From positions 1 to 41,243 of the forward strand of contig JACYLU010000024.1 in assembly GCA_015272325.1 (NCBI GenBank): DNA of 41,243 nt, in the 5' to 3' direction. The notes below the pieces were generated by a model. That model was not told where the DNA came from. It was given only the letters and a program-made list of their open reading frames with translations, and ran no database searches. Below are positions 1-41,243 of the stretch, piece by piece. Made by a program: the position numbers and the translations under genes. This DNA comes from Synechococcales cyanobacterium C42_A2020_086. Lineage in GTDB: Bacteria > Cyanobacteriota > Cyanobacteriia > Elainellales > Elainellaceae. Numbering within the stretch: position 1 is the stretch's first letter; each line of letters begins with the position of its first letter.

Positions 1-605
1 TGAAATTTACCATGCCTCTCCCGCTCGCAACCCCTCTTTCATGCAACAACGCCTTGCAAAACCGTTGCAAAACATCATGAAGCTAGGCACAGTGATGGCG
101 ATGCCCATGTGAAGCTGTGTTGAATGCTCTGCAGCTTGACTTGACGGGCCCGTAGTACTACGGAGAGAATGCAAATCGTGAAGGCAATAGGGCACTGATC
201 GCGGCTAGACGCATCGCCTCTTGTCATTTCTGCTCTGGCTGAATCAGCAAGAAAGCTCAAGCAGGAGCAGAAACTGCCCAGAAACCGCAACGTTATTTCC
301 TATTGCAACGTGTGTTCCCATAGATTCTAGGGTGTTTCAGTGTGCCTGTTGATCGATTTCGATTAGATCATAGTTTGATGACTGTTTTGCAATAGCTTGG
401 TACTCACTATCGGGTGTGCAGTAGCTGGCCGTTGGTGCAAGTCGAGTTCCTGTTGATGATCCTGTTGATGATAGTTTGTCTATAGTGACGAGTCTATAGT
501 GGCGGGCTGCTCGCTAGGCAAAGGACGGATAACAGACCTAGGGCATAGATAGAGGAGAGATACGGATAGATACGGAAGATACAAAGATAGATTGGGTGCG
601 GCCCT
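1..605. other. Gene-less stretch downstream of the MocR regulator
   Basis: I see no convincing gene here. The two short minus-strand open frames between 7 and 290 have no recognisable motif or ribosome site. The visible structure is short tandem duplications: a perfect 12-bp unit CCTGTTGATGAT at 449-472, an imperfect 14-bp unit starting GTCTATAGTG at 478-505, and a GATACGGA-type reiteration around 558-580. No tRNA or strong terminator was recognised. Confidence 0.5.
449..505. repeat. Two adjacent short tandem duplications (12 bp and 14 bp)
   Basis: Positions 449-460 and 461-472 are identical 12-mers (CCTGTTGATGAT). Positions 478-491 and 492-505 are 14-mers differing at two positions. They are non-coding and belong to a pattern of short duplications seen across the window. 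Confidence 0.8.
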
Positions 606-2084
606 TTACCGCTGGCTCTGCATCTGCTGATCAATGAGTGTTCCTAGAATCCGCATGGCGCGATCGACCTGCTCGGACCAGAGCAAGCCACAGTTGAGGC
701 GGAAACAGTTTTGGTAACCACCGGAAACCGAGAAGATTTGCCCTGGCGCAATGCTGATATGGTGAGTCAGGGCAGTTTCGTAGAGCTGCATAGCATCAAA
801 GCCGACCGGCAGCTCCACCCAAAGGACGTGGCCGCCACTGGGACGGGTGACACGGGTTTCCGGTGGGAAATAGTCGCAGATGGACTGGATCATGCTGGTC
901 ATTTGCGACTGATACGCCCGGCGCAATTGCCGCAGATGGCGATCGTAGCCGCCGTTTGCTAGAAACGCCGCAATCGTGAGCTGGGGGGCAATCGCCGTGG
1001 TTTGGTTGATCACCCACTTGAGTTGTTCTACTTTTGCCTGATAGCGGCCCGCCACAATCCAGCCAACGCGCAGCCCCGGCGACAGGGTTTTGCTAAACGA
1101 CGAGCAGTGCAGCACCAGCCCTTCGCGGTCGAAGGATTTCAGAGCCTTGGGGCGGCTCCCCTGGAAATGCAGTTCGCCGTAGACATCATCTTCGACTAGT
1201 GGCACCTGATGCTGCGTCAACAGCTCAACGAGCTGCTGCTTCTTCACATCGCTCATGCAGCTTCCTAGGGGATTGCTGAAGTTGGACACCAGCGCACAGG
1301 CGGCAATTTGTTTGTGGTACAAGGCTGCCTCCAGATGGGGTAGCGACAACCCCTCTCGGGGATGGGTCGGTAGCTCTAGCGCTTTCAGGTGTAGAATTTC
1401 TAAGACTTCCAGCAGTCCGTAGTAGGTGGGCGATTCGATTGCTACGGTATCTCCCGGTTTCGTTACGGCTTTCAGTCCTAGGTAGACGCCCTCGAAGGTG
1501 CCGTTGGTGGTGACAATCTCCTTCGGCGAGACGGAACAGCCAGCATGCATCAGACGGCGAGCAATCTCATGGCGCAACGGTTCGCAGCCGGGCGGCACAT
1601 CGTAGGCGTGAGCCATATTCGGCTGCTGGCGCAAGACCTGGCCCATGATTCGGTTCAGGGCTGCCAAGGGCAGGAGTTCCATGCTGGGCACCGCTGCACC
1701 CAGTTTGATTGTTTGGGAGTCGCGAATGGTGCAGATCACCCGAAATGCCAAGGAGTTATCCACTGAGCAGGCGTTGGGCTGCGGCATGGTTTGCTGCGGC
1801 TCACTGGGAGCAGTGGTCAACTTGAGCTTCACGTAATAGCCCGACTGCGGCCGGACGCTAATCAGTCCGCGATCTTCAAGTAGGCGATAGGCTTCTAGCA
1901 CGGTGGAAATACTAACCGACCATTGCTCGTGCAGTTTGCGGACCGACGGCAAGCGGTCGCCGGGTTGAAGGGTCCCTTCGGCAATTAGCGATTGCAGACA
2001 GTCAGCAATTTGCTCGTAGAGATGTTTGTCGGAGTGGGTGAGGATGGGCAGTTTCATGGGTTGATCCGACATGCATCGGGCCAT
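606..2084 (-). CDS. MocR-type PLP-dependent transcriptional regulator (GntR HTH plus aminotransferase domain)
   Basis: The 492-residue protein has the MocR architecture. A GntR winged helix lies at about residues 20-86, with the typical stretch LPSVRKLHEQWSVS and a turn ending in SGYYVKL. A linker follows, then a class I/II aminotransferase fold to the C-terminus. The PLP lysine is K332 in SSFSKTLSPGLRVGW, and SNFSNPLG and VEDDVYGELHF are the usual cofactor-pocket segments. Family members regulate amino-acid, vitamin B6 or GABA-type metabolism and often a divergent gene. Here the divergent neighbour is a small unknown protein more than 550 bp away, so the regulon is not evident. In-frame ATGs at 2084, 2072 and 2057 compete; none has a clear Shine-Dalgarno, so the start is uncertain by nine codons. 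The family call is firm; the physiological role is unknown. Confidence 0.92.
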   Translation of the reverse strand: MARCMSDQPMKLPILTHSDKHLYEQIADCLQSLIAEGTLQPGDRLPSVRKLHEQWSVSISTVLEAYRLLEDRGLISVRPQSGYYVKLKLTTAPSEPQQTMPQPNACSVDNSLAFRVICTIRDSQTIKLGAAVPSMELLPLAALNRIMGQVLRQQPNMAHAYDVPPGCEPLRHEIARRLMHAGCSVSPKEIVTTNGTFEGVYLGLKAVTKPGDTVAIESPTYYGLLEVLEILHLKALELPTHPREGLSLPHLEAALYHKQIAACALVSNFSNPLGSCMSDVKKQQLVELLTQHQVPLVEDDVYGELHFQGSRPKALKSFDREGLVLHCSSFSKTLSPGLRVGWIVAGRYQAKVEQLKWVINQTTAIAPQLTIAAFLANGGYDRHLRQLRRAYQSQMTSMIQSICDYFPPETRVTRPSGGHVLWVELPVGFDAMQLYETALTHHISIAPGQIFSVSGGYQNCFRLNCGLLWSEQVDRAMRILGTLIDQQMQSQR

Positions 2085-2641
2085 AGTTGATCTGGAATCT
2101 GTGAGTGCCGCTAAGTGCCGCTAGTGCTGTTAATTTTGCCTAGTCGTTGAATTTATTTCTGAATCCCTTTCAGAGGTAGGCAATACAGTTCTGCCCAATT
2201 ACAGGCATAACAGTTGCTAGTTTCCAAACTGTTACCATAACAATTTACCGCAATTGCATCTGTGCGAACGAATCAGTTTTAACGACAATAAGCAAAGTTA
2301 CTTCACTTCTATGACATTGCAAGAAGCCTGCTTCAGGTTTCAACCGACTCAACCTTGATGCAGCCCGCATGCAGCATCTCCGGCGAGAACAGAGTGTTCA
2401 TTTGTAGCGTCTTTCTTTTGTCGATTGTGTCAATTTCGACGCTTGGCTTTGCGTCAATTTTTAGATTCTATCGATTTTGTTCATGGCAACTATGACGCGA
2501 AGCTTTTGATCCTGACGACCACAATTTCTACAGTGAAGACATCCAGTTTATTGCTCTCAGGCTCCACTGCACAGGTTGAGCGAAAGAGCACAAGCTAATC
2601 TGCCCCCCTAAGAATCTCCTAGAACCAGCTCGAGGTTAACT
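2085..2641. promoter_or_regulatory. Divergent intergenic region with possible operator
   Basis: This 557-bp non-coding stretch separates the MocR gene from the small plus-strand gene. It should hold both promoters. An inverted repeat AACAGTT / AACTGTT lies at 2209-2215 and 2227-2233, with a further ACAGTT just upstream at about 2185, which could be a regulator site. A 10-bp tandem duplication (AGTGCCGCTA twice) lies at 2104-2123. Operator function is a guess from position and symmetry. Confidence 0.3.
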
Positions 2642-2947
2642 ATGAATACTGAGCAACTGTCGTCCCACTCTAATTTGCAGTCCAACATTGTTCCATTCGA
2701 TTCGCGTCGGGTTGTCAAATCCCCTCAGAAGCAGGTGCAGCCGTCAGAATTCCACTCGTTCTGGAATCGTCTGTGGAACGGTTTAAATCGCCTTCTCACG
2801 ATGAATAGTGAACCCAAAATTGATCGGAAACAGGATCGCCAGGGAAATACTTATTTCCGCGTTTATGATCCAATAACGGGAATGACAGCTACCTTTGGTT
2901 CGGAACCAGAAGTTCGCTTGTGGCTCGATCAGCGCTACTATCTATAG
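2642..2947 (+). CDS. Small conserved cyanobacterial protein of unknown function
   Basis: This 101-residue soluble protein has a low-complexity, charged N-terminal half. A compact C-terminal part reads DRQGNTYFRVYDPITGMTAT and then FGSEPEVRLWLDQRYY. That C-terminal pattern (a 'Y..VYDP.TG....F.SE.EVR.WLEQRYY' style module) resembles small proteins widespread in cyanobacteria, as far as I recall; no function is known to me. There is no signal peptide or membrane segment. A GAGG stretch lies about 6 bases upstream of the ATG. The gene appears monocistronic: a hairpin follows at 3044-3075 and long non-coding stretches flank it. That it is a real gene is likely; nothing can be said about its role. 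Confidence 0.7.
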   Translation: MNTEQLSSHSNLQSNIVPFDSRRVVKSPQKQVQPSEFHSFWNRLWNGLNRLLTMNSEPKIDRKQDRQGNTYFRVYDPITGMTATFGSEPEVRLWLDQRYYL

Positions 2948-2966
2948 TCGTGTTTATAGTCGTGTC
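2943..2966. repeat. 12-bp tandem duplication at the end of the small gene
   Basis: TATAGTCGTGTT at 2943-2954 is followed directly by TATAGTCGTGTC at 2955-2966. The first copy contains the stop codon region of the 2642-2947 gene. Confidence 0.8.
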
Positions 2967-3043
2967 TCTGTCTATTCTTGAACAGAGTGCTGATTATAGA
3001 ATGAATAGAACATGCAAGTAATGAGCTAAGTGCCTATCTAAGA

Positions 3044-3075
3044 ACAGAGAGTTGAATTCTAGATGAACTCTCTGT
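3044..3075 (+). terminator. Hairpin, possible transcription terminator
   Basis: ACAGAGAGTT (3044-3053) and AACTCTCTGT (3066-3075) form a perfect 10-bp stem around a 12-base loop. It follows the small gene by about 100 bp. There is no clear T-run after the stem, so a factor-independent terminator is only possible; an operator palindrome is an alternative. Confidence 0.4.
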
Positions 3076-3257
3076 CTTAATTCTGTGCTTCTACTCTGCG
3101 GTGTTATGTCACTAATTTGTTGTTGCTTCTGTCGTCGTTAATTTTTTGATTAGGTAGTCTTCTCTAGCGGTACTTTGGATAACTGCTTGATGGTGTCCGT
3201 AGGAACAACGGAAGTCAAACCTGTTGACAGTAATGTATTCACTATGACTTATTCATT

Positions 3258-3821
3258 ATGACTATTCGCTCTGCTCAAGCTGCCGATATATCAGTTATCT
3301 TAAAATTAATTCGGCAGAAAGCTGCGTTTGATGACGCAATGAATGCTTGTGATAATCCGCTAGAGGCAACAGCGGAACGATTGCAGCGAACGCTGTTTTC
3401 TGGTGTTCACTCCGGCGATGTGGCTCCGTTTGCTTATGTGTTACTAGCTGAAGCCGATACAGAACTCGCACCGCAGGTTATTGGGTTTGCGCTGTACTCC
3501 TTTCGCTATTCCTCGTTTCGGGCGCAGCCCAGTCTGTGGCTTGATGATCTGTTTGTAGTGGCATCGCAGCGGCGGCAGGGCATCGGAACTGCTTTACTGC
3601 AGCGGTTGATCGAAATCGCACAATACCAGGAGTGTTCTCACCTTGCTTGGACGGCTTGCGTAGATAACGTACCAGGCGTTCGGTTCTACCAAAAGCATGG
3701 TGCTAAAATCGTGGATCAGCGGCAAAGAAGACTGTATTTTCGGCTGCCAGTGAGCTATTCTAACTTCGTTGCCATCCCCTCTTCTGGCTCTCAGGGCAGT
3801 ACTGCCTATGGTTCCTCCTGA
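3258..3821 (+). CDS. GNAT family N-acetyltransferase
   Basis: The 187-residue protein has the GNAT fold in order. The N-terminal beta strand MTIRSAQAADISVILKL is typical. A central strand WLDDLFVV (residues about 94-101) leads into the acetyl-CoA loop QRRQGIGTALLQ (R/Q-x-x-G-x-G, G108 and G110). The C-terminal motif is NVPGVRFYQKHGAK. GNAT enzymes transfer acetyl groups from acetyl-CoA to amines; the closest overall style is that of diamine or small-molecule acetyltransferases, but the substrate cannot be read from sequence. The last 20 or so residues are Ser/Gly-rich and overlap the start of the downstream deaminase gene by about 14 bp, so the two are probably cotranscribed and translationally coupled. 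The chosen ATG is preceded by another ATG-containing stretch without a clear ribosome site. Confidence 0.9.
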   Translation: MTIRSAQAADISVILKLIRQKAAFDDAMNACDNPLEATAERLQRTLFSGVHSGDVAPFAYVLLAEADTELAPQVIGFALYSFRYSSFRAQPSLWLDDLFVVASQRRQGIGTALLQRLIEIAQYQECSHLAWTACVDNVPGVRFYQKHGAKIVDQRQRRLYFRLPVSYSNFVAIPSSGSQGSTAYGSS

Positions 3822-4338
3822 TATCACTGCTCCTAGATCTGGGCTGACGAGCGTCGATCCAACTCGGGATCAGATGCTTGTTCACTTGCGCTATGCCCAT
3901 CAAATTGCTCTGCAAGCCCGCGCTGCGGGACGGCATCCCTTTGGGGCGATTCTGGTTGCTCCCGATCAAGAGACGGTGCTGCTCGAGCAAGGAAACCTCG
4001 ACTCAGTGAACCATGCAGAGGCAGTCTTAGCTCGTACGGCCCATGCTCAGTTTCATCCTGATTACCTGTGGCACTGCACACTCTACACAACGGTAGAACC
4101 CTGCGCGATGTGTGCTGGAACGCAGTATTGGGCAAATATTGGGCGATTGGTGTACGGTATCTCAGAAGCACGGCTGCTGGAAATGACAAGCAATCATCCC
4201 GAAAATCCCACTCTGAACCTTCCCTGCCGCGTTGTCTTTGAGCATGGGCAGAAGCCGATTCGGATTTGGGGACCCTTCGCTGAGGTAGAGGCGGAAATTG
4301 TGGCGGTGCATCAAGAGTTTTGGCAGTTGGACTCCTGA
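3808..4338 (+). CDS. Nucleoside/tRNA-adenosine deaminase-like zinc hydrolase
   Basis: The protein belongs to the cytidine/deoxycytidylate deaminase superfamily. It has the zinc and catalytic motif HAE (H69, E71 from this start) and the second zinc motif TVEPCAMCAG (C99, C102), followed by RLVYGIS, the pattern of TadA/guanine-deaminase-like proteins. The length, 176 residues, fits the family. It may deaminate a free nucleobase or nucleoside; true TadA would act on tRNA-Arg A34. The tail is unlike canonical TadA, so I keep the substrate open. Two starts are possible: ATG at 3769 (189 residues, deep overlap with the acetyltransferase gene) or ATG at 3808 (14-bp overlap). I chose 3808 because conserved sequence begins well after it. 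Neither has a strong ribosome site. Confidence 0.85.
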   Translation: MVPPDITAPRSGLTSVDPTRDQMLVHLRYAHQIALQARAAGRHPFGAILVAPDQETVLLEQGNLDSVNHAEAVLARTAHAQFHPDYLWHCTLYTTVEPCAMCAGTQYWANIGRLVYGISEARLLEMTSNHPENPTLNLPCRVVFEHGQKPIRIWGPFAEVEAEIVAVHQEFWQLDS

Positions 4339-4860
4339 CCCTGCCAAAAAACTCAGGACTTACGCGGAAGCAAGATAAGGTAGTACAAGCAATCAAGGGT
4401 GGAGTGTATAAGTTTCACCAAGTTGAACTACTGCCAATATTTGCTCAGTAGCCCCATCAACTACACCTTGACGAACTTGGCAGAGCATCTCGAAGCAGTA
4501 AGCTCCGCAATTTAGCTGATGGGATTGTCCACTTTTTCAGGGCAAGTCAAACAGATTATGGAAGGCGGAGCCGCACCAACCTCTGTTGGCATAGCCTGTG
4601 CGAAGCACATGGCTTCGTTGTAGGGAGAAGCCCAGGGTGGGGCGAGGTGATATGTTAGTAGACATGTTAGTAGACATTGAATGTCACCCGATGCATGGTC
4701 GTCTCCCACCCTGCTTCCCACTCCTAAGGTTGAGTGTACTCCTCTATCTCAGTTCCGTCCCCCCATAATCCCGCTCCACCAGAACGACGTTAGACGCTTG
4801 ATGAGAGGCAAAAGGTATCTGCGTCCGGTGAGCGGGAACGTTAGGTGGCGATTCTGCCCT
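4339..4860. other. Gene-less stretch with small hairpins, possible decayed mobile-element end
   Basis: No gene is supported in these 522 bp. A short segment looks structured: CCAAC-CTCT-GTTGG at 4576-4589 is followed by TGTGC-GAA-GCACA at 4597-4609, and then GGGAGAAGCCC near 4623-4633. A perfect 12-bp tandem duplication (ATGTTAGTAGAC twice) lies at 4652-4675. The hairpin-plus-GAAGCCC look recalls the right ends of IS200/IS605-type elements in cyanobacteria, but no transposase or TnpB fragment is recognisable, so this is speculative. Confidence 0.3.
4652..4675. repeat. Perfect 12-bp tandem duplication
   Basis: ATGTTAGTAGAC occurs at 4652-4663 and again at 4664-4675, followed by a partial third start (ATT). 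It is non-coding. Confidence 0.85.
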
Positions 4861-6405
4861 TCACCGCATTACTCCCACCTGTCGCAGCATTGTTAGCTGC
4901 TGATCTACTGAGGCAAGGGTGTTGGCGGCAATCATACCGCTGGCGGCTACGGCGGGGAGGCCAATGCCAGGAAAGGTGGAATCGCCGCAGCAGAGCAGAC
5001 CTTCTAGAGGTGTGGTTCCCGTAGGAAATAACCCGGTAGCAGCGGAAATAGCAGGACCGTAGGAGCCGCGATGGCGTCGCAGAAAGCGCTCGTGGGTTAG
5101 GGGGGTACCGATCAGGGTGAGTTCGCAGCGCTGGCGGATGTCGGGGATGACGCGCTCTAGAGCCTGCCACATCACCTCAGCGCGAGCGTGCTTTTGCTGG
5201 GCATAGTCGGGGCTACGGCGATCGAGATGCTGCCAGAGGGCGTAGGGTTCGTTTCCGGGAGTGTAAACATGGATGGCGTGCTTGCCCGGTGGTGCTAGCG
5301 ATGGGTCGAGGATTGAGGGAATCGAAATCAAGACGACGTTTTGGGGAGCAGTGACGCCTCGATTCCAGTCGTTGACCACAATGAAGTGACAGGGTAGATC
5401 GTCTGACAACCCGCTGGCGTCGATGCCGAGGTGCAGGTGCAGAAAGCTGTCGCAGGCGGGGGTAGCTTGGCGCTGCTGGCGAAAGGAGCGAGGTACGGAG
5501 TCGGGTGGCAGCAGCTTCAGCGTGTCCCAGATTGAGGCATTCGAGATCACGGCGCGGCGGGCCTGCAAGGTTTTGCCGTTGCGCAGTTGGACGCCCGTGG
5601 CGCGATTCTGATTTACCAACACCTGCTCGACATGGGCATTCAGCCAAAGCCGTCCGCCGTGGCGCTCTAGTCCGCGAACCAGGGCATCCACCAAAGCACC
5701 ACTGCCGCCCAAGGGGTAATCGAGCGTCACGTTGGGGCGATACCAGTCGGCAAACATGAAGGCCACTTCGGCGGCACTCGTCCCGCTGGCGGGCAATCCC
5801 GACAAGAGAAAGCAGAGCAGATCGAGCCAGTTCCGAATAAATGGGTCGGTGATCACCCGGTCGCGGAGTCGGGCAAAGTCGCCCGTGAGTTGGGCCACCT
5901 GCAGGGCATGCCGCAGCAGTGACGGAGCAAAGACCCCCACGGTACGAATGGACCCCCAATCCCAGCGCAGGGCGACCGGCGGCAGGGCAACGGCAGCATC
6001 TTTCAGGGGAGCCATCAGGGTTTGTAACTGGCGCCACTCGGTCACGGCCGCATCTCCCCGCAGCCGGGCCAGCACCTCACAGAACTGGTCGGCTCCCACG
6101 GAAGTGGCAAAGTCCCCCTCGGGCAGGCAGCAACCCCAGGTATCGTAGGTGGCGCAGGGCAACTCTTCGCCAACGGCATCGAGGACCTGCCGCAGCGGGT
6201 TAGGAGAGGGGCTGCGGGATAGCCCCGAATAAAGCGAGGGCCCCGAGTCGAAGGTGTAGCCCTGCCGCTGAAAGCTGTGGGCCGCGCCGCCGGGAATCGT
6301 GTGGCTTTCGCAGACAATCACTTCAAAGCCATAGCGGGCCAGCAGAGCCGCAGCACTCAAGCCGCCAATGCCGCTGCCGATAATTACCACATCTGTTTGC
6401 AGCAT
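4861..6405 (-). CDS. FAD-dependent carotenoid desaturase/isomerase-like oxidoreductase (CrtISO/CrtI family)
   Basis: The 514-residue protein opens with a Rossmann FAD-binding motif VVIIGSGIGGLSAAALLARYG (G-x-G-x-x-G, residues about 6-26) and ends with the family's C-terminal FAD segment, LLCCGDSTFPGIGLPAVAAS. The 'GG.AHSF...GY.FDSGPSLYSGLS' region and the overall length match CrtISO-like and CrtI-like flavoproteins. In cyanobacteria CrtISO (CrtH) isomerises poly-cis lycopene, but paralogues of unknown substrate are common and this looks more like one of those. I therefore give no symbol. The enzyme should be membrane-associated via a hydrophobic central region. Its ATG lies 6 bp after the stop of the tex-like gene on the same strand, so the two are probably cotranscribed. 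Confidence 0.85.
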   Translation of the reverse strand: MLQTDVVIIGSGIGGLSAAALLARYGFEVIVCESHTIPGGAAHSFQRQGYTFDSGPSLYSGLSRSPSPNPLRQVLDAVGEELPCATYDTWGCCLPEGDFATSVGADQFCEVLARLRGDAAVTEWRQLQTLMAPLKDAAVALPPVALRWDWGSIRTVGVFAPSLLRHALQVAQLTGDFARLRDRVITDPFIRNWLDLLCFLLSGLPASGTSAAEVAFMFADWYRPNVTLDYPLGGSGALVDALVRGLERHGGRLWLNAHVEQVLVNQNRATGVQLRNGKTLQARRAVISNASIWDTLKLLPPDSVPRSFRQQRQATPACDSFLHLHLGIDASGLSDDLPCHFIVVNDWNRGVTAPQNVVLISIPSILDPSLAPPGKHAIHVYTPGNEPYALWQHLDRRSPDYAQQKHARAEVMWQALERVIPDIRQRCELTLIGTPLTHERFLRRHRGSYGPAISAATGLFPTGTTPLEGLLCCGDSTFPGIGLPAVAASGMIAANTLASVDQQLTMLRQVGVMR

Positions 6406-6411
6406 AGGGCG

Positions 6412-8682
6412 TTACTTGCGAGGTTTACCGAATTTGGCCATTAAGTCATTGATTGTGGCGGATGGAGGGTCAGCCGCTGGTTTGCCCGGCTTGCCATTGC
6501 CCTTACCAGCAGGACGTTCGCGCGGAGCATCCGGCGAGCGCATCGAGAGGCTGATCCGCTTCAGGGCTTCGTTGACCTCCAGCACCCGCACCTTCACCAC
6601 CTGCCCCACTTTCACAATCTGCTTCGGGTCGCTGACAAACCGATCGGCCAACTGCGACACATGCACCAAGCCATCCTGATGCACGCCAATATCGACAAAG
6701 GCACCGAAGTTGGCCACGTTCGTGACCACGCCTTCCAGTTCCATTCCCGGCTTCAGGTCGCTGATTTCCTTGATGCCTTCCTTGAAGGTGGCGTAGCGGA
6801 ATTCGGCGCGGGGGTCGCGTCCTGGCTTCTCTAGCTCGGCCAGGATGTCGCGCAGGGTGGGTTCGCCGATTGTATCGGTGGTGTATTTTTTCAAATCTGT
6901 GGTTTTGAGACGCGCCGCGAGCTGGGTGATTTGAGTGAGGGGCACGCCCAGATCCGCCGCCATGGCCTGAACAACGGCATAGCTTTCCGGATGCACTGCC
7001 GTGTTGTCTAGCGGATTGTCGCCATTGCGGATGCGCAGAAAGCCGGCCGCCTGCTCGAAGGCTTTCGGTCCCAGTTTCGGCACTTTCATCAGAGCTTTGC
7101 GGTCGCGGAATGCCCCATTCTGATTGCGGTAGGCAACGATGTTGTTCGCCACGGCTGGTGAAATCCCCGAAACATAGCTGAGCAGTTCCTTAGAGGCGGT
7201 GTTTAAATCTACGCCCACATAGTTGACGCAGCTTTCCACGGTTTCGTCGAGCTTTTTCTTGAGCAGCTTTTGATCGACATCGTGCTGGTACTGCCCCACG
7301 CCAATCGATTTGGGATCGATCTTCACCAGCTCTGCTAGCGGGTCTTGCAGCCGCCGCCCGATACTGATCGCGCCGCGCACGGTGACGTCAAAATCGGGAA
7401 ATTCTGAAATGGCCACCTCGCTGGCGGAATAAACCGACGCTCCAGCCTCATTGACAATCACCTTGATCGGCTTGCGATCTAGGGTTTTCAGAACTTCTCC
7501 GACAAACTCATCGGTTTCGCGGCTGGCGGTGCCGTTGCCAATAGCGATTAGCTCCACCTGGTATTTTTCGATCAGCTGCTGCAAGATGCGAGCTGCTTGC
7601 GCCTGCTGATCACCGGAAAAGTGGGGATAGATCGTTTGATACTCCAAAAACTTGCCGGTTTGGTCGAGCACCGACACTTTGCAGCCGGTGCGGAAGCCAG
7701 GGTCAATGGCCAGGGTCGGCTTCATGCCTGCCGGAGCCGAGAGCAGCAGTTCCCGCAGATTGGCTTCAAAGGTTTTGATCGACTCGATATCCGCCTCTAG
7801 CTTTTTCGCCGCCCGCACTTCGCCAATCAGCGAGGTTTTCATCAGGCGATGGAAGGCATCCTTCAGCATCTGGCGGTAGAAGTCGCGGATGGGACGCTGC
7901 TGGCTGCGGATTTCCTGAGATTCCAAATAGCCCAGCACCGTGTCTTCGTCGAAAGTCAGCTCAACCTCCAGAATGCCTTCAGCTTCTCCACGATAGAGAG
8001 CCAGCAGATTGTGGGGCGCAATGGTCTTCACCTTCGCCTGGTAGTTGCGATACATCTCGAACTTGGTCGAGCCTTCGGGATAATCGGCCTTGATGCGAGA
8101 CACCAGCACCCCCGACTCCATCAGGTAATCCCGCAGATAGCGCCGCAATTCTGCCGTTTCTGCCACCGCCTCTGCCAAAATATCTGACGCCCCCTGCAAC
8201 GCTTCCGCCGCCGTTTTGACGCCTTTTTCCTCGGAAATATATTTGGCGGCTTCGGATTCTAAGGCAACGGCAGCCGCCTGAGGCTGGTTGAGCGACTGAA
8301 TCCAGGCAGCTAGTGGCTCTAATCCTTTCTCGCGGGCGATTGTGGCGCGGGTGCGGCGCTTGGGGCGATAGGGCAGGTAGAGATCTTCGAGTTCGGTCTT
8401 CTGCAAACAGGTTTCGATCTGGGTTCGCAGTTCCTCGGTGAGTTTGCCCTGATCGGCAATGGATTTCAGAATTGTGGCTTTGCGCTCTTCCAGTTCAGTC
8501 AGATAGATGAAGCGGTCGAACAACTCGCGGAGCTGCATTTCGTTCATTTCGCCAGTGCGCTCTTTGCGGTAGCGAGCAATGAAGGGAACGGTGGCTCCTT
8601 CGGCAAACAGGTCTAGGGCGTTGGTGACTTGAAACGGTTTGAGGGAGAGTTCGGTGGCTAAGAGCTGAGGAATATCTAGCAT
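6412..8682 (-). CDS. tex: Tex family RNA-binding transcription accessory protein
   Basis: The protein (756 residues from the chosen start) has the full Tex layout. The N-terminal helical domain carries ATVPFIARYRKERTG and LEDLYLPYRPKRRTR. A YqgF-type RNase H-like domain contains PTLAIDPGFRTGCKVSVLD and AIGNGTASRETD. Helix-hairpin-helix segments follow (ELLSYVSGISPAVANNIVAYR). A C-terminal S1 domain begins LEGVVTNVANFGAFVDIGVHQ and ends near LKRISLSMR. Tex proteins bind nucleic acid and affect transcription and stress tolerance; the exact role in cyanobacteria is unclear. The frame extends to a TTG at 8709, but family homology starts at MLDIPQLLATELSL, so I chose the ATG at 8682. The short C-terminal tail is rich in Pro, Gly and Lys. 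The downstream carotenoid-enzyme gene starts 6 bp later. Confidence 0.93.
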   Translation of the reverse strand: MLDIPQLLATELSLKPFQVTNALDLFAEGATVPFIARYRKERTGEMNEMQLRELFDRFIYLTELEERKATILKSIADQGKLTEELRTQIETCLQKTELEDLYLPYRPKRRTRATIAREKGLEPLAAWIQSLNQPQAAAVALESEAAKYISEEKGVKTAAEALQGASDILAEAVAETAELRRYLRDYLMESGVLVSRIKADYPEGSTKFEMYRNYQAKVKTIAPHNLLALYRGEAEGILEVELTFDEDTVLGYLESQEIRSQQRPIRDFYRQMLKDAFHRLMKTSLIGEVRAAKKLEADIESIKTFEANLRELLLSAPAGMKPTLAIDPGFRTGCKVSVLDQTGKFLEYQTIYPHFSGDQQAQAARILQQLIEKYQVELIAIGNGTASRETDEFVGEVLKTLDRKPIKVIVNEAGASVYSASEVAISEFPDFDVTVRGAISIGRRLQDPLAELVKIDPKSIGVGQYQHDVDQKLLKKKLDETVESCVNYVGVDLNTASKELLSYVSGISPAVANNIVAYRNQNGAFRDRKALMKVPKLGPKAFEQAAGFLRIRNGDNPLDNTAVHPESYAVVQAMAADLGVPLTQITQLAARLKTTDLKKYTTDTIGEPTLRDILAELEKPGRDPRAEFRYATFKEGIKEISDLKPGMELEGVVTNVANFGAFVDIGVHQDGLVHVSQLADRFVSDPKQIVKVGQVVKVRVLEVNEALKRISLSMRSPDAPRERPAGKGNGKPGKPAADPPSATINDLMAKFGKPRK

Positions 8683-8962
8683 TACAGGCACTGTTGTCAG
8701 GTTCAACAAACCGAATCAAACGCACTCGAATCGGTTCGGCTCTTTTTAGGATTTTACCGCTTTAGAAAACCAAACCCATTGCGGAGGTGCTGCCGCCTAA
8801 TTAGCTCAGTTTTGATTGAACCTTGATTGAGAGACCTGAGGGTGAGTACACACGGCTACGCGGCAACTCTCCGGCATGACCTCTATTCCGGCATGACATA
8901 ATATCGTTCAGATTTGCTGCTTCATGCTGCCTTGCTGAGAGCCTACCTTCCCCCGCAACCCC

Positions 8963-9931
8963 ATGATGCGATACCTCCAATCCAAGCTGCTGCCCTATGT
9001 GCGCTCGACGCTGCTGCCCTCTAAACCCGTGCAGCTTCTATTCAAAACGGGAATGAAATGGGGGCAAGACGGATGTCCCCAAATGGCAGCGGCTTTGTCG
9101 TATTTTGCTCTCTTTTCCCTGTTCCCGATGTTGCTGGTGATCGCCAGCATTCTCGGTTCCCTAATTGGTCCCAATACCGATGCGTTTATTTTTCTAAGGG
9201 GTGCCATTGAGCGGTTCCTGCCCCCTGAGGTGCACGATTTGGTCGAAGGAACGTTGCTAGCCCTCTACGAAAACAGCGTCGGAGCAGGGCTGATTGGTTT
9301 CGGATTTCTGCTGTGGACCTCGAGCGCCGTCTTTGGCATTCTCAGGCATTCTGTGAATCGCATTTGGCGATCGCCCGTTTGGGCTGGAGAAAATGGCTCC
9401 GTGCATCAGACGGTGCTGGTCTTTGTGTTGAACAAACTCTTTTCCTTTCTGCTGGTGCTGGGCACTGCCCTGCTGCTGCTAACGTCACTGCTCTCGAATA
9501 TTGTGATCCGGACCATTTTGGAGTTGGTAGCCAACTTTCAAGACACCTTCGCTTTTATTCAGGTTGATGAATTGCAGCTTACCCGAGGATTGCAGCTTAG
9601 CTCCTCGTTTTTGATCTTAGGCATCGCAACCGGCGTATTGTTCAAGATTTTGCCTTCGGCGCGGGTCTGCTGGGGGGATGTGTGGCTAGGGGCGCTGATT
9701 ACGACGCTGCTGCTGGTTGGATTGCAGCAGTTAGTCAGCAATAGCGTGATCACGATTGGTGCTCGCTTTCTTTCCTACGGGGTGATTGGCAGCGTCATGA
9801 TTCTCATGCTGTGGATTTTTCTCACCTGCCAAATTTTTCTGCTCGGCTGTGTCTTTTCCTATGTCTATGCGTATTCGTTTGGCAGCCGTCGAGGGACCCC
9901 CATGCCGCCTCTGAACCCAGTGCAGCCGTGA
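8963..9931 (+). CDS. YihY/BrkB family inner-membrane protein
   Basis: The 322-residue protein has about six hydrophobic segments and the family signatures MAAALSYFALFSLFPMLLVI near the N-terminus, then FGFLLWTSSAVFGILRHSVNRIW and SYGVIGSVMILMLWIFLTCQ. Members were once described as ribonuclease BN or serum-resistance proteins; both assignments are doubtful, and the family is best called a membrane protein of unknown transport or envelope role. It is convergent with the iron-sulfur membrane protein gene, with only 17 bp between their stops. No operon partner is visible. The ATG at 8963 (MMRYLQ) follows a region of weak purine content. The start could equally be the second Met codon. Confidence 0.88.
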   Translation: MMRYLQSKLLPYVRSTLLPSKPVQLLFKTGMKWGQDGCPQMAAALSYFALFSLFPMLLVIASILGSLIGPNTDAFIFLRGAIERFLPPEVHDLVEGTLLALYENSVGAGLIGFGFLLWTSSAVFGILRHSVNRIWRSPVWAGENGSVHQTVLVFVLNKLFSFLLVLGTALLLLTSLLSNIVIRTILELVANFQDTFAFIQVDELQLTRGLQLSSSFLILGIATGVLFKILPSARVCWGDVWLGALITTLLLVGLQQLVSNSVITIGARFLSYGVIGSVMILMLWIFLTCQIFLLGCVFSYVYAYSFGSRRGTPMPPLNPVQP

Positions 9932-9948
9932 GTATCAGCCCAGCTGTC

Positions 9949-12801
9949 CTAGGGTATCTTAGACAAACTTGGGGCAAGCGAACCTGAATGCACGACCCGC
10001 TGTAGCTGCCGGCTTTCCAACTCCAACACCCGCCGCGCAAAGTCCGGGTCGCGATCAAGCAAATCATCAAAGGCATCGACGGGAACCGTCAGGATCCGCG
10101 TGGGTTCGCTGTCTGCAAGGATGGTGTTTTCAGAAGCGCTATGGGTCAGAACTTCCAGTTCATCTAGCGTTTGTCCAGGGTGGAGCTGCTCGGTGCGCAC
10201 GCCGCCGGGAATCTGGTAGTAGATCGTGGCGTCGCCTTCGATCAGCAGCAGCAGTTCGCGGCAGGTGTCGCCTGCTTCCGTAATCACCTCTTTGGCAGCA
10301 TAGGTGCGGATCTCGGCCCGCTTCGCCAGTGCCAGCAATGTGTTCGTGTGCAGGAACTGGAAGAAATCACTGGTTGCCAGATAGACGAGCTTTTCTAGCA
10401 GGGGCAGGGCCGAAAGCGGTGGTTGAGACAGCACTAAAAGCTGATCGGCAATCTCTCGCACTAGCCCACTTGAGTTCTGTCGCAAATAGGTGGCTCGAGA
10501 CTGGGCCTGTTCGACATCAAGCTGAGCCATGAGATACAGTGCCGCCGCCTGCACCAGGGGATCGTAATGTTGCAGCAGCGCTTCTAGATGGCTCAGCACC
10601 TCTGGTCTCTCGGGAACCATGCCTGCGGCAGTGGGAGCAGATTGCATCAACCCTTGCCGGATCTCGGGCGGCAGCCGGTCGCGCCACGGCTCTTGCTGCA
10701 CCAGCTTCATTGCCACCTGGGGAGCGATCTGACGCAAAGACTGCCCGAGGGCGTTGCGGTTCAAATCTGGAGTATCCGCATTAGCCAGCATCTCCAGCAG
10801 CGTCTGCCCGATCAACTCCTGCTTGCGAGCCACCCGACTTTGCAAGAGCGCCCCAACCTGTGGCTGCAACGCTGGATGCTGCAAGGCCCGTTCGCAGGCT
10901 GCCCAATCAGTAAGCTGGGCCAGCAGGAAGTCGGCCTTCTGGTTGCTGCTGGTTTGGGCATCTAGCCCTCGCAAGGTCCAGTCTTCGTCTTGCGCTGTAA
11001 TCGAGTAGTTGCGTCGCAATGAGCGAAGATCTGCCGCATTTTGTGCAGCCGCATCGGCCGCTGTCAGATCCGGCTGGGTTTGGCGCAGCAGCAGCAGCCG
11101 TTCTAGAGATTTCTGGTAGCCGTTGAGGCGAATTTGGTTTTCCAGACTGCGCTGGCGGTTGGGATCAAGTAAGGCGGGGTCTTCAACGCCGAGTTCTTCG
11201 AGCACTTCCCGGTGTTCATCGTCGCTCATGCCCAGCTCTTGCCGCATCTGCTGCAAGACTTGCAAGCTGCTGGAATAGTTTACATAGCCTTCTTCGAGCG
11301 CCTCTCGCAGCACGCCTTTGTAAGCCTCGTGCCGTTTCTCGCGGGTAAACTCGGGCAGCACCTTCGCCAGCACATACACTTCATTAGTGTGTAGATCGTC
11401 TAGAGAACGCCCATCGAGATACTGCGAGACATCGAGCTGTAATCGTTCCAATTGCTTGCGAAAGCGATTGGCTAAATTCTCGCGTGAATAAAGCTCAGGG
11501 CTGCGTCGCCAAGTTTTGTGCAGCCACAGGGTACTCAAGAATACTAATCCTAAATCATAAACGTACTGCACCCAAATCGGAGTCAGCAAGATTAAAGGGC
11601 GCGCTGCAAAAATGAAAAAGAAATTGAAGACAAAAAAGGTGCAAATCGCAAAAATACGGTGGCGAACCAAATCGGAGTTCAGTTTGGAATAGTTCTGATA
11701 GCGAGATTTAGCATAGCGTTCGATGGTGTGCCCAACTGCGTAGCCAATGGCGGTGAATCCTCCCAACACCAGCGGCACAGCCACCAGTTTGGGAATCGGG
11801 ATTGGCTGCCCAAACAGATATAAGCCTGGATTCATCAGTGCTGCAAGCTGATTCGGATCGCGATTCCAGGCTCCGGAAAAGTAGTAATTCCAGTTGCCGG
11901 CATACAGATAGTAGTACACAAAATAGCCGATCACCAGACCGACATAGCCATAGCGGATCAGCGTTGTTTGCGGCTGATTCAGGCTGGTCCAGTAACTGCG
12001 CTCGGAATCGATATCAATACAGGGACTTTTGCAGGCAACACAGGCACTTTGCTCGCCGCCATCGGGCAATACGGTGCGGCACATAGACTGGGTAATTCGC
12101 TGCTCGCTCATGTGGGCTTTGCTGCCTAGCAAGCCTCCCGGTTCGCTGAAGATCGTCTGCACCGGAGCCATTGGGCAAAAATATTGACACCAGGATTTGC
12201 CGCTATAGAAATAGCCGACCGCAATCGCCGCGCCAATAGTGAACAACAGCCATAGCCCCAGCACCAGACGATCGGCATTGAAAAACAAAATCCGCCCGCA
12301 CAAGCCGACAAACAGCCAGCCGAACTGCAGATAGAGATAGTTGCGCCCCAGCCAGGAGTCGGGTTTAACCTTCGCTAGCTCGTAACGCACCGCCCCGGTT
12401 TTGGGATTCTCGCGCTTAAACTGCCGCTGCCAGCCCAATGCTCGCGGAATTTGCGACAGAAACGAAAGCGGGCAAATCCGCCGCCACAGCTCATGCCCAA
12501 ACACCAGCAGAATAAAAATTCCCGCCGGCACCACCGCGCCCCAAAACACCGTCGCCCCGATCGGATACGGCTCCTGCGGCAAACATTCGCCCTGTACCTG
12601 CACGCACTCTTCCGATAGCCGCAGCGGACTCCAAGGATGATCGGGCTGCGTTAGCGCCACGGTCCAGGGGTCGTAGAACAGTGAAGCAATCAGCAGCAGC
12701 CACCCCAGCGTCAGTATCCAGCGGATCCAGTGCATGCGACGCTCGGGGAATTGGGCAACCATGGGTCGATCGGGCTTCAGCGAAAATAACTCCTTTCCCA
12801 T
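9949..12801 (-). CDS. Polyferredoxin-like membrane iron-sulfur protein with C-terminal cyclic-nucleotide-binding domain
   Basis: From the chosen ATG the protein has 950 residues. The N-terminal half has several membrane spans and NapH/FixG/NosR-like cysteine motifs: RRICPLSFLSQIPR, SWCQYFCPMAPVQTIF (C-x3-CP), and a cytoplasmic ferredoxin-like cluster SACVACKSPCIDID preceded by another Cys in MCRTV. The middle is a long soluble helical region (DDEHREVLEELGVED and repeated helices). A cyclic-nucleotide-binding/CRP-type beta domain follows near residues 800-930 (ITEAGDTCRELLLLIEGDATIYY). The combination suggests membrane electron transfer tied to a sensory domain; that is inference. The open frame runs 120 codons further upstream, but that part overlaps the chlM start antiparallel and lacks family character. 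ATGs at 12801 and 12762 compete. The gene is divergent from chlM across 277 bp. Confidence 0.83.
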   Translation of the reverse strand: MGKELFSLKPDRPMVAQFPERRMHWIRWILTLGWLLLIASLFYDPWTVALTQPDHPWSPLRLSEECVQVQGECLPQEPYPIGATVFWGAVVPAGIFILLVFGHELWRRICPLSFLSQIPRALGWQRQFKRENPKTGAVRYELAKVKPDSWLGRNYLYLQFGWLFVGLCGRILFFNADRLVLGLWLLFTIGAAIAVGYFYSGKSWCQYFCPMAPVQTIFSEPGGLLGSKAHMSEQRITQSMCRTVLPDGGEQSACVACKSPCIDIDSERSYWTSLNQPQTTLIRYGYVGLVIGYFVYYYLYAGNWNYYFSGAWNRDPNQLAALMNPGLYLFGQPIPIPKLVAVPLVLGGFTAIGYAVGHTIERYAKSRYQNYSKLNSDLVRHRIFAICTFFVFNFFFIFAARPLILLTPIWVQYVYDLGLVFLSTLWLHKTWRRSPELYSRENLANRFRKQLERLQLDVSQYLDGRSLDDLHTNEVYVLAKVLPEFTREKRHEAYKGVLREALEEGYVNYSSSLQVLQQMRQELGMSDDEHREVLEELGVEDPALLDPNRQRSLENQIRLNGYQKSLERLLLLRQTQPDLTAADAAAQNAADLRSLRRNYSITAQDEDWTLRGLDAQTSSNQKADFLLAQLTDWAACERALQHPALQPQVGALLQSRVARKQELIGQTLLEMLANADTPDLNRNALGQSLRQIAPQVAMKLVQQEPWRDRLPPEIRQGLMQSAPTAAGMVPERPEVLSHLEALLQHYDPLVQAAALYLMAQLDVEQAQSRATYLRQNSSGLVREIADQLLVLSQPPLSALPLLEKLVYLATSDFFQFLHTNTLLALAKRAEIRTYAAKEVITEAGDTCRELLLLIEGDATIYYQIPGGVRTEQLHPGQTLDELEVLTHSASENTILADSEPTRILTVPVDAFDDLLDRDPDFARRVLELESRQLQRVVHSGSLAPSLSKIP

Positions 12802-13078
12802 CTTAGGGGGTCTGGCGGCGAAACAACGGTCGTCCGCTATAGCTGTTGTTTGGGAATCAAGATTGGAATTCTTGATTTTGGTTTCGGTCCTGAGGCTGAT
12901 GCTGGTCGGCATTCTCTGCGCCAAAAGACCCCAAATCGTACTACTATCGGGATACCCATCGCCTCCAATGCTTGATTGCGAGACACCACGCCGTTTCCAA
13001 TTGCGGCAGGTCGTCTGGGGATGGCGAAGGATCGCAACGGACAATGATGGATCATTACGGTTGGGACACGGTTTTTGC
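12802..13078. promoter_or_regulatory. Shared divergent promoter region of the iron-sulfur protein and chlM
   Basis: Two genes start outward from this 277-bp interval, so both promoters must lie here if the chosen starts are right. Open frames cross it on both strands but show no recognisable protein character. I did not identify specific -35/-10 boxes with confidence. Confidence 0.4.
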
Positions 13079-13768
13079 ATGACAGCCTTAAACGAAACAG
13101 ACGATAAAACGGTGGTTCGCGAGTATTTCAACGCCACTGGCTTCGACCGTTGGCGGCGCATCTATGGCGATGGCGACGTCAATAAAGTGCAGCTCGACAT
13201 TCGCAAAGGGCACCAGCAAACGGTCGATACCGTACTAGCGTGGCTGGAAGCCGATGGCAATTTGGAGGGGCTGACGCTGTGCGATGCGGGTTGCGGCGTT
13301 GGCAGCCTCAGTATTCCGCTGGCGCAGCGAGGAGTGCAGGTCTTTGCTAGCGATATTTCCGAAAAAATGGTGGGCGAAGCCAAAGAGCGGGCAGCACTGC
13401 TGGGCACGAGCAATAACCCTACCTTTGCCGTGCAGGATTTGGAGACCCTGAGCGGCACCTACCACACGGTGGTTTGCCTGGATGTGCTGATCCACTATCC
13501 CCAAGAGCAGGCTCAAGCCATGATTGCCCACCTTAGTCAGCTCGCCGAATCGCGGCTGCTGCTCAGCTTTGCCCCCAAAACCCTCGGCTACAGCCTGCTG
13601 AAGAAAATTGGCGATTTCTTTCCCGGTCCCAGTAAAGCCACCCGTGCCTATCTGCACCGCGAAGCCGATATCGTGAACGCGCTGCAAGCCAGCGGCTGGA
13701 CGATTCAGCGACAAGCGATGACCAAGACCCGCTTCTACTTCTCGCGGCTACTGGAAGCAACTCGTTAG
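13079..13768 (+). CDS. chlM: Mg-protoporphyrin IX methyltransferase
   Basis: The 229-residue protein methylates the propionate of Mg-protoporphyrin IX with S-adenosylmethionine in chlorophyll synthesis. The N-terminal part VVREYFNATGFDRWRRIYGD (residues about 12-31) is highly characteristic of ChlM/BchM. The SAM-binding motif is LCDAGCGVGSLSIPLA (D69 to G75), followed by the acidic strand VFASDISEKMV. The C-terminal region includes SRLLLSFAPKT and AYLHREADI, also family-typical. The frame is open upstream to 12734, but the conserved protein begins at the ATG at 13079 (MTALNETDDKTVV), which I use. It probably reads through into the next small gene 19 bp downstream. Confidence 0.95.
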   Translation: MTALNETDDKTVVREYFNATGFDRWRRIYGDGDVNKVQLDIRKGHQQTVDTVLAWLEADGNLEGLTLCDAGCGVGSLSIPLAQRGVQVFASDISEKMVGEAKERAALLGTSNNPTFAVQDLETLSGTYHTVVCLDVLIHYPQEQAQAMIAHLSQLAESRLLLSFAPKTLGYSLLKKIGDFFPGPSKATRAYLHREADIVNALQASGWTIQRQAMTKTRFYFSRLLEATR

Positions 13769-13787
13769 GTGTAGTCCCGATCTGCCT

Positions 13788-14243
13788 ATGATACGACTGG
13801 GCAAACTAGCGACTCGTCTGGCGCTGGGCTTGGGGCTACTGGTGACGATCGTGCATACCCTTGAACTGCTCGATCCCCGCACCTCGCCCGAAGACCGGCA
13901 AGAAGCCATTCCGAACCTGATCGGGGTGGGGGTGCCGCTGACAGGGCTGGGTGGTTGGCAACTGTGGCGCGAGCGGCGTCGGGCAGAGCAACAGGCTCAG
14001 GATTGCCTGCGTGCTACATTTTTCCAGATCCTACAGTCCACCCAGGGGCAGATCACTCCGCTGCAGTTCGCCATGGCCACCGGCCTCGACGGCAAAACCG
14101 CCAAAGCCTATCTGGACGCGCGAGCTTGTGAGTTCGATGCCCAGTATCACGTGACGCCGGAGGGCACAGTGTCCTACTATTTTGAACTAGCATTGGAAGC
14201 AGCGCCCTGCCCACCCGCCGAGCCAACTGTAGACTCTCCCTAG
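13788..14243 (+). CDS. Conserved small membrane protein with C-terminal helical domain
   Basis: The 151-residue protein has a hydrophobic N-terminal segment (LATRLALGLGLLVTIVHTLE), a second hydrophobic stretch around LIGVGVPLTGLGGWQLW, and then a basic RERRRAEQQ boundary. The soluble C-terminal part (about residues 70-135) includes QGQITPLQFAMATGLDGKTA, which looks like a small winged-helix-like module in which a 'sheltered residue' pattern recalls cyanobacterial proteins of unknown function. It lies 19 bp after chlM and 16 bp before a DUF423 gene, so the three are probably one operon. I do not recognise a function. Confidence 0.65.
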   Translation: MIRLGKLATRLALGLGLLVTIVHTLELLDPRTSPEDRQEAIPNLIGVGVPLTGLGGWQLWRERRRAEQQAQDCLRATFFQILQSTQGQITPLQFAMATGLDGKTAKAYLDARACEFDAQYHVTPEGTVSYYFELALEAAPCPPAEPTVDSP

Positions 14244-14259
14244 CTGAGAATGCAACGCT

Positions 14260-14646
14260 ATGATTCGCCTGTTTATTGCCACTGCCGCTGTCTTGGGCGG
14301 GCTATCGGTGGCTGCCGGAGCTTTTGCCTCCCATGCCCTCAAAGATAGACTCAGCGAGCGGTCGCTGGAGATTTTTGAGACGGCGGCTCGCTATCAGATG
14401 TATCATGCACTGGCCCTGCTGCTGGTGGCGCTGTTGCTGAGCCGAGCCGAGGTGGCCCAGCCGCTACTCATCACAACCGGCATTGCGTTTATTAGCGGGG
14501 TCGTGCTGTTTTGCGGCAGCCTCTATGCCTTAAGCCTGTCGGGAATCAAGGGGCTAGGGGCGGTTGCTCCTTTGGGCGGTGTGGCATTTTTGGTGGGTTG
14601 GGCTTGTCTGGCCATTGCTGCCTTTAGCCACAAATCACTAGGATGA
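14260..14646 (+). CDS. DUF423 family small membrane protein
   Basis: The 128-residue protein has four predicted membrane segments and the DUF423 (YgdD-like) signature: GAFASHALKDRLSERSLEIF followed by ARYQMYHALALLLVALL (residues about 21-60). The later spans read FISGVVLFCGSLYALSLSG and APLGGVAFLVGWACLAIAA. The family is widespread, with unknown function. It is the last gene of the chlM unit; a good terminator hairpin lies about 200 bp downstream. The ATG is unambiguous because conserved sequence starts within ten codons of it. Confidence 0.9.
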   Translation: MIRLFIATAAVLGGLSVAAGAFASHALKDRLSERSLEIFETAARYQMYHALALLLVALLLSRAEVAQPLLITTGIAFISGVVLFCGSLYALSLSGIKGLGAVAPLGGVAFLVGWACLAIAAFSHKSLG

Positions 14647-14842
14647 ACTGCTGTTTCCGCCGTACCACAGCAGCCACAGGCTGACGCCGAGCCAGCTGGA
14701 CTGACCTGCGAAAGGATTGCTGGGAAAATCGCTGGGAAATTGCCAGAAAAATTCTGTCGCTCGGGAAACTTTTGGCAGGAGAGACGTCTTAGAGAGTAAA
14801 GCCATCCAATGCCGGAGTGAGGAGTGAATCTAGCAGGTAAGT

Positions 14843-14882
14843 ATAGCCCATGGGATTCGAGTTCCGATGGGCTATTTGTTTG
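14843..14882 (+). terminator. Rho-independent terminator
   Basis: ATAGCCCAT (14843-14851) pairs perfectly with ATGGGCTAT (14867-14875) around a 15-base loop, followed by TTTGTTT. It would end the chlM unit or a small RNA starting in the preceding 200 bp. Confidence 0.75.
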
Positions 14883-14885
14883 CTT

Positions 14886-15205
14886 CAGATAGCCCAAGGA
14901 CGAAATATCAACGATATTTCAATATCAACGACCTAATGCTGCTGAAGATTCCGACGAGACAAGTTTGTTAAGGTCACTGGCGATAGGACAGAACCCACTG
15001 GATTACTCACTGAGTTCGCCTTCGCAAGAAACTTGAGTTTCGTCAGGACTGATCCAGAGAAACCATCAGGAAGGCTGTTGTGATGCAGTTTGAGGCTTGC
15101 CAGGTGATTCCGGCAGAGAGCGGAGCACCATCGGCAAATATCAGCGCCCTAATAGGTGTACCGATGCTCCAGAGGAAGCCAGCAGGAATCCGTAGCAGCG
15201 GTTTG
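14886..15205. other. Gene-less stretch
   Basis: About 320 bp between the terminator and the 3' end of the minus-strand membrane protein gene. A minus-strand frame of 63 codons (15043-15234) has no recognisable features and overlaps the neighbouring gene. A spaced direct repeat AATATCAACGA occurs at 14904-14914 and 14921-14931. Nothing else is seen. Confidence 0.4.
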
Positions 15206-16465
15206 TTACTTGTCCCAGAGAACCGTAAGGGCATGGTTGAGCTGGAGCGCTAGCATTTGAAACTCGCCTTCCTGCTGCAACTCGCGAATCTCGATTGCCT
15301 GATCAGGGGTGATTACCAACACCGCCGGAAATGGTTGCCTGACAAACAGTACCGCTTCGATAGCTGCGGTGGGAACTTGAGCAATCCGCTTGTTGTTGAG
15401 GCAAAACGTCAGCGTGTCGCGCGTGATGTAGAGGTGTTCTTCGCGGCTGAGCCGAGCTGCCTGGATCAGCAAAACGCTAGCTGCCAATCCTAGCCCTAGA
15501 AACATCCGCCAGCGCACCAGTGGAGCAGCTAGGCTGATGACCCAGACGTCGCTGAATCCCAAGACAAAGGCACCCCAGCCATGCAGCAGCCCGCCCCAGA
15601 TCAGCATTAGATTGGCAACGAGCAACGTAAAAAACAGAAAACCACATCGCTGAGCCAACTGCCGAAGCAAATGCCCGGTGCTGGAGAGCCGCCACTGCGA
15701 ATAAATGTGCCATTGCTGTGGGCTAGAGTGACACTGAATTGTGTTTGGAATTGGGTTTGGAATGTCTGCCAGCGTTGGGTCAGCGGATCGACCAGAGTAA
15801 CCCAGGGCTGCCGCAGCATAGGGACCGCATCCCTCACTGTCGAGCAGCACCACCGGCACGGCAAAGGCGCGAGCGGCTGACTTAGCCTGGTTCAATGCGT
15901 CTATCAGCGAACGACTTTCGTGAAACAAGAGCCGGGAGTGATCCTGCCGCTCTACATATACTTGCCAGACGCTACCCAGCACATCCCGAAACGCACCACC
16001 CCGAACCGAGGTTCGCTGGACCGAGAGTTGTGCCACCTCGACTCGGGCAAATTTCAAATAATCGCTGCTGCCGTCTTCTGCCTGCCGCTGCCACAGCACC
16101 CAGTCTCCGCGACAGACCAGCGACACGGATGCCCCCGCCCGCCCCCGCAAAAATTGCCCCTTAGCCAACTGATAATCGATAAACCACAGCAAAAAGCAGC
16201 CGATCAGGATCAGGCTGTTGTAAGCACGCAGGTAAAACGAAAGCAGCGACAGCAGGCAGAGCACCAGAAAGGCAAGCAGAGTCAGCAGCTCACTCTCGGC
16301 GGGCTTGCCCTCGATCAGCTCTGACCACATCAGATGCACAATCAGCTCGTACCAGAGCCGGAAGACCTTACGCAGCGCCACGACGGGCAGAATCAGGGCG
16401 GCATAGGGTCCTCGAATGGAGCGAAGCAGGCTGCCGCGAAGAATCACGGGCGTTGAGCGGGCCAC
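15206..16465 (-). CDS. Large conserved membrane protein of unknown function
   Basis: The 419-residue protein has an N-terminal pair of hydrophobic helices (about residues 60-100, LLTLLAFLVLCLLSLLSFYL and SLILIGCFLLWFIDY). A soluble domain rich in beta-type sequence follows (residues about 105-220). A second hydrophobic pair lies around 280-350 (FLFFTLLVANLMLIWGGLL and FLGLGLAASVLLIQAARL). The final cytoplasmic part, LYITRDTLTFCLNNKRIAQV, resembles a PH-like or membrane-protein accessory domain. I do not recognise a named family. Its neighbours, an L,D-transpeptidase gene on the same strand 109 bp upstream and an empty region downstream, give no strong functional hint; an envelope role is conceivable but is only inference from location. 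Confidence 0.65.
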   Translation of the reverse strand: MARSTPVILRGSLLRSIRGPYAALILPVVALRKVFRLWYELIVHLMWSELIEGKPAESELLTLLAFLVLCLLSLLSFYLRAYNSLILIGCFLLWFIDYQLAKGQFLRGRAGASVSLVCRGDWVLWQRQAEDGSSDYLKFARVEVAQLSVQRTSVRGGAFRDVLGSVWQVYVERQDHSRLLFHESRSLIDALNQAKSAARAFAVPVVLLDSEGCGPYAAAALGYSGRSADPTLADIPNPIPNTIQCHSSPQQWHIYSQWRLSSTGHLLRQLAQRCGFLFFTLLVANLMLIWGGLLHGWGAFVLGFSDVWVISLAAPLVRWRMFLGLGLAASVLLIQAARLSREEHLYITRDTLTFCLNNKRIAQVPTAAIEAVLFVRQPFPAVLVITPDQAIEIRELQQEGEFQMLALQLNHALTVLWDK

Positions 16466-16574
16466 GGGGTATCCTCTCTTTCAGCGACGGTACAAGCGAT
16501 GAGCAGTGGTCCAAGCCACTGGCCTAGCATGCCCAGCTTGGCACAGAAAGAGAGGAAAGCCCTACGTGCTGACC

Positions 16575-17510
16575 TTAGTTTTGCACCACAACGCGAGTGC
16601 CGATGGTCGCCCAATTGAACAGCCACGCCGCCTGCTCAACGGGGACATTGATGCAGCCGCTGCTCACCGGGCTGCCAAAGTTGTCGTGCCAGTAAGCTCC
16701 ATGAATCGCATAGCTGCCCGAAAAATACATCGTGTAGGGCACGTCAGGAATGTCGTAGGTTTCACCCTGCATGCGCGCGGTTCGATACTTGTTTTCGATG
16801 GCATAGACGCCTGTGGGCGTAATGTCTTCCATATTCGAAGCCCGCCCAGTTGACACGGTCACGGAAAAGACCGGCGTGTTTCCCTCCCAGGCAATCAGCC
16901 GTTGATCGGAAAGATCGATCTGGATCCACGCTTCCGAAGATTGCTTGAGATCCTCAACCCAGGCCGACACCCATTCGGCATTGTCGGGCAGCACGGGAGG
17001 TTTTGGTTCCCCCTCAACCCCAAACTCCGACGTGGCATCGGCGCTAATCAGCGTTCTGTCCTCTAGCCTCAGGTGAGACTCGTCCGCGGTCAGCTCATCT
17101 GCCGCATTGCCTACCCAAGGTGCTTCATCGACGGCAGCCGCCTCATAATCTATATTCGCTTCGCTGACGTCTTCGGCGTACTCGGTCCATTCCGTGGGGT
17201 ACTCCACCTCCGCGGGGTACTCCACCGACTGGGGAACCGCCAACCTATGCCAATCCTCGTTCAGCGCAGCCCCGCCCGCTTCCGGCTCAGAAAGATCAAC
17301 CGAGGCATAAGCCAGGGGTTCAGCAGAAGGTAGATGAAGGTCATGCCATTCGGCCGCCGCCAGTCCGCTATCTTGAGCAACCGCTGCTTCTGTCCATACC
17401 CCCCCTAGACTTGGGATTGCCCATACCATCGCCATAAGCGCCAGCGTCGTCATTGGGTGCTCTTGACCCTTCAGCAATCGCATCCGCCAGATCCACTGAA
17501 TGGGGACCAT
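16575..17510 (-). CDS. Exported L,D-transpeptidase (YkuD domain)
   Basis: The 311-residue protein carries a C-terminal YkuD catalytic domain. The segment IQIDLSDQRLIAWEGNTPVF opens it, and the active-site motif is HGAYWHDNFG then SSGCINV (H270, C286). Such enzymes form 3-3 peptidoglycan cross-links or attach proteins to the wall, outside the inner membrane. The N-terminus has a hydrophobic stretch, MTTLALMAMVWAIPSLGGVW, ending in VAQDS, consistent with a signal peptide. A long acidic, low-complexity linker follows, containing a duplicated VEYPAE/VEYPTE. The frame is open to 17588, but I chose the ATG at 17510 because AGGAG lies 10 bases upstream of it. It is divergent from acs. Confidence 0.88.
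   Translation of the reverse strand: MVPIQWIWRMRLLKGQEHPMTTLALMAMVWAIPSLGGVWTEAAVAQDSGLAAAEWHDLHLPSAEPLAYASVDLSEPEAGGAALNEDWHRLAVPQSVEYPAEVEYPTEWTEYAEDVSEANIDYEAAAVDEAPWVGNAADELTADESHLRLEDRTLISADATSEFGVEGEPKPPVLPDNAEWVSAWVEDLKQSSEAWIQIDLSDQRLIAWEGNTPVFSVTVSTGRASNMEDITPTGVYAIENKYRTARMQGETYDIPDVPYTMYFSGSYAIHGAYWHDNFGSPVSSGCINVPVEQAAWLFNWATIGTRVVVQN
17191..17226 (-). repeat. 18-bp in-frame tandem duplication inside the L,D-transpeptidase linker
   Basis: Positions 17191-17208 and 17209-17226 differ at one base (TCCGTGGGG versus TCCGCGGGG). The duplication adds six residues (VEYPAE / VEYPTE) to the disordered linker. Confidence 0.85.
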
Positions 17511-17852
17511 ATGTTCCAAACTCCTACAGCACAGCATCATCTTGAACCATTGGGATAGTGAAAACGTTGAAGAACGTCGATGGGTCAACTAGCCCGAATT
17601 GACCCTAAGACAATTTTCTATTTATAGAACAAAAAAACTAATTGGAATCAGTTTTCAGCGAGTTCTGGGTCAAGTTTTTAGCCCGGTTGCGTCACGAACT
17701 TACTCAGTTTCTGCCCCCGGCGGCCAGCAAACGTTGAGAATCCTAAAGTTTCGTGTGATCCGGCAGACAAGCTCCTACAGTTTTGCTCATGATCACTTAA
17801 GCGATACCTTGGCGGTATAGCCTCGTTTGTTTGGCGTCTATGATATCGACCT

Positions 17853-19823
17853 ATGACAGTACCTACCATTGAATCGATTCTGCATGAAAACCGTTTATTT
17901 CACCCGACCGCCGAGTTTGCTCAGCAGGCGCAGATCAAATCCTTGCAGGACTACGAACAGCTCTATGAACGCGCCAAAGCCAACCCCGAAGCCTTCTGGG
18001 CAGAGCTAGCCGAACAGGAATTGCACTGGTTCCAAAAATGGGACAAGGTGCTAGATTGGCAGCCTCCTTTTGCCAAGTGGTTTGTCGATGGCAAGATAAA
18101 CATTTCCTACAACTGCATTGACCGTCACCTGACAACTTGGCGGCGCAACAAGGCGGCGTTGATTTGGGAAGGCGAACCCGGCGACTCGCGCACCCTCACC
18201 TATGCCCAGCTGCATCGGGAAGTCTGTCAGTTTGCTAACGTGCTGAAGCAGCTCGGCGTCCAGAAAGGCGATGTGGTGGGCATCTACATGCCGATGATTC
18301 CGGAGGCGGCGATCGCGATGCTGGCCTGCGCTCGGATTGGTGCCCCCCATACCGTGGTGTTTGGTGGCTTTAGTGCCGAGGCTCTGCGGGATCGGCTCAA
18401 CGACGGTCAGGCCAAGCTGGTTGTCACCGCAGATGGCGGCTGGCGCAAAGATGCCATTGTGCCGCTAAAGGACCAGGTGGATAAAGCCCTAGAAGACAAC
18501 GGTGCGCCCACGGTCGAGAATGTGCTGGTGGTGCAGCGGACCCAGCAGCGCGTATCTATGGAACCTGGCCGCGACCACTGGTGGCACGATCTGCGTCAGG
18601 GGATCTCCAGCGATTGCCCCGCTGAACCGATGGACAGCGAAGATATGCTGTTTATTCTCTACACCTCGGGCAGCACCGGCAAACCCAAAGGAGTGGTACA
18701 CACGACCGGCGGCTATAACCTCTACACCCACATGACGACGAAGTGGATCTTCGATCTCCGCGATACGGACGTTTACTGGTGTACGGCAGATGTGGGCTGG
18801 ATCACCGGGCACAGCTACATTGTCTATGGCCCACTCTCCAACGGCGCTACGACGCTGATGTACGAAGGCGCGCCTCGGGCCTCGAATCCGGGCTGCTTCT
18901 GGGATGTGATTGAGAAATATGGCGTCAATATTTTCTACACCGCACCGACGGCAATTCGCGCGTTTATCAAAATGGGCGAACACCATCCCCGCTCCCGAGA
19001 TCTTTCGTCGCTGCGGCTGCTGGGCACGGTGGGCGAGCCGATTAACCCAGAAGCCTGGATGTGGTACTACCGGGTGATTGGCGGCGAACGCTGCCCGATT
19101 GTAGACACCTGGTGGCAAACGGAAACTGGCGGCATCATGATTACTCCACTGCCGGGCGCCATTCCCACAAAGCCAGGCTCCGCTACCCGCCCCTTCCCCG
19201 GCATTCTGGCGGATGTGGTTGATCTCGAGGGCAATCCTGTGCCCGACAATGAAGGCGGCTATCTGGTCGTGCGGTACCCCTGGCCGAGCATGATGCGCAC
19301 GGTATACGGCGATGACGACCGCTTCCGTCGCACCTACTGGGAGCACATTCCCCCCCGCGATGGGCAATACTTCTACTTTGCCGGAGACGGAGCCCGCCGC
19401 GATGAAGACGGCTACTTTTGGGTGATGGGTCGGGTAGACGATGTGATTAGCGTCTCGGGTCATCGCTTGGGCACGATGGAAATCGAGTCGGCGCTCGTAT
19501 CGCACCCGGCGGTGGCAGAGGCAGCTGTGGTTGGCAAACCGGACGAACTGCGCGGCGAGGAAATCGTGGCATTCGTTACCCTAGAAGGACACTACACCCC
19601 TAGTGAAGAGCTGGATAAAGCGCTGAAGCAGCATGTGGTGCAGGAAATTGGCGCTTTGGCCCGTCCTGGACAGATTCGCTTTAGCGATGCCCTGCCCAAA
19701 ACCCGCTCAGGCAAAATCATGCGGCGATTGCTACGCTCGTTGGCAGCGGGGCAAGATGTGGTGGGCGACACCTCAACCCTGGAAGACCGCTCGGTGCTCG
19801 ACAAACTCCGCGAGGAGGCTTAG
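17853..19823 (+). CDS. acs: Acetyl-CoA synthetase (acetate--CoA ligase)
   Basis: The 656-residue protein is a full-length Acs. It has the N-terminal extension [23 protein letters not shown] in shortened form (residues about 59-81), the AMP-binding signature [19 protein letters not shown] (residues 270-288), the acetate-pocket region [11 protein letters not shown], and the hinge/C-terminal lid [20 protein letters not shown]. The conserved lysine is K621 in [13 protein letters not shown], the residue acetylated to inactivate the enzyme in other bacteria. It activates acetate with ATP and CoA. It appears monocistronic; the 264 bp upstream hold its promoter and that of the divergent transpeptidase. 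The ATG at 17853 gives the usual family N-terminus. Confidence 0.96.
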
Positions 19824-19945
19824 AGCAAAGCAACCAATAACAACCAAATAGGCACCTAGCGGACGATGACCGGCAGACCGTTTCTCATGGACGATAGACG
19901 ATAAACGATCAGGATCAGTTCTCCCTCTATGGAGGTGCAATCAGG

Positions 19946-20401
19946 ATGCGTTGCTTACCCAGTTCGCAAACGGTACGCCTAACGTCGGTCACTCGGTTAG
20001 CAGGGCCTAGGACCAGGAAATTTTGGTCAACATGGGCCTGGGCGGGATTGCTCTGGGCAGGACTATCGGTTGGACTAGTCCCCAGAGGGGTGGGGCAATC
20101 GGTTGCTCCAGAACCCGTCCCGGAACCGATTCCAGCTCAAGAGGACAGCGCACCGCCCGAGGCGTTGTCTACCCCGCTCACCCTAGAAGAGTGGGATTTT
20201 GAATCGCCGCTAGAGCCAATTCAATCGCCGCTAGAGCCAATTCAGTCAGCACCGCCTCCAACTCCCCCACCGACCCCACAACCATTGCCGGCTGAGCCGC
20301 TGCGGGTTCCTGCGGGAGGGGTGGATCTCCCAGGGCAGCCTCCTCCAGGCAGCCAAACCCCTGCCCAAGAGACGCCGAACCAACTGCAATTTCGGTTCTA
20401 G
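19946..20401 (+). CDS. Small proline-rich exported protein
   Basis: The 151-residue protein has an N-terminal basic region and a hydrophobic stretch (WAWAGLLWAGLSVGLVPRGV) typical of a signal sequence. The rest is rich in Pro, Glu and Gln (PEPVPEPIPAQ, PPPTPPPTPQPLP), expected to be disordered outside the inner membrane. A perfect 21-bp tandem duplication at 20202-20243 doubles SPLEPIQ. GGAGG lies about 10 bases before the ATG, which supports the start. The C-terminus QLQFRF ends abruptly with an aromatic residue, reminiscent of outer-membrane protein ends, so a truncated larger protein cannot be excluded. It overlaps the 3' end of the LuxR-type ORF by 4 bp. Function unknown. Confidence 0.55.
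   Translation: MRCLPSSQTVRLTSVTRLAGPRTRKFWSTWAWAGLLWAGLSVGLVPRGVGQSVAPEPVPEPIPAQEDSAPPEALSTPLTLEEWDFESPLEPIQSPLEPIQSAPPPTPPPTPQPLPAEPLRVPAGGVDLPGQPPPGSQTPAQETPNQLQFRF
20202..20243 (+). repeat. Perfect 21-bp in-frame tandem duplication
   Basis: Positions 20202-20222 and 20223-20243 are identical, encoding SPLEPIQ twice in the proline-rich exported protein. Confidence 0.9.
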
Positions 20402-20649
20402 CGGCCCGAAGGTGAGTGGGGTTGCCATCGGGCTGCCTGCCCTCGCGATTTGGTTTCTTCGAGCAGATTGTTCTCTATCAATCGCGCTACCATAGCGGTT
20501 CTAGAGGCCACCCCCAGCTTGGTAAAGATGCGGCGCAGATAGGTTGAAACCGTCCACGGGCTGATGCCTAAGATACTGCTAATGTGCTTGTTGGGATGCT
20601 CCTGAGCCACTAACTGACCGAATTCGAGAACAGGTTTTAGAGGAGGCAA
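20398..20649 (-). CDS. Short LuxR-type helix-turn-helix protein, possibly truncated at its start
   Basis: The 83-residue frame contains a clear LuxR/FixJ-type HTH: GQLVAQEHPNKHISSILGIS then PWTVSTYLRRIFTKLGV and SRTAMVARLIENNLLEE (residues about 11-64). Short stand-alone proteins of this kind exist in cyanobacteria, so it might be nearly full length and functional. However, the first ten or so codons (MPPLKPVLEF) lie antisense to a decayed MNT gene fragment at 20616-20662 that is nearly identical to sequence inside the cas operon. The native N-terminus therefore seems to have been replaced at a recombination joint. The frame stays open through the joint. Whether it is expressed is unknown; I consider remnant and functional gene about equally likely. 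Confidence 0.5.
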   Translation of the reverse strand: MPPLKPVLEFGQLVAQEHPNKHISSILGISPWTVSTYLRRIFTKLGVASRTAMVARLIENNLLEETKSRGQAARWQPHSPSGR

Positions 20650-20690
20650 TTCCTTTGTGAGGGATGAACGCGAACGGCGAGTCCATGAAT
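20616..20690 (+). pseudogene. Remnant of a second MNT/HEPN toxin-antitoxin pair
   Basis: Positions 20616-20662 match 26442-26488 with only three mismatches. Read in the plus frame the segment encodes DRIREQVLEEAIPL and a stop, against DRIREQVLREAIPL and a stop at the C-terminus of the MNT antitoxin in the cas operon. The overlapping GTGA and a decayed start of a HEPN-like frame follow (VRDERERRV, then a stop a few codons on, versus VRSDRQRLV). Upstream of 20616 similarity stops abruptly and LuxR-type sequence on the other strand begins. It is a dead fragment, left after a duplication or rearrangement. Confidence 0.75.
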
Positions 20691-21163
20691 AGTGTTACCC
20701 AGGCAATGATGAATTGTCACGACGAATGTAAATACCCAATGATATCTGGATGATTCCCTCCAGGTGATTCCCTAACTTTATCATTGGAGCCGATGTGAAC
20801 CCCAATGCATGGGCGTTGGCATCCAGCAGAAACTTAGATAGACAATTAGATAGACAAAAGGTTGCCATAATTTTGATGGGCACGTTTGAGTTCAGCAGCA
20901 ATTTGTGTGGCTAACCAAATTGGCTGCACAACCTGTATATTCTTGACGTACTTAAGAGTCTGCTGCCGAAAGGATCTTCTCTAGAGTGGCAAAGTTGGAT
21001 TCATCGTCTCTTGAAGATTCCCGAACAACAGCTATATAAAAATTAATCTTTCCTCTAGAAACCCGGAAGCGTTTTTGCCGGGTTGTGCGTTTAGCATTGA
21101 AAAATCTCACGGTTGTATCAATGTATGTCTCGGCACCTTGAACGTTGACTCCAGATTGATTAG
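20691..21163. other. Stretch without a recognisable gene between fragments and the cas operon
   Basis: Two minus-strand frames are open here (20695-20901 and 20952-21272), but neither resembles a family I know, neither has a clear ribosome site, and the second runs into the WYL fragment. A perfect 12-bp tandem duplication (TTAGATAGACAA) lies at 20834-20857. The last part should contain the promoter of the cas operon. The sequence composition and mix of fragments suggest gene decay at the edge of an acquired block. Confidence 0.4.
20834..20857. repeat. Perfect 12-bp tandem duplication
   Basis: TTAGATAGACAA occurs at 20834-20845 and 20846-20857. It is non-coding, in the decayed region upstream of the cas operon. 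Confidence 0.85.
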
Positions 21164-21541
21164 ATGATTCGAGCAAATGTTCGCTACACCTCAGATGATA
21201 TTGCCAATATCCCGAAGGACAAACCTGAGATTGATTCAGCATTCGATCACGAAGCCCATTTTGAGTTGGCATTTCAGCATGAAGTCAGCGGCATTCCAAG
21301 CGAAATCGCAATCTACTGCGACGCAGAAACAGTTCCCTATATTCGAGAACGACACTGGCATCCGACACAGCAAATTGATGAAAATGCTGATGGTTCATTG
21401 ACGCTGTGTTTTGTCGCAAAGGGGTTGAATGGAGTGAAGCGTTGGGTCTTGTTTCACGGCAGTGGAGCCAAAGTTCTAGAACCCGCCGAACTAGTGCACA
21501 TGGTGCGACAGGAAATTCAAGCAATGCAGCAATGCTATTGA
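21164..21541 (+). CDS. C-terminal fragment of a WYL-domain transcriptional regulator
   Basis: The 125-residue frame matches the C-terminal (WCX-type) extension of WYL regulators. Diagnostic stretches are VPYIRERHWHPTQQIDENAD, GSLTLCFVAKGLNGVKRWVL and GSGAKVLEPAELVHMVRQEI (residues about 57-120). Full-length family members have about 300-350 residues, with an N-terminal winged helix and the WYL domain, both missing here; a TAG stop lies directly before the ATG, so the truncation is real in this sequence. WYL proteins commonly sit next to and repress cyanobacterial cas operons. The gene ends 13 bp before cas3, in the expected place. The fragment might still oligomerise or bind effector but should not bind DNA. 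It may be a pseudogene. Confidence 0.7.
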   Translation: MIRANVRYTSDDIANIPKDKPEIDSAFDHEAHFELAFQHEVSGIPSEIAIYCDAETVPYIRERHWHPTQQIDENADGSLTLCFVAKGLNGVKRWVLFHGSGAKVLEPAELVHMVRQEIQAMQQCY

Positions 21542-21554
21542 AAGGACTCAACTG

Positions 21555-24260
21555 ATGCGCAACGAGATTGAGCAAAACTTCCAGACGCTAATAGGATTTC
21601 CACCTAGACAGTTTCAGATCGAGACGATCACAAAACTCCTTCAATTACACAACGTCCTGCTTCGTGCACCCACAGGTTCTGGAAAAACAGAAACGGCGAT
21701 CGCCCCTTTTCTGTTTGCGAAACAGATGGGAGTTGAGGACTTCCCCAACAAGCTGATTTATATCGTGCCCTTGAGAACGTTGGCAACGAGTCTGCGCGAT
21801 CGCGCTGTGAAGCTAGTCAAAACTTGGGAAAGTGTGCATCCGCCTAAACGACCCTTAGTTGTAACTCTACAAACGGGAGAAAATCCAGAAGATCCAAGAT
21901 TTGAGGGCGACATTGTTTTTTGCACGATCGATCAGCTCTTGAGTAGCTTTCTCAGCATTCCCTATTCGGTTGGTCGAGGATCGGCAAATGTGAACGCAGG
22001 CGTTGTGTTTGCGTCTTATCTCGTGTTTGATGAACTACATTTGCTTGATCCCAATCGCAGTTTTGCAACCACTCTAAAGCTGTTGAAACAGGTGCAGGGT
22101 GTTTCACCTTATCTTTTGATGACTGCAACTCTAACGCATGAATTAACACAGCAGGTTCAGCAGGAGGTGACACCAAGAAATTGCAAGCCAGAGGAAGCAT
22201 TGAGCTTAGTCAATGTTGAGGGTAATGATCTAAAGCAAATTGAAGGCAGTCGCCAGAGGCAATTCATTCCCTGTGAAGAGCCTTTGAGCGCTGAGGTAAT
22301 TTTACGGGATGTTCAGCAGAACGATCGCAAGCGTGTGATTGTTATCTGCAACACTGTTGCAAGGTCGCAGAGCTTGTTTCAGAATCTGCGCGATATTGCA
22401 CCAGAGACAATCAAGATAGTATTGCTGCACGCGCGCTTTTTACCTGAAGATCGAAAACAGACGGAAGCCAAGCTGCAAAGAATTTTTGCCAAAAATTGGA
22501 CGGATGATGGCCTTTGTTATGTATTGATATCAACACAAGTTATAGAAGCTGGAATCAATATCACTTCGCAAGTAATGCATACACAGCTTTGTCCAATGAA
22601 TGCGTTGTTACAACGTGCAGGACGATGCGCACGATTTGCAGACGAAACGGGCCAGGTTTTGGTCTATCGACAGATGCGAGTGAGCGATAAGCACCAAGGT
22701 TTGGCAGCATCTGAAGACGATGATGAGGCGATCGCGCAAACAGAAAATCGTAAACGCCGCCAATTCCTACCTTACTCTGATAAAACCTGCGAGTTAACCT
22801 GGACAGTTCTGTTAGAGCACAGGTCAGCGGGGCGAGTGGATCTACCTGTGGGCTTTGCGATAGAAGAAGCCTGGATTAACAATGTGCATGGCGAAGAAGA
22901 CCGGGTCCAGGCAGGAAAGCGATTGCAGAATAGGAGCCAGTTTGAGCTTGATTTTGATGATGCTGTGTTTCGAGGTAAACGCCATGTTGCCGAAAATCTA
23001 ATCCGTCAAGTCGATAATCGCAGTGTGTTTATGGTTGAAGATGCGGCAATAATCGATCTGGATATTTCTGAAGACGTTGATGTCAGACAACTTCAGCCTT
23101 TTTCGCTGCCTCGAACAACCCTAATCAAGCTTTGGCGAGAGTATGTAGATAGTCATCACCAGACTTGGCTGTTTAAGAAGGTCGAGTCAGAGAGCAAATC
23201 AGCAGAAGGATACGTCTTGCCAAAAGCAAAGCCGATTAAAACACAGCAAGAACTGACAGAGAGCATTCGCTTGGTGGTCAATCCAAGCTACGTGAGCTAT
23301 GACAGCGATATTGGATTGCAGATCGGTGTGCATATTCAAGGTCACTATCGATCACCTAAGAAGCCGAAATCTAAGGTGAGTAAAGAATACAGCTACAAAA
23401 TGGATACCTATCTAGGGCATCTAGGACGAATTTGGACTTGCTGGGAACGAGATTTCAATGGAGAGGTGCTGATTGATGGGCAACCAACAGTGGTCAAGCT
23501 GTCTAGCGTCTGTGGGGAACTGGGGCTTGCAGGGGGAAAGTTTATCTTACGTAAGTTTTTTCCGCAGGCAACGCTACCCCAAACCATTGCCCTATTTGAG
23601 TTTTTAGTATTCCTCGCAGTCATTACCCACGATCTGGGCAAACTTCAGGTGGGGTGGCAGAGTGCAATGCGCGGATGGCAGAAAACCGCTTTTGAGCTGT
23701 ATTGCAGCTTGTCTGAAAAACCTGACTTCGAAATTATGAATCCAGGGAATCACCTACTCGCACACACCGATCATCATCCTGAGAACGAGATCTTCAAAAA
23801 AGCCTATGAAACCTATACGGCTCAGCATCCGCGTCCATCTCATGCAGTAGAAAGTGCTTTTATCGCCTATGACTTACTAGATGCGGTCTTAATTCCCGTC
23901 CTGGAAGAGCAATATAGGGCAGATGAGACGCAGGTAAATTTGATTCGTCACACAATCGAGATGGCAGCCGGGCGACATCATTCAGCCTGGGCAAAGGGAT
24001 GGGAAGACTCCAGTGCAACAATCCAGCTCCATCCGGAAGCGAATAAGGCAATTCAGCAGAGTTGGCAGCAGCTCAGCCGTCGCCTCAAAGGAAAATTACT
24101 CCTACCCGATCAACTCCCACAGCTTGAGCACACTTACGAGATGGAAGAATTCTCCCTTGGCAAGGAGATTGGGGAAGCTGATTTGCCTTACCAGCAGCTT
24201 TACTGGTTGGTCGTTAGGGCACTCCGCATCTGTGACGGGCGGTCGGTGCAGTTGCATTAG
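21555..24260 (+). CDS. cas3: Cas3 helicase-nuclease with C-terminal HD domain
   Basis: The 901-residue protein is the effector helicase-nuclease that degrades DNA opened by Cascade. The superfamily 2 helicase is N-terminal: Walker A APTGSGKT (residues 38-45), Walker B DELH (159-162), motif III MTAT (189-192), STQVIEAGINI (about 326-336) and motif VI QRAGRCAR (353-360). The HD phosphohydrolase domain is at the C-terminus, with candidate metal ligands H622 in TYLGHLG, H692-D693 in VITHDLGK, the His in RPSHAVES and the HH in AAGRHHSAW. Most type I systems carry HD at the N-terminus or as a separate protein; C-terminal HD is best known from type I-G. All key residues appear intact. AAAGGA lies 8-9 bases before the ATG, and the gene follows the WYL fragment by 13 bp, so they should share a transcript. 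Confidence 0.93.
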   Translation: MRNEIEQNFQTLIGFPPRQFQIETITKLLQLHNVLLRAPTGSGKTETAIAPFLFAKQMGVEDFPNKLIYIVPLRTLATSLRDRAVKLVKTWESVHPPKRPLVVTLQTGENPEDPRFEGDIVFCTIDQLLSSFLSIPYSVGRGSANVNAGVVFASYLVFDELHLLDPNRSFATTLKLLKQVQGVSPYLLMTATLTHELTQQVQQEVTPRNCKPEEALSLVNVEGNDLKQIEGSRQRQFIPCEEPLSAEVILRDVQQNDRKRVIVICNTVARSQSLFQNLRDIAPETIKIVLLHARFLPEDRKQTEAKLQRIFAKNWTDDGLCYVLISTQVIEAGINITSQVMHTQLCPMNALLQRAGRCARFADETGQVLVYRQMRVSDKHQGLAASEDDDEAIAQTENRKRRQFLPYSDKTCELTWTVLLEHRSAGRVDLPVGFAIEEAWINNVHGEEDRVQAGKRLQNRSQFELDFDDAVFRGKRHVAENLIRQVDNRSVFMVEDAAIIDLDISEDVDVRQLQPFSLPRTTLIKLWREYVDSHHQTWLFKKVESESKSAEGYVLPKAKPIKTQQELTESIRLVVNPSYVSYDSDIGLQIGVHIQGHYRSPKKPKSKVSKEYSYKMDTYLGHLGRIWTCWERDFNGEVLIDGQPTVVKLSSVCGELGLAGGKFILRKFFPQATLPQTIALFEFLVFLAVITHDLGKLQVGWQSAMRGWQKTAFELYCSLSEKPDFEIMNPGNHLLAHTDHHPENEIFKKAYETYTAQHPRPSHAVESAFIAYDLLDAVLIPVLEEQYRADETQVNLIRHTIEMAAGRHHSAWAKGWEDSSATIQLHPEANKAIQQSWQQLSRRLKGKLLLPDQLPQLEHTYEMEEFSLGKEIGEADLPYQQLYWLVVRALRICDGRSVQLH

Positions 24261-24319
24261 AGCTGGAAATGGCTTTTTCCAAACACGGGTAGTATTTAGA
24301 AAGTCGAAGCAGTGAATTT

Positions 24320-26164
24320 ATGGTTTGTAATTTAAAGATTCCAAAGCAGTACGGAACTTACACAGATGTATGTTTAATGCTAGGTTTGGCACGACTTACC
24401 TACGCTGTTCAGTTTGCACTCCACGAAGCGAAGAAACTGAAGCTAACTGATTTGGGTGCGAGCTATCGGATTCAGTTGGAGCAAGAACTTGACCCGGAGG
24501 AAGTTGCTGCTACGCTACAGTACGAAAACCTTTTGCAACCCGTCAAAGGAGACAAAACAGAGGCGATCGCAGGCTTAGATTGGTCTGAACTGAAATTCTT
24601 TGATACCAAGCGAAACACCGAAATTCGCAGTCGCTATCTGGAATTTCAGCGTCAATTGAAACGCGAAAAGCTAGAGCTGGCAGATGATGACGAGATAGAA
24701 GTACCAGATGCCAGAACTCAAAATGGCGTTATTTTGACCTCAATGCGGCACGATCGCAACCATAATGGGCTTTGGAAAGCTGGATGGGATATTCAGCAGC
24801 ATTTTGGAGCGTTAGCTGCATCTGCTTTGAAAGCCTTTGCTGAAAGCGATGAACGATCGCAGGGCAATGAAATTTCTCAGGCAGCAGCCTATTTCAAAAC
24901 CTACACAGGTGAAAACCTTCCGACTCCAGTTAGTGCAGTAAAAATCTTTTTCCCAACGTTTGTGCAGGGGGTGAATCGACCCAAGGCAGACACTAACAAA
25001 GTTGATGGGAGTGGGCAAAAAGAGGAATGGCTGTTGCTATGGCTGATTGCGATCGGACTGTTTGAGTTTGGCATTGCTGAACGAATCAAGATTTCCGACA
25101 ATGCCTTTGATTGGCGCATGGTTTTGCTAGAACCCAGAGAACTCAGCCTTTCTAGCTACCGAGACATTTTAGATGAAGTGAGGATATACAGTCCGCCTAG
25201 TGGCGCACACGGTGTTGCCCGCTTTGATGCAGAAATGTCACTGGGATTATCCAAAGCCCTGTTGAAATATCACCCTGCTAAAGGAGTCAGTGAACCCGTC
25301 AGGCGGCGATCGCGTAGCTCATCGATCAAAGAGATGGTTTCCGGGTTTAGCGGGACGCACTTCGGCTCTAAAGGACAGGTCTATGGCGTGAAAGAAGTTT
25401 TTAGTCTTGGACTGCCTGATTGGATACGACCGGAAACAGCAGAGGAGGTAAGAAACTATCAGAAGTTACTCGATGAGCATCTGACAGTCGTGCGATCGCT
25501 TTCGAGCAGTGAAGGCAACGGAGAACTTCTCAATGCTTATCGTGACTTTATTACAGGCGGTGATCTCAACCAATTTTTCCGCTTTCACATTAGCTATGCG
25601 GATTATATCGTGCGGCAACTGGCAGACCCAAAAGCGAAATACGCACCGAAACAGTTTTCTCAAGAAGGACTAGACATCATGACTCGAAGCTTTGACAAGA
25701 CCGATCAGAACTGGTCAATCAAAGAAATTACCCAGAACAAAGGTTTTCTCAGAATTGCGAGAGCAATCAACAGTGCTACGGTTTACGCTGGAAAAATCAA
25801 AACGAAAGAAGGGGTAGTAGAACTTGACTGGCAGCGCACCTATGGACTGGCTCAAAGATTGAGCAATCAAATGGGTTCCAAACAAGACTTCATTGCTGAA
25901 CTTTCGGCGTTCCTGACCAGCTACGACAATGAAAATGTGCGAATTTCCGAACAGCTCCTGAAGGAGAATAAGTCGCTGAGAAGGGTTTGGGTTACAAATG
26001 AAGATTTAGAGGAATTCCTAGCACTACTTGATGATCAACGCTTTAAATGGAGTCTTGTTGCCAATCTACTTTTGGCATATGGCTACGCAAAATGGAGAAA
26101 ACCATTGGAAGGCGAACCGGACGGCGCACCTTCTGGAGACGACGATGCCAACGAAAGCGAATAA
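24320..26164 (+). CDS. Large Cascade subunit, Cas8-like (divergent)
   Basis: The 614-residue protein sits where the type I large subunit belongs, between cas3 and cas7, and has the size for it. I assign it by position and size, not by a motif. It contains few cysteines and no C-x-x-C zinc pairs, unlike many Cas8a/Cas8b proteins, and no HD or GGDD palm motifs, so it is not Cas10d (Csc3). Regions of note are RTQNGVILTSMRHDRNHNGL (about 131-150) and the central EEWLLLWLIAIGLFEFG (about 235-251). The C-terminus ends in an acidic low-complexity tail (GAPSGDDDANESE). A separate small subunit gene is absent, so that function may be encoded here, perhaps as an internal translation product of the C-terminal helices. 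It begins 59 bp after cas3; the antitoxin start codon follows its stop by 10 bp. Confidence 0.75.
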   Translation: MVCNLKIPKQYGTYTDVCLMLGLARLTYAVQFALHEAKKLKLTDLGASYRIQLEQELDPEEVAATLQYENLLQPVKGDKTEAIAGLDWSELKFFDTKRNTEIRSRYLEFQRQLKREKLELADDDEIEVPDARTQNGVILTSMRHDRNHNGLWKAGWDIQQHFGALAASALKAFAESDERSQGNEISQAAAYFKTYTGENLPTPVSAVKIFFPTFVQGVNRPKADTNKVDGSGQKEEWLLLWLIAIGLFEFGIAERIKISDNAFDWRMVLLEPRELSLSSYRDILDEVRIYSPPSGAHGVARFDAEMSLGLSKALLKYHPAKGVSEPVRRRSRSSSIKEMVSGFSGTHFGSKGQVYGVKEVFSLGLPDWIRPETAEEVRNYQKLLDEHLTVVRSLSSSEGNGELLNAYRDFITGGDLNQFFRFHISYADYIVRQLADPKAKYAPKQFSQEGLDIMTRSFDKTDQNWSIKEITQNKGFLRIARAINSATVYAGKIKTKEGVVELDWQRTYGLAQRLSNQMGSKQDFIAELSAFLTSYDNENVRISEQLLKENKSLRRVWVTNEDLEEFLALLDDQRFKWSLVANLLLAYGYAKWRKPLEGEPDGAPSGDDDANESE

Positions 26165-26174
26165 GGAGAGTTCG

Positions 26175-26486
26175 ATGCAGCACCATTCCGGCATAGGGGT
26201 TAGCGCTCTGCTCAGCGAGCAGCGTCAAGCCATTCTGGCAATCGCTGCCAAACATGGAGCCTACAATGTGCGGGTGTTTGGTTCAGTGGCGCGGGGCGAG
26301 GCAGATGAGCAAAGCGATATTGATCTATTGGTAGATTACTCGCTCGATCGCGTCTCTCCCTGGTTTCCAGCCGGCTTAAAACTAGAGCTAGAGCAGTTGT
26401 TGGGGCGGAAGGTAGACATCGCCACAGAAGCCGCCCTCACAGACCGAATTCGAGAACAGGTTTTAAGAGAGGCAATTCCTTTGTGA
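26175..26486 (+). CDS. mntA: MNT-type minimal nucleotidyltransferase antitoxin
   Basis: The 103-residue protein has the nucleotidyltransferase signature GSVARGEADEQSDIDLLVDY (residues 36-55) with catalytic D48 and D50. Such MNT proteins pair with HEPN toxins; in the experimentally studied cyanobacterial pair the MNT protein inactivates HEPN by adding AMP to a tyrosine. The open frame extends upstream inside cas8 to 26028, but an AAGGAG site at 26163-26168, overlapping the cas8 stop, sits 6 bases before the ATG at 26175, which settles the start. Its stop overlaps the GTG start of the HEPN gene (GTGA). The near-identical 3' end of this gene is repeated as a remnant at 20616-20662. Confidence 0.9.
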   Translation: MQHHSGIGVSALLSEQRQAILAIAAKHGAYNVRVFGSVARGEADEQSDIDLLVDYSLDRVSPWFPAGLKLELEQLLGRKVDIATEAALTDRIREQVLREAIPL

Positions 26487-26821
26487 GGAGCGATCGTCAA
26501 CGGTTAGTCGATATTTTGGAGGCGATTGCTCAAATCGAACGGTATGCTTTTCGGGGACAGAGCAGCTTTTATCAGGAAGAACTGATCCAAGTCTGGATCG
26601 TGCATCATCTGCAAATCATCGGAGAAGCCTCCAGTTCTCTATCTCAAGAATTCGTTCAGCAAAACTCCGAAATTCCCTGGGCAGAAATTATCGCATTCCG
26701 CAATATCCTAGTTCACGAGTACTTTAGGGTTGACTTACAGCTTGTTTGGCGCATTGTTGAAGGGGATTTACCCGACCTCAAGTCCAATATTCAAAGATTA
26801 ATACAAGGACACGAATCATGA
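26483..26821 (+). CDS. hepT: HEPN-domain RNase toxin (DUF86-like)
   Basis: The 112-residue helical protein carries the HEPN catalytic motif R-x4-H-x-Y in RNILVHEYF (R73, H78, Y80). In the characterised cyanobacterial HEPN/MNT pair, HEPN is a tRNA-cleaving RNase and the tyrosine of this motif is the residue AMPylated by the antitoxin; by homology Y80 should be that site. All three residues are intact, so the toxin is probably active when freed. It starts with GTG at 26483, overlapping the antitoxin stop, and ends in an ATGA overlap with cas7. That arrangement ties its translation to both neighbours. Its likely role is to make loss or failure of this operon costly to the cell, or to arrest growth during infection; both are inference. 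Confidence 0.9.
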   Translation: MRSDRQRLVDILEAIAQIERYAFRGQSSFYQEELIQVWIVHHLQIIGEASSSLSQEFVQQNSEIPWAEIIAFRNILVHEYFRVDLQLVWRIVEGDLPDLKSNIQRLIQGHES

Positions 26822-27792
26822 CTCAAGCTACGCTTCCGGTTTATTCAATTTCAATTTCCGGTTTGCTGTCCTGGCAGCTTCATGCACTCAACAATGAAGG
26901 TAATGAAGGTAACCAGTCTCTTACGCGTCGGTATTACATTATCGACAAAAATGATCCAGAGCCGCAGTATGTAAATGGGATTTCTGGTGATATGCTGAAG
27001 CATATTCAAGCCGAGCATTTGCATCGGGTGGCGATCGAGTCAGGATTGAGTCTTTCCCAGGGTGGAATGAAGTTTAACCCCGATCGCATTGGCTATGACA
27101 TCAGTATTGAAACGAAAGAAACTCCCTTCTTTACGAATCAAGAGTCTGATTTAACAGCTCGCACAAACAAAGTTCTCAACTTGTGTGCAATCAGCGATCT
27201 GGAAGGATTTATGGTGACGGTTAAAGGTGGACAAACCCTTAAACGCGAATCAGTGATTGAATTTGGTGCTGTAGTTGGAATCCCAGGTTCAGTCAAGACC
27301 CAGAGCTACTTTCATGCTAAGTATGGCGTTGACAACCCCACACCGTACAACGTGCAGGTCAGTTCAGGTTTATACGCGACGGTGCTGAACATTGAAGCAT
27401 TTCGGATTGGCTATAATCCTCACAGCTTTGGCTATGCGATCGACGCTGCTGAGCGCAAAAAGCGGTTAGATGCGCTACTCAAGAGCGTGCTGTATACCTA
27501 CCTTCAGCCGAATGGAGCCAAACGCAACACGCACCTGCCGCACCCCGATCGCTTTGAAGGAGTGATCACGGTTAGCACAAAACGCTGCCCTGCACCCATG
27601 ATCAGCCCTTTGCAGATTGAGAGCTATCAGCGGCAAATCAGCGGCTTGGCTCAAACCCTGAATCGCATCAATGGGGAAGGAACGATTATTGAATATCCCT
27701 TTGAGGACTTTGCCCAATTTGCAGAACGGATCGAACAGCTCATTCAACACACACAGCCCTGGGAGACAACCAATGGCGAAGGCAACGAGTAA
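26818..27792 (+). CDS. cas7: Cas7 backbone subunit, DevR/Csa2-like
   Basis: The 324-residue protein is the RAMP-fold subunit that coats the crRNA in Cascade. It has the DevR/Csa2-type N-terminus, SISISGLLSWQLHALNNEGN, then a charged loop and YVNGISGDMLKHIQAEHLHR (residues about 52-72), a stretch typical of I-A/I-B Cas7 proteins. Later motifs are IEFGAVVGIPGSVKTQSYFH and YATVLNIEAFRIGYN. This is not the I-D Csc2 family. The ATG overlaps the HEPN stop (ATGA), preceded by AAGGA 7 bases upstream. An in-frame 9-bp duplication gives NEGNEGN at residues about 26-32. The 3' end overlaps cas5 by 20 bp and includes a 12-bp tandem duplication spanning its stop codon. Confidence 0.9.
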   Translation: MTQATLPVYSISISGLLSWQLHALNNEGNEGNQSLTRRYYIIDKNDPEPQYVNGISGDMLKHIQAEHLHRVAIESGLSLSQGGMKFNPDRIGYDISIETKETPFFTNQESDLTARTNKVLNLCAISDLEGFMVTVKGGQTLKRESVIEFGAVVGIPGSVKTQSYFHAKYGVDNPTPYNVQVSSGLYATVLNIEAFRIGYNPHSFGYAIDAAERKKRLDALLKSVLYTYLQPNGAKRNTHLPHPDRFEGVITVSTKRCPAPMISPLQIESYQRQISGLAQTLNRINGEGTIIEYPFEDFAQFAERIEQLIQHTQPWETTNGEGNE

Positions 27793-28531
27793 GGCAACGA
27801 GTAAAAAGACCGAACCTAAATCAGGCAAGTGGTTGACTGTTGCATACTCGCCTGTCAGTTTATTCTCGCTGAAGCGATCAGATGCAACCAGCATGGCAGC
27901 CCGCGCTAGCCTTGTGCCAACGCCCTATGCAATTAAAATGGCATTGCTCAAGGTGATGCTTGAAAATCAAGGAGCAAAACACACGGCAGACTTTGATGCC
28001 TGGATCAAGCAGGAGTTTGCCTGGATTCGAGATTTAGAAATTCGGGTCAGTCCACCTGATCGGGTGCTAGTGAATCGCAACGGCTACAAATTGCGCTACT
28101 ACGATCAAACCGCAGACAAAGCTGATAAAAACCGTCCGACCATGCCCTTAACCGATGGTTTTGTGTTTCGGGAATGGGTGCATCTTGAAGGGAAATTAAC
28201 GCTGTGCTGCGGCGTAACCGATCGCATTGACGATCTTGAGGCTCTCTTCTCTCAGCTTAATTACTTTGGTAAGCGAGGATGCTTTTTCCAATACTTGCCT
28301 GATGGAAAAATTGTTACTAATGAAGCCAGATTTTCTGCTGATCCAATGAATAGTTTTGTGATTCAGCCGATGGATGATTTGGGTGAGAAGGCAACCTTCG
28401 AGGCAGTCAGCCCATTCTCTGAGAAAAAGATGGGTAAAAACGACCGCATCGTTCGATCGGGGTTTTTACCACTTCAACTTACTGCAACCAGTGCCCGCTA
28501 TGATCTTTACACCCGATACCTCGACTCATAA
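27773..28531 (+). CDS. cas5: Cas5 Cascade subunit
   Basis: The 252-residue protein fits Cas5, which caps the 5' handle of the crRNA. After a lysine-rich N-terminal leader (KATSKATSKK) come a first beta-strand region SGKWLTVAYSPVSLFSLKRS and the family-like PTPYAIKMALLKVMLENQG (residues about 48-66). Glycine-rich elements such as FGKRGCFFQYLP occur in the second half. The start was chosen at the ATG at 27773, inside the cas7 coding end, because upstream in-frame codons lie fully inside cas7. The 12-bp duplication at 27779-27802 gives the KATSKATS repeat. The gene overlaps cas6 by 32 bp. The assignment rests mainly on operon position and the N-terminal motif, supported by length. Confidence 0.82.
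   Translation: MAKATSKATSKKTEPKSGKWLTVAYSPVSLFSLKRSDATSMAARASLVPTPYAIKMALLKVMLENQGAKHTADFDAWIKQEFAWIRDLEIRVSPPDRVLVNRNGYKLRYYDQTADKADKNRPTMPLTDGFVFREWVHLEGKLTLCCGVTDRIDDLEALFSQLNYFGKRGCFFQYLPDGKIVTNEARFSADPMNSFVIQPMDDLGEKATFEAVSPFSEKKMGKNDRIVRSGFLPLQLTATSARYDLYTRYLDS
27779..27802 (+). repeat. Perfect 12-bp tandem duplication across the cas7 stop / cas5 start
   Basis: AAGGCAACGAGT occurs at 27779-27790 and 27791-27802. The cas7 TAA stop (27790-27792) is formed at the junction of the two copies, and cas5 gains the four residues KATS. Confidence 0.9.
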
Positions 28532-29546
28532 AGCAATTCGACTTGCAGGCTTGGCATTGGTTCTCCGTCCAGTGTCGCCCTCTGATTCTGCAATTCCATT
28601 ATGCGAATGGTTGGACAATGATTCGTTTATGCCATTCTGGGTCCCTCTCGTTCCGAAGCGAAACACAATCAAGGTAATGCCGATTCTTCCAAGTCCGGAA
28701 CTTTATCCGGAATTGCTTCAGAGTGTTTGTCGGCGATTGACTCAGGTTAATATAATTGCATGGCAGGAACGCCATTATGAAATCATTGGAGTTGAGACTC
28801 AAACGGACAACCTGTTCGTAATTCAACTCTCGCTATTGCATCGTCAGGCGCTACCGCCCACTCTGAATCGAGCAGTACACGGACTCTGCTTGCAATGGTT
28901 TGCGAATGCAAATCTAGAGATTGCTGAACAGTTACATCAAGCAGCCGTTTCTCCGTTCACCGTGTCGATTCAATCTAAAAATCGTCACCAAACTCAGGTT
29001 CGTGTTGCTGTTTTACAAGCAGAGTTGTTCAGTCTGCTATTGTGGGGGCTATGTCCCAATTTGGGGCAGGAAATCAGTCTAGCCAATGCTGGGTGTCAAG
29101 TGGGTCCGCAGATTCAACTCGTTGCCTCTAGCAGCTTCGAAAAATTAGTTCAGACTACACCCCAGGACGCACTGAAGCTAGAATTTGTGACTCCAACCAG
29201 TTTTAAGCAAGAGGATGCCATCCAGCCTTTTCCCCTGCCAGAATTGGTTTTTGCAGGATTACTGCGGCGTTGGAATACGTTTGCACCCGATGGGTTGAAA
29301 CTCGATCGCCAAAATTGGACTGGATGGGTTACTGCCTTCGATCTAAAAACTCACACGCTCAGAATGAAAAGTGATGAAATTGGTTCACAGGGCTGGGTGC
29401 GCTACCGGTTTCCCGATCCGGAGCAGGCTCGCATTGCCACTATTCTGGCTCATTTTGCCTTTTTTGCAGGTGTGGGACGCAAAACGGCAATGGGAATGGG
29501 ACAAACTCGATTATTGAATCACCACGAGAATGATCGCCAAGAATGA
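28500..29546 (+). CDS. cas6: Cas6 pre-crRNA endoribonuclease
   Basis: The 348-residue protein processes the array transcript within each repeat. The C-terminal signature, FFAGVGRKTAMGMGQTRL, is the glycine-rich loop diagnostic of Cas6. The upstream part, RYRFPDPEQARIATILAHFA, and the region VFAGLLRRWNTFAPDG are also typical of the larger Cas6 proteins seen in cyanobacteria. The catalytic residue is usually an N-terminal histidine; several candidates exist and I cannot choose. The repeat carries a 5-bp hairpin (TCCCG-GTCTA-CGGGA) just before the ACTGAAAC end, which would become the crRNA 5' handle after cleavage. The ATG at 28500 lies inside the end of cas5; the open frame upstream is the overlap shadow. 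A 12-bp gap separates it from cas4. Confidence 0.9.
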   Translation: MIFTPDTSTHKAIRLAGLALVLRPVSPSDSAIPLCEWLDNDSFMPFWVPLVPKRNTIKVMPILPSPELYPELLQSVCRRLTQVNIIAWQERHYEIIGVETQTDNLFVIQLSLLHRQALPPTLNRAVHGLCLQWFANANLEIAEQLHQAAVSPFTVSIQSKNRHQTQVRVAVLQAELFSLLLWGLCPNLGQEISLANAGCQVGPQIQLVASSSFEKLVQTTPQDALKLEFVTPTSFKQEDAIQPFPLPELVFAGLLRRWNTFAPDGLKLDRQNWTGWVTAFDLKTHTLRMKSDEIGSQGWVRYRFPDPEQARIATILAHFAFFAGVGRKTAMGMGQTRLLNHHENDRQE

Positions 29547-29558
29547 ATAGATGAATCA

Positions 29559-30137
29559 ATGGATGACTATTTACCGCTGGCATATCTGAACGCTTGGGAA
29601 TATTGCCCGCGTCGATTCTACTGGGAATATGTGCTGGGCGAAATGGCAGACAATGAGCATATTATCCTAGGACGACATCTGCACCGCAATGTGGATCAGC
29701 CAGCTGTGGTGCAGGAAGGAGATACCCTGATTCGGCGCAATCAATGGGTTTGGAGCGATCGCCTCCGGGTTGCTGGTATTGTGGATGCCGTGGAAGAACG
29801 AGCGGGGGAATTGATCCCCATCGAGTACAAGAAGGGGCGCATGGGCAATCATCTTAACGATCATTTTCAGCTCTGTGCGGCAGGGCTGTGCTTGGAAGAG
29901 CGAACCGGACGAACCATTGTCCAGGGCGAAATTTTTTACCACACCAACCGCCGCCGCCAAGTGGTGCCCTTTACGCCGCAACTGCGCCAGGCAACCGAAG
30001 CCGCCATTCAGCAGGCGCAGCAGGTGGCTCAGCAGCCGATGCCTGCTCCGATTGATCACCCGCGGAAATGCCAAGCCTGTAGCTTGATTGAGATTTGTCT
30101 GCCTGTCGAAGTCAAACAATTACGCAGTGAGGTTTAG
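29559..30137 (+). CDS. cas4: Cas4 exonuclease/adaptation factor
   Basis: The 192-residue protein has all Cas4 features. The first Fe-S cysteine is C16 in NAWEYCPRRFYWEY. The RecB-type nuclease core is GIVDAVEE (D76), IPIEYKKGRMG (E89, K91) and HFQLCAAGLCLEE. The C-terminal cysteine cluster is RKCQACSLIEICLP (C171, C174, C180). Cas4 trims prespacers and fixes PAM-proximal orientation during acquisition, which fits the conserved spacer ends seen among duplicated spacers. It ends one base before the cas1 ATG. Confidence 0.95.
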   Translation: MDDYLPLAYLNAWEYCPRRFYWEYVLGEMADNEHIILGRHLHRNVDQPAVVQEGDTLIRRNQWVWSDRLRVAGIVDAVEERAGELIPIEYKKGRMGNHLNDHFQLCAAGLCLEERTGRTIVQGEIFYHTNRRRQVVPFTPQLRQATEAAIQQAQQVAQQPMPAPIDHPRKCQACSLIEICLPVEVKQLRSEV

Positions 30138-31109
30138 ATGTCAGTTCTGTATGTCACTCAGCCAGACGCGGTGGTGAGCAAAACCTACGAAGCGTTCACC
30201 GTTGCGCTGAAGCAAAATGGCACCTGGACGAAACAGTCCGTTCCGGCGCAAACGATCGACCAGATGGTGCTGATGGGTAATCCGCAGGTTACGGGGGATG
30301 CCTTTGTCTATGCGCTGCAGCTAGGCATGCCTATTCACTACCTGTCGAGTTTCGGCAAGTATTTGGGTAGTGCGTTACCAGGACAGTCGCGCAATGGGGC
30401 ACTGCGGCTGGCGCAGTATGGGCTATATCACGACCTGAGCCGTCGTCTAGAGCTAGTGAAGGCAATCGTGACTGCCAAGATTCACAACCAGTACGTGGTG
30501 CTGTATCGGCACGGGCAAACGGATTCGCCGGTAAAAGGGCGCAAAAAACTGGTGCAGACTCAATCTACACTCGACGGAGTGCGAGGCATTGAGGGATTGG
30601 CGGCTCGCGAGTATTTTGCTGGCATGGCGGCGATTGTTGGCACAAGCTGGAACTTTTTAGGGCGGCATCGTCCTCCACCTGACCCGATTAATTCCCTGTT
30701 GAGCTTTGCCTATGGGCTGCTGCGATCGCAGGTAACGGCGGCGGTGCATCTGGCTGGATTGGATCCCTATATCGGCTATCTGCATGAGGTGCATCACGGG
30801 CAGCCGGCGCTGGTATTGGATCTAATGGAGGAGTTTCGCCCGCTGGTGGCAGATAATCTGGTGTTGTCGGTGCTGAATAATCGCCAGATCCAGCAACCCG
30901 ATTTCAGCGAAAGCTTGGGCGTGTATACGCTGGCCGATGAAGCCCGCAAGCGGTTTTTGCAAGCGTTCGATCGCAAGATGCAGGATGAGTTTAAGCATCC
31001 CGTCTTTGGGTACCGCTGCTCCTACCGCCGGGCGATTGAGCTACAGGCGCGATTGCTGGGACGACACCTGCAAGAGGGAATTCCCTATAAGCCGCTGGTG
31101 CTGCGATGA
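30138..31109 (+). CDS. cas1: Cas1 integrase
   Basis: The 323-residue protein is the catalytic subunit of spacer integration. Metal-binding residues are visible as E158 in AAREYFAGM, H216 in IGYLHEVHHG and D228 in LVLDLMEEFRPLVAD. The length and the HPVFGYRCSYRRAIELQARL C-terminal helix are standard. The preceding cas4 stop directly abuts the ATG, with GAGG 4 bases upstream. The gene ends in an ATGA overlap with cas2. Confidence 0.97.
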   Translation: MSVLYVTQPDAVVSKTYEAFTVALKQNGTWTKQSVPAQTIDQMVLMGNPQVTGDAFVYALQLGMPIHYLSSFGKYLGSALPGQSRNGALRLAQYGLYHDLSRRLELVKAIVTAKIHNQYVVLYRHGQTDSPVKGRKKLVQTQSTLDGVRGIEGLAAREYFAGMAAIVGTSWNFLGRHRPPPDPINSLLSFAYGLLRSQVTAAVHLAGLDPYIGYLHEVHHGQPALVLDLMEEFRPLVADNLVLSVLNNRQIQQPDFSESLGVYTLADEARKRFLQAFDRKMQDEFKHPVFGYRCSYRRAIELQARLLGRHLQEGIPYKPLVLR

Positions 31110-31399
31110 CGACGCTTTTCTATCTCATCATCTACGATCTGCCCGATACTAAGGCTGCCAATAAGCGACGTGCTCGTCTGCATAAGCTGCTTTCAGGCTA
31201 TGGGCGATGGACCCAGTTCAGCGTATTTGAGTGTTTTTTGACTGCCGTTCAATTCGCAAAGCTGCAAGTGCAAATTGAAACGCTGATTAAGCCGGATGAG
31301 GATTCGGTGCGAATTTATGTGCTGGATGCCGGATCCGTGCGCCGTACGATCGCATATGGTCCAGAAAAACCTCGCCAAGTCAAGACAATTATTCTATGA
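31106..31399 (+). CDS. cas2: Cas2 integration subunit
   Basis: The 97-residue protein has the Cas2 ferredoxin-like fold: LIIYDLPDTKAANKRRARLH at the N-terminus, GYGRWTQFSVFECFL, and the second strand SVRIYVLDAG. It forms the central dimer between Cas1 dimers. It starts in an ATGA overlap with cas1 and is the last gene of the cas operon; the array leader follows immediately. Confidence 0.96.
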   Translation: MTTLFYLIIYDLPDTKAANKRRARLHKLLSGYGRWTQFSVFECFLTAVQFAKLQVQIETLIKPDEDSVRIYVLDAGSVRRTIAYGPEKPRQVKTIIL

Positions 31400-31617
31400 T
31401 GATGAAGAAGAAAATTTGGCAAACCGAAGCGGGGTCGATTTTCCAGGGAGGTTCGCCAAAATCTCTAGAACCTCGACAAGTAAATAGATTGAGGATTTTC
31501 TTGGGGCAAAATAGGCTCCCTCAACAGGGGCAGATAGGTGCCAGTAAGGTGCTTCTTCAAGAGGTTTGCCAAAACTGGGCTGAGAAGCCCCCTCTGGCCA
31601 ACATTCCAAGCCGCGCC
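31400..31617 (+). promoter_or_regulatory. CRISPR leader with repeated GGTTTGCCAAA motifs
   Basis: These 218 bp lie between the cas2 stop and the first repeat, on the side where new spacers enter. Three related 11-mers stand out: TTTGGCAAACC at 31415-31425 (inverted), GGTTCGCCAAA at 31450-31460 and GGTTTGCCAAA at 31563-31573. The first and third are exact inverted copies. The first two could form a hairpin that may also end the cas transcript. The array promoter should be here; I could not identify its boxes with confidence. Confidence 0.7.
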
Positions 31618-34600
31618 GTCGCAATTCCCAAATCCCGGTCTACGGGACTGAAACATTGTGGTTTCGCGGATCTGACAATCTACGAGAATGTCGCAATTCC
31701 CAAATCCCGGTCTACGGGACTGAAACCTCAGCTCCGGAATCGAGGAGACTGCCGACGTTGCCGTCGCAATTCCCAAATCCCGGTCTACGGGACTGAAACG
31801 GGGGCTTGGCAGGCAGCGACAAAGCCCTCCAGAAAGAGTCGCAATTCCCAAATCCCGGTCTACGGGACTGAAACCCGCCGCAACCGCGGACGCAGAGATT
31901 AGCGCAAATCGTCGCAATTCCCAAATCCCGGTCTACGGGACTGAAACAGCCTCAAAATCTTCCGCCTCTTGCAAACGCAGCTCCAGTCGCAATTCCCAAA
32001 TCCCGGTCTACGGGACTGAAACACCGCCTTGGGAGAGCTGGCGGCCGGAGCAGGGGCAGTCGCAATTCCCAAATCCCGGTCTACGGGACTGAAACGCTTC
32101 AGGTCAAAATTATTTAAATAAGACTCCAGCTGTCGCAATTCCCAAATCCCGGTCTACGGGACTGAAACTATCCGCTGGAGTTGGTCGAAAGAGCGGCTGA
32201 GATTTTGGTCGCAATTCCCAAATCCCGGTCTACGGGACTGAAACTCAAACTCGCTGCCCACGCGGAGCAAATAGGCGGGTGTTGGTCGCAATTCCCAAAT
32301 CCCGGTCTACGGGACTGAAACCTCGTCAGCGTCTTTCAGAGTACGAGCTGCTCGACTGTCGCAATTCCCAAATCCCGGTCTACGGGACTGAAACGTGACT
32401 TACGGGCTGGAGTCAAGGTTTCAGGTCTATGTCGCAATTCCCAAATCCCGGTCTACGGGACTGAAACACCCTCGCAGGAGCGCTGGCCGGCGTAGCTGCA
32501 GTTGTCGCAATTCCCAAATCCCGGTCTACGGGACTGAAACGCCAATCGACTGTCCGAGGAGAAAGCGCAGATTGCGGTCGCAATTCCCAAATCCCGGTCT
32601 ACGGGACTGAAACTAGGTTCCTATCTGCCCGGCTAGGGACTGCAGGATTATGTCGCAATTCCCAAATCCCGGTCTACGGGACTGAAACCGTCTGCCAGCT
32701 CGCGGGCCTTGGTCTCTAGCGCCTGTCGCAATTCCCAAATCCCGGTCTACGGGACTGAAACCATGCAGGTGGATTCGCCGAATCGGATCGGGGTCGGTCG
32801 CAATTCCCAAATCCCGGTCTACGGGACTGAAACCCTTTTTACCTTTATACTCGATTACGGGATGTTCCGTCGCAATTCCCAAATCCCGGTCTACGGGACT
32901 GAAACATATTTGCGGCCCCGTGCGCTCGCGCCCAGTCAACCGTCGCAATTCCCAAATCCCGGTCTACGGGACTGAAACTATAAATACTGTGGATAAGATA
33001 AGAGATGCAATTGAGGTCGCAATTCCCAAATCCCGGTCTACGGGACTGAAACATCAAAATGCAGGTCGCCGGGTCCGCCGCCCGACCAGTCGCAATTCCC
33101 AAATCCCGGTCTACGGGACTGAAACCGTATCCTGACTGAGTCGAAGTCCCAGGCGGGACAGGTCGCAATTCCCAAATCCCGGTCTACGGGACTGAAACGC
33201 TAACTCCAAGAATTTCTCGCACTCGGCTATCGGCGTCGCAATTCCCAAATCCCGGTCTACGGGACTGAAACCTCTCCTCGGCAACGAGCACCTGAATATT
33301 AGACGTAAGTCGCAATTCCCAAATCCCGGTCTACGGGACTGAAACTAAGTCTGAGCGATTGATCTGGCGCACGCGGTTTGTCGTCGCAATTCCCAAATCC
33401 CGGTCTACGGGACTGAAACAATTCTCAGCCTTTGAAACGCGCCGTGGCGCACCAGGGTCGCAATTCCCAAATCCCGGTCTACGGGACTGAAACCAAGCCC
33501 GGACGCCCTCGAGTTCTGCTGCTCGAGGAGTGTCGCAATTCCCAAATCCCGGTCTACGGGACTGAAACGTCGTCGTCGGTCCGCCGCACGCCGGGCTTGA
33601 GGAAAGTCGCAATTCCCAAATCCCGGTCTACGGGACTGAAACGATCTTGCCACGATGCTTTTTGCAACCAAATACGCAATGGTCGCAATTCCCAAATCCC
33701 GGTCTACGGGACTGAAACTCCTTTCGCCGGAGGCGACTCCAGCAATCGCTCCCCAGTCGCAATTCCCAAATCCCGGTCTACGGGACTGAAACACCGCAGC
33801 AGTTACAAAGCCGTGGGCGGGTCGATTGGTCGCAATTCCCAAATCCCGGTCTACGGGACTGAAACGAGGAATTTTGTCCAGCGCCTGAAAACCCGTCGCT
33901 GGGTCGCAATTCCCAAATCCCGGTCTACGGGACTGAAACACTTTGCAGATGATGAGCAGCGCATTGCTCGTTTCGGGTCGCAATTCCCAAATCCCGGTCT
34001 ACGGGACTGAAACTCGCGCTATTGCGATCCGGCGATACGGGCTGATCCAGTCGCAATTCCCAAATCCCGGTCTACGGGACTGAAACGGTGTGCACTCTTG
34101 ATAAAAACGCTTCCAAACTGGAAGGTCGCAATTCCCAAATCCCGGTCTACGGGACTGAAACTCGGTTGTGTCAACGGTCTGGTCTTGGGATTGCAGGGTC
34201 GCAATTCCCAAATCCCGGTCTACGGGACTGAAACCCTGGTCGGTCCTTGCGACCTCAGCGCCGATAGCTAGTCGCAATTCCCAAATCCCGGTCTACGGGA
34301 CTGAAACTCCTTTCGCCGGAGGCGACTCCAGCAGTCGCTCCCCAGAGTCGCAATTCCCAAATCCCGGTCTACGGGACTGAAACCCTAAAAAGACCGCTCC
34401 GCAGGCGTTGCCGCCCAAGCGTCGCAATTCCCAAATCCCGGTCTACGGGACTGAAACACGATCCGCAGATAGGCGTTGCTGGTTAAAACAGCGAGTCGCA
34501 ATTCCCAAATCCCGGTCTACGGGACTGAAACACGGCTCCAGCCGCCAGAGTAATTGTCTGGGCGTCGTCGCAATTCCCAAATCCCGGTCTACGGGACTGA

Positions 34601-37600
34601 AACTCCGAACTCAAAAAGCGATGGACCGCCTAAAACGGGTCGCAATTCCCAAATCCCGGTCTACGGGACTGAAACACTTGAAAATCAATCACCGCTACAT
34701 CTTCCCATTGGTCGCAATTCCCAAATCCCGGTCTACGGGACTGAAACCTGCCAAACCGCTGCTCCTTACTGCCGCCAAATAGCGTCGCAATTCCCAAATC
34801 CCGGTCTACGGGACTGAAACGAGTCTTTGCCCCAGCTGACCGCCACGCAGGGGTTGGTCGCAATTCCCAAATCCCGGTCTACGGGACTGAAACCCAGGCT
34901 CAAAAGCTGGCGACAAACCCCAGCGTCAGGTCGCAATTCCCAAATCCCGGTCTACGGGACTGAAACGGTCAGTCCGGCGCTAGATTTAATCGACTGCACG
35001 TTGTGGTCGCAATTCCCAAATCCCGGTCTACGGGACTGAAACTCCGAACTCAAAAAGCGATGGACCGCCTAAAACGGCGTCGCAATTCCCAAATCCCGGT
35101 CTACGGGACTGAAACGTCCCCAATCTGGCAGTAGTACACGCTCTCCCTGAAGTCGCAATTCCCAAATCCCGGTCTACGGGACTGAAACCCCTAGAGAGCA
35201 GCTAAGACTCTCTGGACCTCGAATCGTCGCAATTCCCAAATCCCGGTCTACGGGACTGAAACCCTTCCTGGGGCTGCTAGGGGTCTCTCCTGCGATTTGT
35301 CGCAATTCCCAAATCCCGGTCTACGGGACTGAAACGCTTAGACACAACTTTCACTGAGCCTAAGCGAGTAGCAAAGTCGCAATTCCCAAATCCCGGTCTA
35401 CGGGACTGAAACACCGCAAACGATTATCGAGATTTTATTCAAGACTATATCGTCGCAATTCCCAAATCCCGGTCTACGGGACTGAAACGTTTCAACGCAT
35501 GAAGCCACAAAAATTACAAGAAAGTCGCAATTCCCAAATCCCGGTCTACGGGACTGAAACCCCTACAACTAACGACCGATTATCATCAAAGAGGATACGA
35601 GTCGCAATTCCCAAATCCCGGTCTACGGGACTGAAACACAATTAGCTCCGCTGAAGCCGAATCTTCTGGAGAAGGGTCGCAATTCCCAAATCCCGGTCTA
35701 CGGGACTGAAACTTTGAGTAAGGATAAGGCTCTCCAGGAATCATATGATTGTCGCAATTCCCAAATCCCGGTCTACGGGACTGAAACTTGCTGTTATAGG
35801 TCCAGCTCGCCGTCGTTTCTAGCGTCGCAATTCCCAAATCCCGGTCTACGGGACTGAAACAAATGTCCTCCAGGAATAATAGGAGCCGCTAAATCGAGTC
35901 GCAATTCCCAAATCCCGGTCTACGGGACTGAAACTGTTGTCTCATGCCGGGGATTTGGTTCAGCAGGGAGTCGCAATTCCCAAATCCCGGTCTACGGGAC
36001 TGAAACGCTTTGAGGCACGCCTCGCAAAAAAGGAGAATGCCGAGTCGCAATTCCCAAATCCCGGTCTACGGGACTGAAACGGATACACTTTACTGAAACT
36101 GCGTTTTACAGAGTCGGTCGCAATTCCCAAATCCCGGTCTACGGGACTGAAACCCTTTTTCCATCGCCGTGATGCTCTAGTTTTACCCTTGTCGCAATTC
36201 CCAAATCCCGGTCTACGGGACTGAAACTTTGTGCCCTTGAATTCTCCGAGGGTGCTGTCTAGTCGCAATTCCCAAATCCCGGTCTACGGGACTGAAACCC
36301 TAACATGCGATTTGGTTTGATTGGGGGAGCAACGTCGCAATTCCCAAATCCCGGTCTACGGGACTGAAACGAATACAGCGAGGATCGCCCGGTGCGGCGA
36401 ATCGGTTCGTCGCAATTCCCAAATCCCGGTCTACGGGACTGAAACTATGTTGACAATGGCAGATACGCTGATCAAACTGGCTGTCGCAATTCCCAAATCC
36501 CGGTCTACGGGACTGAAACTTGCCAAGGTTTTTCATAAATCTTGGCAACACTATGGTCGCAATTCCCAAATCCCGGTCTACGGGACTGAAACTCCCTGGT
36601 CAATAAGGTCTTGGGTTGTTAGAGGACAATAGTTGTCGCAATTCCCAAATCCCGGTCTACGGGACTGAAACACTCTAAATTTAGACTTAAACCTACCGAA
36701 AGCTTGGCGTCGCAATTCCCAAATCCCGGTCTACGGGACTGAAACGAACCAAAATCTCAGATTAAAGAGCGATTGAGTCGATGTCGCAATTCCCAAATCC
36801 CGGTCTACGGGACTGAAACGGCGTAAGACCGTCGTATGGTTTCAAAATGACCACTTGTCGCAATTCCCAAATCCCGGTCTACGGGACTGAAACTTTTTTA
36901 ATCATTTCTTCGAACACTTCCCCATTTCTCGTCGCAATTCCCAAATCCCGGTCTACGGGACTGAAACATCTTTGGCGATTTGCTGAATTTGATCGACTGT
37001 TAAGTCGCAATTCCCAAATCCCGGTCTACGGGACTGAAACCCCAAAATTAACGACGAGAAAAACCCTGATATCGCTGTCGCAATTCCCAAATCCCGGTCT
37101 ACGGGACTGAAACTCCGCTGTGGCTGTTCCCAATTTGCCAATGGCAAAAATAGTCGCAATTCCCAAATCCCGGTCTACGGGACTGAAACGTCAAAGATCC
37201 GCCTCCTTTACGGTTACAAGGCTATGTCGCAATTCCCAAATCCCGGTCTACGGGACTGAAACGAGGAACTCCGATCCTTGCTGCTGCCGATGGCACTGGT
37301 CGCAATTCCCAAATCCCGGTCTACGGGACTGAAACCTGACCTATCGTCGTAAGACGATGGAACTAATCAAGTCGCAATTCCCAAATCCCGGTCTACGGGA
37401 CTGAAACTGAAATCTACGGCTCCACCCGTTACCTCTGTAGATGTGAGTCGCAATTCCCAAATCCCGGTCTACGGGACTGAAACAAGACCAAAAACGACAG
37501 GCACTGACATTATTAGGTGAGTCGCAATTCCCAAATCCCGGTCTACGGGACTGAAACTTCCACAATGTCACCTATGGAGCAACATGGAACGGGTTGGTCG

Positions 37601-40600
37601 CAATTCCCAAATCCCGGTCTACGGGACTGAAACAGGAAGCCCTTCCTAAAACACCTGAGAATAAACCAGGTCGCAATTCCCAAATCCCGGTCTACGGGAC
37701 TGAAACTCCAATAAACATCTTTGAGATGTTTTCTGATGTCTTGTCGCAATTCCCAAATCCCGGTCTACGGGACTGAAACCTCTGTGCGACCTGCATATAG
37801 TCTGCAAAAGATCAAGTCGCAATTCCCAAATCCCGGTCTACGGGACTGAAACCCACACCCGGAATCACCCGGGGTTTCGGGGGACGGGGTGTCGCAATTC
37901 CCAAATCCCGGTCTACGGGACTGAAACTCGCGCGTTTCCGCTGGCGCACTGGACGACAAAGGGTCGCAATTCCCAAATCCCGGTCTACGGGACTGAAACC
38001 TGCACACTTATGCTTTGCTGCAATGTCTGAGATGAGTCGCAATTCCCAAATCCCGGTCTACGGGACTGAAACGGATCTAGCTACGAACTACGCTGGACGT
38101 GTTGACGCCACGGTCGCAATTCCCAAATCCCGGTCTACGGGACTGAAACGCCAATAACATTCCCCCTCCAAGCAACGCCCCTCCTCGTCGCAATTCCCAA
38201 ATCCCGGTCTACGGGACTGAAACTGGGATCGGAGAATCCACGGGCGATCAGAGAGATCGTGTCGCAATTCCCAAATCCCGGTCTACGGGACTGAAACCAT
38301 CTCAATCTCTTTGTGAGCATCCACCCCCAATTGAACGTCGCAATTCCCAAATCCCGGTCTACGGGACTGAAACCCTTTTTCTTAACAGGTTAGACGAGAA
38401 ATCCCCGCAGGAAGTCGCAATTCCCAAATCCCGGTCTACGGGACTAAAACATCCCGGAGCGGCGTTAAAGTCCACTGCACAGCGGGTCGCAATTCCCAAA
38501 TCCCGGTCTACGGGACTGAAACCTAGATGGTGAATGCCAAAAGGTATGCCAACCACAAGTCGCAATTCCCAAATCCCGGTCTACGGGACTGAAACTAGGT
38601 AGTGGTCCCGCTTACTACAAGAACATCACGGTGTCGCAATTCCCAAATCCCGGTCTACGGGACTGAAACTAGGCTTCTCAGATATTCCGGAGAATATGGA
38701 GAACTTGTCGCAATTCCCAAATCCCGGTCTACGGGACTGAAACTTGCCGGAAAAGCGTAGGCAAATAGTGCGAGAAAAGCGGTCGCAATTCCCAAATCCC
38801 GGTCTACGGGACTGAAACCCTGTAGGACAGCGCTATTCTACTCGCTCATTGATTGTCGCAATTCCCAAATCCCGGTCTACGGGACTGAAACCGATTCAAG
38901 GATCGGGGTTACAGGGGTGGGATGCACTAGTCGCAATTCCCAAATCCCGGTCTACGGGACTGAAACATGTTAGGAACCTCGCTTAATGACGATGCGAAAT
39001 TCGGGTCGCAATTCCCAAATCCCGGTCTACGGGACTGAAACACTTTGCAGATGATGAGCAGCGCATTGCTCGTTTCGGGTCGCAATTCCCAAATCCCGGT
39101 CTACGGGACTGAAACTGGAGCGCTCTCTCTACTCTAGCAGATGTTAGCTCGTCGCAATTCCCAAATCCCGGTCTACGGGACTGAAACTCGCAGCCGTGCC
39201 AACGGGGAGACAGAGGATACTTATCGGTCGCAATTCCCAAATCCCGGTCTACGGGACTGAAACTCGGGATCAGCTTAGTCTAGAGCGTCGAACTCGCAGG
39301 TCGCAATTCCCAAATCCCGGTCTACGGGACTGAAACCGAAATTAGGGCTTGCTACAAAGGTGAACCCGTTCAGTCGCAATTCCCAAATCCCGGTCTACGG
39401 GACTGAAACACAACGTTACTTGCATTAGCACTCTCTGTACTATTAGTCGCAATTCCCAAATCCCGGTCTACGGGACTGAAACGCAGTGCGTTTGTCATTA
39501 GCGTGACACCTCAGATCCAGGGTCGCAATTCCCAAATCCCGGTCTACGGGACTGAAACCCTTCTTGGTTCCTGGCACATCGTTATCCTGAAGGAGTCGCA
39601 ATTCCCAAATCCCGGTCTACGGGACTGAAACTCTTTCGCTGTAGCGTCACTTCCTCTTTGTGGCGCTCGTCGCAATTCCCAAATCCCGGTCTACGGGACT
39701 GAAACCTTCTCCTACTACTATTCATGTCGCCCACGCTACAGGTCGCAATTCCCAAATCCCGGTCTACGGGACTGAAACGATTCTGCACTACCCAGTCCAT
39801 TTGATCGAGTGAGTCGCAATTCCCAAATCCCGGTCTACGGGACTGAAACTCGTTGTGCGAGCACTTGATAACCAATGAGGAGTACTGTCGCAATTCCCAA
39901 ATCCCGGTCTACGGGACTGAAACCAGGACAATCATTGCTGCATAGGCAACAGCGGCAGATGTCGCAATTCCCAAATCCCGGTCTACGGGACTGAAACGAG
40001 ACGCCACATGCAATGCATGGTCCAAGTCTGCCGAGTCGCAATTCCCAAATCCCGGTCTACGGGACTGAAACAATGTAAACCGGCGAATGGGTCTCACGAA
40101 CCACCATCGTCGCAATTCCCAAATCCCGGTCTACGGGACTGAAACCAGCGTTAGTTACCCAGATCACTGACCAGCTTAGCGTCGCAATTCCCAAATCCCG
40201 GTCTACGGGACTGAAACTTGTAGCACCTTATACCTCTCGGTAACATATGGGCAGTCGCAATTCCCAAATCCCGGTCTACGGGACTGAAACCCGTTAAGAA
40301 ACGCACCGCTGAGATCTGCCTTGCTGAGGTCGCAATTCCCAAATCCCGGTCTACGGGACTGAAACCTTCTCCTACTACTATTCATGTCGCCCACGCTACA
40401 GGTCGCAATTCCCAAATCCCGGTCTACGGGACTGAAACGTGCCGGCAGGCCGGGCTGTCCTACTCTCGTGGCGGTCGCAATTCCCAAATCCCGGTCTACG
40501 GGACTGAAACAACGCTTTCAGAGCGGTAGCTCCCAAGCTGAGAAGCGTCGCAATTCCCAAATCCCGGTCTACGGGACTGAAACGTTCATTACGGCGGAAT

Positions 40601-41174
40601 TCGTTCGATTTCGTGCATCGGTCGCAATTCCCAAATCCCGGTCTACGGGACTGAAACTGTAACTGCGCTACCGTGCGAGCCCGTCCGTTGACGTGTCGCA
40701 ATTCCCAAATCCCGGTCTACGGGACTGAAACCTTGTAGATGGACGCGGCGTCCCAATCGCCTAGGGCGAGTCGCAATTCCCAAATCCCGGTCTACGGGAC
40801 TGAAACATTTCTGAGTCTGCAATCAAGTTTCCTGGTTTGCTGGGAGTCGCAATTCCCAAATCCCGGTCTACGGGACTGAAACTCTCCTACTCACTAGCAG
40901 GAGACGGGTTTAATATTGGTCGCAATTCCCAAATCCCGGTCTACGGGACTGAAACCAATCCTCTTAATTTCAAACATGCATCCTCACAAAGTCGCAATTC
41001 CCAAATCCCGGTCTACGGGACTGAAACTTTTCACTGATACACACCTTCAGAAGGATTGCTATAGTCGCAATTCCCAAATCCCGGTCTACGGGACTGAAAC
41101 GCTGAGAAATCTGCTGCAATTCTCGTTCACGTAGCACGTCGCAATTCCCAAATCCCGGTCTACGGGACTGAAAC
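31618..41174 (+). CRISPR. CRISPR array, 130 repeats of 37 bp and 129 spacers
   Basis: I counted 130 repeat starts by reading, first at 31618 and last at 41138. The repeat begins GTCGCAATTCCC and ends GGGACTGAAAC; its hairpin is TCCCG-GTCTA-CGGGA. Spacers are 34-42 bp, mostly 35-38. All repeats look identical except the one at 38414-38450, where ACTGAAAC reads ACTAAAAC. Orientation is plus: the leader and cas2 are on the left and the conserved GAAAC end is on the right. Four spacer pairs are duplicated (33940/39042, 39706/40366, 34604/35043, and 33719/34308 with one mismatch). Hand counting could be off by one or two. Confidence 0.98.
38414..38450 (+). repeat. Single variant CRISPR repeat
   Basis: This repeat differs from all others at one base near its 3' end (ACTAAAAC instead of ACTGAAAC). 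The change falls in the segment expected to form the 5' handle of the following crRNA (spacer 38451-38485). Confidence 0.85.
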
Positions 41175-41243
41175 AATAAGTCTGTTGATAAGAGCTGATT
41201 TGTGAAGTAAACCTTAAGCAGCAAGCCGTTTAATCATCAAGCG
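41175..41243. other. Sequence after the array
   Basis: The last repeat is followed by 69 bp of unrelated, AT-rich sequence with no further repeat at the expected spacing, so the array ends here. No gene is visible before the window ends. Confidence 0.6.

Follow-up and report, generated by a model that had tools for sequence, protein, structure and literature searches.

A fragment of about 69 bp from an MNT/HEPN toxin-antitoxin junction beside a cyanobacterial type I-A-like cas operon, and the nesting of related pairs in CRISPR loci

The window, meaning the whole stretch of 41,243 nucleotides that was analysed and spanning all of contig C14, holds a cas operon in which an intact toxin-antitoxin gene pair of the MNT/HEPN kind is nested between cas8 and cas7, together with a short second copy of the junction of the two genes, referred to below as the scrap, that lies upstream of the operon among several damaged genes. 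The features on which the argument rests are the following.

20398-20616, minus strand: 3' fragment of a LuxR-type (GerE HTH) regulator, apparently cut inside the HTH at the MNT joint; Pfam GerE, positions 12-54 of 57.
20616-20662, plus strand: end of an MNT antitoxin frame (TDRIREQVLEEAIPL, then stop); 44/47 to 26442-26488.
20663-20684, plus strand: opening codons of a HEPN frame now decayed (RDERERRVH before a stop); 13/22 to 26489-26510.
20861-20971, minus strand: C-terminal tip of another WYL-domain regulator, similar to those transcribed divergently from type I-D cas3; homology to a Gloeothece verrucosa WYL protein.
21060-21084, plus strand: palindrome AACCCGG-N11-CCGGGTT, 40 bp before the WYL start.
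21125-21541, plus strand: WYL pseudogene of the operon; found by tblastn with intact WYL proteins (of genome G149 and others) and by Pfam WCX.
21555-24260, plus strand: cas3, a helicase with a weak HD match at the C-terminal end; profile matches.
24320-26164, plus strand: cas8 (Cas8a-like); PADLOC Cas8a, E 1.2e-34, with no Pfam or NCBIfam match.
26175-26486, plus strand: intact MNT antitoxin, MntA-like; Pfam PF01909 and PADLOC candidate PDC-S09, E 9.6e-39.
26483-26821, plus strand: intact HEPN toxin, HepT-like; Pfam PF01934, with no PADLOC match.
26818-27792, plus strand: cas7 (DevR/Csa2); profile matches.

The effector subunits of the operon are recognised by PADLOC as those of type I-A (Cas8a 1.2e-34, Cas5a 1.5e-66, Cas7a 8.7e-22), while the NCBIfam type I-A Cas7 model gives 75.8 bits, below its cut-off of 212.6, and the model nearest to the operon's Cas6 is Cas6d. 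Type I-A systems have separate Cas3' helicase and Cas3'' HD proteins, plus Csa5, whereas here a single Cas3 of 901 aa begins with the helicase and matches HD weakly at 680-889, and the operon is therefore named "I-A-like". A CRISPR array of more than 9 kb, at about 31628-41243, reaches the end of the contig. The two proteins of the nested pair carry, in translation, the motifs by which HepT/MntA (type VII) pairs are defined in the accessible text of PMC7641770, with GSX10DXD present in the MNT protein as GS-VARGEADEQS-DID and RX4HXY in the HEPN protein as RNILVHEY. Both pass the Pfam cut-offs for PF01909 and PF01934, and their NCBIfam MntA and HepT scores of 40.9 and 49.6 bits lie under the 60-bit cut-offs. 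Judged from its motifs and its position, the pair at 26175-26821 is probably a working HepT/MntA unit, in which MNT would add AMP to the HEPN RNase and which would make it costly to lose the operon.

How close are the scrap and the operon copy, and where does the likeness between them end? A match of 47 bp with three mismatches had been reported from the sequence-only reading, and the alignment bears out both the coordinates and the count, in that 20616-20662 and 26442-26488 are identical at 44 of 47 positions in direct orientation at an offset of 5826. The identity is unbroken over 24 bp (20616-20639) and again over 20 bp (20643-20662), and the three mismatches within the 47 bp are all confined to one codon, read from the alignments as GAG for AGA. 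The common antitoxin stop described earlier is present, with the MNT frame ending at a GTGA overlap in both copies, as is the decayed HEPN start, which reads VRDERERRVHE and a stop after the end of MNT, and whose weaker homology over 20663-20684 to 26489-26510 (13/22) is equalled by only 3 of 5000 shuffles. The scrap runs in total to about 69 bp (20616-20684), with some 15 MNT codons and 9 HEPN codons. Its left edge had been called abrupt and is so, the preceding bases (20594-20615) agreeing at the chance level of 8/22 (equalled by 1059 of 5000 shuffles), and the right edge is equally abrupt, with 6/22 over 20685-20706 (2462 of 5000).

Beyond these edges, searches for the body of MNT in 20300-20615 and for that of HEPN in 20685-21060 found neither, 188, 34 and 93 of 200 shuffles doing as well, and the other 580 bp or so of the pair has left no trace on either side. 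The scrap itself is not a HepT/MntA pair, as it holds no complete MNT and HEPN frames with catalytic motifs. Among direct pairs of 47-mers at least 1 kb apart within positions 1-31450 of the window, the next best after the scrap shares 31 positions, the same as in one shuffled control, and the best inverted pair shares 32. Within the 5.93 Mb of the organism's genome the scrap has one other match at E<=0.001, namely the operon copy, and a 536-base query finds five further matches at E<=5, each of 16-24 bp. Across 388 genomes of the class, 12 match the scrap at E<=0.01, its own genome counted, and MNT/HEPN genes are present at the match in 8 of the 11 loci from other genomes, the exceptions (L092, L093 and L094) being weak matches of 21-27 bp. 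These loci confirm that the element is, as first recognised, a broken second MNT/HEPN junction. A plasmid search with 20606-21135 returned zero matches and the exact junction pattern occurred 0 times in viral contigs; the intact pair is matched in 4 of 72,556 plasmid records, all cyanobacterial, at 60-80% identity.

The scrap belongs to a patch (20398-21541) in which all four recognisable gene pieces, namely luxR, the scrap, the WYL tip and the WYL pseudogene, are truncated or broken. On the left, profiles of the LuxR regulator from 24 of 25 relatives (L109 left out) match from about LEFGQLVAQ onward, and in the minus-strand frames to 21130 there is no confident N-terminal part; their best other frame has an E of 0.099 and lies at a different place. 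As the profiles lend no confident support beyond about LEFGQLVAQ, luxR is treated as cut at 20616, which is also the point up to which the relative L011 can be aligned. Read in this way, the scrap abuts cleanly at its left edge on a luxR gene truncated within the HTH, with an ambiguity of about 3 bp at the joint in the alignments. A luxR frame reading on through the MNT piece on the minus strand was considered, one LuxR query having aligned to 20691, and was rejected for lack of confident profile support; the same applies to the minus-strand stretches HYSWTRR and DIIGYLHSS, stop, QFII, which appeared LuxR-like and lie past the supported part.

On the right, the WYL tip (20861-20971) matches a Gloeothece verrucosa WYL protein at 46% over 37 aa, with E 8e-4 in the plasmid collection and 3.5e-10 for the region alone. 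The Gloeothece gene adjoins a type I-D cas3 and is divergent from it, and WYL regulators of type I-D, including Sll7009, are treated in the accessible parts of PMC4012209 and PMC10212523. The I-D-like tip hints at a lost I-D locus or regulator upstream. Against phages its 44 residues gave five Vibrio phage matches at E 0.7, taken as chance. The WYL pseudogene of the operon consists of a 27-codon N-terminal piece with two stops (21125-21205), a gap of about 180-190 missing codons and a WCX domain from about 21240; tblastn also gave a long list of weak matches, of which only the WYL pieces were used. The homologue in G149 is an open gene of 340 aa, and the operon in the window may have lost its WYL regulator. 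The palindrome before the pseudogene recurs in genome G015, shortly ahead of the WYL gene (L057 9868-9892), and otherwise, among 150 loci, only in pieces of the window; it is a possible candidate for a WYL operator or terminator.

Does the same arrangement occur in related operons? For this comparison 30 loci with relatives of the window's cas8 were used, near-duplicates included (L148 is contig G335:C22, L150 is genome G362 and L125 is nearly identical to G149). An MNT match is found in three, those of G149, Coleofasciculus S288 and Xenococcus PCC 7305. The first two, nearly identical to each other, have the pair at cas8/cas7 as in the window, and Xenococcus (L145 3221-4120) has a complete MNT frame, followed by no HEPN match, between cas3 and cas8. 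The remaining 27 loci, many on incomplete contigs, have no MNT match at E<=1e-3. A tree of 23 MNT proteins, kept after matches of less than about 80 residues or with stops were dropped, unites window, G149 and Coleofasciculus in one group (98/96), to which Xenococcus is only weakly joined (52/16, with all of them together in 56% of bootstrap trees). By parsimony, the entry of the pair at cas8/cas7 predates the split between the window lineage and G149. A search of related genomes for an intact pair upstream, as had been suggested, finds one at the operon head in 0 of the 30 loci, of which only 16 hold at least 2.8 kb upstream of a forward cas3.

A separate observation concerns the cas3-cas8 gaps of related operons (L131, L140, L074), which contain XisH, Uma2 or a DDE transposase as single cases and look like landing places. 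The inter-cas gaps of the other operons hold 123 ORFs, and among the ten scanned with Pfam these three families appear once each above cut-off, one further ORF has a match below cut-off only and six have no match.

The junctions themselves carry some information on the origin of the scrap. After MNT matches that stop short of residue 103 or are cut by a locus end were dropped, 42 were kept. Among the matches listed (40 of the 42), the MNT part of the scrap is nearest to the operon copy (44/47), then to Coleofasciculus (40/47), with the rest at 37 or fewer. For the HEPN part the 13/22 shared with the operon copy is equalled, among the matches listed, by the unrelated pairs L164, L176 and L088, and the HEPN start of the scrap keeps an E common to most listed pairs that the operon copy does not have. 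Divergence between scrap and operon copy is uneven (3/47 vs 9/22 differ, Fisher p 0.001), and that between operon copy and Coleofasciculus is likewise uneven, with 8/47 and 10/22 differing (39/47 and 12/22 identical). Polarised against 31 outgroup junctions, kept after MNT matches more than 80% identical or without a canonical ATGA/GTGA overlap were dropped, five derived sites are shared by scrap and operon copy, two by operon copy and Coleofasciculus and one by scrap and Coleofasciculus, a handful of sites that leans towards a copy made within the window's lineage.

The preferred reading, to which something close to an even chance is given, is that the scrap is an inert relic, the last 69 bp or so of a second MNT/HEPN pair that once stood at the operon head and of which the rest has been deleted. 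A second pair, presumed whole, would have sat at the head of the I-A-like operon with the nested cas8/cas7 pair as its nearest relative among the junctions compared, and the deletions presumed to have removed the remainder would also have truncated the neighbouring luxR and WYL genes. The HEPN start is still recognisable and in frame, and the family does occur at the operon head in type I-D loci. The relic is preferred over a partial copy because the recognisable neighbours of the scrap are the remains of whole genes, and since none of the four recognisable pieces is intact, a single process of decay by deletion could account for all of them. Weighing against it are the undetected remainder of the pair, the lack of a head pair in the 30 loci, 16 of which extend at least 2.8 kb upstream of cas3, and a HEPN part that is no nearer to the operon copy than to other pairs. 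Given the first two points, the sequence-only reading, in which either a pair once present outside the operon or a rearrangement of the operon block was taken as shown, was too firm on the whole pair. The uneven divergence (3/47 vs 9/22), as an argument against the relic, is not decisive.

The main rival is nearly as good, and the data do not separate it firmly from the relic. It holds that template switching or end joining placed a copy of 47-77 bp of the operon junction at the luxR breakpoint, and that there never was a whole second pair. This partial duplication is a genuine possibility, though short of a probable one. It would account for two abrupt edges with nothing else of the pair nearby, for a source in the same orientation only 5.8 kb away, for the placing of the scrap exactly at the luxR cut, where the joint is ambiguous by about 3 bp, and for the operon copy itself being the nearest relative. 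However, a recent dead fragment should diverge evenly, which the 3/47 and 9/22 do not, although the HEPN start evolves fast between intact copies too, and the other broken genes are left unexplained.

Less can be said for a recombination scar, which is unlikely. Here the operon block would have been joined to luxR, or exchanged, through MNT/HEPN homology, and its left end would have kept a piece of the junction. The joint does lie at the left end of the operon block, and the copies are in direct orientation with perfect runs of 24 bp and 20 bp; but neither run is long, the contig stops before the far end of the block on the other side of the CRISPR array, leaving no partner joint visible, and an exchanged product is seen in 0 of the 30 loci. 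Deletion or exchange through the two repeats had also been proposed for the segment between them. Nothing shows that it has taken place, and the longest perfect run, at 24 bp, is on the short side for RecA-dependent exchange. The segment had been described as WYL-cas3-cas8, and it does hold cas3 and cas8, but the WYL gene there is a pseudogene by tblastn. If the copies recombined, the inferred product would lack 5.8 kb, made up of the WYL pseudogene, cas3, cas8 and almost the whole of MNT, and its HEPN gene would stand without an antitoxin. A chance match or a widespread interspersed repeat, the latter being the alternative originally set against the junction, has a negligible probability and is for practical purposes already refuted, given a next-best direct match in the window no better than a single shuffle (31/47), two places in all in the genome at E<=0.001, and MNT/HEPN at 8 of the 11 foreign loci.

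What then of the family to which the pair belongs? Eleven distinct MNT/HEPN places, located by similarity to the pair rather than by cas genes, include three with a CRISPR neighbour. In G031 and G169 the gene order is WYL, MNT, HEPN and type I-D cas3, the cas3 of G031 being named type I-D by NCBIfam, and in G322 a WYL gene adjoins the pair with a cas3-like helicase about 7 kb further. G024 has a WYL gene some 12 kb from the pair, and the other seven places have no CRISPR or WYL match with the query proteins used. When an eight-row MNT alignment was run against 376 genomes, 115 matched at E<=1e-30, and among the best 30 loci seven have a match to cas or WYL proteins no further than about 1.5 kb away (window, G149, G031, G169, G322, G298 and G326), a count that is biased in that five of the seven are rows of the alignment and two query proteins (cas3 and WYL) come from G031. 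Among the 23 of these loci that are not alignment rows two are positive, G298, with the pair directly after cas3, and G326, with the pair between a partial WYL match and cas3; the comparison set of other HepT loci has 0 of 29. Intact relatives of the pair sit at several CRISPR-Cas positions, at cas8/cas7, at cas3/cas8 (antitoxin only) and, in type I-D loci, between cas3 and the WYL gene divergent from it. A wider proposal, at present doubtful, is that one MNT/HEPN family is a roaming passenger of cyanobacterial type I operons, which settles at various positions and penalises cas loss, with the 69-bp scrap as the footprint of one move within a single operon.

The HEPN gene of G031 (L051 9597-9806), beside its type I-D cas3, appears to break off some 14 codons in, with homology resuming about 130 bp on. 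A similar insertion was considered as the cause of the right edge of the scrap and was rejected, as the G031 insert bears no visible likeness to 20685-21060 (scores of 18 and 16, taken without a shuffled control).

The scrap is an ordinary leftover and is probably dead. Its value is as a pointer to a protein toxin-antitoxin pair that occurs complete, with its antitoxin, within cas loci of two subtypes and at several positions. Should nested pairs of this kind be active, a cell would pay a price for losing the operon or the cas8-cas7 stretch. It is the recurrent nesting of the MNT/HEPN family in CRISPR operons, rather than the scrap, that is the point worth following. In the literature searched, which excludes most subscription journals and of which parts of the texts were accessible, no description was met of type I-A or I-D cas operons with an MNT/HEPN pair nested inside them.

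Among known systems, the operon copy agrees with HepT/MntA (PF01934/PF01909) in having MNT before HEPN, a 4-nt overlap and both motifs, as set out in the accessible text of PMC7641770, and it differs in falling under the NCBIfam cut-offs and in lying inside a cas operon; the scrap differs in having no catalytic parts whatsoever. HEPN domains near CRISPR genes are familiar in other forms, and the available part of PMC3710099 describes MNT-HEPN pairs, the CARF-HEPN proteins of CRISPR systems and ABC-HEPN proteins found sporadically in CRISPR neighbourhoods, with the ABC-HEPN domain said to be close to the MNT-associated kind. The window shares with CARF-HEPN (the Csx1/Csm6 kind) and ABC-HEPN a HEPN RNase encoded near CRISPR, but those domains are fused to CARF or ABC whereas the HEPN protein of the window stands alone and is paired with MNT. 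As a sequence the scrap resembles other decayed toxin-antitoxin relics and pseudogene patches in being short, frame-broken and set beside truncated genes, and is unusual solely in adjoining a living copy. A further parallel is with CreTA, reviewed together with related units in PMC12737573, in whose accessible text HEPN/MNT are named solely in the reference list. Both are toxin-antitoxin units within a cas locus that could make cas loss costly; CreTA, however, is a pair of RNAs silenced by Cascade, whereas the pair in the window consists of two proteins with their own predicted chemistry of neutralisation.
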